Positions 1-64,000 of a stretch of DNA of 64,000 nt are shown here, in pieces. Made by a program: the position numbers and the translations under genes. The notes beneath the pieces were generated by a model. That model saw nothing but the letters and a program-made list of their open reading frames with translations, was not told where the DNA came from and searched no databases. Positions within the stretch are counted from its first letter, which is position 1, and the number at the start of each line of letters is the position of its first letter. Source of the DNA: Acidobacteria bacterium Ga0077534 (lineage in GTDB: Bacteria; Acidobacteriota; Blastocatellia; Pyrinomonadales; Pyrinomonadaceae); NCBI GenBank assembly GCA_001464455.1, contig LNEI01000008.1, positions 62,001 through 126,000 on the forward strand, written 5' to 3'.

Positions 1-412
1 AGACCTGTCGCACGCGGCCGGTTTCGGTCAGTTCATAGACATATAACCCTTCACCTGGAACGGTTCGGGTCGCATTGATGACGTAGCCATCGCGGAGTTC
101 GCCGTCCGTTGGTGTTGGCGGCACCATCGAGACAGTAAATTGACCGCGGTTGACCTCAACTCCGGCTGTGGTACCGATGGCACCGGCCATCAGGTTGTTT
201 ACCTCGTTGAGCCGTCCGTAGCGGTTGTTGGTGGTAGCAAAACTAAGCTGGGTCGAAGCGACGGACTTTAGGGTTGCCTGCATGCTTCGATTTTCACTTG
301 CGTGGACTGCTTTTTGAAGATATGGGATGGCGATGGTCGCAATGATCGCCACAACAACGCAAACCAGCAGCAATTCGATCAGCGAAAAGCCGCTTTCTCC
401 TTTTCCTTTCAT
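1..412 (-). CDS. type IV pilin-like (prepilin) protein, partial
   Basis: The gene reads leftward from an ATG at 412 and runs off the left edge, so about 137 N-terminal residues are visible. A short basic leader (MKGKGESG) is followed by FSLIELLLV and a roughly 20-residue hydrophobic helix. This is the classic prepilin-peptidase site, with cleavage between G and F and Glu at mature position 5. The family makes type IV pili or pseudopili anchored in the inner membrane before assembly. An AGAGGTG ribosome binding site lies 7 bases before the ATG. A sigma-54 promoter lies about 170 bp upstream, as is known for pilA genes in several phyla. Whether it is the major pilin or a minor pseudopilin cannot be decided from the visible part. 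Confidence 0.85.
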   Translation of the reverse strand, partial: MKGKGESGFSLIELLLVCVVVAIIATIAIPYLQKAVHASENRSMQATLKSVASTQLSFATTNNRYGRLNEVNNLMAGAIGTTAGVEVNRGQFTVSMVPPTPTDGELRDGYVINATRTVPGEGLYVYELTETGRVRQV

Positions 413-578
413 TGTCTGCACCTCTCTACATTGGGAATTGTGAGAAAAGGTGACATTTTTTGGCACTCGATTTTTGACAAGATTCGGCATCTCGCGAAGC
501 ATTCTCGTCGTGTCACCCTGTTTTCTCATTGGTTTCCCCGTATTTCAGGCGTTTAAGCCTCTCTGAGTCAAATCAAAG

Positions 579-594
579 TGCAAGCCACGTGCCA
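579..594 (-). promoter_or_regulatory. sigma-54 promoter of the pilin gene
   Basis: The minus strand reads TGGCACGTGGCTTGCA, which matches the sigma-54 consensus TGGCACG-N4-TTGCA at every fixed base. The GG and GC are 10 bases apart, as required. Transcription would start near 568, giving a leader of about 155 nt before the pilin ATG at 412. A PilS/PilR-type activator is expected but is not encoded nearby. Confidence 0.75.
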
Positions 595-622
595 TTGCGA
601 GGTTGACGTCGAAGCTTGAAAG

Positions 623-646
623 TTTAAGGTGAAAACACACCTTAAA
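623..646. promoter_or_regulatory. perfect 9-bp inverted repeat between pilin and speA
   Basis: TTTAAGGTG and CACCTTAAA form a perfect inverted repeat with a 6-base loop. It lies between the divergent pilin and speA genes, about 30 bp upstream of the sigma-54 promoter. It could be an activator or repressor operator, or a hairpin. The rest of the 413-740 gap holds the pilin leader and a T-rich stretch before speA. Confidence 0.35.
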
Positions 647-740
647 AAATGCCTGTTGGTTTTTTTTGGTTTTTCTAATAAGCTATTCGTTTTTGTCAGG
701 AAACTTCTGCGAAAGCGAGATCATAGGGAGAACAAGAGAT

Positions 741-2672
741 TTGAGCACCGTAATTGAACAAAGCATCGAGACTTACGGCATCGATAATTGGGGAGCAGAC
801 TATTTTGGTGTCAACCGTAAAGGCAATCTTATTGTAAAAGCTCCTGAGAACGAGAACCTGACAGCTGATGTTAAAGAGATCATTGACGATCTTAGGAAAC
901 GAGGGGTCAACACTCCGGTACTGCTTCGCTTTCCGCAGCTGCTTTTCGGCCAGATCCGCAAGCTGCAGACGGCGTTTCGTAAATCGATCAAAGAATTTGA
1001 GTATGAGGGCGGGCACCTTTGCGTGTTCCCGATGAAGGTCAACTCCAACCGAGCGGTCATTGAGGAATACCTTCGCGAAGGCACGCGTTACAATTTCGGC
1101 CTCGAAGCTGGTTCGAAGGCAGAACTTTACGCTGCACTCGGGCTTGAACAGGCAAAGGATAGCCTGCTTGTGCTGAATGGCTTCAAAGACCGTGAATTTA
1201 TTGAACTTGCTTTCGCCGGTGCGGCTGCCGGAAAAAATGTAGTGATAGTGATCGAAAAGCTCAGTGAACTCGATCACACGCTAGACCTCGCCGAAAAGAT
1301 CCACGCCGAAAATCCCGACGCAGATCTCCCGATAATTGGTGTCCGCGTCAAACTTTATTCAAAGGGCTCGGGAAAATGGGAAAAATCCGGAGGCGAAGCA
1401 GCGAAGTTTGGGCTTACTACCACTGAGATACTCGAAGTGATCCGTCGCCTTCAGGAAGCGGGCCGGATAGACATGTTCAAGCTGCTTCATTTCCATATCG
1501 GATCGCAGCTGACCGATATCAAACGCATCAAGAATGCAATGAAAGAGGCGGCGAGGACTTACGCTAAGATCCGTCAGATGAAGATCCCGATCGAGTATCT
1601 TGACGTTGGCGGCGGTATGGCCGTCGATTACGATGGGTCGCGAACATCGTTCGAATCGTCCGCAAACTATAACGCTCGAGAGTTCGCAAACGACGTAATT
1701 TATGTGATCAAAACGGTTTGTGACGACGAGAATGTTCCGCATCCTACGATCATCCAGGAATCGGGCCGCTACCTGTCTGCTTATCACGCGATTCTGGTCA
1801 CGAATGTTCAGGACGAGATCGAAACTGTCGTTGAACCCCACGATGCCGAAATGAAGCTCGACGCGAACGATCCGCAGATCGTCCACGAACTTCACGACCT
1901 TCGCGATACCATCAACGCAAAAAACTACCGGGAGTATTATCACGACGCTCTGGAAAATCGAGATGAGCTGTTCACGATGTTCAACCTCGGGCTCATATCT
2001 CTCGAAGCGAAGGGCAAGGGCGAGGTACTTTTCTGGGACATTTGCGAAGCGGCAGATAAATTCGCCCAGCTGAAAAAATATGTTGCTGAAGAGTTCGACG
2101 AGCTGCGCCAATTGATGTGCGCGAAATACCTCACGAATTTCTCAGTTTTCCGCTCGATGCCGGACAATTGGGCGCTCGAACAACTGTTTCCGATCATCCC
2201 AATACATAAACTCAACAAAAAGCCGACAGAATATGCTACGCTTTGTGATATAACCTGTGATTCTGATGGAATCGTGGATAAGTTCGTTGACCTGCACGAT
2301 GTTAAGCCCGTTCTCGAACTGCACAAGCTCGTCAAGAGTGAGCCCTATTATCTGGCAATGATGCTCGTCGGTGCGTATCAGGAAGTTATGGGAAACAACC
2401 ATAATCTTTTTGGAATGCCCCACGAAGCGCACGTTTTTATTGGCGAAGACGGTTACATAATTAAGAAGGTTATTTACGGAGCGACCCTCGGCGACGCCGT
2501 CGGCTCGGTGAGGTTCGACCCGGAACAGCTGCATGACACCTTTAGAAAATCGGTGCTGCAGCGGATCAAGGAAGGAAAGCTGTCAAACACGGAAGGCAGC
2601 AAAGTGATCGAATTTTACGAAGATCAGGTAGGAAGCTACACCTATCTTACGCCTAATGGTGGCAAAGGGTAA
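741..2672 (+). CDS. speA: biosynthetic arginine decarboxylase
   Basis: This cytoplasmic PLP enzyme converts arginine to agmatine, the first step from arginine to putrescine. The 643-residue length fits the family (E. coli SpeA is about 658). Visible landmarks are the PLP-lysine motif FPMKVNSN, HFHIGSQ, the phosphate-binding glycine stretch LDVGGG, QESGRY, and the active-site cysteine in CDSDGIVDKF near the C-terminus. The frame is open back to 666, but those extra 25 residues do not look like family sequence. A TTG at 741 with AGGGAG ten bases upstream is preferred. A four-helix-bundle gene and a deoxyhypusine-synthase-like gene follow on the same strand, which suggests a polyamine locus. Confidence 0.93.
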   Translation: MSTVIEQSIETYGIDNWGADYFGVNRKGNLIVKAPENENLTADVKEIIDDLRKRGVNTPVLLRFPQLLFGQIRKLQTAFRKSIKEFEYEGGHLCVFPMKVNSNRAVIEEYLREGTRYNFGLEAGSKAELYAALGLEQAKDSLLVLNGFKDREFIELAFAGAAAGKNVVIVIEKLSELDHTLDLAEKIHAENPDADLPIIGVRVKLYSKGSGKWEKSGGEAAKFGLTTTEILEVIRRLQEAGRIDMFKLLHFHIGSQLTDIKRIKNAMKEAARTYAKIRQMKIPIEYLDVGGGMAVDYDGSRTSFESSANYNAREFANDVIYVIKTVCDDENVPHPTIIQESGRYLSAYHAILVTNVQDEIETVVEPHDAEMKLDANDPQIVHELHDLRDTINAKNYREYYHDALENRDELFTMFNLGLISLEAKGKGEVLFWDICEAADKFAQLKKYVAEEFDELRQLMCAKYLTNFSVFRSMPDNWALEQLFPIIPIHKLNKKPTEYATLCDITCDSDGIVDKFVDLHDVKPVLELHKLVKSEPYYLAMMLVGAYQEVMGNNHNLFGMPHEAHVFIGEDGYIIKKVIYGATLGDAVGSVRFDPEQLHDTFRKSVLQRIKEGKLSNTEGSKVIEFYEDQVGSYTYLTPNGGKG

Positions 2673-2674
2673 AA

Positions 2675-2700
2675 GCTGAAAAGGGGAAAAGGGGAAAGTC
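2675..2700 (+). repeat. purine-rich flank, left of the four-helix-bundle gene
   Basis: GAAAAGGGGAAAAGGGGAAAG-type sequence directly after speA. It has an inverted counterpart at 3101-3134 on the far side of the four-helix-bundle gene, so the small gene is bracketed by imperfect inverted repeats. Confidence 0.5.
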
Positions 2701-2708
2701 CGTTCTAT

Positions 2709-3101
2709 ATGGATCAACCGCCAAATGAACGAAAAAAAGTTAGATGCTTCGAAGACCTGTTCATATGGCAGAAGGGCATAGAGTTTGCGGCGGACATATA
2801 TTTGATCACTGAGAGAAAAGGACTTAAGACGGATTTCGGGTTAAAGAATCAGATGCGAGATGCATCGGTTTCGATCCCGACAAATATTGCTGAGGGTTTT
2901 GAGAGACGTTCTAGAAAAGAATACCTTTACTTCCTAAATGTTTCGAAAGCCTCGGCAGGTGAAATACGCAGCCTACTTGTAGTTGCGCATAGGGTTGGAT
3001 ATCTGGAAACAGGCGAACATAACGTCCTGCGTGAAAAAGCGAAATTTCTTAGTGGATCGATTACTAATCACATGAAGTCGATCAGTAGTTCGGAACCGTA
3101 G
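2709..3101 (+). CDS. four helix bundle protein (23S rRNA IVP / bAvd-like)
   Basis: A 130-residue protein of the family known from genes within 23S rRNA intervening sequences and related to the bAvd accessory protein of diversity-generating retroelements. Diagnostic pieces are a FEDLFIWQKG-like helix, QMRDASVSIPTNIAEGFERRS and the YLYFLNVSKASAGEIRSLL helix. Members form pentameric basic helical bundles thought to bind nucleic acid; the role of free-standing copies is unknown. The gene sits between two polyamine genes and is bracketed by inverted purine-rich repeats, which suggests it arrived as a unit. Neither an rRNA nor a retroelement is nearby. Confidence 0.85.
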   Translation: MDQPPNERKKVRCFEDLFIWQKGIEFAADIYLITERKGLKTDFGLKNQMRDASVSIPTNIAEGFERRSRKEYLYFLNVSKASAGEIRSLLVVAHRVGYLETGEHNVLREKAKFLSGSITNHMKSISSSEP

Positions 3102-3134
3102 ACTTTTCACTTTTTTACTTTTGCCCTTTTTCAC
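3101..3134 (+). repeat. pyrimidine-rich flank, right of the four-helix-bundle gene
   Basis: GACTTTTCAC...TTTTGCCCTTTTTCAC, the imperfect reverse complement of the purine-rich stretch at 2675-2700. It begins at the last base of the four-helix-bundle stop codon. Confidence 0.5.
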
Positions 3135-3162
3135 AAAGAGATTTTTTTTTAATGGAGAATTT

Positions 3163-4224
3163 ATGGTTGCTCAAAAGAAAGCAAAGGCTTCGAAGTTTTT
3201 GACCGTTCCGACGCGTCCGGTCCCGATCGATCGAGATCGGTCGGTAGCCGGTTTGCTTGAGAAAATGGAAGGCGCCGGTTTCGGCGCAAAACAGCTCGCC
3301 GAAGCTCACCGCATTTGGCTCGACATGCTCGACGATAACTCGACGATCTATATGTGCGGTTCGGGTAATCTCATTACCTCGGGCATGCGCCGCTTGATCG
3401 CGTATGTTATCAAGAATCGCTTTGTCGACGTTATCGTGATGTCCGGAAGCGTTCTTTACCACGATATTCACGAAATACTCGGTCGCAATCATTATCAGGC
3501 ACACCCGAGTATGAGCGACGAGGAGTTGGAATCGTCCGAAATTTATCGCGTCGGCGATGTCATCGCTAACCGCGAAGAGTATCAGGAGGCCGACGAGTGG
3601 ATCGGCAGCGTGATCAACCAGCTCGAACTTACTCGTTCGTATTCGATCCGCGAATTCTTACATCTTCTGGGCCGCGAACTTTCTGAGATCGCTCACGAAG
3701 ACGGCATTTTGACCTCGGCGTTCAAGGCACGCATCCCGGTTTTTTGTCCGGATCTACCGGGTTCGGAACTTGCGGTCGGCATCGCCCGTGCAAAATTCGA
3801 GAAGAAGATACAGATCATGTTCGATACGACGCAGGATACGATGGAACTGAACACCATCGCCCAGCGCACACGCCACTCGGGCGTTATCAGCCTCGGCAAT
3901 ATGGACAGTCAGGCGGTCGTCAACATGACCGAGCTTTCGTCATACATCACCCGAACGACGCCGCGTGGACACAAGTACGCGATCTCGATCGCAACTGACA
4001 GTTGTCCGCTCGATATAAGAACGCCATCCTACGGCGGTAGCCACACTTCGGTTTTTGGCAAGCTTGCGAAAGGAGCTACGACGGCTTATGTTCCATGCGA
4101 CCCATCGATCGCTCTTCCGATGATCATCACCGCCCTCTCGCAGACCGCCGCAAAGTTTATGAAAGGCCGCAAACGCCCGACATTCAGCTTTTCAGGCAGA
4201 GAGATGAACGTTGATGTTCCTTAG
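3163..4224 (+). CDS. deoxyhypusine synthase-like protein
   Basis: A 353-residue cytoplasmic NAD-dependent aminobutyl transferase of the deoxyhypusine synthase fold. The GGSHTSVFGKLAKGAT stretch near the C-terminus aligns with the segment carrying the catalytic lysine of the eukaryotic enzyme (WGK motif). CGSGNLITSG near the N-terminus and the VDVIVMSG strand also fit. Bacteria lack eIF5A, so family members are thought to act on polyamines, for example in homospermidine-type synthesis. The nearby speA supports a polyamine role, but the substrate is inferred. The ATG at 3163 is preferred over an upstream in-frame ATG at 3121 because GGAG lies 5 bases before it. An intrinsic terminator follows. 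Confidence 0.85.
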   Translation: MVAQKKAKASKFLTVPTRPVPIDRDRSVAGLLEKMEGAGFGAKQLAEAHRIWLDMLDDNSTIYMCGSGNLITSGMRRLIAYVIKNRFVDVIVMSGSVLYHDIHEILGRNHYQAHPSMSDEELESSEIYRVGDVIANREEYQEADEWIGSVINQLELTRSYSIREFLHLLGRELSEIAHEDGILTSAFKARIPVFCPDLPGSELAVGIARAKFEKKIQIMFDTTQDTMELNTIAQRTRHSGVISLGNMDSQAVVNMTELSSYITRTTPRGHKYAISIATDSCPLDIRTPSYGGSHTSVFGKLAKGATTAYVPCDPSIALPMIITALSQTAAKFMKGRKRPTFSFSGREMNVDVP

Positions 4225-4248
4225 GGCTCAGCAAACCGTATAAGACAT

Positions 4249-4282
4249 AACCGCCGGAAGATCGACTTTCGGCGGTTTTTTC
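4249..4282 (+). terminator. intrinsic terminator after the deoxyhypusine synthase-like gene
   Basis: An AACCGCCG-AAG / CTT-CGGCGGTT hairpin is followed by TTTTTT, 25 bases after the stop codon. Confidence 0.85.
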
Positions 4283-4675
4283 TTAGAAAAATGAAAATTC
4301 GACATTTTGCGCTTGACTTTTTGTTTCTTTTATGAGACACTTTTCTAGATATGGGATTCGTGTCGACAATATTGAGGGGACTCGCAGCAGCATTTGATGT
4401 GTTTTTTCAGTCGGCTGTTCGGTTGCGTGCTCGATGCGGTGCCGCGATAGAGCGGAATGAGGTTCGGATGTCGAGCCGGTTGCGTCGGGTCGGGGAATCT
4501 CATTTTGAACTTCTTTCGTCTGTCTTTGAGAATCCCCAAAGCGATCTTTGGACGCTACGATCAGGCTCGGCCCCTCAATTTCAGGTGAGGGCGGTCGCAA
4601 CAGTCTTGGGACGCATTCTATTCCGAACTTCTCGCGCGGCCCTCCCTGGCGGGGATCATATTCCGGACGCAGTTC
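4283..4675. other. intergenic stretch without a recognisable gene
   Basis: An open frame runs from 4351 into the repeats on the plus strand, but its translation is low in recognisable features and arginine-rich. Overlapping frames on both strands are equally open. I see no convincing gene here. A TTGACT...TTTATGAGACAC stretch near 4315-4336 might be a weak promoter. Confidence 0.4.
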
Positions 4676-4903
4676 GATCCGCGCACTTTTGCCGCCCGCT
4701 TACGCAGGCGGTTCTGCCTTTTGGGACGCACCTAAATTTTGGGACGCGCTTTCGATCCGCGCACTTTTGCGGCCCGCTGACGCAGGCGGTTCTGCCTTTT
4801 GGGACGCACCTAAATTTTCGGACGCGCTTTCGATTCGAGCATTCATGCCGCCCGCTTACGCAGGCGGTTCTGACTTTGGGACGCAGCTATCGGATTCGGC
4901 CGC
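4676..4903 (+). repeat. 78-bp tandem repeat, about 2.9 units, each with a palindrome
   Basis: Units begin at 4676, 4754 and 4832, exactly 78 bp apart. The first two are nearly identical; the third is more diverged and partial. Each unit contains a REP-like palindrome with CCGCC and GGCGG arms around CGCTTACGCA. In one frame it reads PPAYAGGS, in another RPLTQAVL, so it creates spurious open frames. It fills the gap between the terminator of the previous gene and the htrA-like gene. Confidence 0.85.
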
Positions 4904-5027
4904 AAGGGGAAATTTAGTATTACTTGAACATTGGTTACCGTTCCATCGTAGAAGACTCTATATTTACGGCTGACAATTCCTGGTCAAAAACCGTAAAATT
5001 GAAGGATAGTCTGGAGTCATTAGTTTC

Positions 5028-6506
5028 ATGGGTATTAAAAAAATTGTCATCATATTCGCTCTCGGCATTTCGACCCTCACGGCCGGATGCAATACGGGTC
5101 TTCTCAACGGGACCGAGACGCCCGCGACCAATCAACCGCAGGCTCCTTCAGCCCCGCTCGTCGTAGATGGTGTTCGAACCTCGTATGCCGATGTTGTCGA
5201 ACGCACCTCGCCCGCTGTTGTTCGGATCGAAGCCGAACAAAAGCAGCGGTCGCGTGCAACTTCGCAGGGCCCTGCTGATGACTTTTTCCGCCAGTTTCAG
5301 ATGCCGCAACAGGAACGACGTCCACAGATCGAACGAGGTGTCGGGTCGGGTGTAATTGTTTCGGCTGACGGTTCGATCCTCACCAATCACCATGTCGTCG
5401 ACGGGGCTGAAAAAATTAAGGTGCTAATGAGCGACAACAAGTCCTACGACGCAAAGATCGTCGGCACCGATCAGCCAAGCGATCTGGCCGTTCTGAAGAT
5501 CGAAGCAACTAACCTTCCTTTCCTGACCCTCGGCAACTCCGACGCGGTGCGCGTCGGAGATATAGTTCTGGCCATAGGAAATCCGCTTGGGATCGGACAG
5601 ACGGTCACCGCCGGCATAATTTCAGCCAAGGGTCGTAGGACCGGGTTGAGTGACGGCAGTTTCGAAGACTTTCTCCAGACCGACGCGCCTATCAATAGGG
5701 GAAACTCGGGCGGTGCTCTGGTAAACCTCGCGGGCGAATTGATCGGCGTCAACTCGCAGATACTTTCGGGCGGCGGCGGAGGCGGCAATATCGGCATCGC
5801 ATTCTCGATACCGTCGAACATGGCCAAATCCGTGATGGAGCAGCTGATCAAAGACGGAAAGGTCCGACGCGGAATGCTGGGCATCAATATCCAGAATGTC
5901 ACCGACGAGCTCGCCAAATCGCTCGACATGGAACAGCGGAGCGGCGTTATCGTCAGCAACGTTCGGGCCGGAAGCGCAGCCGAAAAAGCAGGCTTGAAAC
6001 GCAACGACCTGATCGTCGCCATCAACGGCGAAAAGATCGACGACAGCAATGTCCTGCGAAATAAAGTTGCAAGTTCGACTCCGGGAACTGAAATTAAGAT
6101 CTCGGTAATGCGAGAAGGAAAGCAGGTCGATCTGACTGCGACGCTCGATGAATTCAAACTAGACTCCGACGCGCCCGGAACTGAACCTGGAAATGAGAAC
6201 GCTCCCGGGCCGCAAAAAGAATCAGGCAAACTGGGGCTCGGCCTTGAACCTGTAACACCTCAAAGTGCTCGTCAGCTCGGGCTGGGCTCGGACGCGGAGG
6301 GCATGGTCGTGACAGAAGTCGATGAAGGCGGACCTGCGGCTGAAGCCGGCATCGCCCGCGGCGACGTGATCATTGAGATCAACCGAAAGCCAGTGAATGC
6401 TATCGCCGATGTCCGCGCCGCACTCGAAGGTACCAGCGACCGGCCCATCTTGCTGCTTGTAAACCGACGCGGACAGACGAGTTACGTGACGGTTCGACCG
6501 GAATAG
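5028..6506 (+). CDS. HtrA/DegP-family serine protease with two PDZ domains, lipoprotein
   Basis: A 492-residue envelope quality-control protease and chaperone. The N-terminus is a lipoprotein signal with lipobox LTAGC (Cys21), so the enzyme is probably anchored by lipid and not free in the periplasm. The trypsin-like domain (about 55-270) shows the full triad: His122 in NHHVVDG, Asp152 in PSDLAVL and Ser227 in RGNSGGAL. A short glycine run follows the serine. PDZ1 is about 275-375 (RRGMLGINI...AGLKRNDLIVAINGE) and PDZ2 about 400-490 (GMVVTEVDEGGPAAEAGIARGDVI). The ATG at 5028 has CTGGAG upstream. The gene stands alone behind the tandem repeats. Confidence 0.95.
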   Translation: MGIKKIVIIFALGISTLTAGCNTGLLNGTETPATNQPQAPSAPLVVDGVRTSYADVVERTSPAVVRIEAEQKQRSRATSQGPADDFFRQFQMPQQERRPQIERGVGSGVIVSADGSILTNHHVVDGAEKIKVLMSDNKSYDAKIVGTDQPSDLAVLKIEATNLPFLTLGNSDAVRVGDIVLAIGNPLGIGQTVTAGIISAKGRRTGLSDGSFEDFLQTDAPINRGNSGGALVNLAGELIGVNSQILSGGGGGGNIGIAFSIPSNMAKSVMEQLIKDGKVRRGMLGINIQNVTDELAKSLDMEQRSGVIVSNVRAGSAAEKAGLKRNDLIVAINGEKIDDSNVLRNKVASSTPGTEIKISVMREGKQVDLTATLDEFKLDSDAPGTEPGNENAPGPQKESGKLGLGLEPVTPQSARQLGLGSDAEGMVVTEVDEGGPAAEAGIARGDVIIEINRKPVNAIADVRAALEGTSDRPILLLVNRRGQTSYVTVRPE

Positions 6507-6568
6507 CGACGCGCTTTTCGAGACCTTAAGCTTGAATACAGAATGGGGGCGTGCTACAAATTGGCGTT

Positions 6569-7054
6569 ATGTGGAACAAGATATATCTCGCCGCTCTAGC
6601 CTTATCGCTCGCCGTAATGGCTTTTTTCACGATCTACTCGCTCAGCTGGTTGCAAAGCATCGGCGATCCGCGAGCCGCAGCGGCCGGTTTTGAATATCAT
6701 TCCACAGTCTCGTGGCCCTTTCTCTGGATCAGCTCGATCGCTCTTTTGTTGATCGGCAACGCTGTTCTTTGGACGACCCGCCGGTCGTGGGCCATGTGGG
6801 TAACTTTTGTCTACATTGGCTTCTTCATCGCGGCGAAATTCTTCTGGCTCGATCGAAGTTTTGCGTCGTTTCAAACGACCCACGGCCTGACCGCGGGCGG
6901 CATATCCTTCGGCCCCTTCTTCGCGGTGATAATGATCGTGGTGATCGCGGCGATCGTTTTCTTTGACCAGTTCTTTGTAGTTCGAATGTGCGAAAGGATG
7001 TATCCCACAACCCCTGAGGAAAGTGCTGTCGCAGTAGATTCAACCGACGAATAA
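6569..7054 (+). CDS. small integral membrane protein, unrecognised
   Basis: About 161 residues with four likely membrane helices: LAALALSLAVMAFFTIYSL, FLWISSIALLLIGNAVLW, MWVTFVYIGFFIAAKFFWL and FFAVIMIVVIAAIVFFDQFF. The tail is acidic and soluble (TTPEESAVAVDSTDE). I do not recognise a family. The frame can also start at a GTG at 6551. Neither start has a clean ribosome binding site; a GGGGGC lies immediately before the GTG. The gap to the next operon is about 190 bp. Confidence 0.65.
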   Translation: MWNKIYLAALALSLAVMAFFTIYSLSWLQSIGDPRAAAAGFEYHSTVSWPFLWISSIALLLIGNAVLWTTRRSWAMWVTFVYIGFFIAAKFFWLDRSFASFQTTHGLTAGGISFGPFFAVIMIVVIAAIVFFDQFFVVRMCERMYPTTPEESAVAVDSTDE

Positions 7055-7243
7055 ACCGTCGGCTAAAGAACTGAGTGCACGGAACTCGCTTAGTAGTTCA
7101 ACTCAAGTGTCAGAACCTTTTTAAGCGGCGCGGATTTTTCCGCGGTGCCCAAAGAATTTCGACATCCATTCTACGCTCTACGGCCCCTAAGTCCTTTATT
7201 TCTCTACAATTCCTGCGGAACGGCGATTGCCTATTTGAGGGTG

Positions 7244-8449
7244 ATGATAGCCGCGAAAAGCAGAGCAACTTTACATGACCGCGAGGTTCGCTGTGACGGC
7301 GACCATTTGATCGCAGCATTCGCCGGTAATACGGCCGGGCCGACCTTGATAGTCGTTGGCGGACTTCACGGGAATGAAGCCGCTGGCGTGGCCGCGCTTG
7401 AGCGTCTCGCCCCGGCGGTCGCCGAGGTTGAGAGTCTGCTAAAAGGCCGCATCTATTTTCTTGCTGGAAATACTCGGGCCCTCGCACAAGGTGTCCGTTT
7501 CATCGACACCGACCTCAACCGCCGGTGGACTGCAGAAGCGATTTCCGGCGTTTCTCGTGACCGAGCCTCGGAAGATCTCGACTTGGCGGAACTGCTGGAG
7601 CAGATAGATGCAATATTGGTAACCGCTATGGACGAAGTCTTCGTCCTCGACCTTCACTCGACCTCCGCGGACGGACTGCATTTTGCGACCGTAGGGGATA
7701 CGCTTCGCAATCGCGAATTCGCTCAGAAATTTCCGGTAACGATCCTTCTCGGCATAGAGGAACAACTCGAAGGCACAATGCTCGAGTATCTGAATAACGC
7801 CGGAGCCGTGACGCTCGGATTTGAGGGCGGTCAGCACTATTCCGAGAAAACGATCGAGAATCATCAGGCGATGGCCTGGTTGGCAATGACAAACGCTGGG
7901 ATCCTGGCGGCCGACGATGCCCCGAGGCTTCAACTTTCAAAGGATCAACTGGCGACAAGCAGGTATGATTCGCGGATCCTCGAGGTTAGACATCGTCACG
8001 CGATAACAGCGGAAGATTCATTCGAAATGAATCCCGGCTTCAACAATTTTGACCCTATACATCGGGGTGACGTCCTCGGTAAAGACCATTCCGGGCCGGT
8101 CACGGCAATTGAATCCGGCGTGATCCTCATGCCGTTGTATCAAAAGCTTGGCGAGGATGGATTCTTTATCGGCCGTGAGATATCGCCGTTCTGGCTTTGG
8201 CTCTCAGGAGTGCTTCGGCGGGCCGGTATTCAGAAAATGATCCACATTCTGCCGGGCGTAAGTCGCGTGCCGGGCGATCCCTCGACCCTCATCGTAAACA
8301 CCGCCGTTGCCCGCCTTTTCCCCCTACAGGTATTCCATCTGCTCGGATTTCGCCGCCGCAGGTGGGATGGAAACCAGCTGACCGTCGGTCGCAGAAAACA
8401 CGATACGAGCGGCCCATTCAAATGGAAAGGAGAACCGAATGGGCGATAA
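7244..8449 (+). CDS. succinylglutamate desuccinylase / aspartoacylase family hydrolase
   Basis: About 401 residues of the zinc-dependent AstE/AspA family (carboxypeptidase M14-like), which cleaves N-acyl amino acids. Zinc ligands are visible in GGLHGNEAAG (His and Glu) and VLDLHSTS (His), with the catalytic Glu likely in LGFEGGQH. The exact substrate cannot be read from sequence. The frame is open from 7145, but residues upstream of the GTG/ATG pair at 7241/7244 look non-coding; the ATG is preferred. The 3' end overlaps the next gene by 11 bp, so this is the first gene of a translationally coupled operon with a GCS2-like ligase, suggesting related glutamyl or acyl-amino-acid metabolism. Confidence 0.82.
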   Translation: MIAAKSRATLHDREVRCDGDHLIAAFAGNTAGPTLIVVGGLHGNEAAGVAALERLAPAVAEVESLLKGRIYFLAGNTRALAQGVRFIDTDLNRRWTAEAISGVSRDRASEDLDLAELLEQIDAILVTAMDEVFVLDLHSTSADGLHFATVGDTLRNREFAQKFPVTILLGIEEQLEGTMLEYLNNAGAVTLGFEGGQHYSEKTIENHQAMAWLAMTNAGILAADDAPRLQLSKDQLATSRYDSRILEVRHRHAITAEDSFEMNPGFNNFDPIHRGDVLGKDHSGPVTAIESGVILMPLYQKLGEDGFFIGREISPFWLWLSGVLRRAGIQKMIHILPGVSRVPGDPSTLIVNTAVARLFPLQVFHLLGFRRRRWDGNQLTVGRRKHDTSGPFKWKGEPNGR

Positions 8450-10397
8450 AAAGGTCACAAGTGAATACGATGACACGCAGATGCGCCTCTTTACGCTCGG
8501 CGTACTGAATGACCTTCACGCACTCGAAAACATGCTCAGTTCTGGGATGTTTGAAGAAGACGTGCATCGGATAGGGGCAGAGCAGGAAATGTTCCTGGTT
8601 GACTCGGCGATGCGTCCTTCGCCAATTGTAACGGAGCTGATGGAAGAAGCTCGCGACGGGCGTCTGACCACCGAGATCGGGAAATTTAATCTCGAAGCAA
8701 ACCTCACCCCGCGTGAGTTCTCAGGAAATTGTCTTTCCTTAATGGAGCAGGAACTCAACGAAGTCATCGACATCGTGCGAAAAGCCGCTTCGAAATTCAA
8801 TTCTGGTGTCGTTCTTGCCGGGATTCTTCCAACCATTCAGCCGTCAGACCTGACCCACGACAACCTGACACCGAATCCGCGATATCACGAGATCGATCGG
8901 GTTGTAACGAAGCTCCATGGCGAAAACCGTGTAATTCAGATAAAGGGCCTCGATGAACTGCATTTGACGCTGCAGGATACATTCATCGAATTCTGTAATA
9001 CCAGTTTTCAAATACATTTGCAGACCGGGGCACGCGATTTTGTCCAGCACTACAACTGGGCACAGGCGATCGCGGCACCTGTCTTGGCATCAGCGGTCAA
9101 CTCACCCCTTCTACTTAATCACAGGCTTTGGTGCGAAACGCGGCTGGCCTTGTTTCAGCATGCGACTGATACGAGATCGACTGTTCACAAAGAGCGGAAC
9201 CAGACACCAAGAGTCAATTTTGGTGATCGATGGGTTGATGACTCGATCATTGAGGTGCTTCGCGAAGACGCAGTTCGGTTCCGCATCCTTTTGACGCAGG
9301 CAGTCGAGGAAAACTCGCTCGACGTTCTCGCTGCAGGCGGCGTTCCAAAATTATCGGCCTGGCGTCTGCACAACGGCACGATATGGCGTTGGAACCGTCC
9401 GTGCTACGGGATCGTCAATGGTAAGCCGGGCATTCGGATCGAAGCAAGATATCTGCCTGCGGGGCCGTCCGTCGCCGACGAGATGGCGAACGCGGCATTT
9501 TTCCTCGGACTAATGAATTCCCTTCCCTATGAATTTGGCGATGTTTCAAAACTGATCTCGTTCGATGATGCCAAAAATAACTTCTTTAACGCTGCACGAT
9601 ATGGTCTCGGCGGACAGATCCGCGGGCTCGATGGCAAGAGTCGTAGGATAGGCACGCTGATCGTCGATGAGTTCCTGCCTCGGGCGCATGAAGGACTTCG
9701 CAAAGCGGGGATCGACGAAAGCGACACGGAACGGCTGCTTGAGATCATCCGCACCCGGGTTAGCCAGGAAAAGACTGGTTCCCGATGGATGATCGATTCG
9801 CTGTCAGCGATGGACAAGAGGGCAAAGCCCAATGTACGAATGCGGTCCCTGACCGCTGCAATGAAGAAACATCAGGAGAGTGGAGAGCCGATGCATGAGT
9901 GGCCCCTTGCGGAAATACCTGCACAGTCGGACTGGATCGATAATTACAAGACCGTTGAGCAGTTCATGGCGATAGATCTCTTCACCGTTCGCCCCGAGGA
10001 TATTTTGGATCTGGCGGCAAGCCTCATGCACTGGCGACACGTTCGTCATGTGCCCGTCGAAGATGACGGCGGACACCTTATCGGGATCGTCTCACACCGT
10101 GATCTGATCGAGCTCCTGGCATCCGGAAAGTTAGCCTCGGGCAAGCCGATAATCATACGCGACATCATGAAAACCGATCTTGTCACGATCGCACCAGACA
10201 CACCGACCCTTGAAGCTCTCGATCTTATGCGCGAGCGAAATATCGGATGCCTTCCCGTGGTAAAGGATGCACGCTTGGTCGGGCTGGTCACGGCCTACGA
10301 TTTTTTAACGGTTTCGGCGAAGTTGTTCGAGGAGAAACTATCCAGCGTTATCGCAAACAAGTCAGGAGGCAATGAATATGAATGCTCCAGAAGCTAA
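8439..10397 (+). CDS. glutamate-cysteine ligase (GCS2)-like enzyme fused to two CBS domains
   Basis: A 652-residue fusion. Residues about 25-400 resemble carboxylate-amine ligases of the GCS2 type, with the GAEQEMFLVD motif where such enzymes bind glutamate/Mg-ATP, GKFNLEANLTP and RIEARYLPAGP. Residues about 515-640 are a CBS pair (RHVPVEDDGGHLIGIVSHRDLIE and GCLPVVKDARLVGLVTAYDFL), which normally senses adenosine nucleotides. The combination suggests a nucleotide-regulated gamma-glutamyl ligase; the amine substrate is unknown. The ATG at 8439 has AGGAGA 6 bases upstream. It overlaps both neighbours, placing it in the middle of a four-gene operon ending in a Crp/Fnr regulator. Confidence 0.8.
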   Translation: MGDKKVTSEYDDTQMRLFTLGVLNDLHALENMLSSGMFEEDVHRIGAEQEMFLVDSAMRPSPIVTELMEEARDGRLTTEIGKFNLEANLTPREFSGNCLSLMEQELNEVIDIVRKAASKFNSGVVLAGILPTIQPSDLTHDNLTPNPRYHEIDRVVTKLHGENRVIQIKGLDELHLTLQDTFIEFCNTSFQIHLQTGARDFVQHYNWAQAIAAPVLASAVNSPLLLNHRLWCETRLALFQHATDTRSTVHKERNQTPRVNFGDRWVDDSIIEVLREDAVRFRILLTQAVEENSLDVLAAGGVPKLSAWRLHNGTIWRWNRPCYGIVNGKPGIRIEARYLPAGPSVADEMANAAFFLGLMNSLPYEFGDVSKLISFDDAKNNFFNAARYGLGGQIRGLDGKSRRIGTLIVDEFLPRAHEGLRKAGIDESDTERLLEIIRTRVSQEKTGSRWMIDSLSAMDKRAKPNVRMRSLTAAMKKHQESGEPMHEWPLAEIPAQSDWIDNYKTVEQFMAIDLFTVRPEDILDLAASLMHWRHVRHVPVEDDGGHLIGIVSHRDLIELLASGKLASGKPIIIRDIMKTDLVTIAPDTPTLEALDLMRERNIGCLPVVKDARLVGLVTAYDFLTVSAKLFEEKLSSVIANKSGGNEYECSRS

Positions 10398-10719
10398 AAC
10401 CGAATGGTCAAAGTTCTTAAAGTTCTTCACTGAACAAAATGTCGGCAGACCGACACGGCTCGGAGTGTTCGAGCGAAATGGAGACAACGTTGCCGATTAC
10501 TGGCTCCAAAACGGCGGGGCCCTTCTGGGTGTCGATCTTGACACATCGAAAGAGCGTTTTTCTATTCAGATCATCGTCGGCGAGATGGAACACATGGTAA
10601 TCGAGCCTCAACAACTGAGGATAATTCTAAGCCGTTCTGGCGAAGAAGATGGCCTCGACATTACCGAAGCGAACGGCAGCACGACGATCCTTCGCTTTGA
10701 GTTAGCGGCGACGCAATGA
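10378..10719 (+). CDS. DUF5335-like protein, copy 1
   Basis: A 113-residue soluble protein without signal or membrane segment. It resembles two other proteins in this window (29141-29530 and 30414-30779): an N-terminal EW..F/FF helix, a middle beta stretch, and a C-terminal DI.EA.G.TTILRF strand pair. I assign the group tentatively to DUF5335; no function is known. AGGAGG at 10364-10369 favours the ATG at 10378 (8-base spacing) over the one at 10372. It overlaps the CBS-ligase gene before it and shares ATGA with the regulator gene after it. Confidence 0.65.
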   Translation: MNAPEAKTEWSKFLKFFTEQNVGRPTRLGVFERNGDNVADYWLQNGGALLGVDLDTSKERFSIQIIVGEMEHMVIEPQQLRIILSRSGEEDGLDITEANGSTTILRFELAATQ

Positions 10720-11495
10720 ATGAAGAGTCCACAACGACGATTATCGGGCTTCCTGATGTCAGCACTGTCCCTAATACTACTATGAAGAACGTTCAAGATA
10801 TTCAGCACAAATGCCATACCTGCGATCTGCAGAACGATAGATCGTTCTGCCAACTGCCTGAGGCGGAGTTGCAGCGTCTCGAACGGATCAAGGTCACTAA
10901 AGCGTGTCCGAAGGGATCCAAACTCTTTATCGAGGGCCAGCCGACGAAAGGCGTTTTCATGCTGTGTAAAGGCCGCGTAAAACTGTCGACCTGTTCTCAG
11001 TCCGGCCGTGTGATGATCCTCGGCATAGCTGAGCCCGGCGACATTTTGGGGTTGAGTTCTGCACTGAGTTCCACAGAATATGAGGCGACGGCCGAGGTGC
11101 TTGAGGCATGTCAGGTCAATTACATCGAGACGTCAGAGTTACTCCACTTCCTAAAAACAAACCCGGAAGCCTGCCTGAACGCCGCCAGGCAACTCGGGCG
11201 CAGCTATCAGAAGGCATTTCGTCAAATATGTTCACTTGGCCTATCTGATACAGCAGCAGACAAACTTGGGAAACTGTTTCTCGCCTGGACTGGTAACGGT
11301 AATGGCGCCAGTGGCAGGATCAGGATCAAAAATCATTTCACCCACGAAGAGATCGCGGAGATGATCGGAGCCTCACGAGAGACCGTCACGCGAGCCTTAA
11401 AACAATTCCGCGAATCAAACCTTGTCACACTAAAGGGGTCTGATCTGGTCATTCATGACCGGCAAAGGTTAAAGGCTGCCATAGGTGGCGATTAG
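10716..11495 (+). CDS. Crp/Fnr-family transcriptional regulator
   Basis: A 259-residue regulator: N-terminal cysteine cluster HKCHTCDLQNDRSFC (C-x2-C-x8-C), cyclic-nucleotide-binding-type beta roll (about 60-150), dimer helix, and C-terminal winged helix. The recognition helix reads ASRETVTRALKQF. Its R-E-x3-R pattern is that of E. coli CRP, which reads TGTGA, and not the E-x2-SR pattern of FNR. The cysteines suggest a redox or oxygen-sensing Fe-S site as in FNR, with a fourth ligand possibly in MLCKGR or EACQ. It is the last gene of an overlapping operon and lies just before a cytochrome gene preceded by a perfect TGTGA-N6-TCACA site. Confidence 0.9.
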   Translation: MNEESTTTIIGLPDVSTVPNTTMKNVQDIQHKCHTCDLQNDRSFCQLPEAELQRLERIKVTKACPKGSKLFIEGQPTKGVFMLCKGRVKLSTCSQSGRVMILGIAEPGDILGLSSALSSTEYEATAEVLEACQVNYIETSELLHFLKTNPEACLNAARQLGRSYQKAFRQICSLGLSDTAADKLGKLFLAWTGNGNGASGRIRIKNHFTHEEIAEMIGASRETVTRALKQFRESNLVTLKGSDLVIHDRQRLKAAIGGD

Positions 11496-11533
11496 TTGGT
11501 TCCTTCTCATCAAATTCTTCTTTTTCTTCGATT

Positions 11534-11549
11534 TGTGACAATGCTCACA
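11534..11549. promoter_or_regulatory. CRP/FNR-type operator upstream of the decaheme cytochrome
   Basis: TGTGA-CAATGC-TCACA, a perfect match to the CRP-class palindrome, 73 bp before the decaheme cytochrome ATG. The spacing suits activation. The same 16-bp architecture recurs at 19404-19419. Confidence 0.75.
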
Positions 11550-11622
11550 TTACGAAAATTGGTGTTCGGATAACCTCAAGGCGCAATACCAAAATCATCC
11601 GAGAAATACGGAGGCGTTTATC

Positions 11623-12651
11623 ATGGCTTCAAATAAATTTGTTAAGGTGGCGATGCTCACCGCGTTCAGCCTATTGGCCTTTGCGTGGGTTATGTCGTCT
11701 ACATTTTCTACTGCATTGGGCGACCCGGTGGAGGATGATCCGGCCCCCGTGCCCGAGTTGATCGCAAAAGCCAGCGCCGATGACTACGTCGGCAGCGACA
11801 CGTGTGCCGCGTGTCACGAAGATCAATTCAAAAAATTCAAGAGCACTAAACACGCAAAGCTAAAGGATGTCGCCAGTTGGAAAGATAAAAAACAGGGCTG
11901 CGAATCCTGCCATGGCCCGGGCAAGGCTCACATCGAAGACGCAACGGATCTAACCAAGATCATTTCGTTCAAGAATAAGAGCTCGAAGCAGATCTCGGAC
12001 ACCTGTCTTGCCTGCCACTCAGGCAATGAAGGACACAACAATTTCCGTCGCGGTGAACACTGGCGAAATAATGTTGGTTGTACTGATTGCCATTCAGCCC
12101 ACGGAATGCCCCCGGAAACCTCAGCTGTAGGTTCCGCGACGCTTTTTGGCAAGTCGTTCAAGGGCGACCCTCCTCCTGCAATGCTCAAGTCAAATGAACA
12201 ACAGCTCTGTATTGCGTGCCACACCGAAGTAAAGTCACATTTCAATAAGCCGTTCAAACACAAGGTCATGGAAGGTGCTATGAAATGTAGCGACTGCCAT
12301 AATGCTCACGGTGGATTTGAATCCAAGCAGGCAAAGCTCGGCATCGGGGCTGATGCCTCGTGCGTCAAATGCCACGCAGATAAACAAGGGCCCTTCGTTT
12401 TTGAACATGCTCCGATGAAGGTCGAAGGATGCTCTGCATGTCATACACCGCACGGCTCCGCAAATCCCCGGCTGCTTAAACGCCCGCAGGTTCGCCAGCT
12501 TTGCATCGAATGCCACACTGGTATAACCGAACAACTCTCCGACGGCCCGACCGGCGGTCCACACGATCAGAAAACGCTATTGCAAAGAAACTGCACCGCG
12601 TGTCATTCAATGATCCACGGCTCAAATTCCAGCAGTGTGTTCTTTAGGTGA
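11623..12651 (+). CDS. decaheme c-type cytochrome, DmsE/MtrA family
   Basis: A 342-residue periplasmic electron carrier with an N-terminal signal/anchor (about 1-30) and exactly ten CxxCH heme sites: CAACH, CESCH, CLACH, CTDCH, CIACH, CSDCH, CVKCH, CSACH, CIECH and CTACH. Heme spacing, the GSDTCAACH start and the repeated H(S/N)AHG segments match the DmsE/MtrA group, which plugs into an outer-membrane porin and passes electrons across it. The MtrB/PioB-type porin gene follows 16 bp later, as expected for a porin-cytochrome conduit. A Crp/Fnr-type operator lies upstream. A GGAGG site lies 8 bases before the ATG. Confidence 0.93.
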   Translation: MASNKFVKVAMLTAFSLLAFAWVMSSTFSTALGDPVEDDPAPVPELIAKASADDYVGSDTCAACHEDQFKKFKSTKHAKLKDVASWKDKKQGCESCHGPGKAHIEDATDLTKIISFKNKSSKQISDTCLACHSGNEGHNNFRRGEHWRNNVGCTDCHSAHGMPPETSAVGSATLFGKSFKGDPPPAMLKSNEQQLCIACHTEVKSHFNKPFKHKVMEGAMKCSDCHNAHGGFESKQAKLGIGADASCVKCHADKQGPFVFEHAPMKVEGCSACHTPHGSANPRLLKRPQVRQLCIECHTGITEQLSDGPTGGPHDQKTLLQRNCTACHSMIHGSNSSSVFFR

Positions 12652-12667
12652 TGAATAAGGAGGATCT

Positions 12668-14974
12668 ATGACTAACGAAATTACTAGGAAAACAAAAAGG
12701 GTTGTCATGAGAAAGAATATCTTGTTTATCACGTTTGTGGTTATCGGACTGACATTGATCACTACCGATCTTCGTGCTCAGACTGCAACTCCGACACCTG
12801 CAGATCAGGCTGGCAACTTTGGCGGATACACCGTGGCGTCTTCGATCGAGTTCGGTGTTCGCGGATTAGCTTTTGATGGCAGCGACGAAAAATTCAGGAG
12901 CGATCTAAATTATCGCCCCGGGTTTCGGATCTGGGACTCCAGCTTTACGATCAGTCCTGTGGATGGGAAGGGTAAATTGTTTGATACCCTTCAGATCAAG
13001 ACTTCGGGGTGGGGTGCTGACCCCTCAGGCTTTATCCGCGTAGGGATGGACAAGACGGGAGCGTATAGGTTTGACGCTACCGTTCGCCAGATCAAGCTGA
13101 TCAACCGAGTTAGCAATTTAGCTCTCGGATATCATCCGTCCGACACAGACCGCACATTGGGCGATTTCGATGTGACCCTATTTCCAGAAAGAGAAGAGTT
13201 TCGCCTTCGTTTCGGCATGTCTTTCAACAAAACGAACGGAGACCGCGGTTCCTCAACGCGAACCCGCGATGTTTTTCCGATGGTGGAAAGCCTTAAGTCG
13301 GACGCCGGCGATCTCCGAGCCGGATTTGATACTAAACTCGCAGGCTTCAAACTGACCTTCACGGGCGGTCTCCGTCGTTTCGATGACTTTGGAAAGTTCG
13401 TTATCAATTCTCGACAAGTCGGTGTTGCCGGAAGCTGTTTTTTCGGGATATGCATTTCCCCCACCGATATCAACTTCATCAATCGGCTTGAAAGGCGAAA
13501 CCCAAGTAGCGGCGACACCGAATATGGCATCTTCACAATGAACCGCACGTTTGCCGAGAGACTCGACTTAACCGGCAGGTTTATTTATTCTCAGACGAAT
13601 AACAAATTTAGCATCTTAGAGAACCTGAATTATGACGGACAGATCCGCCTTCCGTCAGGTGTCACCTCTCCGGCCCTTTTTGTTGACAACAACTTCTTTG
13701 ACATATCGGGGAGATCAAAACGACCGCAGTCGCGTGGCGACCTAGGTTTGACGTATGCGGCGACCGAAAAGATCCGGTTCTCCAACACCTTCACCTTTGA
13801 TCAGTTCACCAGTTTTGGCGATTCGAACTATTACGAAAGCGTAACGGCCCGTGTCCAGTCAACGGGCCTGCCCTACACGGGCGGACTCCCTCAGCCGCCC
13901 CCTAACTTGGATACGCGCACGCTCTACTGGCGTCAACATAACCTAAAGCGGTTCACAAATACCGTTGAAGGGGATTTTCAGGTGAGCAAACAATTTAGCT
14001 TCTCGCTTGGTTACCGGTATACCCACCGGGCAGTAGTAATTGGCCTGCGAAATCAGCCGGTTAAAGACCTGCTGAACAGGCCGGTGGCAGCTCCAACGTT
14101 TGAGGTTGATGAGGAAGAGAACTCGGCAAACATATTTCTCTTTGGAGCGAAGATCAAGCCGACCTCCAACTGGACGATCTATGCGAAAGCCGAAACTGGT
14201 TCGGCAGATAACGCCTTTGTACGGCTCGCAAATCACGACTATACGAATGTCAACGTCAAAAGCAACCTGAACTACGGAAAATTCACTTTTCACATGTCGG
14301 GCAGTATCAGAAACAATGAGAATCCGTCGCGCACCGCCAATTACACAAACTCATCCGGGGCGATTACGCTTCCAGCTTTCGACATAATTGCGGACGTCAA
14401 AAGCAGGCTTTTGTCGACGTACGTCGATTATGTTCCTGATCCGCGGTGGACTATCAGCACCGGGTATACGTATAGCTACCTATCAAGCAAGACTGATACG
14501 GTTGTTCCATTGTCACTCAATGCGGCTCAACCGCCGAATCCAACTGGCAACCTGGGTTTCCTTCGAGGATTCAGCGAGTTTTACATGAAGGACAACTATT
14601 TCTTTGTGGATCTTTCGGGTCAGCCTACTAACCGGGTCTCTTTCTATGCCAGTTATCGTTACAACAACGATAAGGGTCAGGGGAGCCGAGCCGCGACACT
14701 GATGGAGCGATTCCTTAGTTCGTATCCATTCAAGTCTCACACGCCCGAATTCAGACTAGCCTTTAAGTTGACCAGGAACCTCGACTGGAATCTCGGTTAC
14801 CAGTACAACCGCTATGATGAGAAGCTACAGTTTGGGTATTTTCCTTACAACGAACTATCCAATACCAATGTAATTCCCGCTAACGCGACGTACCCGACCA
14901 ATCAGAACTACCGGGCACATATGCCTTACACCTCGCTGAGATTTTATTTTGGCGGAGGGGCAGCGGATCGCTAA
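12668..14974 (+). CDS. MtrB/PioB-family outer-membrane porin
   Basis: A 768-residue beta-barrel protein with a signal peptide ending near LRAQTATPTPA. The body is rich in alternating aromatic/polar strands (YRYTHRAVVIGL, LGYQYNRYDEKLQFGYF) and ends in an aromatic strand, TSLRFYFGG. The family forms a 26-28-strand barrel that sheathes the decaheme cytochrome and insulates its heme wire through the outer membrane. AGGAGG lies 4 bases before the ATG at 12668; a second in-frame ATG at 12707 is possible and would give a more standard signal peptide. An intrinsic terminator follows, so the decaheme gene and this gene form a two-gene unit. No cell-surface MtrC/OmcA-type cytochrome accompanies it. 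Confidence 0.88.
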   Translation: MTNEITRKTKRVVMRKNILFITFVVIGLTLITTDLRAQTATPTPADQAGNFGGYTVASSIEFGVRGLAFDGSDEKFRSDLNYRPGFRIWDSSFTISPVDGKGKLFDTLQIKTSGWGADPSGFIRVGMDKTGAYRFDATVRQIKLINRVSNLALGYHPSDTDRTLGDFDVTLFPEREEFRLRFGMSFNKTNGDRGSSTRTRDVFPMVESLKSDAGDLRAGFDTKLAGFKLTFTGGLRRFDDFGKFVINSRQVGVAGSCFFGICISPTDINFINRLERRNPSSGDTEYGIFTMNRTFAERLDLTGRFIYSQTNNKFSILENLNYDGQIRLPSGVTSPALFVDNNFFDISGRSKRPQSRGDLGLTYAATEKIRFSNTFTFDQFTSFGDSNYYESVTARVQSTGLPYTGGLPQPPPNLDTRTLYWRQHNLKRFTNTVEGDFQVSKQFSFSLGYRYTHRAVVIGLRNQPVKDLLNRPVAAPTFEVDEEENSANIFLFGAKIKPTSNWTIYAKAETGSADNAFVRLANHDYTNVNVKSNLNYGKFTFHMSGSIRNNENPSRTANYTNSSGAITLPAFDIIADVKSRLLSTYVDYVPDPRWTISTGYTYSYLSSKTDTVVPLSLNAAQPPNPTGNLGFLRGFSEFYMKDNYFFVDLSGQPTNRVSFYASYRYNNDKGQGSRAATLMERFLSSYPFKSHTPEFRLAFKLTRNLDWNLGYQYNRYDEKLQFGYFPYNELSNTNVIPANATYPTNQNYRAHMPYTSLRFYFGGGAADR

Positions 14975-15006
14975 GAAAATGGGCTAACGACGCCCTTCTA
15001 TTATTA

Positions 15007-15038
15007 AGCCGATGATCTTGTCGATCATCGGCTTTTTT
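15007..15038 (+). terminator. intrinsic terminator after the porin gene
   Basis: AGCCGATGAT and ATCATCGGCT arms around a short loop are followed by TTTTTT, 32 bases after the porin stop codon and between convergent genes. Confidence 0.9.
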
Positions 15039-15054
15039 CTGTTTGGTCTAAGCC

Positions 15055-16668
15055 CTAGAAGCTTTTGAAGTTGGTAGTGGATTTGTGGCATTCAGCGCAT
15101 TGAAACTGAGAAATGTCACCCAGGTTGATGGGATGCTTGAAGGTCTGATCGCCTTTGTGGCAGGCGGCACATTGCCAGGTGTTTTTGTCGCCGAGATTAA
15201 CGGGGTGTTGGAATACGCCGTCCGTTGCCGGTACGGTCTTCCCGCCAAACGTTCGGTCGATCGTCGTATGGCAAAGATTGCAGTCATTCCTTATGACCTT
15301 TCCTTCCTTGCTAAAATGCTGGCCGTCGTGACAACGGAAGCAGCCCTGAGCATTGAGATGGCCGATGTTGTTAGGTGATGCTTTCCAGTCCGTCTTCATC
15401 TCGGGGAAGAAATATGTTTGATAGATCTGTTGTATTTCCTTGATAGCACCTAACACGGCCGGGCCGTGCGAAGAGTAAATACCGGGATGGCTGGAACGAT
15501 AGAACTCATCGATATCTCGTGCTATTGTCGCAACCGCTTCATCATTGGTCAGATATGGCTTCGCCAATGTCTCGACCGCCTTCGCCTTGATAAAGGGGAG
15601 AGAAATATCCAGCCTTCCCGCCTCAAGCGAGCGGTCAACTGCCTGATTTGGTGAAAGATAGATGTGCGCCGGGCGATTGTGACAGTCGATGCAGTCCATT
15701 TTGCGTTTCGACGCGGTTTCGATCTGCTGCTCGGTAAATGATGCCCCACGCGCAGTGTATTCCACGACATTGCCGGACGCGTCTTTCGTTCGAACCCACG
15801 GTATCGTCTCCCGCCTGTCGTCGGCCGAGATAAAGGTGACTTCATTCGACACGTTCATGTGCCAATGGATCCCGCCGACCGGTCCCGCGTTCGGATTGCC
15901 GCCGCCGACCTTGATCAGCATTCTGGTTTGGTCCAAAGAGTTCTTCTCGTCGTAACCGTAATGATTGAAAACCTTGATCTGGTCACCATGAAACTTCTCC
16001 GACCAGTGGCATTTCTGGCAGGTCTCGGTCGCCTCGCGCATGTTGTGTACAGGCGTTTTGATCGGTCGGTTATAGTGGCCGGTCACTACGCCGTACAACT
16101 GCCGCATACCGCCCATTTTCGCCCGGACGTACGCATCGGCTCCTCCCCCGACGTGACATTCCACACAGCGGATCTTCGCATGCGGCGAAGCGTTATAGGC
16201 GACGAATTCGGGCTTCATCACATCATGACAAGCCTGGCCGCAGAACGTAACCGACTCAGTGTATTCAAACGCCCGGTAGCTGCCATACGCTGTCATGAAG
16301 AGGAACATGAACGAAAGGCACATAAAGACGATAAGTGAACGGCGCCTGCGCGGGTCGTTGAGGTCCAGGATCGGATACGCGGCGATCTCGTCGACGGACA
16401 TCGTCCGCCGGCGGCGGCGTTCGTATAAAGCCCCGACCAACACGACGAATAATCCGAATAACAGGACACTCGGAACCAGAATGAAGGTGATCAGGTCTGT
16501 ATACGGATTATCACTGCCGCTCGAAAACTCGATCATCAGCAACAAAAGAAAGCTCGTCAAACTTGCAGATACCAATGCAAATCCGACAAAGCTAATGTAA
16601 TTTCGCATCAGACTCGGAGATTTCTTACCGCGAGTCGACACATCCTGAACTTCAGGTTCTTCGTTCAT
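15055..16668 (-). CDS. octaheme NapC/NirT-type membrane cytochrome
   Basis: A 537-residue protein with three N-terminal membrane helices (about 25-48, 60-82, 112-132) followed by a periplasmic multiheme region. The first heme site is the CxxxCH form FCGQACH. Seven CxxCH sites follow: CVECH, CQKCH, CIDCH, CFRCH, CNLCH, CAACH and CAECH. The NapC/NirT/NrfH family oxidises menaquinol and hands electrons to periplasmic partners, so it is the likely entry point for the porin-cytochrome conduit beside it. The last two hemes lie in repeats (HPVNLGDKNTWQCAACH, HPINLGDISQFQCAECH). It is convergent with the porin gene and the most downstream of four leftward cytochrome genes. Confidence 0.88.
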   Translation of the reverse strand: MNEEPEVQDVSTRGKKSPSLMRNYISFVGFALVSASLTSFLLLLMIEFSSGSDNPYTDLITFILVPSVLLFGLFVVLVGALYERRRRRTMSVDEIAAYPILDLNDPRRRRSLIVFMCLSFMFLFMTAYGSYRAFEYTESVTFCGQACHDVMKPEFVAYNASPHAKIRCVECHVGGGADAYVRAKMGGMRQLYGVVTGHYNRPIKTPVHNMREATETCQKCHWSEKFHGDQIKVFNHYGYDEKNSLDQTRMLIKVGGGNPNAGPVGGIHWHMNVSNEVTFISADDRRETIPWVRTKDASGNVVEYTARGASFTEQQIETASKRKMDCIDCHNRPAHIYLSPNQAVDRSLEAGRLDISLPFIKAKAVETLAKPYLTNDEAVATIARDIDEFYRSSHPGIYSSHGPAVLGAIKEIQQIYQTYFFPEMKTDWKASPNNIGHLNAQGCFRCHDGQHFSKEGKVIRNDCNLCHTTIDRTFGGKTVPATDGVFQHPVNLGDKNTWQCAACHKGDQTFKHPINLGDISQFQCAECHKSTTNFKSF

Positions 16669-16804
16669 CTGGTTTTACCTCAAACTCTTTAGGACCATCA
16701 ATTCCAAAATGTGCCAAAGCCGTCCGAACAAACCCGATTCAGCGAATACGAATTTTTGTTCAAACGGCCCGGGCACAAATGACAGATAGAAGATCAGTTC
16801 GTCA

Positions 16805-17134
16805 CTAAGGCGTCTTTAACCCTCGCATATAGGCAGCCAATCCCTTGGCTTCACCCTCTGTCATGCCCTTTGACTCAAATCCGGGCATAAAGGGCGGCTT
16901 CTCACCTTTCTTACCCTTCATTATCACCTCTACATGGTGCTCATCCGGCTTTGCCGCGTCGTAGAATTTGCTGGCGGTTGGCGAGTGACAAACAGCACAT
17001 TTTGCTTTGTAAGTTGCGGCTGGTTCATCAACTGCGGCTCCTACCTTCGCCGGTGTTACGTTGAACACTGTCAACAGAAAAAATGGTACTGAGAAAAATA
17101 TAATTGCGATCAGTTTTGTGCGGTTGGCTTTCAT
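16805..17134 (-). CDS. small monoheme c-type cytochrome
   Basis: A 109-residue periplasmic class I-like cytochrome c with a signal peptide or anchor (about 5-28) and a single CAVCH site. Methionines in PFMPGFESKGM could supply the distal ligand. Such shuttles carry electrons between the quinol dehydrogenase and larger cytochromes. The frame is open to 17245, but GAGGAG before the ATG at 17134 and the good signal peptide fix the start there. The 136-bp gap to the NapC/NirT-type gene holds no other gene. Confidence 0.85.
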   Translation of the reverse strand: MKANRTKLIAIIFFSVPFFLLTVFNVTPAKVGAAVDEPAATYKAKCAVCHSPTASKFYDAAKPDEHHVEVIMKGKKGEKPPFMPGFESKGMTEGEAKGLAAYMRGLKTP

Positions 17135-17317
17135 GTTCGACTCCTCGATAAACTTCGAGAACCCTTTGCGGCTCCCGCTGTTGCTTGTCGCAACCATTGT
17201 GCCAAGCTTCCACCGCTCGGAGTGCCCGCTTGTACGGCACTTCATTTCTCAACGATGGAAAATACCTGTCCCAACGCGGCTCAACTTCACATCCACCGTG
17301 GATTTTTCCACACTTCA

Positions 17318-18178
17318 TCAAAACTTAAAGGTCCTACCTTCATGACAACGCTTGCAGCTCGCCGGATCTTTTATCCCGAACGCTCGCCGGTCGTTGTGGC
17401 ACGAAAGGCAGCTTTGCTTGCCCGCCGGGGCGAAATGCATCGATGGAAGCGGGGATGTTACCTGGCGTCCGCGGGCCGATCCGGCCAGTACCGTGTGGCA
17501 TGCAGCACAGTTCAGATTCCCTCTTCTCGCGTGTTCCTGATGGCTGAAATTGATCGCATACGCCCGCGACCAATCCGAACCACGAATGGGCCGCCCGGGC
17601 TGGTGACACGTGCTGCAGGAACCAATATTCCTGCCGCCGACCTCTGTCCGCGGGCCATGACATTGGAAACAGGTCTGATGGGCTGAGGCTCCCGACGGAA
17701 CCGATAATGCCGCGCCCCGTCTCGACGGTTTATGACATGTAGCACAGCTCGTCTGTTTGAGGTGTTTGCCGTGGTCGAATTTAATGTTAAAGCTACGAAG
17801 CGCCGGAAAAGGCTTAACGTCAGTAGGCGTATGACAGATCGTGCAGATCGGATTCTTGTTGTCCGCAAACTGCTGTACATGACAGCCCGCACACGGCAAG
17901 TGGCCCGGAAACTTAGGTTTTGTTAATCCTTCCTGACGCTTGTGACATACGAGACAGGGCATTCGTGCATGCTGTGGTTCAGAGTGCTGAAATTTTGTGT
18001 ACGACTGCGCAGGCTCAATAATCTCCGGTGCCGTTTCCGTAATTTCCGGTGCCGTTTCCGCAGACGTCGAAAAGGTGGAGAACGAAAACGCATACCCTGC
18101 GAGCAAGCAAAATAGCAGAACGACGGCTATTTCGAGACGCTTGATACTTGGCCCTGATATGTTCCTGCTTCGTTCCAT
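17318..18178 (-). CDS. nonaheme c-type cytochrome A
   Basis: A 286-residue secreted or membrane-anchored multiheme cytochrome. An N-terminal hydrophobic segment (about 16-36) precedes a short tandem ETAPEI repeat. Nine CxxCH sites follow: CLVCH, CAGCH, CTICH, CATCH, CFQCH, CSTCH, CAACH, CLSCH and CKRCH. Several distal histidines sit in F(D/S)H...H segments, as in cytochrome c7/c3-type chains. Its start is 2 bp from the stop of the upstream nonaheme gene, so the two are coupled. I do not recognise a named family; similar heme arrangement in both suggests an old duplication. Confidence 0.85.
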   Translation of the reverse strand: MERSRNISGPSIKRLEIAVVLLFCLLAGYAFSFSTFSTSAETAPEITETAPEIIEPAQSYTKFQHSEPQHARMPCLVCHKRQEGLTKPKFPGHLPCAGCHVQQFADNKNPICTICHTPTDVKPFPALRSFNIKFDHGKHLKQTSCATCHKPSRRGAALSVPSGASAHQTCFQCHGPRTEVGGRNIGSCSTCHQPGRPIRGSDWSRAYAINFSHQEHARRGNLNCAACHTVLAGSARGRQVTSPLPSMHFAPAGKQSCLSCHNDRRAFGIKDPASCKRCHEGRTFKF

Positions 18179-18180
18179 GA

Positions 18181-19353
18181 CTATTTTCCACTAGCCGCGA
18201 CAATTGCCTTTACATGCGATTCCGGTATCGGCAGCTTTCCGAGCGTTATGTGACACTTTACGCACTGAAAAGCCGGCTCAGCCTTTCTCTTATCGACTTC
18301 GTAGTTCAGCGCACCGCCGTCGTCCGTGGTCGGTGTTGCGTGGCAGGTTGCACATGATGCTATTGGCACTCGGGTCGTTTTCGGATCAGCCGTTTTCATT
18401 GTAGAGACGTTATGACACGTCGAGCAGCTCAGCTCGACGTGTCCAAAGAACTCGTGTCTGAATGTCCCCGACGAATCCCGCCGCTTCCAAGCGTCCATCA
18501 TTCGCTTGTTCTCGATCTTCATCGGAGCGGCTAACTTCGCGTCAAAATCCACAGCTATTGGCGGCGGTTTCAACTGATGACAAGCGGCACAGGTCTGCGG
18601 GGCCGGCAACATTCCCGTCTCCGCCGAATGGCAGGCAAAACAGGTGGTGTGGCCATTAGGGCCGGACTTGAAGGTGCCCTTTTTGAGCCAGAACGCATCG
18701 CCGATCTTTGCCGGAGGCGGCGTAACAAATTCATCCTCAGACGTGCCCTGCGGCATCTGGGTCTGGTGACATACCGAGCAACTTGCTTCGTTCCGCCGCC
18801 GAGTTTCCTCAAACCTTGCATTGATGAAAGACATCGATCGCGTACCATTACCTGCCACGATCTCTATGTGTTTATCGTGCGGAAAACTGACAACAAAATC
18901 CGATTCAGCGATTTTCCCCTTGGCAGATGTATCAAAAGTCTCTCTCGGATTAGGGAATGGATGGCGAACACCGTTGCGCGGCGTCGCGTTGACATGACAG
19001 ATCGAGCAGATCTGAGGCTGGGAGCCCTTAAAAAACTGCTGCATATGGCACCGCACGCACGAATCATGTTTCGGGTATTCCGTCACGTCTTCAAACGCTG
19101 CATCTGCGGCTCGAGCTTTCTTCCAATTGTCCGATGGAAACTTGTGACAACTCGAACAATCCAGCTTGTGTGCTTTCGTGTCGTGCGGGAATTCTGAGTA
19201 CTTCCGTGCTCTCTTCGGTGTTGGCTGTGGCTCTGCGGAAAACGAAGCATCGACGGATGCTGGCATTCGACTAAGTAAGACCGCAACGAAAAAACTCGCA
19301 ACAATGGCCCCGACCGCAACGCGAACATAATTTGTTCTAGTGAATGGGCTCAT
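18181..19353 (-). CDS. nonaheme c-type cytochrome B
   Basis: A 390-residue multiheme cytochrome with an N-terminal membrane or signal segment (about 8-32). Nine CxxCH sites are visible: CSSCH, CVRCH, CSICH, CSVCH, CFACH, CAACH, CSTCH, CATCH and CVKCH. Conserved FPHD.K.H segments match those of its downstream partner. The frame is open to 19425, but that extension crosses the operator at 19404-19419, so the ATG at 19353 is chosen. It is the first gene of the leftward cytochrome group and diverges from the resB/ccsA genes. Confidence 0.85.
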   Translation of the reverse strand: MSPFTRTNYVRVAVGAIVASFFVAVLLSRMPASVDASFSAEPQPTPKRARKYSEFPHDTKAHKLDCSSCHKFPSDNWKKARAADAAFEDVTEYPKHDSCVRCHMQQFFKGSQPQICSICHVNATPRNGVRHPFPNPRETFDTSAKGKIAESDFVVSFPHDKHIEIVAGNGTRSMSFINARFEETRRRNEASCSVCHQTQMPQGTSEDEFVTPPPAKIGDAFWLKKGTFKSGPNGHTTCFACHSAETGMLPAPQTCAACHQLKPPPIAVDFDAKLAAPMKIENKRMMDAWKRRDSSGTFRHEFFGHVELSCSTCHNVSTMKTADPKTTRVPIASCATCHATPTTDDGGALNYEVDKRKAEPAFQCVKCHITLGKLPIPESHVKAIVAASGK

Positions 19354-19403
19354 TTTTACAGACTTTTCCGTTTTAGAGCTTATTTTGTTTTGTAGATGAA
19401 TGA

Positions 19404-19419
19404 TGTGATGTGAATCACA
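19404..19419. promoter_or_regulatory. CRP/FNR-type operator between nonaheme cytochromes and resB
   Basis: TGTGA-TGTGAA-TCACA, a second perfect palindrome of the type found at 11534. It lies 51 bp before the nonaheme cytochrome ATG and about 190 bp before resB, so it could serve either direction but best fits the cytochrome side. Confidence 0.72.
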
Positions 19420-19605
19420 CATCAAGCCTGTTAAGGGATTTTGCGAAATATTACACGCCGATATGGCGAGAACTCGCGATTCCCTCTGCCCTCTTAAGTC
19501 CCCAAATATTCGCAGAATACCTTATTGCACGGAAAAACACAGTACTTTGCGTGGTGAGGCTTCGGGCATAAGGCTTGCCAATACCAATGCAGGGATTCGT
19601 GAATT

Positions 19606-21105
19606 ATGTCGACACTTGAACAGACGGTAGTTGAAGCCGTCACGCGAAACAACGTTAGGCCAAGCGCGCGGGAATCACTGTTCTCGAGATTTCTGAGCCT
19701 GTTATGTTCCGTACGGCTGGGCGTTACACTTCTTGTCCTGCTAGCCCTTGCCTGTCTTATCGGCATGCTCGTCATGCAGCAAAATGTCGAAGGGTTCGCC
19801 AGATATTTCGCCGAGCTGACGCCAGCTCAGCGGCTAGTCTATGGCAAACTAGGGCTCTTCGACATCTATCACTCGTGGTACTTCAACGCGCTACTTTGCC
19901 TGGTGTCGCTCAACATCGTCCTCGCCTCGATCGACCGGTTTCCGCGAACATGGCTCTTTGTATCTAAACCCAACCTCACCGTTCCTGTCAGATGGCTGCG
20001 GGACCAAAAACACTCGGCAGAAGTTACCGTACAAAGCTCTCCGGCGGAGGCGTCAGAAAAAACAGCCTTGCTGATGAAACGCATCGGATGGAAGAAAACC
20101 GCGATCACTGAGAAAAGCGGCAAGATATTCGTTTTCGGGCAGTCTGGCGTGTGGAATCGCTTTGGTGCGTATGCCGTTCATGTGGGCCTTCTGACGATCT
20201 TCGCTGGCGGGTTCATGACGGCTCAGTTTAGTACCAACGGACAACTGCCGCTTGCTCCGGGACAAACGTCGGATCTAATGTTCGAGACGGTGGTTCAACT
20301 CGACGAGGCGAAAGAGGTCACAAAAAGGCTTCCGTTCGATGTTCACTGTATCGATATTCAACAAAGACTCATTAAAAAGGACGAATCGATCTCGGCGATG
20401 AATACTATCGACTGGATGACCACCTTCACGATCACCGACGAAACGGGCACCCATCAGGCATTCGCTCAAATGAATAAGCCATTTGATTACCGCGGCTATC
20501 GCTTTTTCCAGGCTAGCTTCATCCCCGTCGGCCGAGCCAGGAATATAACGGTCAACGTCAAGAACGCACAAACGGGGGAAGATCAGATCGTTACCATCGC
20601 GCGAGATGGTTCGATCGCCCTCGCAGACGGCACAAACATTCAGTTTAAGGAGTTTCGCGGCAATTTCCGCGTCGGGGAAGAAGATCCGAACGAGGATACT
20701 TCCGCGTACCCAAATCCGGCGGCAGTCCTAGAGGTGACACAGCCTGGAACCCCTCCTCAGGCCGCGTATGCCTTCGGGGCTCAGATGACAAACATTCCTG
20801 TCGCGAGCAAACCTGTCGCCGGCTATATATTTCAACTAATGGATTTTGAGAAGGTCGCGGATCAGCATGTACTGGCCGTCCAGCGAGACCCCGGTGCGAC
20901 CGTCGTGTATGTTGGATTCCTTCTTCTGTTCCTTACCCTAACCGCGGTATTTTTCTTTTCTCATCAACGAGTTTGGGCGGCTATCGAACCGGGCGAGGAC
21001 AATACGAGTAAGGTTGTTCTTGGCGGCAACGCAAATCGAAGCCTCGGAGCTTTCGACGAGAAATTTAACCGTTTTGTAAATGAATTGGAGGCAAAGCAGA
21101 TATGA
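19606..21105 (+). CDS. resB: cytochrome c biogenesis protein ResB/CcsB
   Basis: A 499-residue membrane protein of the System II heme-delivery machinery that attaches heme to apocytochromes outside the inner membrane. It shows early helices (LGVTLLVLLALACLIGMLVM, YFNALLCLVSLNIVLASIDRFP), a third (AVHVGLLTIFAGGFMTAQF), a large periplasmic domain with FDYRGYRFFQASF, and a last helix near 430-455. The ATG at 19606 gives the expected N-terminus. It overlaps the CcsA gene by ATGA. Its place beside genes encoding about 37 heme sites fits the demand for heme attachment. Confidence 0.93.
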   Translation: MSTLEQTVVEAVTRNNVRPSARESLFSRFLSLLCSVRLGVTLLVLLALACLIGMLVMQQNVEGFARYFAELTPAQRLVYGKLGLFDIYHSWYFNALLCLVSLNIVLASIDRFPRTWLFVSKPNLTVPVRWLRDQKHSAEVTVQSSPAEASEKTALLMKRIGWKKTAITEKSGKIFVFGQSGVWNRFGAYAVHVGLLTIFAGGFMTAQFSTNGQLPLAPGQTSDLMFETVVQLDEAKEVTKRLPFDVHCIDIQQRLIKKDESISAMNTIDWMTTFTITDETGTHQAFAQMNKPFDYRGYRFFQASFIPVGRARNITVNVKNAQTGEDQIVTIARDGSIALADGTNIQFKEFRGNFRVGEEDPNEDTSAYPNPAAVLEVTQPGTPPQAAYAFGAQMTNIPVASKPVAGYIFQLMDFEKVADQHVLAVQRDPGATVVYVGFLLLFLTLTAVFFFSHQRVWAAIEPGEDNTSKVVLGGNANRSLGAFDEKFNRFVNELEAKQI

Positions 21106-22721
21106 GCCAGGAAGTTCTGGAGCGGCCATTGATGGTCGCAGATAAACCGCTGACAGCTACTTCAGTGGAAGCATTGATGACCTATATTCCCGCAGCGATC
21201 GCATTGTTGGGCTCGCTGATCGTTGTCGCTATGCGTTTGAGTATGGGTGGAGATAGATTCATTTCCGATGGGGCATTGATGATGCTCGCTTTGGCGTCAT
21301 ACCTCATAGCTGCCGTTTTCCATCTGACCAACATCTATGCTCCATTCAAGTTCGCCGAAAAGTTGGGAATGTGGGCGGCAACGCTCGGTGTTCTTTTCAA
21401 CCTCTCGAGCTGGCTGGTGCGCTGGGTCGCGGCGTACGACCGCGAACTCGCGATCTTCAACTCGCAGGGACTTGGTGCGGGTGACATGCCTTGGCTGTTT
21501 CGATATGTTCCATTCGCAAACCTGTACGATCTCAGCCTTGCCTTTGCTTTCGGAGCCGGCATAACCACGCTACTCGTCATGCGGCGAAACCAATTTCGTA
21601 TAGTTGCGGCACTTTCACTGCCGATGGCGGCAATAATCCTAGTTCTTGCAAGGTTCATCGGCAGCGAGATCCTTGACCTTCCACCCGTTCTTGACTCCTA
21701 TTGGCGCCCGATACATGTCGGAATTGCGTCGCTCAGTTACGGTATCGCCCTCGTTTGCTTCGCAGTAGCCGTGCTCTATCTGCTCAAGGATGGCCTCAAG
21801 GTCGAGAAAATGGCCATTTGGACCAGTCTATTTGCCCTCGCGGTTTTTGCGACGATCAGCAAATTCAGCGTTTTTGCCCCGGCAACATTTGGCACCTATA
21901 CAGCCTCAACTTTCGTTGGAACCAATCGAATGGCCCTCGGACTGCGTGCAGACATTCCGTATGTCGGATGGATGATCGTCATAGCCGGTATGCTGCTGCT
22001 CGCCTCGATCGCCGGTCACGGGGGCTATATCTCGAAAACCGACGAGAAAGCACGAAAATGGGGAAACCGCCTGCTTTACGCCGCCCTGCTCGTTCAGGGT
22101 GCGGGCATTGCGATGCTCGTTTACCAGCTAAAAAACTTACAAAACGTCGTCGCGGCGATCAGCCCTTCTCAGTATCCGAAGTTTGCGACCTGGATGCTGC
22201 AGCAGCAGGACATACCGCAGGCACAGATCAATCTGATCGGCCAGCAACAGCTATACGACATCGCCAACACTTGGATCACAGAGAATGCGTCGCAACTGCA
22301 TCTCAGCTTGAACGCGAACCCGGTCGAGCTTGCGGCGTTGATCACGGCATTTACCGGAACGTTTTTTGTCGTACTTTTCGGTATTAAGACAGACAAGATC
22401 CGTGCAATGCTGCCGTCTTCCGATACACTCGACGGGCTAATGTACAAGCTCGCCGGGATCACATTTGCCGGCCTCGCCCTGTTGCTGATGACCGGTGCAG
22501 TCTGGGCAAACGAGTCTTGGGGAAGATATTGGGGCTGGGACGCAAAAGAGGTCGGTGCTCTAGTTGCCTGGCTTACGTACGCCGGCTTCCTTCACTCGCG
22601 CATCGCCTATGGCTGGCGAGGGAACCGATCGGCATATTTCGCGATCGTCGCATTCCTGTTTGTTATTTTCACTTATCTCGGAGTTAGCTATCTGCTTCCC
22701 GGGTTGCACTCATACGCGTAG
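21102..22721 (+). CDS. ccsA: cytochrome c biogenesis protein CcsA/ResC
   Basis: A 539-residue polytopic heme-handling protein, partner of ResB. The tryptophan-rich signature WGRYWGWDAKEVGALVAW near the C-terminus binds heme, and flanking histidines in helices are expected heme ligands. More than ten hydrophobic helices can be seen. At 539 residues it is longer than many CcsA proteins. It is translationally coupled to resB and followed 6 bp later by a TPR gene. Confidence 0.93.
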   Translation: MSQEVLERPLMVADKPLTATSVEALMTYIPAAIALLGSLIVVAMRLSMGGDRFISDGALMMLALASYLIAAVFHLTNIYAPFKFAEKLGMWAATLGVLFNLSSWLVRWVAAYDRELAIFNSQGLGAGDMPWLFRYVPFANLYDLSLAFAFGAGITTLLVMRRNQFRIVAALSLPMAAIILVLARFIGSEILDLPPVLDSYWRPIHVGIASLSYGIALVCFAVAVLYLLKDGLKVEKMAIWTSLFALAVFATISKFSVFAPATFGTYTASTFVGTNRMALGLRADIPYVGWMIVIAGMLLLASIAGHGGYISKTDEKARKWGNRLLYAALLVQGAGIAMLVYQLKNLQNVVAAISPSQYPKFATWMLQQQDIPQAQINLIGQQQLYDIANTWITENASQLHLSLNANPVELAALITAFTGTFFVVLFGIKTDKIRAMLPSSDTLDGLMYKLAGITFAGLALLLMTGAVWANESWGRYWGWDAKEVGALVAWLTYAGFLHSRIAYGWRGNRSAYFAIVAFLFVIFTYLGVSYLLPGLHSYA

Positions 22722-22727
22722 AAAATC

Positions 22728-23453
22728 ATGAAAAAAGAAAATATCTTATTCGGCATCGCTGGGTTGGCGATCGGGTTATTCACTGGATTTTGGTTCGCAA
22801 ATGCCGTCAATCAAACGGCCCCCGCGTCCGCACAGACCGGCCCCGGAGCTCCGTCAACCGCCATGTCCTCAAATGCAAACATACCGGCCGGCCACCCGGA
22901 TATCGGCCAAATGGGGGAAAACCCCAACGGTCAGATGGGGCCGGCAGTTCAGGAGTCGATCGACGCAGCCAAAGCATCTCCAGGCGATTATGATGCCCAA
23001 CTGAAAGCTGCTGATGTTTATTATCAGATCGGGCGTTATGACGATGCGATCACTTACCTAAACATCGCTAACAAGCTCAAACCAAAAGATCGAGAGCTTA
23101 TGGTGACGCTCGGCAATGCTAATTTTGACGCGGAAAAGTTTGATGAGGCTGAAAAGTGGTACACAGCGGCTCTTGCGATCAAGGCTGCAGATGCAGATGT
23201 CAGGACCGATCTCGGATTGTTGTTCGCCCTGCGGCCAACGCCCAACTACGACCGTGCGATCCAGGAATTCAACAAGTCTTTAGCGATCGATCCGAATCAC
23301 ATTCAGACGCTCCAAAATCTTACCGTGGCATACACAAAAAAGAATGACGCCGCAAAAGCGACGGCGACGCTAGCAAAGTTGGAAAGCGTCGATGCCAATA
23401 ACGTTGCGATCAAACAACTGAAGGATGCGATAGCTGAGATCGCCGCGAAATAG
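22728..23453 (+). CDS. membrane-anchored TPR protein of the cytochrome maturation operon
   Basis: A 241-residue protein with one N-terminal membrane helix (about 5-24, ILFGIAGLAIGLFTGFWFANAV), a proline/methionine-rich linker, and TPR repeats from about 85 to 230 (DYDAQLKAADVYYQIGRYDDAI and following). Its position 6 bp after ccsA suggests a role like the NrfG/CcmI TPR modules that hold apocytochromes for heme attachment. That role is inferred from context only. Confidence 0.78.
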   Translation: MKKENILFGIAGLAIGLFTGFWFANAVNQTAPASAQTGPGAPSTAMSSNANIPAGHPDIGQMGENPNGQMGPAVQESIDAAKASPGDYDAQLKAADVYYQIGRYDDAITYLNIANKLKPKDRELMVTLGNANFDAEKFDEAEKWYTAALAIKAADADVRTDLGLLFALRPTPNYDRAIQEFNKSLAIDPNHIQTLQNLTVAYTKKNDAAKATATLAKLESVDANNVAIKQLKDAIAEIAAK

Positions 23454-23456
23454 CGA

Positions 23457-24386
23457 TCAATCTGCGGGAATTCGAACGACTTCGACCGAACAGCCTGCTC
23501 GTGCAGCAATCGCAGATGAAGTGCTGCCGAGCAGGAATCGTTCGAAACGGCTTCCAAACGAATTAGCTCCGACGAAGATCGCATCCGCATGCCAGTTTTC
23601 CGCCTCGCGGACCAAGACCTCGTTTGGGTTCCCTTCGACAACCTGTGTTGCGACCTGAAGGTAAGGGTTGGTAAACGCGGCGACCGAATTTTGCAGGAGG
23701 TGTTCGATCCACTTGTGCTCTTCTTTCGATTCCTCATCGGCCCATTCTGCGACGGAAGGAATAAAGCGACCGATCGCGGTCGGCACGACGGAATCGGTCG
23801 CGGCAACAAGCCTCACCTCGGTTCCGGTCGGCCAATGGCGGCCGTTCACGATCCCGACAGCTGCCTTTGCACCGCGGGATCCGTCAAATCCGATAATGAT
23901 CCTGAGTGGTTCCCCAGTGCTCGCGTCCTTGCCCCGGGCAATGCGTACCGACGATCGTGCTTCGGTCAGAACCTTTTGTGAAACACTGCCGAGCAAAAGC
24001 CGGCCAAGCACGGATTGTCCGTGCGAACCGACGACGATCAAGTCAGGATCAAGATTCTCGGTCGCATCCAAGATCTCCCAACTCGGCGAGCCATACGTTG
24101 CCAGATGCGAGACGGCCCATCCCGGCAATAGCTTTTTCACGCGGGCAGCGGCGTGCTTGCCCATTATTTCAGCCTCGTTCAGCAGGCGTTTACCCTTTTC
24201 GCGATGCTTTTTGAGCACCTGCTCGATAAAATCATCCGGCTGTTCGGCCGATTCGGGCGGCGGAAGCCAAACTTCGGCGACCGTAACTACCAGAGCCTCG
24301 CCCTCCAAGGGCAACCCGCTTCTGACCAGATCGTCCAGAGCCGATTCCGAACAGTGCGATCCATCGTATGCGATGAGCAGTTTCAT
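23457..24386 (-). CDS. tandem-domain universal stress protein
   Basis: A 309-residue cytoplasmic protein with two UspA domains (about 1-150 and 155-309). Each carries an ATP-binding-type loop: VVGSHGQSVLGRLLLGSVS and VGANSFGSRFERFLLGSTSS. MKLLIAYDGS begins the first domain, so the ATG at 24386 is chosen over an upstream in-frame codon at 24416. It converges on the TPR gene with a 3-bp gap. Usp proteins act in survival under energy or oxygen limitation; no specific target can be read. Confidence 0.9.
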   Translation of the reverse strand: MKLLIAYDGSHCSESALDDLVRSGLPLEGEALVVTVAEVWLPPPESAEQPDDFIEQVLKKHREKGKRLLNEAEIMGKHAAARVKKLLPGWAVSHLATYGSPSWEILDATENLDPDLIVVGSHGQSVLGRLLLGSVSQKVLTEARSSVRIARGKDASTGEPLRIIIGFDGSRGAKAAVGIVNGRHWPTGTEVRLVAATDSVVPTAIGRFIPSVAEWADEESKEEHKWIEHLLQNSVAAFTNPYLQVATQVVEGNPNEVLVREAENWHADAIFVGANSFGSRFERFLLGSTSSAIAARAGCSVEVVRIPAD

Positions 24387-24559
24387 AGTTATCTCAGTAG
24401 GCAATGGATGTGCCACTAGAAACGGTCTAATTTGAAAGGTATTTTTGATCAGAGCGACTTAGTTGGCGATGATGATGTGGAGATTTTCGCGGTTGCCGTT
24501 GCTTTTGGGAACGCAAGTGCAGTTATAATTGACTAGTAATCAAGATAAATAGCGTATCA

Positions 24560-25945
24560 ATGAGTTCTTCTGGAAAGGTATTGATCGTAGACGACGACCG
24601 TTTCGTACGGATGGCCCTCTGCGAGGCACTGAAAAGTTGGCAGTATGAAACTGTCGAGGCGGATAGTGTTGCGTCCGCTATGAAGGCGTTTGCCGACGCG
24701 GAACCGGTAATCGTCCTGCTCGACATTGATCTACCTGACGGGTCGGGACTCGACGTTCTTAAGGAAATAAAGACGACAAGCCCAGAGACCATCGCCGTCA
24801 TGATCACGGGCAATGTTGATGTCGCGAATACCGTAGCGGCTCTTCGCGGCGGCGCCCACGACTTTATCGGAAAGCCCGTGCGTATCGAGGAACTGCGCGT
24901 GACGCTTAGAAATGCGGCGGAAACCCGTGAGCTAAGACGCGAGGTCAACAGAGTCCGGACGGCCAGCAAGCGGGGCTTTAGTTTCGAAGAGATCATTGGT
25001 GAATCAGACTCTATGAAAAAGGCCATCGATCTCGCTCGCCGGGTCGCGGCTTCCGACGTCGGCTCGATACTGTTAAACGGCGAAACTGGCACCGGAAAGG
25101 ATCTTTTTGCCAGAGCCATCCATTACGCGTCAGAGCGGTCAAACGCTCCGTATCTAGCGATCAACTGTGCCGCTCTACCTGCAAACCTGATCGAATCCGA
25201 ACTTTTTGGCTACGAAAAAGGGGCTTTCACCGACGCCAAGCAAAAAAAAGAAGGGCTTTTTGAACAGGCAAATGGCGGGACTATCTTTCTCGATGAGATC
25301 GGCGAGATGGAATTGGCCTTGCAGGCAAAGCTACTCCGCGTGCTGGAAGAAGGAACTTTCCGCCGTGTGGGAGGCTTGAAAGACATCAGCCTAAACGCCC
25401 GGATCATTGCAGCCTCAAACCGCAATCTCAAACAAGAAAGTGAGGCGGGAAATTTCCGCCTCGATCTTTATTTCAGGCTTTCTGTCATCCAAGTCGACAT
25501 ACCGCCGCTCCGCGACCGCGGCAAGGACGTTCTCCTCCTCGCAAAATATTACATAGACCGTGCCAACCTCAAGCGGCGCGGGAAGCTGCTGATCGGGCTT
25601 GCTCCAGAAGTGGAGAAAATATTTACGAACTATAAATGGAGCGGAAACGTCAGAGAACTCCGAAACGTTATAGAGCGTGCGTCGATCCTTGAAGACGGCG
25701 ACACCGTAACAGCGGCTCATTTACCCGCCGATATGCTTGGAACCTTTTCGGCGCACTCTAGCGGCAGCGGCATGTTCACACTCCCGATGGATGGAGTACC
25801 TCTGGAGTCTGTTGAATTTGAACTGGTTAGGCAGGCATTTGAACGAACTAACGGCAACCTAACGCGGGCTGCAAAGCTCCTGGACATTTCTCGAGACCAA
25901 CTAAGATACAAGCTCAGAAAAGCTGGCTACGATGCAGAAGCATAA
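24560..25945 (+). CDS. NtrC-family sigma-54-dependent response regulator
   Basis: A 461-residue activator: receiver domain 1-120 with phospho-Asp55 in [13 protein letters not shown]+ sigma-54 interaction domain with Walker A GETGTGKD and the sigma-54 contact loop EKGAFTDA, and a C-terminal Fis-type helix-turn-helix ([24 protein letters not shown]). The hybrid kinase that follows directly is its likely partner. A TATAAT-like -10 lies near 24530. Its targets are unknown; the sigma-54 promoter of the pilin gene is the only strong one I found here and is 24 kb away. Confidence 0.94.
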
Positions 25946-25975
25946 TTGTACGACCTTGCGACCGCAGAGCATTTA

Positions 25976-27871
25976 ATGGATAAGGGTATTCTAAAGGAAT
26001 TTACAGACTTACGACACGCCTTAGATGAGGCGGCGATCGTTGCGATCACGGACCAGCGGGGCCGTATTTCGTACATTAATGACAAATTCTGTGAGATATC
26101 CAAGTATTCTCGCGAGGAACTCCTCGGCCAGGATCATAGGATCATCAACTCGGCCTATCATTCCAAGGATTTTATTAGAGATCTTTGGAAAACGATCGCA
26201 AACGGAAATATCTGGCGCGGTGAGATACGAAATCGGGCAAAGGACGGCTCGCTCTACTGGGTCGACACGACAATAATTCCGTTTCTGGACGAAGATCGCA
26301 AGCCCTTCCAGTATGTCGCCATCAGGTATGAGATAACCGAGCGTAAACTCGGCGAAGAACGAATCCGCCAACAGGCTTCCCTCCTCGACAAAGCACAGGA
26401 TGCGATCATGGTTTGTGACCTGAATTACGACATCCTCTATTGGAATAAAGGGGCCGAGAGAGTTTACGGTTGGGCCGCCGAGGCGGCTCTTGGGCGTAAT
26501 ATCAGCGATCTAATAGGCGAAAAGGATGGAACGCACTTTACAGATTCGCGAGCAGCCTTAGAGAATGCGGACGAATGGAAATCGGAAACCAGGCAGAAAC
26601 GAAAGTCCGGAGAAAAGATCATCATTGAAAGCCGGTGGACACTTGTTCGTAATGAAAAAGGGGTTCCGGATTACTATCTCATCATCAACACCGACATTAC
26701 CGAACAGAAGCGCACGCAGGAGCATCTTTTCCGAGCCCAGCGCATGGAGTCGATAGGGACTCTTGCGGGCGGAATTGCTCACGATCTAAACAATATTTTG
26801 TCGCCTATCATGATGTCGGTCGATATGCTGCGGCTCAATGAGAATGATTCGGAAACGTCTCGCTGGCTCGACATGATCAAGGAAAACGCCGAGCGCGGTA
26901 CAGAGTTGGTAAAACAAGTACTGACCTTCGCCCGCGGAATGGCGGGCGAGCGGCTTCGGGTTCAGCTGAAACACATTATTAAAGATCTCGTCGCGGTCTT
27001 GACCGAAACTCTGCCCCGTTCGATCACGGTCAAATACGAAGTCCCAAGCGAACTTTGGGCCATCTCGGCCGATCCTACACAGATACATCAGGTGCTGATG
27101 AATGTTTGCATTAACGCCCGCGATGCGATGCCAATGGGCGGAACACTGAAAATAAATGTGGCAAATGTTGTCGTTGATGAAAGCTATGCAAGGATGAATA
27201 TCGATGCTCGGCCGGGTGAGTTCGTGCGGATAAACATATCCGATACGGGCACCGGAATGACACTTGACGTGCTTAAACGGATATTTGATCCGTTCTTCAC
27301 CACCAAGGAAGTTGGCAAAGGAACCGGTCTCGGCCTTGCGACCACGATGACCATTGTGAGAAGCCATAATGGCTTTATCAATGTTTACAGTGAGCCGTCG
27401 AAAGGAACCAGGTTTTCGATCTATTTTCCCGCCGTTGACGCTCCAAAAGAGACTGCCGGGATCGAGCCGAAAAGCTCTATTCCACTCGGCAAAGGTGAGC
27501 TGATTCTCGTCGTCGATGACGAAGCAAACATCCGCGACGTTACTGTCGCGACCCTTTCTCGCTTTGGCTACGATGCGGTTTCGGCAGTGGACGGAACCGA
27601 TGCTCTCGCCGTTTATTCTCAGCAGCGTGAGAAAATAGCTCTAGTCTTGACCGATATGGCGATGCCGTACATGGACGGAGCGTCGCTGATCAGAGCCTTA
27701 AAAAAAATAAAGCCCGACATAAAGGTCATCGCCATGAGCGGCCTGATCAGCGACAGCCAAACGGCCGAGCTTTCAAATCTCAACATCGATGCGATGATCT
27801 CAAAACCCTTTACCGCGGAAACCCTTCTGACAAAACTCGCATCAGTTCTTGCCCATCCGGAACAAGCGTGA
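25976..27871 (+). CDS. PAS-domain hybrid histidine kinase with C-terminal receiver
   Basis: About 631 residues. Two PAS domains (about 15-125 and 135-255) precede an HWE/HisKA-type core with the phospho-acceptor His in [13 protein letters not shown]. The ATPase domain has N box [11 protein letters not shown]1 DTGTGM and [17 protein letters not shown] receiver domain (about 510-625) carries [13 protein letters not shown]. No membrane helix is present, so it senses a cytoplasmic signal, possibly redox or a small ligand through PAS. A TTG at 25946 abutting the previous stop codon is an alternative start; ATG at 25976 is used. It pairs with the NtrC-type regulator immediately upstream. Confidence 0.9.
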
Positions 27872-27996
27872 ATATTTCACCGCCGGACTGCGAATTTTTT
27901 ACCATCATCAATATCGAGTGTGAGCTAAATGCCTATAAAAACTCGAATTGCCTTCGGTACGTCCTTTGCCTATTCTACGTATGAGGAATTTCGCTT

Positions 27997-29124
27997 ATGG
28001 CTAAGATCTTGATTTTGGGAGGCGGATTTGGCGGGTTGATAACTGCGGAGCGGCTGGCGACGGCCTTGGCGGGTGAACACGAAATAACGCTCGTTGCACC
28101 CACGCGACGATTCACCTTCTATCCAGCTCTTGTTCGTCTCGCATTCGGAGACCTCAACCCCGAGGATATTACCTTTGACCTTACGGAGAAGTTGAGCACG
28201 ATCGGTGTCAGGTTCGTTCAAGGTGAAATGCTTGATATCGACGCGGCGAACAAGACCGTAAACATTGCCGGCGAAGACGTCACGGGTAAGCTTCATTACG
28301 ATTTTCTAGTCATCGCCACCGGACGACGCCTTGGCACCGAATTGGTGCCGGGCTTCTTCGAATATTCGCATCACCTTCTCGGCACTGGCGCTGCCCTCAA
28401 ATTTGGTGCTTCGGCCAGTAATTTCCGACAAGGCCGCATCGTCGTCGGCCTTTGCCCGGAAGGGAGGCTTCCTGTGCCGGTATGCGAAGCAGCATTTGCC
28501 CTCGCAAAAAGGTTCAAGGCCGAAATCGAGGCCGGTGAGATACACATTTCGGTGATCTTTCCTGAATCGCTTTCTGCCGCTTTTGGCGGAGCTGCCCTTC
28601 ATAAGGAATTGGAGGCGGCATTCGCCCGCAACCATATTAACGTTCACTACGACATTCCGATCAGTGAGATCACCGCCGATCACGTCCACTCGTCATCGGG
28701 CCACAAGATCGATTATGACCTGCTTATGCTCGTACCGCCTTTTCGCGGCAACGCGGCATTTCGTTCCGAAGGGATCGTCGATGAGGCGGATTTCATCAGA
28801 GTCAACGGTTTGATGAAAGTGGCTGGGATCGAGAACGCCTACGCCGTTGGTGACATTGTCGCCTTCTCAGGACCAAAGTTCGCTCACATGGCCGTTCGGC
28901 AGGCCGAGGTAGCCGCAGCCAATCTAGTCGCAGAGTTGAACGAAGAGACTCCCGAAAGGAGCTACTATCACGAGATCGCGACTGTGATCGACGCAGATGG
29001 GCCCGATTCGATCTATCTGCACTATGGCATTTGGGATGATTCGATGTACCGACTAAAAAAAGGGCGGTTGTGGGGCTGGGCAAAAGAGGCTCACGACGCG
29101 TGGTGGCAAACACGAAATCTTTAG
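27997..29124 (+). CDS. FAD-dependent oxidoreductase, SQR/NDH-2-like
   Basis: A 375-residue flavoprotein with the dinucleotide fold motif ILGGGFGGL at the N-terminus, VIATGRR in the middle and the second FAD contact YAVGDIVAF near the C-terminus. The family includes sulfide:quinone reductases and type II NADH dehydrogenases. Two cysteines (GLCPEG, PVCEAAF) sit near where SQRs have one catalytic cysteine, but the usual C-terminal cysteine is not seen. Sulfide oxidation is therefore uncertain and a different quinone-linked role is possible. GAGGAA lies 8 bases before the ATG. A DUF5335-like gene follows 16 bp later. Confidence 0.8.
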   Translation: MAKILILGGGFGGLITAERLATALAGEHEITLVAPTRRFTFYPALVRLAFGDLNPEDITFDLTEKLSTIGVRFVQGEMLDIDAANKTVNIAGEDVTGKLHYDFLVIATGRRLGTELVPGFFEYSHHLLGTGAALKFGASASNFRQGRIVVGLCPEGRLPVPVCEAAFALAKRFKAEIEAGEIHISVIFPESLSAAFGGAALHKELEAAFARNHINVHYDIPISEITADHVHSSSGHKIDYDLLMLVPPFRGNAAFRSEGIVDEADFIRVNGLMKVAGIENAYAVGDIVAFSGPKFAHMAVRQAEVAAANLVAELNEETPERSYYHEIATVIDADGPDSIYLHYGIWDDSMYRLKKGRLWGWAKEAHDAWWQTRNL

Positions 29125-29140
29125 AGAAAAGGAGATGTAT

Positions 29141-29530
29141 ATGACATACGAGATAAACCGAGATGAATGGAACGCATTCTTCGATGCATTGAGCAAAAGA
29201 CGATTTGAATGGAAAACTGAGGTTGAGGTTCTAAGTCCGACGATCGGCGACCAAACGCTGAATATCACTCTACCTTTTAACGGCATCACCGTTGAAGAGT
29301 CGGGCGAGCGGACGACCCTAAACATTTCCGTCGGTGAAACCACCGGCCAACATCAATCGCACAACATCCTTAACCCGACCCGCGTGGCATACCTTCCGTC
29401 AGCGGAAAAACGTAGCGATGTCATCGATATAGAAGAGGCGGACGGCACTAAGACCTTGATCCGCTTTATCGAACCAAGCGACCTCATTGTCGGCTTTGCT
29501 GCGGTCGCGGTGACTTCTGCTGTCGCTTAG
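29141..29530 (+). CDS. DUF5335-like protein, copy 2
   Basis: A 129-residue soluble protein. It shares with copies 1 and 3 the start (INRDEWNAFFDAL), a central THLP-like strand region and the end DIEEADGTKTLIRF. AAGGAG six bases before the ATG at 29141 makes this the better start than the ATG at 29135. It is the second gene after the SQR/NDH-2-like flavoprotein. Confidence 0.65.
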   Translation: MTYEINRDEWNAFFDALSKRRFEWKTEVEVLSPTIGDQTLNITLPFNGITVEESGERTTLNISVGETTGQHQSHNILNPTRVAYLPSAEKRSDVIDIEEADGTKTLIRFIEPSDLIVGFAAVAVTSAVA

Positions 29531-29536
29531 ACACCA

Positions 29537-29947
29537 CTATGCTACTCGCCTGACGCGTGCCGCAAGGTATGGCGAAAAAAACATAAAGAGCAGGCCGGCG
29601 ATCATAAGTCCGCCTGCTCTTATGTCATAGTCTGATAGAATCCGTTTCCACTCAAGACCGATCGCAAGCCCAAGGCCGACCTCAAATGCAAAGGTCAAAA
29701 CGACCCATAAAGAGCCGATCATCAGAAGAACTCTGTCTCTCGAAGCTCCTATCCAGCGAATGGTGAGATAGGTGATAGCGAATATTATCAGTGAGCCGAT
29801 CAGCACACCGATCTGTCTAGCTCGCAGATCGCCAACGAGCGGCACAAGTAAAACGCCGCGAGCGATGCCGTGGATCGTTTCGGCAGCAATGATCGCTACC
29901 CAAACCAGCATCGCTCGCTGGAGAATTTTGCTAAGATCCGCCTTCAA
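29537..29947 (-). CDS. four-helix membrane protein, unrecognised
   Basis: A 136-residue integral membrane protein with helices at about 12-34, 44-65, 72-95 and 108-128. It starts with TTG, with AAAGGA seven bases upstream, 3 bp after the Usp stop codon, so it is likely co-transcribed with that gene. I do not recognise the family. Confidence 0.65.
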   Translation of the reverse strand: MKADLSKILQRAMLVWVAIIAAETIHGIARGVLLVPLVGDLRARQIGVLIGSLIIFAITYLTIRWIGASRDRVLLMIGSLWVVLTFAFEVGLGLAIGLEWKRILSDYDIRAGGLMIAGLLFMFFSPYLAARVRRVA

Positions 29948-29950
29948 CGA

Positions 29951-30403
29951 TCAATCCTTTGGTTTTCTCACGACGAGAACGTTGCAAGGCGCGTTATGCA
30001 CGACGCCATTCGATACGGACCCAAGTAACCTGCCCCAAAAGCCACGCCCGTGCGAGCCGACTATGATAAGGTCGGCGTTCCACGTTATGGCTTTCTCAAC
30101 GATCTCCTGTGCGGGCGAACCGCGAAAAACTTCGGTCGATATCAAAACGCTTCCGTTATGCAATTTTGATTCGATCAGCTTTTTTGCGTCATTAACGAAT
30201 CCTTCGCAGACTTCGTTCATCGAATCTTCAAGCTTCTGATAGTACTCGGTCGAAATAGCAAATGGCTCAGCCGCTATCGGGAACGCATCTTCGTAACCTG
30301 ACAATACAAGCACTTCATCACCAGGCCGAATTGCGATCTGGCAACCCTGCTCGACGGCCGCTGTACTAAATTCCGATCCATCTGTCGCAATCAATATCTT
30401 CAT
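29951..30403 (-). CDS. universal stress protein, single domain
   Basis: A 150-residue UspA protein starting MKILIATDGSEFS. The nucleotide-binding loop is VGSHGRGFWGRLLGSVS, and it ends in the typical CNVLVVRK strand. AGGAGAAAAAGT precedes the ATG. It sits between a DUF5335-like gene and a small membrane protein gene, all leftward. Confidence 0.92.
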   Translation of the reverse strand: MKILIATDGSEFSTAAVEQGCQIAIRPGDEVLVLSGYEDAFPIAAEPFAISTEYYQKLEDSMNEVCEGFVNDAKKLIESKLHNGSVLISTEVFRGSPAQEIVEKAITWNADLIIVGSHGRGFWGRLLGSVSNGVVHNAPCNVLVVRKPKD

Positions 30404-30413
30404 ACTTTTTCTC

Positions 30414-30779
30414 CTAGACCCTCATCAGCCCGGTCGCCGTTTGCGGCTGAACAAAAGTGATCAACGTAGTCGTTCCAGCTGCGTCCTCGATATCCAACGT
30501 TCCCGCCGGTCCGCGGCCTCGTTCGGCGAAAACAACTTTTGTAGGGCTTAAGATCGTGTGCGTATCATTTGCCCCCGTGTTATCACCAACCGACAACCCG
30601 ATAGACTCACGTCCGCTTACATCCTGGACCCTCAAACCGTGAAACGGCAACCGATCCGACAGAATTTGAGCTCCGCTATTGGCATTTAAGACATGAACGG
30701 TAGTCTCCCAATTGTCCAGGTCGCGGCTGAGCTGCTCGAAGAACCCCTGCCAATCTGCCTTTTCCAACTCTATGGTCAT
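30414..30779 (-). CDS. DUF5335-like protein, copy 3
   Basis: A 121-residue soluble protein, clearly related to copy 2 (LEKADWQGFFEQL start, DIEDAAGTTTLITF end, SVGDNTG versus SVGETTG in the middle). The ATG at 30779 matches the start of the paralogues; the longer frame to 30872 adds unrelated residues. It is the first gene of a leftward unit with a Usp and a membrane protein. Confidence 0.65.
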   Translation of the reverse strand: MTIELEKADWQGFFEQLSRDLDNWETTVHVLNANSGAQILSDRLPFHGLRVQDVSGRESIGLSVGDNTGANDTHTILSPTKVVFAERGRGPAGTLDIEDAAGTTTLITFVQPQTATGLMRV

Positions 30780-31090
30780 GTCTCTCGGTCCAACCATCCA
30801 AATAACGACGGTATGCCATCTGATATGCAATGCCCGTTCCACGTTGCGGACAGCGAAAACCAAGGATATCAAGCCACCCAGGAGCTAAGCCTGTCGCGAA
30901 AAAGCTCACGCTCTGGCCGGGCGCGTGGATTTTTCCACGTACCTTCGGACAATCTCAACAGCATTATCGAGCGCTCAGACTGCAGCCATACCGTTCTCCA
31001 GAATTGACGCGGGGTAGAAGCGCCTACCGTCTTAAAGGGAAATAGTTGACAAGACGAAACTGAAACCAACCTGCAACCAAGTCAAAAAAA
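30780..31090. other. intergenic region left of the first tRNA-Pro remnant
   Basis: No gene recognised. Near 31059-31076 the sequence ACCAACCTGCAACCAAG repeats the CAACC half-site seen at the element ends, so this side of the first remnant may also be an element end. Confidence 0.4.
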
Positions 31091-31091
31091 T

Positions 31092-31119
31092 GGAGCTTCC
31101 AGCAATCGCTGAAGGCCCC
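31092..31119 (-). terminator. terminator-like hairpin after tRNA-Pro remnant A
   Basis: On the minus strand GGGGCCTTCAGC pairs with GCTGGAAGCTCC, followed by a run of seven T. It mirrors the hairpin at 41890 and looks like a former tRNA terminator. Confidence 0.55.
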
Positions 31120-31127
31120 ATGTTTAT

Positions 31128-31175
31128 TGGTCGGGACGGCGAGATTTGAACTCACGACCTCTCGCACCCCAACCA
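31128..31175 (-). repeat. 3' fragment of tRNA-Pro, copy A (attachment-site-like)
   Basis: On the minus strand this reads from the anticodon loop (TTGGGGT, anticodon GGG) through the anticodon-stem 3' strand, variable loop, T arm (GTGAG-TTCAAAT-CTCGC) and acceptor 3' strand to CCA. The 5' half is absent. Two further copies lie at 41926 and 42873 in the same orientation. Rightward, about 130 bp are conserved with the other copies and end in CAACCATCTTGCAACCAACTT, which resembles integrase arm sites. It is best explained as an att site left by integration into a tRNA-Pro gene. Confidence 0.7.
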
Positions 31176-31303
31176 CCCTGAGGGTTGATCAAGGCTTCTC
31201 AAAATCGCTCAAAACCAATCAAAATCGGCTGTCCGCGTGAAAGTAACAAGCTATGAAAAAGAATGCGTTGGGAAAAGTGCAACCATCTTGCAACCAACTT
31301 TCG

Positions 31304-31800
31304 GAAAATAGTTCTTACTAGAACGTCGGACAATGGACCTTACAGGCCCCATCAAAATAACACATTCTGATCGACACAAGCACTGATTTTGCAGTTTGGT
31401 GTTTTGTGATTCTTATTACATGAAATGTCACAAACCACCACTCGCATTAGCTCGTCTGGCTCGATACTAAACCATTTAAGTTCCAGCAATCTGATCCCCC
31501 ATACCTCGCCTCGGCGGGCGACTTCTAGGAGTCTTCGCGTTTGGGCGGATTTTAGCCCCTGACCCGATATCTTGAACTATGGGCGATCCCCCAACCGCTT
31601 CTTTGTGTGTACCCGCATCGCCTTCACGTGCGTTGGAAGTCCTTAGCTCGTAATTCGATCCAGCTTATCGCCCCGCATTCTCTGGGAAAGTCTGCAGTCG
31701 GTGAATTTGAGAACACGGGAATTGCCCTACTCCCAACCGCATAGTTGCTGAGTGTCAATAACCTCTGATTCCTAACGGCAACTGGACCTTTTTTTTCGTC
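31304..31800. other. intergenic leader region of the Rhs locus
   Basis: About 500 bp between the first tRNA-Pro remnant and the promoter at 31813. No open frame looks like a gene. A TTGTGA...TCACAA pair near 31406-31433 has the wrong spacing (18 bp) for the Crp/Fnr operator. Confidence 0.4.
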
Positions 31801-31812
31801 GAAAAAAAGTGC

Positions 31813-31840
31813 TTGACATGAGTATCCAAAAAAATATTAA
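31813..31840 (+). promoter_or_regulatory. sigma-70-type promoter of the cohesin/Rhs operon
   Basis: TTGACA at 31813 and TATTAA at 31835 are 16 bp apart. This would drive the gene at 32089 through a leader of about 240 nt that contains a small GCC/GGC hairpin near 31866-31880. Confidence 0.5.
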
Positions 31841-32088
31841 ATACTGGTCATCGAAAACTAGCACCTGCCCTTGTGGCGGGTTTAAGAGTGGCCCCGAACA
31901 TTTTTTCCGTTTGATTAGTTGCTTTTAACTGACGGGTAAGTATTAGGTCTATCTTCCATCACAGATAGCTCTCTCGCTCCACCGTCCCACGTTCCAAAAG
32001 ATTACAGAAATTCAGCAGTCAGGCACGCCCCTCGGTGCTCATTTTCTGTATCTCTATATTTGCTCAACTGTTTTCTAGGAGGTTCCCT

Positions 32089-33201
32089 ATGTCTCTGAAC
32101 CATTCGTCGGATAAGCGAAGCAGCCTTACTTATGGCGCCGGTGCGTTGGTTTTGGTATTTCTTGTCGGCCTTGGAGTATTTGCGGCCAATGGGTGGCTTC
32201 CAAGAACGGACAGCCTGACAGGCAAGAAGATCGGATGGTTTGGTAAAGAACTTCCGGAGAATGCGTCCAGTAGCTGGAACCCCTTTGCGGGACCACTGCC
32301 CAGCGCAACTCCACAACTTAGCAAAGAGTATATCTATGCCGGCTCAAGACTCCTTGCCGTGGAAGATGCGAATGCTGGCAGCGGCGGTGGTACACCGACA
32401 CCGACACCGACACCGACACCAACACCGCCACCTGGTGGTGGAGTTGAAGGAGACGTTGTCGATGAAAACGGTAATCCGCCTGGCGATGGACTCGTTCAAG
32501 CTAATGACGTAACCGCAATACGCCAAGCTGTGCTTGGAAACTTGATTCTCGTAACGACCCCAAATCAGTGGCAACGCGCGGACGTAAACCTACCTTGCGG
32601 TAACGGAAGTATCGACGCTGGTGACGTCACGGTTATTCGTAACATGATACTGGGCTCGGTTCCAACCGACACCCCAGCCTGCGGTCCAACCGAGCCCTCG
32701 GGTAATCGTCCGGGCGGAGAATCGCTAACGGCTGAGAGTAAAGAAGTCCCGGTTGTCGAAACTAATGCTGCTACACCTGATCTTCGAATCCGCGTAAACA
32801 ATGCAACCGGCCCTCGCGGCCAATCGGTTTCGGTACCGGTGTTTATGAAAATGGATCGCGACGAGACGGCCGTTGCCTTTACGCTTGAATACGACTCGGC
32901 GAAATTCTCGAACCCCAGGGTCACGATGAACAACGAGCAACTTCCCGAATCGACCGTACTCACGACCAATACCAATCAGCCGGGTAAGGTTGGAATTCTG
33001 CTCGATGCTGAGGTCCCGCTCTCAACGAACCCGAGGGAACTGCGAATAGTCTTTGTGACTTTCGACGTTCGAGTGACCGCGAGCACGGGCCAGTCCATGA
33101 TTCGAGTGACCGATTCGCTCGCCAAGAAGAGTGTCTCGAACTCGAGGGCTAGGCTGTTGCCCGCCCAATACTCGGATGGGACGATTTCGATCAGCAACTA
33201 G
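32089..33201 (+). CDS. secreted protein with dockerin-like repeats and a cohesin-like domain
   Basis: A 370-residue protein. A membrane/signal helix (about 15-34) is followed by a PT-rich spacer built on a CCGACA microsatellite. Two dockerin-type calcium loops come next (GDGLVQANDVTAIRQAVLG and GNGSIDAGDVTVIRNMILG, about 140-205). The last 130 residues are a beta-rich domain resembling cohesin (LRIRVNNATGPRGQSVSVPV...FTLEYDSAKF). AGGAGG lies before the ATG at 32089. It precedes the large Rhs gene by 48 bp and probably shares its transcript. Having both partner domains in one chain may allow self-assembly; this is inference. Confidence 0.75.
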   Translation: MSLNHSSDKRSSLTYGAGALVLVFLVGLGVFAANGWLPRTDSLTGKKIGWFGKELPENASSSWNPFAGPLPSATPQLSKEYIYAGSRLLAVEDANAGSGGGTPTPTPTPTPTPPPGGGVEGDVVDENGNPPGDGLVQANDVTAIRQAVLGNLILVTTPNQWQRADVNLPCGNGSIDAGDVTVIRNMILGSVPTDTPACGPTEPSGNRPGGESLTAESKEVPVVETNAATPDLRIRVNNATGPRGQSVSVPVFMKMDRDETAVAFTLEYDSAKFSNPRVTMNNEQLPESTVLTTNTNQPGKVGILLDAEVPLSTNPRELRIVFVTFDVRVTASTGQSMIRVTDSLAKKSVSNSRARLLPAQYSDGTISISN

Positions 33202-33249
33202 ATTCAAATTCGATAACTGGAGTAAGGCAAACAAGGAGAGAAACCTATC

Positions 33250-36200
33250 ATGAAGAAGTTATTCGTAGTTTTTTCAAGCGCTGTTTTTACCAGCTTCATT
33301 TTCCTAAGCGCGCCGGAGCCTGCTGGTGGACAGTATCGAATGACCGACGGTTCCACTCCCCCTTCCCTTGCCCTTGGTTCAGCTAACGGTGGCGGGAGCG
33401 ATTTTGGGACTATAGCTCCGTACAACGGTCGAATGAACTATACTCTACCGCTCGTTAGAGTCGGCGGCCGGGGCGATTTAGGACATTCGGTTGCAGTTAC
33501 GATTAATAGAAATTGGATTTTTGAACACTATTATCAAGAAAGCTCCAGCGGTGTAGCGAACCCCTACAGTATTCCCGAGTTTGCTCCGTGGTGGGGAGAG
33601 GAACTGCGTTACATGCCGGGTAAGTTATTCGGTCGCGGCACTGTAAGGCCAACGGATCCGCCTGAATCTCCATGCGAGGGGGCGAATCCTTATGGACTAG
33701 CGCAAACACGGCTCTCCTTTGTTGCGCCGGATGGGTCCGAGATTACGCTTATCTCTCAGACCAAAGGCGAAGGCGAACTCGCTGTAACTTGTACTGTCGG
33801 ACAGCCCGGCCAGTTCGTCGGGCAATCACGCGGGACCGTTTTCATCAGTAATGATGGATCTGCGGTTAAGTTTGTTTCCGACCAAGAGATATTCGACGGG
33901 TATCAAAGTGGTTACTTTCGTCCGTCGGGCCTTTTGTTTTTTGCCAACGGAACAAAATACCGGATTGATAGTAGTCGAGTTTCGTGGATCAAAGACCGCA
34001 ACGGAAACAAGATGTCTTTCTCGTACGATGGTACAAACTACAATTCTCGATTGACAGCCGTTACAGATTCACTCGGGCGCCAGACGGTATTTTCTTACGA
34101 CAATCAGGATGGAACCTATGGATTGCATGATCAGATAACCTACGGCGGCCTAAACGGCACCCCCTCAACGATACGGGTTTCCTATACTCCGCTTGGCGAT
34201 TCTCTTCGGACTGGGGAGACACTCAAAACGCAAGACCAGTTGTTTGGGGCTTTGGGGTGTCCGTTAAAGACGAGTACGTGTGGTTCCGCAGTAGTAAATC
34301 CAGTTGTCATTTCCTCAGTTTGGTTCCCGGACAACAGAAGGTTTCGCTATTTTTACAATAGCTACGCTGAACTGGCGCGGGTTGAAACACCCTTAGGAGC
34401 AGCATTTGAATACGATTGGGGCGGATCATTAGCAGGTGGGCCGAATAATGGTGTGGCATCCCAGACCGGATATTTCGGCCTTTACCCCGAGATCTTCAGG
34501 CAAGTTCTTGAGAAGAGGGTTTACCCAAGCGGCAGTTCTGGCGGCTCGTATCAGACAAAAACCCTCATTGGTAAATCCATTGTTTATCCAATCTCGCCCG
34601 ACATAGTATCAACCCGGACGATCGAGGTTCGGGATAGTTCAAATAGTCTGTTGTCAAAACAAGAGCACCACTTCTATGGAGCTCCTATTCCGCCATTCTC
34701 GCTCTTCTTTTCGGGCGATAGTTGGAAAGAGGGAAGAGAATACGAAACGCGCTATTTTGGAAGTGATGGGCAAACTCTCATTCGACGGGAACTACGCGAA
34801 TGGGGAACGGTATCTCTCGTAAACTTTCCGACTGATGCTCGTATCGTCAGGATCGTCTCTATTGGGTTCGAGGGCGGGTTGGCGTTGGCCAGCTTAGAAG
34901 AGTCGGAGTATGGCGGCGGCGGGCAAGGTGATTTCGAGTATTTTGCCCACCTGAATCGTATACGATCGAAAACCTATCACCTAAAAATACTCGACCTGCC
35001 AACGGCTCAGAACGGTGCTATAGGCTCAATCACATCGCAGATTTCAACTGCTGGTCTTGCGGCGGTTTCAGAAACCGATTTCGCATATGACCCAGGCTAC
35101 AAAGACAGAGGGATTCTTTCACGACCGATAGAAGCCCGAGTCGTGAATCCGACCAACTTCAACGACGTATTTGGGAAATCTCAGTTTACTTACGATGAGA
35201 GTTTCTATTTTGATAATAACTATTCCGCGCCGGGATGGGAGGACCCTATCTCGATCCTGCGCGGGAACGTGACAACGTCGCGAACTTGGAACAAAGATAC
35301 GAATACGTGGCTGGAGTCCCACACGATGTATGACAATTTCGGTAATGCCAGAAAAGTGTGGGATACCACCGGAGATCCGACCCGCTTTATTGAAACCCAG
35401 TACTCGCCATCTTACTACTATGCATATCCGACTCGAACGATTGCCCCAGCTCCGGATCCCACTGGAGTTAACGGGACCACCGAAAACTCAGAAATAAACC
35501 GCACGTTCGACTTCAACACGGGATTGACGCTTAGCGTCACTGATGCCAACGGACAGACGGCCACCACAATATATGACAACCTTCTTCGGCCGACATGGAT
35601 TTATCCACCATCGGGCGGAAGTGTTTCGCAAATTATCTATAACGACACACCCGGCGATCATTGGGTAAAACGGCGCCAGCAAATTGACGGTTCAAACTGG
35701 GCGGAAAGCACAACGTATTTCGACAATCTTGGTCGAACGATCAAGTCGCGGACTAAAGACCTTCAAGGCGATGTAATGTCACGATTAACGTTCGACAGCT
35801 TCGGACGAGTTGACCGCACCTCGAATCCGTATCGTGTCGACGGAAGCGGCAATCCTACCGAAACAGTCTATTGGTCAAAGGTTAGTTACGATAATCAAAG
35901 TAGGGTCACCGAGACATTTGCCCCGGCCCCAGAAGGACAGACTGGCATTAGCTTAGGAACTGTTCAGTTTGGAATTTCGAGTTTACCTGGATTGGTTGGT
36001 TCCTATGTGGTTTCCCTCGATCCTTCCGGAAGGAAATCGCGAGCGATATCAGGTATTTACGGAGTGGTGCGAGTTGATGAAGCAACTGGGATTGGTGGCA
36101 CCGTTGATCAGGATCTCGGATCTCTTGCCAACCCGACTCAGCCGACGTTCTACACCTATAATACGAAGGGCGAATTGACGAAAACCGTGCAAGGATCTCA

Positions 36201-38784
36201 AGAACGTCATTTTATGTATGACTCGTTTGGCAGGCTGATCCGAGTTCGCCAGCCGGAACAAACCCCAAACGCAAGTATTGCAACAGCCGGTAACCCCGAG
36301 AATAACCAATGGACCGCGGCCTATGCTTATGACATTTTTAGTAACGTTACCAGTGTTACAGATGCAAAGGGTACAACGATAACGAACCATTATGACAAAG
36401 CGGGGCGCACCGTAAAGAGAATCTACTCGGACGGCACACCCCAGGCTGAGTATTTTTATGACGGAAAGGGTCTCCCGCAGGTTCCGCCATTTTCAAAGGG
36501 ATCGCTGACTAAGGTTACAACCGCAGTTTCCGAAGATCGATTCACGAACTTTGACAACCACGGAAGATTGCTTTCAAGCCAGCAGATAACGGATGGTCAG
36601 ACCTACAATTTCGGGTACCAGTACAATCTCTCGGGAGGATTGATCCAACAGATTTACCCTAGCGGACGGATAGTCACAAATAATCTTGATAGTGTTGGCG
36701 GGTTGAGTTCCGTGACAACTCAGCCCTCAGGCGGTGTTCAAAAGACCCTCGCTTCAGATTTTGATTACTCACCAACCGGAGGCGTTCGGCGGATGAAGTT
36801 GGGGAACGGGCTATGGGAAACAGCCGACTTTAGCCCTTTAGATCAACTGGAGCAGATAGGTCTCGGCACGAGCGCGACGAACAATGACCTTTTTCACGTG
36901 GATTACGAATATGGCGAGCTGAATCCGGATGGAAATTCGGTAGACACCGTTAAGAACACGGGGATGATCGCTAAAACTACGACGACCATGCCCGGAGCGA
37001 GTTTTGTCCAGACGTTCAAATACGACGCGATCAATCGTCTTACGGAAGCGATTGAAAAAACCGGCGGAACTCAGAATTGGCGGCAGACATTCGGATACGA
37101 CCGGTTTGGTAATCGAACGAGTCGATATCAGATCGTCGGAAGCGACATTCTGCCGATAAACAACCAAACGCTTCCGGCAATTGATCAGGCGAATAACCGA
37201 TTCACAACTGGGCAGGGATACACGTACGACCTAAACGGCAACCTTATCCAGGATGCGCAGGGCCGGACTTTTACTTTCAACGGCGATGACAAGCAGACGC
37301 AGGTCTTTGACCCGTCAACCGGACAGACAACGCACTATTCGTACGATGGTAGCGGTGCGCGAATAAAGAAGCACAACCCGACTACCGGTGAGACGACGAT
37401 CTTTGTTTACGACGCTGGAGGTGCACTTGCGGCTGAGTATTCGACCGTCGCTCCGCCGCAGAACCCGACTACTTCGTATTTGACGACCGATCATCTTGGC
37501 AGCCCAAGGGTTGTAACGGATAGTACTGGAAACGTAGTATCGCGTCGCGACTTCATGCCGTTCGGCGAGGAACTGGGAGCGGGTGTCGGGCCGAGGACGA
37601 CGAATCTAAAGTACTCAATCACCGGCTTAGACAACGTCCGGCAGCGCTTCACGGGCTATGAAAAGGACGAGGAAACAGACCTCGATTTCGCCGAAGCCCG
37701 CATGTATCAAAACAAACACGGCCGTTTCACCGCCGTCGATCCGTTGCTTGCAAGTGCGAGTGCGGGAGATCCTCAAACCTTCAATCGGTATACCTACACC
37801 GGGAATAATCCGATCAATTACACGGATCCGAGCGGGCTCAAATGGTGTCGGAATCCAGGTAGTGGAAGTACCTATTGGACAAAAAATGGGGAGGCTTGTG
37901 ATACTGGCGACGATGATATAGACGGTAGGGTAACGGAAGTCACTGTAGGAAATTTTGACGGCGAATCGACAAACGGAACGGCCGGCGTCGGCAGCATAAT
38001 CAAAATGAACGCTAACGGTACCGTCACCGTGCTCGAAAGAACGGCACTATCGGTTGCGGTCGCCCAGGGTCAGGGCGTAGTTCAGGAATCGGTCGAAGTA
38101 ACATCTGAAACCGCTGGCGGAACGGCTTCTGGCAGGGCGGAAATTGCTTTTGATGGTGCCACCATGAGTAGCGGAATTACACCGCGAGGGATGCTGCCTC
38201 TGCCGTGTCCACCAGAAACGCCTTTGTGTGGAAGCGGGAATGGGGTGATTGGATCAAGCATTGATACCTCGCAAAATGCACCTCTGAAAACCGTCATGGC
38301 GATTGACGAGGCGGCTGGGTTGATTCAACTCACACCGGGGGGGAATGTTCCAGCAAGTGTCATTCGAGGCTTTATTGCGATAGGCCGAGGGGAAACGAGC
38401 GAAGCAGGATTTCAATTCGCTGGGGTAATCCCCGGAGTCTCTTGGTTGCGAAAAGCCGATAAGGCTGTCGATGCTTTGAGCTTGGTAACGCGGAACCGGC
38501 AGGCAGGCCTAGCGTTTGAAAGATCAGTCGGTATCACAGGACCGAAAAAAGCCATCAGTCTGGCTGACGGCAGAAGGCTATTTCCGGATGAAGTCACGCC
38601 AAACTTCTTGACCGAAGCCAAGAATGTGAGAAGATTAAGTTATACCAAGCAACTTAGGGATTATAGTGTGTATTCAAAGGCCAATAATATTGGCTTCATT
38701 CTCAAAACGCCTCGGGGAACAAAGCTCTCGGGGCCGCTGAAAAAAGCAATTTCCGATGGGGACATCTTCCATATAACCTACTGA
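33250..38784 (+). CDS. Rhs/YD-repeat polymorphic toxin with putative REase-fold tip
   Basis: A 1844-residue secreted protein with signal peptide (about 1-28) and many YD repeats forming the Rhs shell. The Rhs core signature lies at about 1493-1534 (RFTAVDPLLASASAGDPQTF, YTGNNPINYTDPSGL). The region after it is the variable tip. Its last 100 residues include a likely pretoxin segment (GVIPGVSWLRKADKAVDAL) and a nuclease-like domain with FPDEVTPNFLTEAKNV and a following QLRDY helix. The D...E-x-K pattern suggests a restriction-endonuclease fold of the Tox-REase-7 type. Such tips are delivered into competitors. A putative immunity gene follows 18 bp later, then a displaced second tip. Confidence 0.88.
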   Translation: MKKLFVVFSSAVFTSFIFLSAPEPAGGQYRMTDGSTPPSLALGSANGGGSDFGTIAPYNGRMNYTLPLVRVGGRGDLGHSVAVTINRNWIFEHYYQESSSGVANPYSIPEFAPWWGEELRYMPGKLFGRGTVRPTDPPESPCEGANPYGLAQTRLSFVAPDGSEITLISQTKGEGELAVTCTVGQPGQFVGQSRGTVFISNDGSAVKFVSDQEIFDGYQSGYFRPSGLLFFANGTKYRIDSSRVSWIKDRNGNKMSFSYDGTNYNSRLTAVTDSLGRQTVFSYDNQDGTYGLHDQITYGGLNGTPSTIRVSYTPLGDSLRTGETLKTQDQLFGALGCPLKTSTCGSAVVNPVVISSVWFPDNRRFRYFYNSYAELARVETPLGAAFEYDWGGSLAGGPNNGVASQTGYFGLYPEIFRQVLEKRVYPSGSSGGSYQTKTLIGKSIVYPISPDIVSTRTIEVRDSSNSLLSKQEHHFYGAPIPPFSLFFSGDSWKEGREYETRYFGSDGQTLIRRELREWGTVSLVNFPTDARIVRIVSIGFEGGLALASLEESEYGGGGQGDFEYFAHLNRIRSKTYHLKILDLPTAQNGAIGSITSQISTAGLAAVSETDFAYDPGYKDRGILSRPIEARVVNPTNFNDVFGKSQFTYDESFYFDNNYSAPGWEDPISILRGNVTTSRTWNKDTNTWLESHTMYDNFGNARKVWDTTGDPTRFIETQYSPSYYYAYPTRTIAPAPDPTGVNGTTENSEINRTFDFNTGLTLSVTDANGQTATTIYDNLLRPTWIYPPSGGSVSQIIYNDTPGDHWVKRRQQIDGSNWAESTTYFDNLGRTIKSRTKDLQGDVMSRLTFDSFGRVDRTSNPYRVDGSGNPTETVYWSKVSYDNQSRVTETFAPAPEGQTGISLGTVQFGISSLPGLVGSYVVSLDPSGRKSRAISGIYGVVRVDEATGIGGTVDQDLGSLANPTQPTFYTYNTKGELTKTVQGSQERHFMYDSFGRLIRVRQPEQTPNASIATAGNPENNQWTAAYAYDIFSNVTSVTDAKGTTITNHYDKAGRTVKRIYSDGTPQAEYFYDGKGLPQVPPFSKGSLTKVTTAVSEDRFTNFDNHGRLLSSQQITDGQTYNFGYQYNLSGGLIQQIYPSGRIVTNNLDSVGGLSSVTTQPSGGVQKTLASDFDYSPTGGVRRMKLGNGLWETADFSPLDQLEQIGLGTSATNNDLFHVDYEYGELNPDGNSVDTVKNTGMIAKTTTTMPGASFVQTFKYDAINRLTEAIEKTGGTQNWRQTFGYDRFGNRTSRYQIVGSDILPINNQTLPAIDQANNRFTTGQGYTYDLNGNLIQDAQGRTFTFNGDDKQTQVFDPSTGQTTHYSYDGSGARIKKHNPTTGETTIFVYDAGGALAAEYSTVAPPQNPTTSYLTTDHLGSPRVVTDSTGNVVSRRDFMPFGEELGAGVGPRTTNLKYSITGLDNVRQRFTGYEKDEETDLDFAEARMYQNKHGRFTAVDPLLASASAGDPQTFNRYTYTGNNPINYTDPSGLKWCRNPGSGSTYWTKNGEACDTGDDDIDGRVTEVTVGNFDGESTNGTAGVGSIIKMNANGTVTVLERTALSVAVAQGQGVVQESVEVTSETAGGTASGRAEIAFDGATMSSGITPRGMLPLPCPPETPLCGSGNGVIGSSIDTSQNAPLKTVMAIDEAAGLIQLTPGGNVPASVIRGFIAIGRGETSEAGFQFAGVIPGVSWLRKADKAVDALSLVTRNRQAGLAFERSVGITGPKKAISLADGRRLFPDEVTPNFLTEAKNVRRLSYTKQLRDYSVYSKANNIGFILKTPRGTKLSGPLKKAISDGDIFHITY

Positions 38785-38802
38785 CGTCGAAGGTTGAGAA
38801 TT

Positions 38803-39423
38803 ATGTCATTACCACAATCTTACTACGATATGGAGAAACGATTTGGAGAGCTAATTAAAAAATCTCCAAAAACCGGGATCGAAAGTCAAGAAACCGTCAG
38901 AATAGGGCGTGCTTTGGAAGACTTGCTTCGGCAGGAAGCCGAGCCTCTAACAGATGAACTGTGTACTGCGGGCATAAAAGCCGACATTTGGGCTCTAGTA
39001 AATACTTCGGCGAGATATCCGGAAGCTATACCGATACTCATTAAGCACCTGAGAGCTCCATATCACCGAAAGAATAAGGAGGGTATCGTCAGGGCCTTAG
39101 CCGTGAAAGAAGCCAAAGGAATCGCCGGTAAGACGATAATGGAAGAATACCGAAAAGCTCCGAAAGAAGATCATAATTTTCGCTGGCTATTCGGGAATAC
39201 GATGAACGTAATCGCCGTCGATGAGGACGTAGACGACCTCATCGAGATTGTCTCGGACAAAACAAACGGCGATTCGCGGCAGATGTTCGTCAACGCACTT
39301 GCGAAACTTAAGTCTCCAAAAGTCCGGGAGATATTGATACAGTTATCAAACGATCCAAGTTTTATCGTTGCTGCGGAAGCCCGGAAAGCCTTACGGAGAA
39401 TAAGTAGTTCAACTAAGGCCTAA
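38803..39423 (+). CDS. HEAT-like repeat protein, putative immunity to the Rhs tip
   Basis: A 206-residue soluble, all-helical protein with HEAT-like repeats (YPEAIPILIKHLRAP, DDLIEIVSDKTNGDSRQMFVNALAKLKSP, KVREILIQLSNDPSFIVAAEARKAL). It lies directly behind the toxin tip, where the cognate immunity gene is expected. The ATG at 38803 has GAAGG upstream; a TTG at 38794 is the alternative. Its stop codon TAA lies inside a sequence (CCTAAACGGCAACCTT) shared with the Rhs core at 37229, so the gene ends exactly at a recombination junction. Immunity function is inferred from position. Confidence 0.7.
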   Translation: MSLPQSYYDMEKRFGELIKKSPKTGIESQETVRIGRALEDLLRQEAEPLTDELCTAGIKADIWALVNTSARYPEAIPILIKHLRAPYHRKNKEGIVRALAVKEAKGIAGKTIMEEYRKAPKEDHNFRWLFGNTMNVIAVDEDVDDLIEIVSDKTNGDSRQMFVNALAKLKSPKVREILIQLSNDPSFIVAAEARKALRRISSSTKA

Positions 39424-40871
39424 ACGGCAACCTTCATTCAACGGCCATGACAAGCAGACGCAGGTCTTCGACCCATCGACCGGACAGACAACGCACTATT
39501 CGTACGACGGTAGCGGTGCGCGAGTAAAGAAGCACAACCCGACTACCGGCGAGACGACGATATTTGTTTACGACGCCGGCGGTGCTCTTGCCGCTGAGTA
39601 TTCGACCGTCGCCCCGCCGCAGAATCCGACTACTCGTACCTAACCACCGATCATCTTGGCAGCCCAAGGGTTGTAACGGACGGTACTGGAAACGTAATAT
39701 CGCGGCGCGATTTCATGCCGTTTGGCGAAGAATTGGGAGCGGGCGTCGGGCCGAGAACAACAAATCTAAAATACTCGACCACGAGCGTAGACAACGTCCG
39801 ACAGCGCTTCACGGGCTATGAAAAGGACGAGGAAACAGACCTCGATTTCGCCGAAGCCCGCATGTATCAAGCCAAACACGGCCGTTTCACCGCCGTCGAT
39901 CCGTTGCTTGCGAGTGCGAGTGCGGGAGATCCTCAAACCTTTAATCGATACACCTATACCGGGAATAACCCCATTAATTACACTGATCTACTCGGATTAA
40001 AGTGGTGTAGAGATCCATCCGGCGGCGCAGTAAGTTGGGCAAACGGCAATTGCCCAGATGGACAGAAGGTTATTGACGGAACTGTAGGACAAACCGAAAA
40101 TACCGGTTGCGCTATAGGAATCACCACATCTTGCTACACGGCAGGCTCGGTGATCGGCTACAACCGTGACGGAACCACAAGTTTGGTTCGGGGTGGGCGT
40201 CAATTAGACCCATACAACGAGAAGGATGCGGCGCAAATCGCAAAGATATCCGGCACCGAGGTGCAAGCCGAACAAAACGAAACTGCCGTCTCTAACGCGA
40301 GCGAAATAGTTAGCCCGATGGCGACATTAATCAGCCTCCGTCCTTTGGAGAATATGACGAGGCAGGAGTTTGAGACTGGAGCTGACAACGTGCAAATTGG
40401 GCTTGGCACGTGCGGGTTAGTTCTTGATTTATGTGACCTCGCCGACGGAATGTCGGAGAAGACTATCCTGGAGGGGCTCTATCGATACCGTCCGCAATTC
40501 CAGTCTTCGGCATAATCCCGGGAACCATTAAAATTGGGCGGAAAGCTTCAAATGCGATTGATATAGCAAGCGACTCAACAAAGTTGCGAAACGGCCATCT
40601 AGCGAATAAGATTCACCCAAAGAGTGGGGTTCCGTTTGATGCAAATGGTTTTCCGGATTTCTCAAAACACCTTTACCCAGGTGGTGACGTCGTAATTAAA
40701 CCGACCGGCCGAAGAGACTTGGATAAAGCGGCCGCAAACAAGGCGGCAAACTTGAAAGCTACGCCAAAGGGACATGTTTGGCATCATCATCAGGAGACGG
40801 GGCGGATGCAATTGGTGGATAAAATAATACATGAACAGACAGCTCACACAGGAGGTTGGCATTTATGGTAA
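39418..40871 (+). pseudogene. displaced Rhs tip (orphan rhsCT) with WHH nuclease domain, frameshifted
   Basis: From 39418 to about 40003 the sequence is a close copy of the Rhs core at 37229-37850, with an internal loss of about 29 bp near 39435 and a 1-bp loss near 39633 that brings an early stop. The frame from 39715 reads through RFTAVDPLLASASAGDPQTF and a new linker to a stop at 40515. A 1-bp loss in the GGGG run near 40473-40476 shifts the frame; the correct frame resumes as ALSIPSAIPVFGIIPGT and continues to 40871. It ends in HVWHHHQETGRMQLV...HTGG, the WHH-type HNH/ENDO VII nuclease motif. It has no shell or secretion part and is a stored, probably silent, alternative tip. Confidence 0.85.
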
Positions 40872-41344
40872 CTTTTACCGAAACCGAGGAGAACACAAAC
40901 AAAACACAAATTAGAGAAATTGAAAATTTAGTTCGACTTACGTTTCCACCTCAATACGAGCGTCATTTGCTTGACTTAAACGGCGGGCGTTGTTTTCCGA
41001 ACGTATTTAGTTTCAAAGAGCACGGCAAAGTCACCTCCTCGAGTATCGAGTGGTTCTTGGCGATCTACGATGGTCAATACGACAGCCTGAAACGAACGAT
41101 TCAGACATTCAAGCTGGACGAAAAACGGATGCCGACGCAAATCATTCCTATTGCGAACGATGGCCTCGGAAACTTGATTTGTATTTCCTGCGGTGAGAGT
41201 GATTTCGGAAAGGTCTATTTTTGGGACCACGAGCGTGAAGTAGATTATGCCAGTTCGGACGATAATGATTATTCGAATCTATATTTAATAGCAGATAGTT
41301 TTGACGAGTTTCTAGATGGCCTGTTTGGTGAAGATGTAGCTTGA
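40865..41344 (+). CDS. SMI1/KNR4-family immunity protein
   Basis: A 159-residue cytoplasmic protein with SMI1/KNR4 features: LPPQYERHLLDLNGG-like start (FPPQYERHLLDLNGG), IPIANDGLGNLICIS, KVYFWDHE and a C-terminal SFDEFLDGLF helix. The family commonly protects against WHH/HNH tips of polymorphic toxins. GGAGG lies 8 bases before the ATG at 40865, and the start overlaps the end of the WHH nuclease by 7 bp, so the pair was translationally coupled. It appears intact although its toxin is frameshifted. Confidence 0.85.
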   Translation: MVTFTETEENTNKTQIREIENLVRLTFPPQYERHLLDLNGGRCFPNVFSFKEHGKVTSSSIEWFLAIYDGQYDSLKRTIQTFKLDEKRMPTQIIPIANDGLGNLICISCGESDFGKVYFWDHEREVDYASSDDNDYSNLYLIADSFDEFLDGLFGEDVA

Positions 41345-41730
41345 ATCGCTAAATCCGCTGACTGCGGTGCAAAGGGGCTCCTATATCGAACCCTAATCTC
41401 AAATCGCGGCTGATAGCTGAGTACCCCGTCGGGATCAGGAACACTGAAACATAAATAACACTGAAGTGCTGCTGAAACCCGCAAGAAGAATTCTGCGGCT
41501 TCTAGCATTGAAGCAATACGCCGAGTTAGCCTTACGATCGCGCAACGAGTATCCCAAAGAACATATCCGTTTTGCCATGGAATAGTACGATTCACCGCGA
41601 TGGAACCGGGAGCTATCGATGCAGGTGATATTTACGCTCAAATCCAATTCGCCCTCTTCCAGAGTCCATACCGAAAGCATCACGCTCCATCTTCCGGGCG
41701 TCGTAGAATCTTCAACCTTTTCCGCGCACC
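41345..41730. other. intergenic region right of the SMI1 gene
   Basis: No gene recognised on either strand. Open frames here are short and overlapping. Confidence 0.4.
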
Positions 41731-42101
41731 ATGGTTGGTGCGTCTGTTTACCAAATGGCTCTAATTTGAGGTGCAGAAAGTTGGTTGCAGAATGGAGGCG
41801 CTTTTTCCGACGGGTGGCATGTCGTAAATGTGGCAATAAAAAGGCTTAGCAACCCGCCCTCTCGTGGCTGTGGGGAAACCACGAAAAAAGGGGCTTTCGT
41901 ATTTCTTCGAAAGCCCCATGTTTATTGGTCGGGACGGCGAGATTTGAACTCACGACCTCTCGCACCCCAACCAACCTGAGGGTTAATCATAAGTTCACAA
42001 GAGCTCTCAAACCACCTCAAAATCGGCTGTCTGCGTATCAATCACAACTTGTGAATAGTTATGCGTCGGCAAAACTGCAACCATCTTACAACCAACTTAT
42101 A
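41731..42101 (-). repeat. about 370-bp repeat unit B with tRNA-Pro 3' fragment
   Basis: This unit is repeated at 42680-43049. It contains, left to right: CTCTAATTTGAG, GTTGGTTGCAG, a shared stretch, a perfect terminator-like hairpin (GGGGCTTTCG/CGAAAGCCCC with six A on the left, 41884-41917), the tRNA-Pro 3' fragment (41926-41973, minus strand), and the arm-like CAACCATCTTACAACCAACTT at the right end. Short open frames across it encode SGRRDLNSRPLAPQ, a by-product of the tRNA sequence and not a gene. It looks like a junction between two tandemly integrated elements. Confidence 0.72.
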
Positions 42102-42214
42102 GAGATTATCCTCCGTACCGAGGGAAAGTTGAACGATACAGTTTCATTAAATGCACCTGCGAAAAGATGTTTCTGATTCAAGCCTGCTGGTCTATACTTA
42201 GAAAGGTTTACGCC

Positions 42215-42520
42215 ATGAAAATTACGAAGCTGAACGACGTTTCGCCTCAGATTACCGTGCCCCTGGACGACTGGAGCAAGGGGGATGAATATGCCCTTGA
42301 GCAGTTAATGCCACTCGTCTACGATGAACTGCATCGTATGACAAGGGGCTTTTTGAGACGCCAGCCGACCCACCATACTTTGCAAACCACCGAGTTGATC
42401 CAAACTCTGCCTCAAACGATCTATCGAGTTATGGCAAAACCAAGCAACCCGTTACTTTTGACCATTCCTTTGTCTATCGAAACGAAAGCTGCAAATGCCA
42501 GCGTAAAACCGAATCCTTGA
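42215..42520 (+). pseudogene. truncated ECF-type sigma factor
   Basis: The first about 65 residues (DDWSKGDEYALEQLMPLVYDELHRMTRGFLRRQPTHHTLQTTELI, in pieces) match the start of the large ECF sigma factors common in Acidobacteriota and Planctomycetota. The next residues do not continue the family, and the frame stops at 42520, so regions 2 through 4 are missing. It lies between tRNA-Pro remnants B and C. AAAGG lies upstream of the ATG at 42215. Confidence 0.72.
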
Positions 42521-42679
42521 TACGACACGATTCGATCGGAACTATAGCCCTGTGCACAACCCGAAATAGCTTTGGCAAATCCTATCCCGCTGATTGTTAG
42601 CCGCTTATTCGCTCGGGTTTCGGGGTGCAAGGGTGAAATTTGGAACGCTGAAGTACCATGTTGGTTCTTCTACTCACCC

Positions 42680-43049
42680 TGGTCATGCGTCTGTCACCAT
42701 AAAGGCTCTAATTTGAGGCGCCGAACGTAGGTTGCAGAAGGGAGGCGCTTTTTCTGACAGATGGCACGTCGTAAATGTGGCAATCAAGAGGTTTAGCAAC
42801 CCGCCCTCTCTTGGCTTTGGGGAACCCACGAAAAAAGGGACTTACGAATTTCTTCGAAAGCCCCATGTTTATTGGTCGGGACGGCGAGATTTGAACTCAC
42901 GAACTCTCGCATCCAAACCAATCTGAGGGTGAATCATAGGTTCGTAAAATCACTCAAAACGGCTTACTAATGGCCTTTTGCGTGCAAATCACAACGTATG
43001 AATGGGTAGGCGTCGGCAAAATTGCAACCATCTTACAACGAACTTACCG
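42680..43049 (-). repeat. about 370-bp repeat unit C with diverged tRNA-Pro 3' fragment
   Basis: Second copy of unit B, 949 bp further right. The tRNA fragment (42873-42920) has substitutions in the anticodon-stem region and the hairpin is weaker, so it is the more decayed copy. The end reads CAACCATCTTACAACGAACTT. The rest of the 42521-43146 gap contains no gene. Confidence 0.7.
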
Positions 43050-43146
43050 AAAGTATTCTCTTGTTGAAAATCAATAGCATTTGGATTTCGAGAAGAACCA
43101 AATAGCTTCTTCTGAGGGTGACCCTTTATTTTAGCTAAGCTGGTGC

Positions 43147-44226
43147 TTAAATTACGTGCCTTGAACTTTTTTGCGAGTTTCTGTAAGTTAAGAGTCGAAT
43201 CCCGAGGACGAACAGGAAAATCATGATCGCGGGGACTAAAGTAACAATAGGCGAGTTCCCCAGTGTCGCCATGTCATTCGCGGCGGCCAACAGATTTCCG
43301 AGGCTGGGTTCCGGCTCTTGAAGCCCGACCCCAAGAAATGAGAGAGCGACTTCGGCGAGCAGGAAAAAGGGCAGCATTAAGGTCGCTTGAACAAAGAGAG
43401 GTGAAGAGATATTAGGCAGAATATGCCTAAGGAGAATAGCGCTTTCCTTTAGACCAGTGGAACGAGCTGCGACGACGAAATCTCTTTGCTTTACTTCCAG
43501 CACAAGCCCTCGCGTAAAGCGGGCGATCTCTGCCCAGCCCGTTACCGCGAATATAAAAATGAGGAGAATTGCGGCCGACGTTCGTGGCATAACGAGCGGA
43601 AACGCAGCCCTCGCTGCCAGAATTAGGATCAGGGTCGGGAGCGAAATCACCGTGTCGGCGATACCCATCATTACCGAATCAAGTGTTTGACTGGCGTATC
43701 CGCTGATCGCACCGAATAGCCATCCGATGAGACACGCCAAAAGCAATCCTATGGGGCTAACAAATAGTGAAAATCTAATTGCGTACAAGAGTCTCGAATA
43801 ACGGTCACGGCCTAGTTGATCGGTTCCGAGTAGGCGGATTCGCGGGGCATTATCTGTAAACTGCGGGTTCACGCCAAATAAATGTGTATTCGCGGGAATA
43901 ATGCCGAATAAAGAATATGAGTTCCCGTTGACTAAGAGATCTAACGTGAATATCTGCGTCGTATCTTCCTCATAACGCATATCGCGGGCATCGACGAGTT
44001 TTTGAGCATAAATAAACGGTCGGGCATGGAATTGCCCTTTCACGTCACGCCATCGAATACTGGAAGGCGGCGCTGACGGCTCGAGTCGGGTTTGCTCGCG
44101 ATAGTCGTAAGGTGCCATGAAATCGGCAAAGATCGCTACTAAGTAGAATAGAGACACAATGACGACGCCAGCGAGTGGGGCGATCTTGCGGCTCTTCCGA
44201 GGGATGGTCGTCTTTTGATTCGCCAC
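43147..44226 (-). CDS. peptide ABC transporter permease, OppC/DppC-like
   Basis: A 359-residue inner-membrane permease. One N-terminal helix (about 16-38) is followed by a periplasmic stretch and five helices. The LLGTDQLGRDRYSRLLYAIR signature and the ATPase-contact EAA loop (EIARFTRGLVLEVKQRDFVVAARSTGL) are typical of OppC. It starts with GTG at 44226, 2 bp after the OppB stop. Substrate is probably di- or oligopeptides. Confidence 0.9.
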   Translation of the reverse strand: MANQKTTIPRKSRKIAPLAGVVIVSLFYLVAIFADFMAPYDYREQTRLEPSAPPSSIRWRDVKGQFHARPFIYAQKLVDARDMRYEEDTTQIFTLDLLVNGNSYSLFGIIPANTHLFGVNPQFTDNAPRIRLLGTDQLGRDRYSRLLYAIRFSLFVSPIGLLLACLIGWLFGAISGYASQTLDSVMMGIADTVISLPTLILILAARAAFPLVMPRTSAAILLIFIFAVTGWAEIARFTRGLVLEVKQRDFVVAARSTGLKESAILLRHILPNISSPLFVQATLMLPFFLLAEVALSFLGVGLQEPEPSLGNLLAAANDMATLGNSPIVTLVPAIMIFLFVLGIRLLTYRNSQKSSRHVI

Positions 44227-44228
44227 GC

Positions 44229-45161
44229 CTATTCGATCGCTCCCTCACGCAGTCTCTTGTCGTTTACCAATAACAGGAATTCCGCGATAGTATTACCCAG
44301 CCAAACTGAAAGGGTCGAGATAACGACAACGCCCATCACGAGAGGTACGTCACGTCCGCGAACAGCGGCAACCATTAGGGCTGCGATACCGGGCCAGCCA
44401 AGTACCGTTTCTACAATTACCGAACCGCTGAGCAGACCGCCGAGTGACAGTCCCGTGAGCGTGAGCAAAGGGTTAAGCACGGCCCGTAGTGCGTGCCGGG
44501 TTATTATTCGCCATTCGCTCAACCCCTTTGCCCGGGCCAGGCGAATAAAATCTTCGTTCATGATTTCGCTAAGCCCATTTCGGAGTTGAGCCAGATAGAT
44601 GGATACGACCGGTAACGCAAGTACGAGTGCGGTCAGAATAAACTTCAACGGGTTAAATGAAACCGAGCCGGAAATGGCGAACGAAAACCGCAATGATGCA
44701 AAAAGAACAAGCAACGCAAGTAGAATTCGCGGCGTTGATGCCGTTAACAATATCAGGAACTCGATGAACGCCGACAATATTTTCACGTGATATCGCGTTG
44801 ATAGGATCGCGAGACCCAGCGAAGTGAAGATAGCAATGGCCAATGCCGCTCCGCTCATCATCGCCGTATTCGCGAAACGATCCCTCGTAAGATCCCAGAC
44901 CGGGGTTTTGAAGGAAAACGATTCGCCGAGATCGCCGCCCATAGCGTTAAAAAGCCAGACGCCGTAACGCTCGATGAACGGCCGGTCAAGGCCGTAAACT
45001 TTCCTCAGCCCCTCCATAGTTTGCTCAGAGATCTGCGGATTATCGCGAAGTGCCGACAGTGAATCTCCACCAGCCGACGACAATAAGGCGAATGTCAGGG
45101 CGGAAACTACGAGCAGCATCAAAATGCCTTGGATCAGTTTTTTGAACGCGAGTTGCAGCAT
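44229..45161 (-). CDS. peptide ABC transporter permease, OppB/DppB-like
   Basis: A 310-residue permease with six helices. The EAA loop (YLAQLRNGLSEIMNEDFIRLARAKGLSEW) and a TALVLALPVVS helix are present. The frame is open to 45260, but the ATG at 45161 begins the standard N-terminus (FKKLIQGILMLLVVSALTFALL). It is divergent from the binding-protein gene. Confidence 0.9.
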   Translation of the reverse strand: MLQLAFKKLIQGILMLLVVSALTFALLSSAGGDSLSALRDNPQISEQTMEGLRKVYGLDRPFIERYGVWLFNAMGGDLGESFSFKTPVWDLTRDRFANTAMMSGAALAIAIFTSLGLAILSTRYHVKILSAFIEFLILLTASTPRILLALLVLFASLRFSFAISGSVSFNPLKFILTALVLALPVVSIYLAQLRNGLSEIMNEDFIRLARAKGLSEWRIITRHALRAVLNPLLTLTGLSLGGLLSGSVIVETVLGWPGIAALMVAAVRGRDVPLVMGVVVISTLSVWLGNTIAEFLLLVNDKRLREGAIE

Positions 45162-45302
45162 AGGTGACGGCAGGAACAATTCACGAAAAACATCAACATT
45201 CTTTACCATTGCGTGTTGATTTGCAAAAAGAAAGACACTAAACTCGGATACACTTTCCACAGTTGCCGCTTACAAAAACTGAACCACGAGGAACGCAAAA
45301 CT

Positions 45303-47072
45303 ATGTTGCAGGCTAAACGGACAACTCTCATCACGTTGTTGATTATTTTGGCTGGTTTGTACCTTATGGGCTGCGGCCAGGCCCAGCCGGTATCGAATCA
45401 AGCACAAAGCAGCGGAATCGAAAGCAAAGTATCCGGTGTTCGAGGCGGCAACCTTACTTGTCGGCTCACAACGCCGCCGAAATCCTTTAATTACGTTCTC
45501 TCGGCTGACGAATCGACCATCGTTGCAGCACTGTACATGCTAACGAGCCGGCTCGTTGAATTCGACCATCGAACTCAAAAATATGTTCCAGGCTTAGCCG
45601 AATCCTGGTCGATGGCAGCGGACGGCCGCACCTCTGACATCAAACTGCGAGATGGTTTGAAGTTCTCTGACGGTGACGGACTGACTACTGACGATGTGAT
45701 CTTCACACTCGCAGCAATCTATGACGAACGCACCGGCTCGCCAGCATTTCGTGATGCATTGCTCGTCGGAGGAAAACCAATCGAAGCGAAAAAGATCAGC
45801 GATCGCGAGATGCAGTTGATATTTCCGCAACCTGTTGCTTCATCGGAGCCTTACCTGATAAATCTCGGGATTCTGCCGTCGCATATTTTGGACGCGGATT
45901 TTAAGGCCGGAAAATTTGCCGAGGCGTGGAAAATTAACTCACCGCCGTCGAGTATTGTTTCCAGCGGCCCGTTTATCGTGGAGTCGGCAACTCCCGGCGA
46001 GAAGATCGTATACGCACGCAACCCAAATTATTGGCGTAAAGATGAGGCCGGAACTCAGTTGCCGTACATCGACCAGTTTACGATTGAGGTAGTCCCTGAT
46101 GCTAACAACACCTTCGTTCGGCTCAGCCAGTCGACACTCGATATCGCCGACCGCATTCGGCCTGCGGATTTGAACGAAATAACGAAGACGGCGGGAGCCA
46201 CGCGGGCTTTCGATGTCGGCCCCGGCCTCGGCATCGATCATTTGTGGTTCAATCTCAATACGGCGGACTCGAGCGGCACTCCGCTTGCCAATCAGGTCAA
46301 GCGAAGCTGGTTTGCGAATAAGGCATTCCGCGTCGCAGTCGCCTCGGCAATTGACCGCGAATCCATCACGAAAATTACGCTTCAAGGGATGGCGTCACCT
46401 CTTTACGGGTTTGTTTCGCCGGCCAACAAGATCTGGTTAAGCCCAAATTTGGAAAAGATTGAGTACAGCCTGGCAAAGGCCGAGGCGCTCCTTAGAGATG
46501 CCGGGTTCAAAAAGGGTGGAACCGCCGAAGCACCTGTACTAGTTGACGCTGAAAACCGGCCGGTTGAATTCTCACTGATCGTACCCGCCGAGAACGAAGC
46601 CCGAAAGTTGACCGCCGCTGTCATCCAGCAGGATCTCGCCAAGTTGGGCATAAAAATGGAGATCGCACCGATCGAGTTTGCCTCCGTCTCCGAGCGATGG
46701 ACGAAGACTTACGACTACGACGCGATCTTGCTAGGTTTGTCCCAAACTGATATCGAGCCCTCGTCATACGCGAATTTCCTGTTGAGCAGCGCTCCGGCAC
46801 ACCAGTGGCAGCCAAAACAAAAAGCCCCCGCCACCGAGTGGGAGGCCCGTGTCGATGAACTTTTTCGTGCGCAGGCGATCGAACTGAATCAAGAGAAGCG
46901 AAAGGAACTTTTCATACAAATTCAAAAGATAATGCGTGACGAAATGCCTGTCGTGCCGATTGCGGCCCGTCATATACTGTCAGCCTCCAATGCTAGAGTT
47001 GCAAACTTTTCGCCCAGCAGCGTATTCCCGTACTCGCTGTGGAATATCGACGAACTATTCATCAAGCCATAA
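45303..47072 (+). CDS. peptide ABC transporter substrate-binding lipoprotein (family 5)
   Basis: A 589-residue lipoprotein with lipobox LYLMGC at about residue 26. The body shows SBP family 5 features (GLAESWSMAADGRTSDIKLRDGLKFSDGDGLTTDDVIFTL, in pieces; AFRVAVASAIDRESI; YDAILLGLSQTD). GAGGAAC lies upstream of the ATG at 45303. It lies divergent from the two permease genes with 141 bp between. The transport ATPases (OppD/OppF) are not in the window, so the system must borrow them. Confidence 0.9.
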   Translation: MLQAKRTTLITLLIILAGLYLMGCGQAQPVSNQAQSSGIESKVSGVRGGNLTCRLTTPPKSFNYVLSADESTIVAALYMLTSRLVEFDHRTQKYVPGLAESWSMAADGRTSDIKLRDGLKFSDGDGLTTDDVIFTLAAIYDERTGSPAFRDALLVGGKPIEAKKISDREMQLIFPQPVASSEPYLINLGILPSHILDADFKAGKFAEAWKINSPPSSIVSSGPFIVESATPGEKIVYARNPNYWRKDEAGTQLPYIDQFTIEVVPDANNTFVRLSQSTLDIADRIRPADLNEITKTAGATRAFDVGPGLGIDHLWFNLNTADSSGTPLANQVKRSWFANKAFRVAVASAIDRESITKITLQGMASPLYGFVSPANKIWLSPNLEKIEYSLAKAEALLRDAGFKKGGTAEAPVLVDAENRPVEFSLIVPAENEARKLTAAVIQQDLAKLGIKMEIAPIEFASVSERWTKTYDYDAILLGLSQTDIEPSSYANFLLSSAPAHQWQPKQKAPATEWEARVDELFRAQAIELNQEKRKELFIQIQKIMRDEMPVVPIAARHILSASNARVANFSPSSVFPYSLWNIDELFIKP

Positions 47073-47145
47073 TGCATCAGCGATCCCCAAAGACACCGAA
47101 ACCCGACAGGGTTCACGGGTTTTCGTTATCCTGAACGAACGCTAA

Positions 47146-47177
47146 CAAAAAAGGTGAAGCCCCGAAGGACTTCACCT
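47146..47177 (-). terminator. intrinsic terminator of subtilase 1
   Basis: AGGTGAAG and CTTCACCT arms; on the minus strand the hairpin is followed by six T. It lies 53 bp past the subtilase stop codon. Confidence 0.85.
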
Positions 47178-47229
47178 CTAAAAGTGATCCGAAAGTAAAA
47201 TCGGCTAGATCAATGGTTGACCCATCGAA

Positions 47230-50200
47230 TTAGTCTACGACTGAGATGGTCTTGGCGATTGGATCAACGGTGAACTTGACGAGCCCGGTTTCAGAGCCGC
47301 CAGCCAAGCCTCTTCGTTTATCAGTCGCCCCGCCTTCACGGGCCGATTCCGTTGTAGAACCTGTCGCCGACGCAAAGCCGGCGGTCCCGGTTAATACGTT
47401 AGCCTTGACCCGGGCCGTGAAGCTGAACAAAACAGTATTCGGATTATTGAACCGCAACGTCTTATTGCCGCTCTCTTCGCCCCCAATAAAGTCCAAGCCG
47501 ACCAGTTGAGAGTAGTCGAAGAATGCCGGCGTCGTTGTTCCATTGCCACCGTTGTCAGCATTGCTGACCGTAACTGAATTTCCGGCCGACTGAATGGAAA
47601 CTATCTCAAATCGTACGTTTGGATAAAAGATCGTCGTCGACTGGTTCCTCAGGGCGGTGACAAGCACCGTCGATCCCGCAGGAAAAGTGATGCTGCGATT
47701 GACCGCTCCGATCTGTGCGGTTGCGTCTACCTCAGTTCTTCTTGAGACAGTTATTGCCTCAACATTGCTCGGTAGCGTTACGAATTTGCCGATTCGGCCC
47801 GGGGTTATCGATCGGATACGGTAGCTCCGGGTGCCGTCAGCAACATTCGAGAAGCTAGTGGCGGTGGTATTCCCGTCAACAGTACGGACCACTGTGAAAT
47901 TCACGCCATCCGTTGATTCTTCAATCTCGTATGCTTCTACGCTGCCTCGTGGTGCCCACGTGAGTGAATAGTTGCCATCGAAGTCGAATCGCTGAGTTCC
48001 AGCCGTAAAGTCGGACGCAAACTGCTGCACGACGGGTGCGGCTCCGCCTGAGAGTATCGTGCTTTCTATCGTGAAGTCGGTGGGACCGTTTGCCCAGCCG
48101 TACGCTCGATAAATGTAGGTCCCAGGAATCGTGGTATTGACCGCAATCCGCTCAGGCCCGATACCATTGCCGGATGAGCCGATTTCATTGCCGTTTGGAT
48201 CGTAAAGAAGGAAATCGAGGTCGGGCAATGCTAATCCCGCTTCAGGAACAGCCGTCATCGACCAATCAAGAGTTGCGTCGATCTTCAACCCTGAAGGTCC
48301 AACCTGAAATGGAACATCAACGTAGGTTGCATTCGAAGCTACGAACACGTTGTTGTCTCGCTGCGTACCCGCGTCACCTGCAAGCACGGTTCCCGAAAAT
48401 GTCGTTGTCTCAGACGAGGCAACCTGATCTGACGGCAACGATGCGGTCGCCTGAAGATACAATGGCATCCTCAGAGTCTGACCATTGCCGTTCGCAACGA
48501 CGTACCACTGGAATTGTTTGGTGGCGGTATCCCGAACGACGTTACCGTCGATCGTGATCGTCGAAGTGAAGGTGGTGCTTCCGCCCGGCGGGACACTAAC
48601 GCTCGATGAGCCTACCGATGTGGTAACGCCTGCGAGGTTGGTTGCACGGTTGTTGACGGTTGAAAGATTGTATGTACCACCCTGGCCCGACGTATCGCGG
48701 ATCGTAACCGTCACCTGCCGGGTGTTCAAAATACGATTATTCAGAATCGCCGTTTCACCGAATGAGTGGCTCGCGAGGATGCCAGGTGTGTCGATTCCGT
48801 CGCCGACCACGCCCATTAGTGCTTTAGCATCGACTGCGGCTTTGATGTCGATCAAGCCGCCACCTTGTTCGTTGACAGAATCCGCAGCAGTATTTGCCTT
48901 TGGTACTCCCGTGCCGGTACGAAGGTTAGTCGCCGTGTTTATAAGCGCCGCACGGATCATGTCAGGGCTGTAGTTTAGGTGGGCCTGTTTGACGATTGCG
49001 ACCGCACCAGCTACCTGTGGTCCCGAAAACGAAGTTCCGTTTGCCGAAATATATCGTGACGGATCCATCATCGAAGCTGCTGGTGCTCCGAGCGGGCTCG
49101 TTGCCGAATGAATAGCTACGCCCGGTGCAGTTACGTCTGGTTTGACCTGCCCCAATCCCAATACCGGACCCCGTGAACTGAAGCCCGCGGTTTCGCCAAC
49201 AAATACGTTGCTTAGGAATGGGTTCAAACGAATATTCAATTCCGAGATTGCTCCATCTGGCGGATCAATCGCGTTATCGTCAGTTGAGGACAATGCATCA
49301 ACCAAAATTTCGCCGTCGCTGGGAGAAACGGTCGCACAGGGAATCGAAGAGTTGACCGCCGTCGGATTAGTCGTTGTGGAGATCAGGATCATCGCGGATG
49401 CCCCGGCGATCGCCGCGCGGTTGCATCTATCCGCAAAGGTTGCTGATACGGGTCCAGCGTTCTTGACAAGTGCGATCCTGCCTGTGACCGCGACAGGGTA
49501 TGTCAGAAGCGGATTATTGACCATGACGTAACGCCGGCCGATCACTGCTGACGGTGGATTCGGAGTGCCAGCCATAGGGAACAGTTTGATCCGATCAAAT
49601 CCGGCGAGGTCAACCGACCAGTTAGCGTTTGCGGCACCGGGATGAGTCGTTGCACCAACCGCGATGACATGGCGTCCGGCAGCGGGAGCTCCGATCGTGC
49701 CTTCGCCCGGACCGGAGTTACCCGCCGAGGCGACAACGGTGGTTCCCAACAGGGCGGCGTTGCTGGCCGCTACTGAACTTGCTGAGTCGGGACCGCCGAC
49801 GCCGCCGAGGCTTAGATTAATAACGTGAGCCACTGGCTTTGGCTGTAAGGTCAAAGTCACGGGCGAGACCGAATCTTCGATAGCAAGGATCGTCGAAGCA
49901 TTGACGCAGCTTCCTGCCGCCGTACAAACCTTGTAGCCCATAAGCCGTGCCTGAGGAGCGATGCCGTGGAGTCGGCGGTCGTCGGCTGTTCCCGGGATGA
50001 GGTCAGCACCGGGAGCGAATCCTAGATAACCAGCGGCGTCGGCCGAAGCGTGAGTGCCGTGGCCAAAGTCGTCGATTAGGCCACCGGAAAAGGATAGATA
50101 GTAAATGACCTTTTGATTTGAATTGGTGGCGGCAGTTGGCGGGAGTAGTCCGAGACGCGGCGGAGTCGGATCGCCGCCGAACATCGGATGCGACCAGTCG

Positions 50201-50826
50201 ATACCCGTATCGAGAACCGCGATGTTGATGCCTTGTCCCTCAAAACCTTCGCGATGATTGTCAAAAGGTGTCAATTCGGCAACCTGGCCGTAATTTGCCG
50301 GAGCGTTCAGGTAAGGGACGCTCTTATCAAGCAGCACACGCAGATAATCGTTGTTATGAACGGTTTTAACTTCAGGCATGCTCTTGATCACAGCGATAGC
50401 AGCGGCCGGAACTTTGAGCGTGACCCCGTTGAACACGAGATTGAATCGGAAGTCGGCCCGGCCGGCCGTTGAACCGTCGTAGTTCGGAACGTCTATCCCG
50501 TCGATTTCGTAGCTAATACCGCGGGCAGATAGGGCAGCAAGGAATTGGTCTTGGGAACTTTTAACCGAGTTCCGATAACTCTGCAATTGCTCGGCCGATA
50601 CTGTACCGCCTTGCCTTTCAGTTCGGGCTTTCCAAACTGCTGCCGGATCGCCCCTGAGTTCAACGATAATCGAACTCGCGATGCCCGACGCACCTGCCTC
50701 TCTCAACATTACGTTAAAAAGGAGGGCCGTCGTGGCAATGAGTCCGACCGCGATGGCTGTCACGAAAAAGCGTTTCGTGCGAAAACTCCTTTGTGATTTA
50801 CTTACCGCATCATATCTTTTCATCAT
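47230..50826 (-). CDS. secreted subtilisin-like serine protease 1 (S8, PA insertion)
   Basis: A 1198-residue exoprotease with a basic start, a signal helix (about 20-42) and an inhibitor-like propeptide. The S8 triad is Asp206 (LDTGIDWSH), His259 (GHGTHAS) and Ser599 (GTSFSGPQVAG). A PA-type insertion lies between His and Ser (TGRIALVKNAGP...AGASAMILI). Later come a PPC-type beta domain and a fibronectin-like part. The final about 150 residues share a domain with the M36 protease at 53810, ending GLVKFTVDPIAKTISVV. Two ATGs (50826 and 50823) follow GGAG. Its promoter carries the CTCAA repeats, about 122 bp upstream. Confidence 0.92.
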   Translation of the reverse strand: MMKRYDAVSKSQRSFRTKRFFVTAIAVGLIATTALLFNVMLREAGASGIASSIIVELRGDPAAVWKARTERQGGTVSAEQLQSYRNSVKSSQDQFLAALSARGISYEIDGIDVPNYDGSTAGRADFRFNLVFNGVTLKVPAAAIAVIKSMPEVKTVHNNDYLRVLLDKSVPYLNAPANYGQVAELTPFDNHREGFEGQGINIAVLDTGIDWSHPMFGGDPTPPRLGLLPPTAATNSNQKVIYYLSFSGGLIDDFGHGTHASADAAGYLGFAPGADLIPGTADDRRLHGIAPQARLMGYKVCTAAGSCVNASTILAIEDSVSPVTLTLQPKPVAHVINLSLGGVGGPDSASSVAASNAALLGTTVVASAGNSGPGEGTIGAPAAGRHVIAVGATTHPGAANANWSVDLAGFDRIKLFPMAGTPNPPSAVIGRRYVMVNNPLLTYPVAVTGRIALVKNAGPVSATFADRCNRAAIAGASAMILISTTTNPTAVNSSIPCATVSPSDGEILVDALSSTDDNAIDPPDGAISELNIRLNPFLSNVFVGETAGFSSRGPVLGLGQVKPDVTAPGVAIHSATSPLGAPAASMMDPSRYISANGTSFSGPQVAGAVAIVKQAHLNYSPDMIRAALINTATNLRTGTGVPKANTAADSVNEQGGGLIDIKAAVDAKALMGVVGDGIDTPGILASHSFGETAILNNRILNTRQVTVTIRDTSGQGGTYNLSTVNNRATNLAGVTTSVGSSSVSVPPGGSTTFTSTITIDGNVVRDTATKQFQWYVVANGNGQTLRMPLYLQATASLPSDQVASSETTTFSGTVLAGDAGTQRDNNVFVASNATYVDVPFQVGPSGLKIDATLDWSMTAVPEAGLALPDLDFLLYDPNGNEIGSSGNGIGPERIAVNTTIPGTYIYRAYGWANGPTDFTIESTILSGGAAPVVQQFASDFTAGTQRFDFDGNYSLTWAPRGSVEAYEIEESTDGVNFTVVRTVDGNTTATSFSNVADGTRSYRIRSITPGRIGKFVTLPSNVEAITVSRRTEVDATAQIGAVNRSITFPAGSTVLVTALRNQSTTIFYPNVRFEIVSIQSAGNSVTVSNADNGGNGTTTPAFFDYSQLVGLDFIGGEESGNKTLRFNNPNTVLFSFTARVKANVLTGTAGFASATGSTTESAREGGATDKRRGLAGGSETGLVKFTVDPIAKTISVVD

Positions 50827-50930
50827 TTTTCTCCAATAGTTGAATATTTAATGACAGCCGCCCATTCCCATAGTCTCCACGAGGGGTAAATTAGAGTCAG
50901 TTCAAAAGGGCCGATTCCGTGTCAGTTTGT

Positions 50931-50994
50931 AAGTTATCAAGGGCTGGTTGAGTCAAGATTGAGGCGGGGAGCAAAGACTTGAGAGAAACTTGAG
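50931..50994 (-). promoter_or_regulatory. CTCAA-repeat promoter of subtilase 1
   Basis: On the minus strand four CTCAA boxes (start bases 50994, 50983, 50963, 50952) are spaced 11, 20 and 11 bp. TAACTT (50936-50931) follows exactly 11 bp after the last box. Expected start of transcription is near 50924, leaving a leader of about 98 nt. The most distal box touches the terminator of subtilase 2. Confidence 0.75.
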
Positions 50995-51028
50995 AAAAAA
51001 AGAGGTGAGGCCGCAATAGCCTCACCTC
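50993..51028 (-). terminator. intrinsic terminator of subtilase 2
   Basis: GAGGTGAGGC and GCCTCACCTC form a perfect 10-bp stem; on the minus strand it is followed by a T run. It lies 40 bp past the stop codon. Confidence 0.9.
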
Positions 51029-51067
51029 AAGAATGCTCGTATCATTTAACTTTGCTGCCTGTACGTT

Positions 51068-53563
51068 TTAATCACCCTGCGAGCTTTTAATCGTGAAATC
51101 GACTGCTTTTGTTACATTGCCCCGGATTCTGAAGAAGTAGCTTCCTGGCTGCAGGTTTTCAAGCTGGATCTCATCGTCCTCAGCAGTGGCGATGACGTTG
51201 CCATTAGCGTCCAATATTTCAAAGAATATACGCTGATTGCCGTGGTTCTGCTTTATCTCGGCCTCAAGGCCGCGTCTTCGTAGCTGGAACGGAATTCTGA
51301 CCGACGATTGTCCTGGCTGTATCGTACCTGAGTAACGCTCCTCAAAGTCGTCATTGTTATTTCCATTGCCATTGCCACCGCCCGGACGAGGAGTCTGTGT
51401 CGGTGATGGCGATGGAGTGGCGGCTGGCGTCGGACTAGGTGCGGGCGTAGGCGTCGCTGACGGTGATGGCGATGGAGTGGCGGCTGGCGTAGGCGTGACT
51501 GTCGGACTCGGTGACTGCGATGGCGTGGGAGTCGCCGTCGGAGCGGGTGTTGGGGTAGGCGTTTGCGGAGTTGGTGTTGGCGTAACTTCAGGTGACGCCG
51601 CAATTTCAAAGTCAGAGCCGGATGCCTGATCGGAGTTCAAGAGGAGGCCGCCTGTAAGGGATGAGCCGATTAGTAATTGAGCTTCCGCTTTTGTGGTTGT
51701 TGAGGTTGTGCCGACTACATTACTTCCGACGGCTGCATTGATTTTATTCAGTGAGAGCCTGATGGTTATCTGATTACCGTTGATCTCGCCGCCGTCCACC
51801 GCTCCGAGCGTCTCCTGATTCTGCGTTCCGGTCGGAAGAGTTGTGATCTTGCCGTATTCGTAAGTGGTGGCGGTTTCATCAACCGACGCCGAGACAAATA
51901 CCTCGGTGGCTCCGAATGCAGAGGTCATCGTCCAACGCATGTTTGGCGTGCGAACCGAGGCATCTGATAGGAGCAGGCGGTAGATTATTTGATCGTTGGC
52001 CGCGTCGTAAGTGAAATACACCTCGCGTATGTCCTGAGCGGTTGTGCCCAGCTGGTCATCGGCTGGATCGGATATCTGCGGAGCATTCGGATCGTCCGAC
52101 GGGAAAAGATTCGCAGGGTGCGGTACGGCCGAGAATAACTTGGCCGCACGAACCGCGTTGTGGGCATCGACGTATCCCGCGCCGACTACACGCTCCTCAA
52201 ACGGCATCGGCGTTGATGTCTGACGTAAAAGCGTAACTACCTCATCGGGGGTCAGAAGCGGGTTCGCCTCCATCATCAGGGCGATGATTCCGCTCACTTG
52301 AGGAGTCGAAAAACTTGTTCCCTGTGAGGTTGTATAAAACGGCAGAAACGCCGGTGGTATGGTCGAAAGGTCATTTGCTCCTACGAAAACAGGAATGGTT
52401 CCAGCCAAATTTGTTACGCCAGGTCCCTTCGACCGGGTGCTTTTGATGTCTACACCCGATCCGATGATATCGGGACGCAGGTTTGGGGCAACTGTTTCAT
52501 CGGCTGGCTGGCCCGCTGTGTCACTGCCGGTACCGTTATTATTGCCTCGGGAAGAAAATCCTGCCGGAGTTCCGAGTCCGCGTTTCTCGCCCGCAGCGAC
52601 CGAAATGACCCACGGAGCGACGGAAAATGGATTGATAACGTCCGGGGCGTCACCGTCGTTACCGGCAGCAAAAACCACGGTAATGTTGCGGTCGTGCATC
52701 GTCCGCGTTGCGACGTTGATCGGATCGTTTGGATCGTAAGGCAGATTAGCAAGAGTTGTACCGTAGGAGTTGTTGCAGACGCGGATATTGTAATCAAATT
52801 GGCGAACAAGCGTATACTCCATGGCTTGAACGATCGCATATGTTGAAAGCCCTGCATCGTTACCGGCGTTAATGCCGATCAGCTTGGCACCAGGAGCCAT
52901 TCCCTTATAGAGCCCGCCTGAAGCAGCACCCGTTCCGGCTGTTACACCCGCGCCGAACGTGCCATGGCCGCCCTCGACGTCGGTCATCGGCTGATTTTCT
53001 ACGGGAACTATGGGCAAGAAACCAGCCGGGAGCTCAAGCGGCACTTCGGCCGTCGCAAAAAAAGTGTTCTGAATAACATTCTGTCCGAGCTGAAGATCTG
53101 GGTGAGTTGCATCGATACCTGTATCAATGTAAGCAACCCCGATATTTTTACCGGTTACCGGAAGGCCCTGATTTGAAGAGGTTACCTGCGAATCACGGAT
53201 TAGATTCTCGACGCCGGAAATCGTACGCCCTTCCCGGTCGAACAGCTCGAATCTGCGATTTGCAAACATTGACCGTATTCGGCTGTTATTTCGAAGCGAA
53301 TTAAACTGCGAGCGGTTGATCTTGGTGAGAACCATGGGAAGCTGCACTAGATAGCGTCCACCAGTTATTCCAAGCGACCTTAGCATTAGAAAGTCCGAAT
53401 CGGTCGGGCGACTCTTAAAAGTGATGATGACCGGCGTCAGCGAGAGCGGTGAGGCGTTGACCTGGGTTGAGAGCAATCCGTCCACTGACGGAGCTGCAAA
53501 GATCGTCAGATTTACTACCAGGGTTATCGTTGCTAACCCGAGTGCATTAATTAGCCGTTTCAT
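51068..53563 (-). CDS. secreted subtilisin-like serine protease 2 (S8)
   Basis: An 831-residue exoprotease. GGAGGA precedes the ATG at 53563, and a signal peptide follows (about 5-25). The triad is Asp147 ([10 protein letters not shown]), His in GGHGTFGAG and Ser in [12 protein letters not shown]. The region after the catalytic domain contains a beta domain, then a Pro/Thr/Ser-rich spacer of about 65 residues, then a PPC-like C-terminal domain ([12 protein letters not shown]...GSYFFRIRG). The spacer DNA contains an exact 30-bp repeat at a distance of 60 bp. It resembles subtilase 3 more than subtilase 1. Confidence 0.92.
51401..51490 (-). repeat. 60-bp-period repeat in the subtilase 2 spacer
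   Basis: A 30-bp stretch beginning CGGTGATGGCGATGG occurs at 51401 and again, unchanged, at 51461. It encodes part of the Pro/Thr/Ser-rich linker and could slip, changing linker length. Confidence 0.75.
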
Positions 53564-53609
53564 CGTGTTCCTCCGAGTGGTCCGAGCGTTCCTGTGATTG
53601 TCCATTGTG

Positions 53610-53653
53610 AGAGTACTGCCGACTGCTTGAGCAATACTTGAGGTGGACTTGAG
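53610..53653 (-). promoter_or_regulatory. CTCAA-repeat promoter of subtilase 2
   Basis: Three CTCAA boxes on the minus strand (start bases 53653, 53642, 53631) at exactly 11-bp intervals. TACTCT (53615-53610) follows 11 bp after the last box. Start of transcription is expected near 53603, 40 bp before the ATG. Confidence 0.78.
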
Positions 53654-53730
53654 GGTTTTCTCACAGTAGGGTCAGTGCCGATTAATTGATCATTCATAAG
53701 CCTTGCGATTCACGGCGAGTAAGCGCGAAT

Positions 53731-53764
53731 AAAAAATGGGTGAAGTCTCGAAAGACTCCACCCA
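53731..53764 (-). terminator. intrinsic terminator of the M36 protease gene
   Basis: TGGGTG-AGTCT and AGACT-CACCCA arms with six T following on the minus strand, about 46 bp past the stop codon. Confidence 0.88.
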
Positions 53765-53809
53765 TAGCACGATCACTAGTTTTTGTGATCCCGTTGTATC
53801 CAGGTTAGA

Positions 53810-56800
53810 TTAACGAAGCACGACAAAGGTCACGCGATTCGTCAACGGATTGACGGTGAAGCGGAACAGTCCCGCGACCGGATTGGTCGTTGCCGGATTG
53901 ATTCCGCCGCCACCGCTGGTCCGCGTCCCGGCGTTCTCGTTCGGTGAACCGTTTGGCAGAACCTGCGTCGTTGCGATGTTAAAGGTGGTCGGGCCGTTGG
54001 CAAAACCCAGAACACGCATGACATAAGTCGTGTTCGGCTGTACTCCTGACGATACAAACTCGGTCGCCGTTGCTCCCGCTGACCTCGTCAATATCTGCCC
54101 GTCCATGGTTCTCAATTCGAAATCCAAGTCAACCGAGGTCAACGAGGTAAGTGTGGCCTCAAGTGCAAGAGCATCGGATTGAGTCGTGATTAAGACGTCT
54201 TCCCATGTAATTCCCTTGAATAATGGATCGCCCCATGTCGCACCGGTTGCCTCGCCGCCGGCTAGAGTTCCCGTGAAGCCCTGGTTGTAGAGCGAGAATA
54301 CGGTTGGTGGTGGCGGGTTCGACGTTCCGTCTCCGCCTTGCGTACCGGTTCCAACCGTATTTCCGGCGAACGCATTACCGAAGATGCGAGCGTCAAAAGT
54401 AAACAGCTGCGTCATCGGATTGTTGAATTCCACTCGTTTTGTCGACGATTGTCCACCGAGTGGTAAGGTCTGGTTGTAGACGAAGGTGTTTCCGGCCGCG
54501 TCAGCATTTTTTACCGTCACCGTCGGGTTCGAGATGCTGACGACCTGGAATTCGATCGGCGTGTAGACCGTCTTATCTGAGGAGAATGCTCCTCGAGCGT
54601 TGGTTAGTTTGTTATCAAATGACGTGATGCCGCCAGTGAAGCTGATGTTCGACAGGGCCGAATCGATCTGAGCAGTCAGATCTTGCCGTGTCTGAAGAGC
54701 CTTTGAGGAACCAGACAGATCTGAGAAACCAACTTGCCCGGTGGTGTTGACGCCGATCGCACGAACAACATATTCGCTATCGAACAGATTATTCAGTCCT
54801 GCCGGCGTGAACACTTCCTGGACCTTACCGTTGTCAACATATGTCGTAGCACCTCCATATGCATAACCTACATGGCGGAAACCAGTCGTCGAGCTGTCGC
54901 CGTCGTTGTAGGCCCGCTTGCCGTTGGGCTCACGCTGGCCGGCGAGTGCGGTTTTGCGTTTGAGGACCTGATAGGCGAGCGTTCCGGGGACGCTGTCCCA
55001 CGATACGCGAAGCGAGCGAGTGGAATCAGGCGTTACGCGAATGTTTGTTGGTACTGCCGGTGCAGCCTGGTTGCCGACGAACGGCTGAACCTGAGTCGAG
55101 ATCGTTGCTTTGCCGCCCGAAAATTCAACAGCATTGACGCCAAGTTCTTTCGAAGCAAACATCTGCTCGATCAGTGCTCGGTGCTTGCCAGGAGCGTCTG
55201 AATCTGTAGGATCGCTGGAATACAGCAACTGGTCAGCGACGATCATAGCGTCACGCGATTTAACCAGGGTGTCAGGTGATGTTGTTCCGAGAATGTACAT
55301 CGAACCGAGGAACTGACGCTCGAAAATGTTCGTTCCCTTGGTGATTGGTTTGAGTGCCGCACCGTCCTCAGGACGCGGGCGTTTGAACTGCGTGTTCTGC
55401 GGATACATTTTGTTTAGCATCGTCCGAATGTCCCACATGGTCGACATGTAGATCTCGCCATCGTAATGCTCTTCGAAACTTGGTGCTCCGTCGATGATTC
55501 GTGTCGCGATGTCGGAATATTTCAGTGAGGAATTCGCGCTGCGGATATAGCCGATCGAATCAGGATCGCGACCGAGTTCACGGTATCGTTGACGTAGTTT
55601 GAACGCGTTAACCACGTAGTCGCCAAGGCTCGGATTATCCGTTATCGTAAACGCCCACATGTCGGCTTGGCCTTCGTTAAGAGCACTGCCTTCGACGCCT
55701 TCGAGACCGGCGATAGGCGAGGTGATTGCGTGCATGCCTTCGTGGTACGGAACTGTTCCTTCAAGGGCTAGGTCATTGAATAAGAAACCGTGTCCGTACG
55801 ACGTTGGATTTACGACGACCGGCGACTTCGTGGCGGTGACGCCTTCGATGATGCTGGTTAGGTTCAAGGCAAACGCGTTATCGAGACCGAGCACCTTCTG
55901 TGCGAACTCAGGATCCGTTGCCGGTGGATAGCTGCCGCCCGCAATCGGAGTAATTACGTCCGGGATATGGACCGTTGCCGGAAGAGGCGTCGTCTTATTT
56001 GGGTAGGTATCCGGAAATGCTCCCTGCGAACCGAAGGTTGTAGGGTCGCCAGCGATGTGCAGGTTGTCTACATACTCAAGTAGGTACGTCGTGAAAAAGA
56101 ACGCGTTAATCTCGTCCTGATGCTCAGCAGGCTCGGCAAACTGGTCGATTTCGTTTGTCCTACCTTCAAAAGCCGCTGGATCGTCTTTCGAAAAATGCCA
56201 TGTGCCAAGCGATGCCTGCGCGAACGGCTGTTTGGTCGCGAGTGCGTTATTAACTACCGTGTTCGTTCCCGTTAGGGTTCCGTTCAATCCGGTAAAGACA
56301 TTTGAAGCATCGAATTTGCGAAGGTTCACTCGAACCTGATCACACGGCTTACCACCACACGTGCTGATGATTCCCTGATCCTTCAATTCCTGTGTGATCC
56401 GCGGGTATTTTGGATAGATATCAGCCGTCATTGGATGGACCGCATTCTGATAATTTACATAATCCTTTCGACCGACTATCTCGCCCGTCGTTGCGTCAAC
56501 CGAGATCATGTAAAGGCCGAACGGGTTCATCGAAAACTTCGCGACCTTGTATATAAGCTTGTAACCATCAGCGGTCGGATAGATACTGAGCTGCGGTTCG
56601 AGATTAGCTATCGGAGCGGCCTGAGCCGTCAGAGCTGCTGATCCGGCCTGAAGAAGGTTCGCGACAGCCGCTGGGATGTTAGCCGCAAAGCGTGCGAGAT
56701 CAACATCGGCCCGGTTTTTCGCCTGTTCGGCGGTTAGGGTCGGCTGCGTGTTGACGTTGACGTCCCGGAAGAACGGCCCACTCGCCATAACTACCTGGTT

Positions 56801-57337
56801 GTTACCGTTCATTACGAGGCCGATGCCACCGTCGCTGACCGGAACACCGTTGAAGACCTGTTGAAAGCGTATTAAATGACCGCCGAGTGCTGCTTTTTCA
56901 CTGAACACGCGAACGTTGTTCATGTCTGAGAGCCCGAAAAGCGAGGCATTTTGATTTAGAAAGGCGCGGCCTGCTTCTTCAGGCGTTCCTGAGAACTGCT
57001 GGGATGCGAAATCGTATATCACATCGGGTGAACCGCCGAAATCATTCCAGCGCACCGTGAGGTTTGGGGCGTTCGAAGCAGCTTTCAGATTGTTTAACGC
57101 TCCGAGCTGCTCACCAGTGGCGATCCGAATGCTCGGCAGATTGCGCGATTGATTGAGATCGAAATTTGGTGCCGAACGACGGTACATATTAGCGATCGGG
57201 TCGACCGCTCCCGGAGCCGCCTCGGAACTCGTACTCGGCTGAAGTAAAAACGCGGTTGCCGCCGCGGCTGTCAACGCCGCAAAGATTGTGAACCGGGTCA
57301 CCCATCGTTTCGTTGTTTTGTTTACCTTGCTTTTCAT
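53810..57337 (-). CDS. secreted M36 (fungalysin-like) metallopeptidase
   Basis: A 1175-residue zinc exoprotease. Signal peptide (about 12-40), an FTP-type propeptide (about 60-290, e.g. NVRVFSEKAALGGHLIRFQQVFNGVPV), then the catalytic domain with HEGMH near residue 530 (HExxH zinc site) and the downstream zinc-ligand region ALNEGQADMWAF. Later parts are fibronectin III-like (PAVPTNIRVTPDSTRSLRVSWD). The last about 200 residues share the C-terminal domain of subtilase 1, including VKNADAAGN, VEFNNPMTQLFTFDARI and the final GLFRFTVNPLTNRVTFVV. GGGGGA precedes the ATG. Its promoter has the CTCAA repeats. Confidence 0.92.
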   Translation of the reverse strand: MKSKVNKTTKRWVTRFTIFAALTAAAATAFLLQPSTSSEAAPGAVDPIANMYRRSAPNFDLNQSRNLPSIRIATGEQLGALNNLKAASNAPNLTVRWNDFGGSPDVIYDFASQQFSGTPEEAGRAFLNQNASLFGLSDMNNVRVFSEKAALGGHLIRFQQVFNGVPVSDGGIGLVMNGNNQVVMASGPFFRDVNVNTQPTLTAEQAKNRADVDLARFAANIPAAVANLLQAGSAALTAQAAPIANLEPQLSIYPTADGYKLIYKVAKFSMNPFGLYMISVDATTGEIVGRKDYVNYQNAVHPMTADIYPKYPRITQELKDQGIISTCGGKPCDQVRVNLRKFDASNVFTGLNGTLTGTNTVVNNALATKQPFAQASLGTWHFSKDDPAAFEGRTNEIDQFAEPAEHQDEINAFFFTTYLLEYVDNLHIAGDPTTFGSQGAFPDTYPNKTTPLPATVHIPDVITPIAGGSYPPATDPEFAQKVLGLDNAFALNLTSIIEGVTATKSPVVVNPTSYGHGFLFNDLALEGTVPYHEGMHAITSPIAGLEGVEGSALNEGQADMWAFTITDNPSLGDYVVNAFKLRQRYRELGRDPDSIGYIRSANSSLKYSDIATRIIDGAPSFEEHYDGEIYMSTMWDIRTMLNKMYPQNTQFKRPRPEDGAALKPITKGTNIFERQFLGSMYILGTTSPDTLVKSRDAMIVADQLLYSSDPTDSDAPGKHRALIEQMFASKELGVNAVEFSGGKATISTQVQPFVGNQAAPAVPTNIRVTPDSTRSLRVSWDSVPGTLAYQVLKRKTALAGQREPNGKRAYNDGDSSTTGFRHVGYAYGGATTYVDNGKVQEVFTPAGLNNLFDSEYVVRAIGVNTTGQVGFSDLSGSSKALQTRQDLTAQIDSALSNISFTGGITSFDNKLTNARGAFSSDKTVYTPIEFQVVSISNPTVTVKNADAAGNTFVYNQTLPLGGQSSTKRVEFNNPMTQLFTFDARIFGNAFAGNTVGTGTQGGDGTSNPPPPTVFSLYNQGFTGTLAGGEATGATWGDPLFKGITWEDVLITTQSDALALEATLTSLTSVDLDFELRTMDGQILTRSAGATATEFVSSGVQPNTTYVMRVLGFANGPTTFNIATTQVLPNGSPNENAGTRTSGGGGINPATTNPVAGLFRFTVNPLTNRVTFVVLR

Positions 57338-57389
57338 TTTATCCCCCAGAAGTTTTGTTGTTTAGAGTTTGGTTAAATCTATAGTCTGG

Positions 57390-57454
57390 ACTTTATCTTC
57401 GGTGGCTTGAGAAACACTTGACCGCCCTGTTTTGAGACTTGAGGAAAACTTGAA
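57390..57454 (-). promoter_or_regulatory. CTCAA-repeat promoter of the M36 protease
   Basis: Minus-strand boxes at start bases 57454 (TTCAA), 57443 (CTCAA), 57422 (GTCAA) and 57411 (CTCAA), spaced 11, 21 and 11 bp. TAAAGT (57395-57390) follows 11 bp after the last. Start near 57383, 46 bp before the ATG. An extra CTCAA lies at 57436. Confidence 0.78.
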
Positions 57455-57532
57455 TGGAACTGGTATCGATATGCGTTTGTGGCTGTTTCAAAAACGTAAT
57501 CGGGTATGCATTTCCCGTGCTGCGCAATAACA

Positions 57533-57579
57533 AACGCGGAACCCGACGTGGACGAGTTCGTCCGATCGGGTTCCGCGTT
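57533..57579 (-). terminator. long inverted repeat downstream of subtilase 3
   Basis: AACGCGGAACCCGA and TCGGGTTCCGCGTT are perfect 14-bp arms around a 19-base centre that can itself pair. It lies about 145 bp past the subtilase 3 stop codon. The T run after it on the minus strand is weak, so it may act as a terminator, an mRNA stabiliser or something else. The rest of the 57338-57722 gap holds the M36 promoter and no gene. Confidence 0.5.
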
Positions 57580-57722
57580 GTTAATTCGTTCCCAGCCCCT
57601 CGCTTGGAACGAAATTTTGATCGTCAATTGCAGAACTCGCACGAAGTGTCAGGAATTTTCGGCCACCGAACTTTTGATGAAATCGGAAAATCCTTTACCT
57701 CGTGCGGTCGCCCCCTTGTAAA

Positions 57723-60242
57723 CTATCCGCCGATTGAGAACAATCCGCTGAACGTATTCAGCCGGGCCGCAAAGTCCGCTCGATTGATCGCAGTTCCGGG
57801 ATCGAATCTCGGTCCCGGAAGGACAATAAATTGTCCCGGTCCGGTCTGTCGAACCTCGGCAGGAAAGGCCTCGAAGATTCCCTTGTTTATCGCAAGTTGG
57901 ACGTAGCCGCGAAGTGCGGCAGGGATCTGCGAGTTGTCGGTCAAAGCAACACCACCGGAAGTAGCCGTTGATCCTGCGAGATTTCGGGCGGCGGTATCGT
58001 GGCCGAGTGCCTTGACTAAAGCGACCGCGAGATCGAGGCGGTTAATCTGGCCTGTCGGTTGAAAGACGTTTCCGGTAAAAGCGATCATCCCGGTTGGAAC
58101 GAAATCATAATCCCGTAACGTCGAGCCTTTAGCGGTAACTGCTTCAGCAATATTCAACAATTCGCCCGATACATCACCAAATTTCGGCGTCGCTCCCAAA
58201 GATTGGCGAAGCGATGTGTTGAGCACCAGCGATCGTGCGAGATCTTCACGCGTCACAAGCGACGCCGGTCGGAATGTGCCGTCCGCGTAGATATCGATCA
58301 CTCGGTTTTTGATCGCAGCTTCTATTGCAGCCTTTTGAGGATGCGACGCCAAATCGGCGATATTCGGCAGGATAAATTTAACCTGCGTCACCGTTCCATC
58401 AACGGGTCCCGGAGCAGCTCCCTGGGTTGGCAACGATGCCTGCGGAGCCGCAGCCAAGCTGCGTGCACCACGAACTTCCAGCGTCCACTGTCCGGCGACC
58501 GGATTGTCGACTACGATCTGACGCTTGTTGCTGCCAATGACCGGAAAGTCGATGGCAGTTGAATAGGTGAGGCCGTTAGGAGCCGTAAGCCGAATACCTA
58601 CGAGGTTGCCCGTACCTTCTTCAGCAGCGGTATCAACCGTCGCTGCGACGTCGAGCACATTCATGTCCGGACTCACCGTAAACGTGGTTGCGTTGGTTGA
58701 AGCCGGGCCGGAATTAGCAGGGTTAAAGTCGATGTGAAATGTCTGCTGAGCAGGACGCTCTTCGCCAAAAACAGCATTGTAACTTACATCCTGGAAACTG
58801 CGGTAATCCTTCCCGCGGTTGAAAACTTTATCGACTGCCGCATGGGCGTTAACATGGCCTGCTCCGACTTCATAGTCATCATATCCCGGCATTTTCGATG
58901 CCGTGTCTACGAGAATCTGTTTGATCTCGTCCGGCGTTAGTGTGATGTCGGCGTCAAGCATTAGAGCTACGACACCAGCAACATACGGTGTGGCCATTGA
59001 TGTTCCGGAGATCTGTGTATAGAAGGGGATAAGCCCCGGAGCGAGCTCGGTATCGGCGGTGAGGCCGTTTGCGGTAAGGTTCAACGTCGACCGCGTAGAG
59101 GCAATCGCAGAGGTAAATCGTCCAGCGTTCGCTTCGAATGCACGACCGGTTCCAGGTGCTACGAGAGTTGGTGCATCGTTATCGTTTAAAGGGTTATTGT
59201 CACTAAGACGTTCCGCACGAGGCGTGCCGCGTGACGAGAAATCGGCCAGCGTACCCTCTTTTGTTCCTGCACCAACGCCAATCACCCATGGAGCCTGTGC
59301 GTAAGGGCTCAGCGTGTCTTTTGCAGCACCGTCATTCCCGCCAGCGAAAAGAACCATCATGTTCCGCTCGTAACCGATACGGCTTGCGATCGTGATGGGA
59401 TGATCCGGATTAAATTCGCCTCCGCCAAGCGGGCCGTAGCTATTCGTCACAACGCGGATGTTGTAATTGAACTGGTTTGCGAGCCCCCATTCCCAAGCAC
59501 CGAGTGGATTGACCACCAAAATTCCCGCACCGAGCCCGGCGCCGACGATCTTTGCTCCGGGAGCTACGCCAGAATAAAGTCCGCCCGAACGAACGCCCGA
59601 TCCGCCGACGATGCCCGCGCAATGCGTTCCGTGGCCGACGGTCTCATCCGTGTTCTGGATATTTTCGATGGTGACGTTAGGCGTGAATCCCTGAACAGTG
59701 CTGGTTGCAAGCACCGGATGCACATTCTGTACGACCTTCGTGCCGAATGGCAGATCCGCGTGGGTCGCGTCGACCCCGGAGTCAATCACGAGGACCGAGA
59801 AATTACCGGCACCGGAAACAGGCATCCCGCCATTTCTCGTCGTCATAGCACTGTCGGACTGGAGTTTGGCGACACCGCCCATTATTCGGGCCTGATTCAT
59901 GTAATAAATCAACGGATCGTTCGACCAAATGGAGCGGACCGCGGCATTATTTGCCAGTGCCCGTACCTGTCCGACGGTCATCGGCTGAGCTACCATGCCC
60001 AGGGTCGGAAATGTCTGCCCGCCGGTAACGCCGACACCTCGCAACACGTTCAAGTGCGAGTCCTGAAGCCCGTTGTTCGTATTAAACGAGACAATGACCA
60101 TGCCAGCCGAGGCGGCGTCGCCGAGCGTTGCGAGCTTGGTCTGCAACGATGGTGCCAGCGTCGCCGCCTGTGCCGCAAACGCGAACGCGGCCACCGCGAC
60201 GACGGCGATAGTAAATTTGCCGAGTATTTTATTGATCTTCAC
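57723..60242 (-). CDS. secreted subtilisin-like serine protease 3 (S8) with SLH domains
   Basis: An 839-residue exoprotease with signal peptide (about 5-27). The triad is Asp in VIDSGVDATH, His in GHGTHCAG and Ser in SGTSMATPYVAG. A P-domain/PPC-like part follows. The C-terminal about 170 residues hold S-layer-homology modules (IDIYADGTFRPASLVTREDLARSL, FQPTGQINRLDLAVALVKAL, FDPGTAINRADFAARL), which usually bind cell-wall or surface polymers, so this protease is probably held on the surface. The GTG at 60242 has GGAGGGGAG upstream; the longer frame to 60407 would overlap the promoter repeats and is rejected. Confidence 0.9.
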   Translation of the reverse strand: MKINKILGKFTIAVVAVAAFAFAAQAATLAPSLQTKLATLGDAASAGMVIVSFNTNNGLQDSHLNVLRGVGVTGGQTFPTLGMVAQPMTVGQVRALANNAAVRSIWSNDPLIYYMNQARIMGGVAKLQSDSAMTTRNGGMPVSGAGNFSVLVIDSGVDATHADLPFGTKVVQNVHPVLATSTVQGFTPNVTIENIQNTDETVGHGTHCAGIVGGSGVRSGGLYSGVAPGAKIVGAGLGAGILVVNPLGAWEWGLANQFNYNIRVVTNSYGPLGGGEFNPDHPITIASRIGYERNMMVLFAGGNDGAAKDTLSPYAQAPWVIGVGAGTKEGTLADFSSRGTPRAERLSDNNPLNDNDAPTLVAPGTGRAFEANAGRFTSAIASTRSTLNLTANGLTADTELAPGLIPFYTQISGTSMATPYVAGVVALMLDADITLTPDEIKQILVDTASKMPGYDDYEVGAGHVNAHAAVDKVFNRGKDYRSFQDVSYNAVFGEERPAQQTFHIDFNPANSGPASTNATTFTVSPDMNVLDVAATVDTAAEEGTGNLVGIRLTAPNGLTYSTAIDFPVIGSNKRQIVVDNPVAGQWTLEVRGARSLAAAPQASLPTQGAAPGPVDGTVTQVKFILPNIADLASHPQKAAIEAAIKNRVIDIYADGTFRPASLVTREDLARSLVLNTSLRQSLGATPKFGDVSGELLNIAEAVTAKGSTLRDYDFVPTGMIAFTGNVFQPTGQINRLDLAVALVKALGHDTAARNLAGSTATSGGVALTDNSQIPAALRGYVQLAINKGIFEAFPAEVRQTGPGQFIVLPGPRFDPGTAINRADFAARLNTFSGLFSIGG

Positions 60243-60286
60243 CTGTATCTCCCCTCCAAAAATTTTGTTATTCAAAAACAGTTTGA

Positions 60287-60351
60287 AGAATAAAGGAGAG
60301 GCTTTGAGAAATACTTGAGCGGCGTTCTCAAAGGGTTGAGGGAAACTTGAG
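60287..60351 (-). promoter_or_regulatory. CTCAA-repeat promoter of subtilase 3
   Basis: Minus-strand CTCAA boxes at start bases 60351, 60340, 60319 and 60308, spaced 11, 21 and 11 bp. TATTCT (60292-60287) follows 11 bp after the last box. Start near 60280, 38 bp before the GTG. Confidence 0.8.
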
Positions 60352-60477
60352 ACGAGTGGAGTCCTAGGGTTGTCTCGGGCTTTCAGCCTCTGATGTTGAG
60401 GAGACAATGTAGTAGCGCTAAATCAATTGAGACCTGGAATAAAGACGCGGAATGCGGGGGGCGCCAGTTAATTAGGC

Positions 60478-63400
60478 CTATTTAAGAAGTTCCTGGACAA
60501 GTCGTTTCGTTTCCGCCGAGGGCTGAATACCGAGTTCCTGCTTGAGGAGTTCGGTCATGTCTTCGTAATGCTTACGGACCGCGGCTGGTTTGCTCTGGGC
60601 GGCAAGAACCTTCATCGTTAGCCGGTGCAGATCCTCGCGATAGGGATCGATAATAAGGATCTGTCCCGCGAACTTCAGAGCGTCGGTCCATCGTTTCTGT
60701 GTGACAGAAAGCTTAGCGAGAGCATTTAGCACGCGGGAAAATTGTTCCTGATAGAACGGACGCTGCTCTTCGGCCCAATCTTCGTAAAGACCTTCCATAA
60801 ACTCGCCACGATAGAGATCGTAAGCGGATTCGAGAGTTTTTCGCAGCTCATCATCGTCTTTGTCGCGTTTCGCGTTCTCGGCAGCCGCGATAAAGGCAAC
60901 AAAATCTTCGGTATCGATTTGATACGTGAATTCGGGATTTAATTGGTAAGATCCGTCACGAAAGACGATGAAATTCTGTTTGAACGCCTGGCGGCTATTT
61001 AGAGCCTTGCGGATGTGCGAGATTGTTGGATGAAAGTTCTTTTCGATCGCGGCGAGTTCATCATCGCCCCAGAAAGCTTCGATTAAAACATCCTTCGGGA
61101 CGCGCCGGTTTTTTCGGGTTGATATATAACAAAAAATGTCCCGGGCCCGGCGAGTCGTCCACGCGTCTGGAGCAAATGGTTTGCTTGGGTCGCGGAAAAT
61201 CTCGACATGCCCCAAAACTCTGATCGTAAGATCGGTGACCGTCGCGTCGAGTGTCTGAATTCGTAAGTCCGGAGTAGGGAGACTAGGCTGATTTTCCAGT
61301 TTAGTCTCTCGACTCTCGACAATCTCGCGGAGATCCGGTGGCAGTTTTTCAAGAATATCCTCATATCCGAAAATGCCACGATTGCGGCGAATCTCGGTCT
61401 TGAGCCAGTACTCATAATCGAATCGGGCTGAGAGGTCGAGCACTCGTTGAATCGGAGAGACCATTTCCTTGTGTAAGCCTGAAACGAAGAGCGTTTCGGC
61501 TAGGAGCATCAATGCGAGAGACTCGTCGTAGTAATAATTTTGACCGTGGAAGAACTCCAGAACCCCATGGATTCGCGTGGCCAACCCGTCGGTTTTCCCT
61601 TCGGCTAGATCAACCTGGCACAAACACAATTGAGCAGTATTCGACGTTAACTCAGGATGACGTTGAGACCTCGATTCGATCAATGTCTCCAGAAGGGCTC
61701 GGGCCTTTACCGTATCGCCCCGTAATAGATTGAACCTTGCGCGTTCTTCGTTCAATTCCCGAGTCGCGAGATCGACGCCAGCATCGTCATAAGCGTTCAA
61801 GGCTCGTTGGTAGAATTCGGAGGCGTGTGAGAAATCCTGTCTTTCCCGGTAGAAATTCCCGTATGTTTCAAATATCTCCGGCAGAAGGGATTTTAAGTTA
61901 AACAGCTGACACAACTCTAGGGCAAGTTCGAGATGCTTCTCAGTCTTTTCAAACTCACCCCGATAGAGATGCAGACGCGCGACATTTAAATGGCCGATTG
62001 CTTCTTGAGGAAGGTGTTTACTTGACTGGCCTTCTTGAAAAATGCGGTTGAACCAGCGAATTGCTTCACCAAAGTCACCACGAAAACCCGGTGCGAGGGC
62101 AAGGTTATGAGCAATTAGCCGAATGTGCTGATCGTTCGATTGCGCCTCGGCCAGCTCTAAAGCTACACGAAACTGCTGCTCAGCCTCATTCCAATTGCCT
62201 TCCTGGATTAGGCAGAGACCACGTGTGTTGAGGCATTTCAGATACGTTTCCGATTCCGTAGATACGAGTTTTTCCGCTTTCTCGAGCAGCGACAGAGCCT
62301 CTTTGGGCTTCGCTTTGCGTCTGGCAAGACTTGCGAGCGAATGCAGAGCTTCGGCCTCGGCGGCGGCATCCTTTTGCTCAGCAAAAAGCTTTACGGCCCG
62401 GTTGAGGAGATTGGTCGATTTTGTCGTTTCGCCTTGCAGCCGCGCGATTTCCGCCTGATGAAGCAGGGATCGGGGATGGCGTTCCAATATCTCAAACGGA
62501 ACCTTCTCCACGAAAGAAGCAAGGGAGGTGATGGCACCCGCGGCGATCCACTCGTTTCCCCGTTTTGCGATCACCTCGGCAGCACGTTCAAAATTCTCCG
62601 CGTCGAGCAGAAATGGTAAAGCCATCTCTGATTGTCTATTTTGTAAGAAGATTTCAGCTATGCGATTTCGCTCCTGCGAGATCCGGGCAACTCCGATCTC
62701 AGACCTTAGACGCCGCTGAAGAAAACCGCGAAACAACGGATGAAACCGGTACTCCTCGGCTGTGCCTCCGTCGCCCGCAACACTCAGGAAAATATTCTTC
62801 TCAACAAGATCTGGTAATGCCGCGGAACACCGCATGTCGGGAAACAGCATGCTGCACTGATCGAGCGGCAATGATTCTAGTAGGGACAAATACAGGAGCA
62901 GTTTTTGCGAATTTTCTTCTTCCCGCGTAAAGACCTCTTCGGCAAAGTAGTCGAAGATATCTTTTTCTGACCGTTGCAGGATTTCAGACAGGTCGAGTAC
63001 CGCTGCCGAACCTTCGCCATCAATTTCTTTCTCCGCGATCTGCCGAACGAGCTGCAGGGCCGTGATCCAGCCGTGCGTCCGATTCCGATACTCGAGCACT
63101 TGATCGTTTCGCAATTCGACATTTAGCGTATTGCGAAAAAGCTCCTTAACCTCCTCATCGTTGAACAGCAGATCGTCGCGTGTAATTACCATCGCGGCCG
63201 CTTGCGTTCGCCGCTTCATAATCGCGAGTGGCGGCAGATCTCGGGTCGTGATCATCAAGTGAAAATGCTCAGACGAATACTGCAATATACGGTCGACGAT
63301 CTTGTGAACGACCGTGTCCGGACCAATGTGATGATAATCGTCGAGAACCAGAATGAAAGGCTGTTCGATCACCCGAAGTATTTCGTTTGATAGCAGATCG

Positions 63401-63753
63401 GCCGCACGCTCGGGAAATCGAAGAATGTCCTCGTTCGCCTCGGAGAGATATGGGAAAAGTGCCTCGCCGAAACTCGGCGCAATATTCTTGATCCCTTGAG
63501 CCACATAGTTTAGGAATACAATCGGGTCGGCATCGGTGTGATCGAGTTGGTACCAAACGGACGGGCGCGATTGCCCGCGGAGAAAATCGGCGATGAGCGT
63601 GGTTTTGCCGCATCCGGCATCAGCGGTAACCAATGTGACAGGCGATCCCAAATTAGCAGTCAGTCTTTCGATCAGGCGCGACCGTTTCAGAAACTCCGAA
63701 ACGGGGCGCGGCGGAAGCAGTTTTGTCCGCAGAAAGAAATTAGAGTGCTGCAT
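60478..63753 (-). CDS. MalT-like NTPase/TPR regulator with C-terminal SARP-BTAD module
   Basis: A 1091-residue transcription regulator. The N-terminal STAND-type NTPase has Walker A TADAGCGKTT (44-51) and Walker B ILVLDDYHH, as in MalT. TPR repeats fill about 400-760. The C-terminus is an OmpR-like winged helix (about 841-935: LTIRVLGHVEIFRD, RRARDIFCYISTRKNRRVPKDVLIEAFWG) and a BTAD domain (about 945-1090). This is the DNA-binding module of SARP regulators, known to bind direct repeats with 11-bp spacing just upstream of -10 boxes. It is encoded next to four protease genes whose promoters have exactly such repeats, so it is the prime candidate activator. Its own promoter lacks the repeats. 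Confidence 0.92.
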   Translation of the reverse strand: MQHSNFFLRTKLLPPRPVSEFLKRSRLIERLTANLGSPVTLVTADAGCGKTTLIADFLRGQSRPSVWYQLDHTDADPIVFLNYVAQGIKNIAPSFGEALFPYLSEANEDILRFPERAADLLSNEILRVIEQPFILVLDDYHHIGPDTVVHKIVDRILQYSSEHFHLMITTRDLPPLAIMKRRTQAAAMVITRDDLLFNDEEVKELFRNTLNVELRNDQVLEYRNRTHGWITALQLVRQIAEKEIDGEGSAAVLDLSEILQRSEKDIFDYFAEEVFTREEENSQKLLLYLSLLESLPLDQCSMLFPDMRCSAALPDLVEKNIFLSVAGDGGTAEEYRFHPLFRGFLQRRLRSEIGVARISQERNRIAEIFLQNRQSEMALPFLLDAENFERAAEVIAKRGNEWIAAGAITSLASFVEKVPFEILERHPRSLLHQAEIARLQGETTKSTNLLNRAVKLFAEQKDAAAEAEALHSLASLARRKAKPKEALSLLEKAEKLVSTESETYLKCLNTRGLCLIQEGNWNEAEQQFRVALELAEAQSNDQHIRLIAHNLALAPGFRGDFGEAIRWFNRIFQEGQSSKHLPQEAIGHLNVARLHLYRGEFEKTEKHLELALELCQLFNLKSLLPEIFETYGNFYRERQDFSHASEFYQRALNAYDDAGVDLATRELNEERARFNLLRGDTVKARALLETLIESRSQRHPELTSNTAQLCLCQVDLAEGKTDGLATRIHGVLEFFHGQNYYYDESLALMLLAETLFVSGLHKEMVSPIQRVLDLSARFDYEYWLKTEIRRNRGIFGYEDILEKLPPDLREIVESRETKLENQPSLPTPDLRIQTLDATVTDLTIRVLGHVEIFRDPSKPFAPDAWTTRRARDIFCYISTRKNRRVPKDVLIEAFWGDDELAAIEKNFHPTISHIRKALNSRQAFKQNFIVFRDGSYQLNPEFTYQIDTEDFVAFIAAAENAKRDKDDDELRKTLESAYDLYRGEFMEGLYEDWAEEQRPFYQEQFSRVLNALAKLSVTQKRWTDALKFAGQILIIDPYREDLHRLTMKVLAAQSKPAAVRKHYEDMTELLKQELGIQPSAETKRLVQELLK

Positions 63754-63853
63754 TTCACCAAATAGAACGGAAGCAACCTTAGTATGCCATAACCACGTGG
63801 GTTATACGAGCACCACACTAGTCGCTATTTTGGCGGGTCTGTGAGAAGTCATA

Positions 63854-64000
63854 TCATGCAGTCAACATCGCGCCTCGTTCTTCGACAAATTGTAGCAGTT
63901 TTGAAATCCGTCCGAATGACTTGCCGTGTGCCTCTTTCGCTCGTAAGCGTGTTAGGCATATCGAATCGAAAAGTGCTTCGGTTTCCGTCATATTAAAGGC
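63854..64000 (-). CDS. C-terminal part of an unrecognised protein, runs off the right edge
   Basis: An open frame on the minus strand ends with TGA at 63854 and is still open at the window edge. From a possible ATG at 63991 it gives 45 residues (MTETEALFDSICLTRLRAKE, then HGKSFGRISKLLQFVEERG). It could be a complete small protein or the tail of a larger one. No family recognised. Confidence 0.4.
   Translation of the reverse strand, partial: AFNMTETEALFDSICLTRLRAKEAHGKSFGRISKLLQFVEERGAMLTA

Follow-up and report, generated by a model that had tools for sequence, protein, structure and literature searches.

What could switch on a group of neighbouring secreted-protease genes together, and is the large regulator encoded beside them involved? 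The question arises from the stretch of DNA analysed here (the window: 64,000 nucleotides, G000:C8:62001-126000, of a 4.2-Mb genome), in which three subtilases (SubtA, SubtB and SubtC) and one M36 metalloprotease adjoin the gene of a 1091-residue protein, here called REG. Regulators of the SARP kind are best known for the control of antibiotic production in Streptomyces. With a probability of about 0.86, we conclude that an autoregulated, MalT-like STAND/TPR activator carrying a C-terminal SARP head would switch on the secreted proteases, its binding and activation being predicted from promoter architecture, protein fold and comparison of genomes. The proteases and the REG operon share one short repeat signal, which makes joint activation of the enzymes very probable.

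Box architecture of the protease promoters

Table 1. Features of the protease cluster, in window positions; numbers above 64,000 continue the same scale beyond the window edge.
Feature	Position	Strand	Remarks
SubtA, secreted subtilase with PA domain, 1198 aa	47230..50826	-	PF00082 E 2.8e-39, PF02225; hydrophobic N-terminus
SubtA promoter, CTCAA-N6-CTCAA twice	50948..50994	-	-10 TAACTT 50936-50931
Intrinsic-terminator-like hairpin 3' of SubtB	51002..51028	-	11-pair stem; T tract abuts first SubtA box
SubtB, secreted subtilase	51068..53563	-	PF00082 E 1.8e-34; likely start ATG 53563 (sequence)
SubtB promoter, three consecutive CTCAA boxes, 11-bp period	53627..53653	-	-10 TACTCT 53615-53610
Terminator-like hairpin 3' of M36	53736..53765	-	13-pair stem
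M36 (fungalysin-type) secreted metalloprotease, 1175 aa	53810..57337	-	PF02128 E 6.3e-11, PF07504
M36 promoter, TTCAA/CTCAA and GTCAA/CTCAA pairs	57407..57454	-	-10 TAAAGT 57395-57390
SubtC, secreted subtilase with C-terminal SLH domain	57723..60242	-	PF00082 E 3e-36, PF00395; likely start GTG 60242
SubtC promoter, CTCAA-N6-CTCAA twice	60304..60351	-	-10 TATTCT 60292-60287
REG, 1091 aa	60478..63753	-	MalT-like STAND NTPase, TPR sensor, C-terminal SARP winged helix and BTAD
Stand-alone MalT-like NTPase, 271 aa	63854-64669 (in window 63854..64000)	-	100 bp upstream of REG
NTPase-REG operon promoter with motif	64679-64711	-	beyond window edge
Promoter of divergent secreted 267-aa protein	64758-64790	+	beyond window edge

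The initial annotation described CTCAA repeats with an 11-bp period ahead of all four proteases, which is exact for the three subtilases, whereas two of the four M36 boxes read TTCAA and GTCAA. The layout it gave, two pairs in three promoters and three boxes in a row in the fourth (SubtB), was borne out, but the 20-21 bp that it quoted between the pairs is the start-to-start distance of boxes 2 and 3; the -10 box indeed begins exactly 11 bp after the last CTCAA at all four (Table 1). The open reading frames listed for SubtB (start at 53605) and SubtC begin before the expected transcription start, and the starts in the table are therefore the likely ones. Altogether six promoters of the cluster carry the motif, namely those of the three subtilases, M36, the divergent 267-aa protein and the NTPase-REG operon. 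The last two stand back to back just past the window edge, and the gene of the 267-aa protein is followed, after 146 bp, by a fourth subtilase, SubtD (996 aa, with GITLTGADG repeats), which is probably transcribed from the same promoter. Terminator-like hairpins number 24 in the region, against 20.1 expected by chance.

Exact CTCAA-N6-CTCAA pairs occur six times in the window, all within three of the four protease promoters, against 0.14 expected by chance in the window, and none of 100 shuffles reached six; with one mismatch allowed, both M36 pairs are recovered among 11 matches (4.28 expected). Across the whole genome, the full pattern CTCAA-N6-CTCAA-N11-TAnnnT is matched exactly four times (the reversed control once), always within C8:112931-126790, that is, within 14 kb around REG, three sites lying in the window and one 0.8 kb beyond it; the motif is thus not equally common elsewhere. 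Allowing one mismatch gives nine matches, six of them in the cluster, and adds the M36 promoter and the promoter before the REG operon; the reversed pattern gives seven, so that the signal outside the cluster is at chance level. One such match, at C8:136557, coincides in part with a ribosome-binding site and start codon; it has the look of a chance hit, like the two on contig C18.

To compare related loci, we searched named genomes with REG as query, by a method that detects only close relatives. The resulting 43 loci (714,773 bases), with best-segment REG identities of 46-75%, all come from metagenome-assembled genomes whose titles name Acidobacteria or one of its subgroups: 14 Pyrinomonadaceae, three Blastocatellia (the class to which Pyrinomonadaceae belongs in NCBI taxonomy), three Chloracidobacterium and 23 without a finer name. 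In this analysis, the host bacteria of REG are represented by metagenomes of soil and water. There are 94 CTCAA pairs with 11-bp spacing, spread over 38 of the 43 loci, against two to four pairs for each other spacing from 9 to 14 bp (10 bp, two; 12 bp, four) and a single 11-bp pair of the control AACTC; secondary peaks at 20/21, 31/32 and 42/43 bp correspond to the double-pair layout. TAnnnT follows at a gap of 11 in 55 of 90 terminal pairs and at any other gap in three at most. Alignment of 79 of 80 sites (one chance match was dropped) yields the repeat unit CTCAAGTWTTT, in which positions that the selection did not impose are conserved as well (G 96%, T 97%, T 91%). The motif precedes the NTPase-REG operon in 39 of the 40 loci having it, 37 of them found by script and two (L110, L114) lying just outside the script's range; the only operon locus without a CTCAA pair, L135, has a promoter reading CCCAAGAATTAGCCAAG. 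In SARP operators, as reported for AfsR (PMC10936776), the 3' repeat lies about 8 bp from the -10 and stands in place of the -35. Here 10 bp separate the end of CTCAAG from the -10; with a contacted unit of the AfsR length, 8 bp, which is the register assumed, the distance becomes 8 bp.

The regulator and its companion NTPase

Pfam, structure-family matches and fold agree with the domain composition first proposed for REG. Residues 10-384 match MalT (8bob, E 1.3e-24), a TPR region follows (TPR_12, E 1.5e-21), and residues 844-1090 match AfsR (8hvr, E 9.8e-10), with a winged-helix domain and then BTAD (Pfam, E 2.8e-22), as in SARP regulators. The model of the C-terminal part (pLDDT 92.7, built from 35 sequences) resembles the AfsR SARP domain with Z 21.0 (3.5 A over 240 residues) and EmbR with Z 18.2, the next matches, to TPR proteins, being at Z 11.5 and below. 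REG belongs to the SARP/BTAD superfamily and is neither an AfsR-type large SARP nor a MalT/LAL protein. Large SARPs are defined, in PMC10972967, by an N-terminal SARP domain with NB-ARC and TPR behind it; since REG has its SARP domain at residues 841-1091 and the NTPase at the N-terminus, it falls outside that class. It is no MalT/LAL protein because none of its Pfam matches is a LuxR-type HTH; its NCBIfam MalT score is 222.4 against a cut-off of 537.

The ten recognition-helix residues F-H-P-T-S-R-K-A-L-N are invariant in 35 REG orthologues, and P909 and H913 align with T88 and R92, which contact bases in AfsR, as would suit a different box in the REG system. At the position aligned with R92, the L135 protein has Tyr instead of His, which fits its changed promoter, but the L111 protein has Leu there and yet keeps a one-mismatch pair, so that covariation of H913 and box is a hint only.

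The companion NTPase, which aligns with MalT 17-207 (E 3.8e-8), immediately precedes REG in 40 of the 41 named loci that have more than 1 kb of upstream sequence. A Walker A pattern matches 39 of 40 companions and none of 35 REG proteins, in which the first Gly is Ala or the searched segment was offset by the long N-terminus. In 18 of 28 sites the -10 begins 13-16 nt ahead of the NTPase start codon, and the message is therefore probably almost leaderless. MalY inhibits MalT at its oligomerisation interface, according to PMC10427625, and by analogy the free NTPase could modulate REG. A more specific scheme, which we consider doubtful, is that the NTPase enters REG oligomers, or caps them, by way of the NTPase fold that both have, much as MalY blocks MalT, while the TPR domain senses peptides released by the proteases, so that proteolysis would feed back on its own transcription via the SARP head.

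Co-occurrence of boxes and regulator across genomes

Among 60 genomes, the pattern of the initial annotation (CTCAA-N6-CTCAA-N11-TAnnnT) is present in all 14 that encode full-length REG (>800 bits) and in three of the 46 others, so that the motif goes with REG. These three have one site each, which is the control level, as the reversed pattern gives one match each in seven of the 60. Among the cluster proteases searched for close homologues in the same genomes (E 1e-60 or better; M36, SubtC and SubtD), SubtD occurs in exactly the 14 genomes with REG and motif, and M36 (eight genomes) and the SubtC family (13) are confined to REG-positive ones. A refined, strict pattern was tested on 162 genomes of the class and is found in 55 of 58 REG-positive and eight of 104 REG-negative genomes, against none of 162 for its reversed form; Fisher's p of 1.2e-30 ignores kinship, and such p-values overstate independence because the genomes are related. 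The 60-genome test is the cleaner one, since the refined pattern was partly learned from loci overlapping the 162 genomes, some named loci being the same contigs.

The exceptions are few. Three REG-positive genomes lack the strict motif: G157 and G159 have near-motifs ahead of the NTPase, and G091 (locus L230) encodes REG without the NTPase or SubtD; its two stray pairs, one located within REG itself, lack a suitable -10. A further locus, L101, also has REG without the NTPase and shows no pair in 11 kb. Conversely, eight REG-negative genomes contain nine strict sites, six of which precede open reading frames with a hydrophobic N-terminus, homologues of SubtA and SubtB among them; low completeness could explain some of these genomes (G085, 71%) but not G131 (99%).

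The genomes added for the refined pattern contain 103 strict sites, 44 of them within 20 kb of REG and 59 not. An open reading frame follows 56 of these 59, with a hydrophobic N-terminus in 42. Because our score for secretion is a rough one, passed by 97 of 205 background frames, we added a minimum of 600 aa; 35 of the 59 distant sites then qualify against 16 of the 205 background frames, a comparison that is indicative only, since taking the longest frame starting within 400 bp favours long ones. The encoded proteins include homologues of the cluster proteases. Another 18, none scoring more than 177 bits to any cluster protein, were chosen for Pfam analysis: five are peptidases (M12B, M36 twice, M4 and S8), four have BNR repeats, five are a glucuronyl esterase, a TonB receptor, a Calx-beta protein and two receiver-only response regulators, and four have no family above the cut-off, although one of the four matches BNR weakly. 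Among the unrelated proteins behind REG-distant strict sites are M12B and M4 peptidases, the esterase and BNR proteins. As the distant sites stand before varied secreted hydrolases, the regulon seems, in other genera, to cover exoenzymes more widely. The idea of a four-protease regulon under REG is supported, with the amendment that six promoters are involved in this genome, including that of the REG operon and its NTPase; its description as self-contained fits this genome but not other genera, where the motif also precedes unlinked secreted hydrolases.

Proposed mechanism, rival readings and known systems

In the mechanism that we propose, the MalT-like NTPase/TPR part would keep REG inactive at rest. 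A putative inducer bound by the TPR domain would make REG oligomerise, as MalT does, and its C-terminal SARP heads could then occupy the CTCAAGTWTTT direct repeats next to one another, at the 11-bp period. With the repeats just upstream of a -10 that has no -35 of its own, REG would recruit RNA polymerase in the way AfsR does. Predicted targets are SubtA, SubtB, M36 and SubtC, each presumably transcribed from its own promoter, the divergent 267-aa protein with probably SubtD behind it, and the operon of REG itself, which starts with the stand-alone NTPase that may modulate REG.

PhoB/OmpR-type response regulators also bind 11-bp direct repeats, and another DNA-binding protein of this or a different type might read the CTCAAG boxes, REG being merely one more target. 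OmpR-type winged helices are related to those of SARPs, REG itself has a Trans_reg_C match (E 7.9e-4, below the cut-off of that family), and some unlinked sites (L182, L211) are followed by receiver-domain proteins. We nevertheless consider this quite unlikely: regulators of the OmpR type should be present in all these genomes, whereas the motif tracks REG (55/58 versus 8/104), and the Tyr of the L135 protein goes with a changed box, a single case to which L111 is contrary. That REG is a repressor, or that the boxes have a purely architectural role, with ordinary sigma-70 promoters driving the cluster, is very unlikely, although one SARP, Atr32, is reported as negative in PMC10972967. A canonical sigma-70 scan of the region gave 12 sites against 10.7 expected, none overlapping the four box sets or their -10 boxes; a single site, at chance level, falls on the M36 start codon. 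Nor is there a -35-like hexamer, the sequence at the 17-bp spacer being AGTWTT in the 79-site profile, and the boxes take the place of the -35 as in AfsR. Least probable of all is that the repeats are conserved merely since the whole locus is passed on as a block, as the sharing of SubtD, REG and motif by the same 14 of 60 genomes might suggest. Co-inheritance of such a cassette could explain part of the co-occurrence but not the unlinked sites, on other contigs or more than 20 kb from REG, that precede unrelated proteins; moreover, the columns flanking the boxes are near random (mostly <0.2 bit in the 79-site alignment) in loci that match REG at 46-75%.

REG would thus function as a MalT-type switch fitted with an AfsR-type head, and it has features in common with several known systems. 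The large Streptomyces SARP AfsR (PMC10936776) shares with it the SARP fold, NTPase and TPR domains, and an operator of side-by-side 11-bp repeats with the 3' repeat close to the -10; in REG, however, the SARP head is C-terminal, the NTPase part is MalT-like, the targets are secreted proteases, and the boxes are CTCAAG instead of CGTT(T/C)ATCG. MalT, the STAND activator of maltose genes in E. coli (PMC10427625 and PMC6468293), likewise has an N-terminal NTPase, a TPR sensor and a C-terminal effector, but this effector is a LuxR-type helix-turn-helix and not a SARP winged helix with BTAD, and its companions are MalY, Aes and MalK instead of a MalT-like NTPase. Operators of PimR, SanG and PolR, as described in PMC3367932, consist of two or three consecutive 11-bp units (heptamer CGGCAAG and a 4-bp spacer), with CAAG in common with CTCAAG; these regulators belong to Streptomyces antibiotic clusters, the SARP domain of PimR is N-terminal, and the PimR site is without -35 overlap. 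Two Chloroflexota plasmid proteins annotated as TPR proteins (QRN84570.1 and WP_341472059.1) have the same order of MalT-type NTPase, TPR and C-terminal BTAD, so that the architecture of REG is as such not unique, but they are only about 25% identical to REG and have no annotated protease within 3 kb on each side. SARP regulons that comprise proteases, or that belong to Acidobacteria or Chloroflexi, did not turn up in the literature collection searched, which is no proof of absence; the SARP literature found concerns antibiotic clusters of Streptomyces and other actinomycetes.

New here are the bacterial group, the box, the exoenzyme targets and the conserved NTPase partner. SARP promoter logic would now extend to Acidobacteriota, with a defined box, a predicted regulon and secreted-protease or exoenzyme targets, giving a concrete promoter code to a group judged to have few known regulons and a natural series for the study of SARP DNA recognition; the stand-alone NTPase is a candidate for a new way to control a STAND activator.

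Six homologues of REG from remote families of the phylum (L224-L229, about 31% identity) have Phe, Leu or Ile at the H913 position. The stretches examined contain neither such an NTPase nor a CTCAA pair, and nothing convincing emerged as another 11-bp repeat upstream of the regulator gene. A SubtD-like subtilase nonetheless adjoins REG in five of the six, the sixth contig ending at REG, and the pairing of regulator and subtilase may therefore be older than the CTCAAG code.

Divergent promoters and box variation

The divergent promoters between the NTPase-regulator operon and the secreted-protein gene lie 6, 25-26, 44-47 or 55 bp apart at locus L005 and 13 related loci, distances that may hint at helical phasing. 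Among the operon loci, L135 alone lacks CTCAA boxes and has CCCAAG/GCCAAG in their place; its regulator carries Tyr instead of His at the position aligned with the base-contact residue R92 of AfsR, a large SARP of Streptomyces.

Coordinates of features in the compared loci
Feature	Locus	Position	Strand
Divergent promoters	L005	2700-2800	
Secreted 267-aa protein gene	L005	2868-3671	+
SubtD gene	L005	3818-6808	+
Replaced boxes	L135	9846	
Joined regulator-subtilase frame	L137	10975-17409	+

Encoded proteins and regulator gene structure

The secreted 267-aa protein, predicted to be co-regulated, gave no Pfam or NCBIfam matches at the limits used. The subtilase SubtD begins with a run of many GITLTGADG nonapeptide repeats, followed by the subtilase domain and a weak SLH match. 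In L137, the regulator and the subtilase after it form a single unbroken frame of 2144 aa, which is either a true fusion or an assembly error; an open frame of 2168 aa is also present in genome G108 (contig C272). In L128 and L132, the regulator gene is split between two frames; the copy may be broken, or the split may stem from a sequencing error.

Response-regulator-like neighbours

At four loci (L182, L211, L212 and L123), the CTCAA repeat motif is directly followed by a gene for a small response-regulator-like protein, which could link the predicted regulon to a second signalling layer. Pfam identifies a receiver domain in those of L182 and L211.
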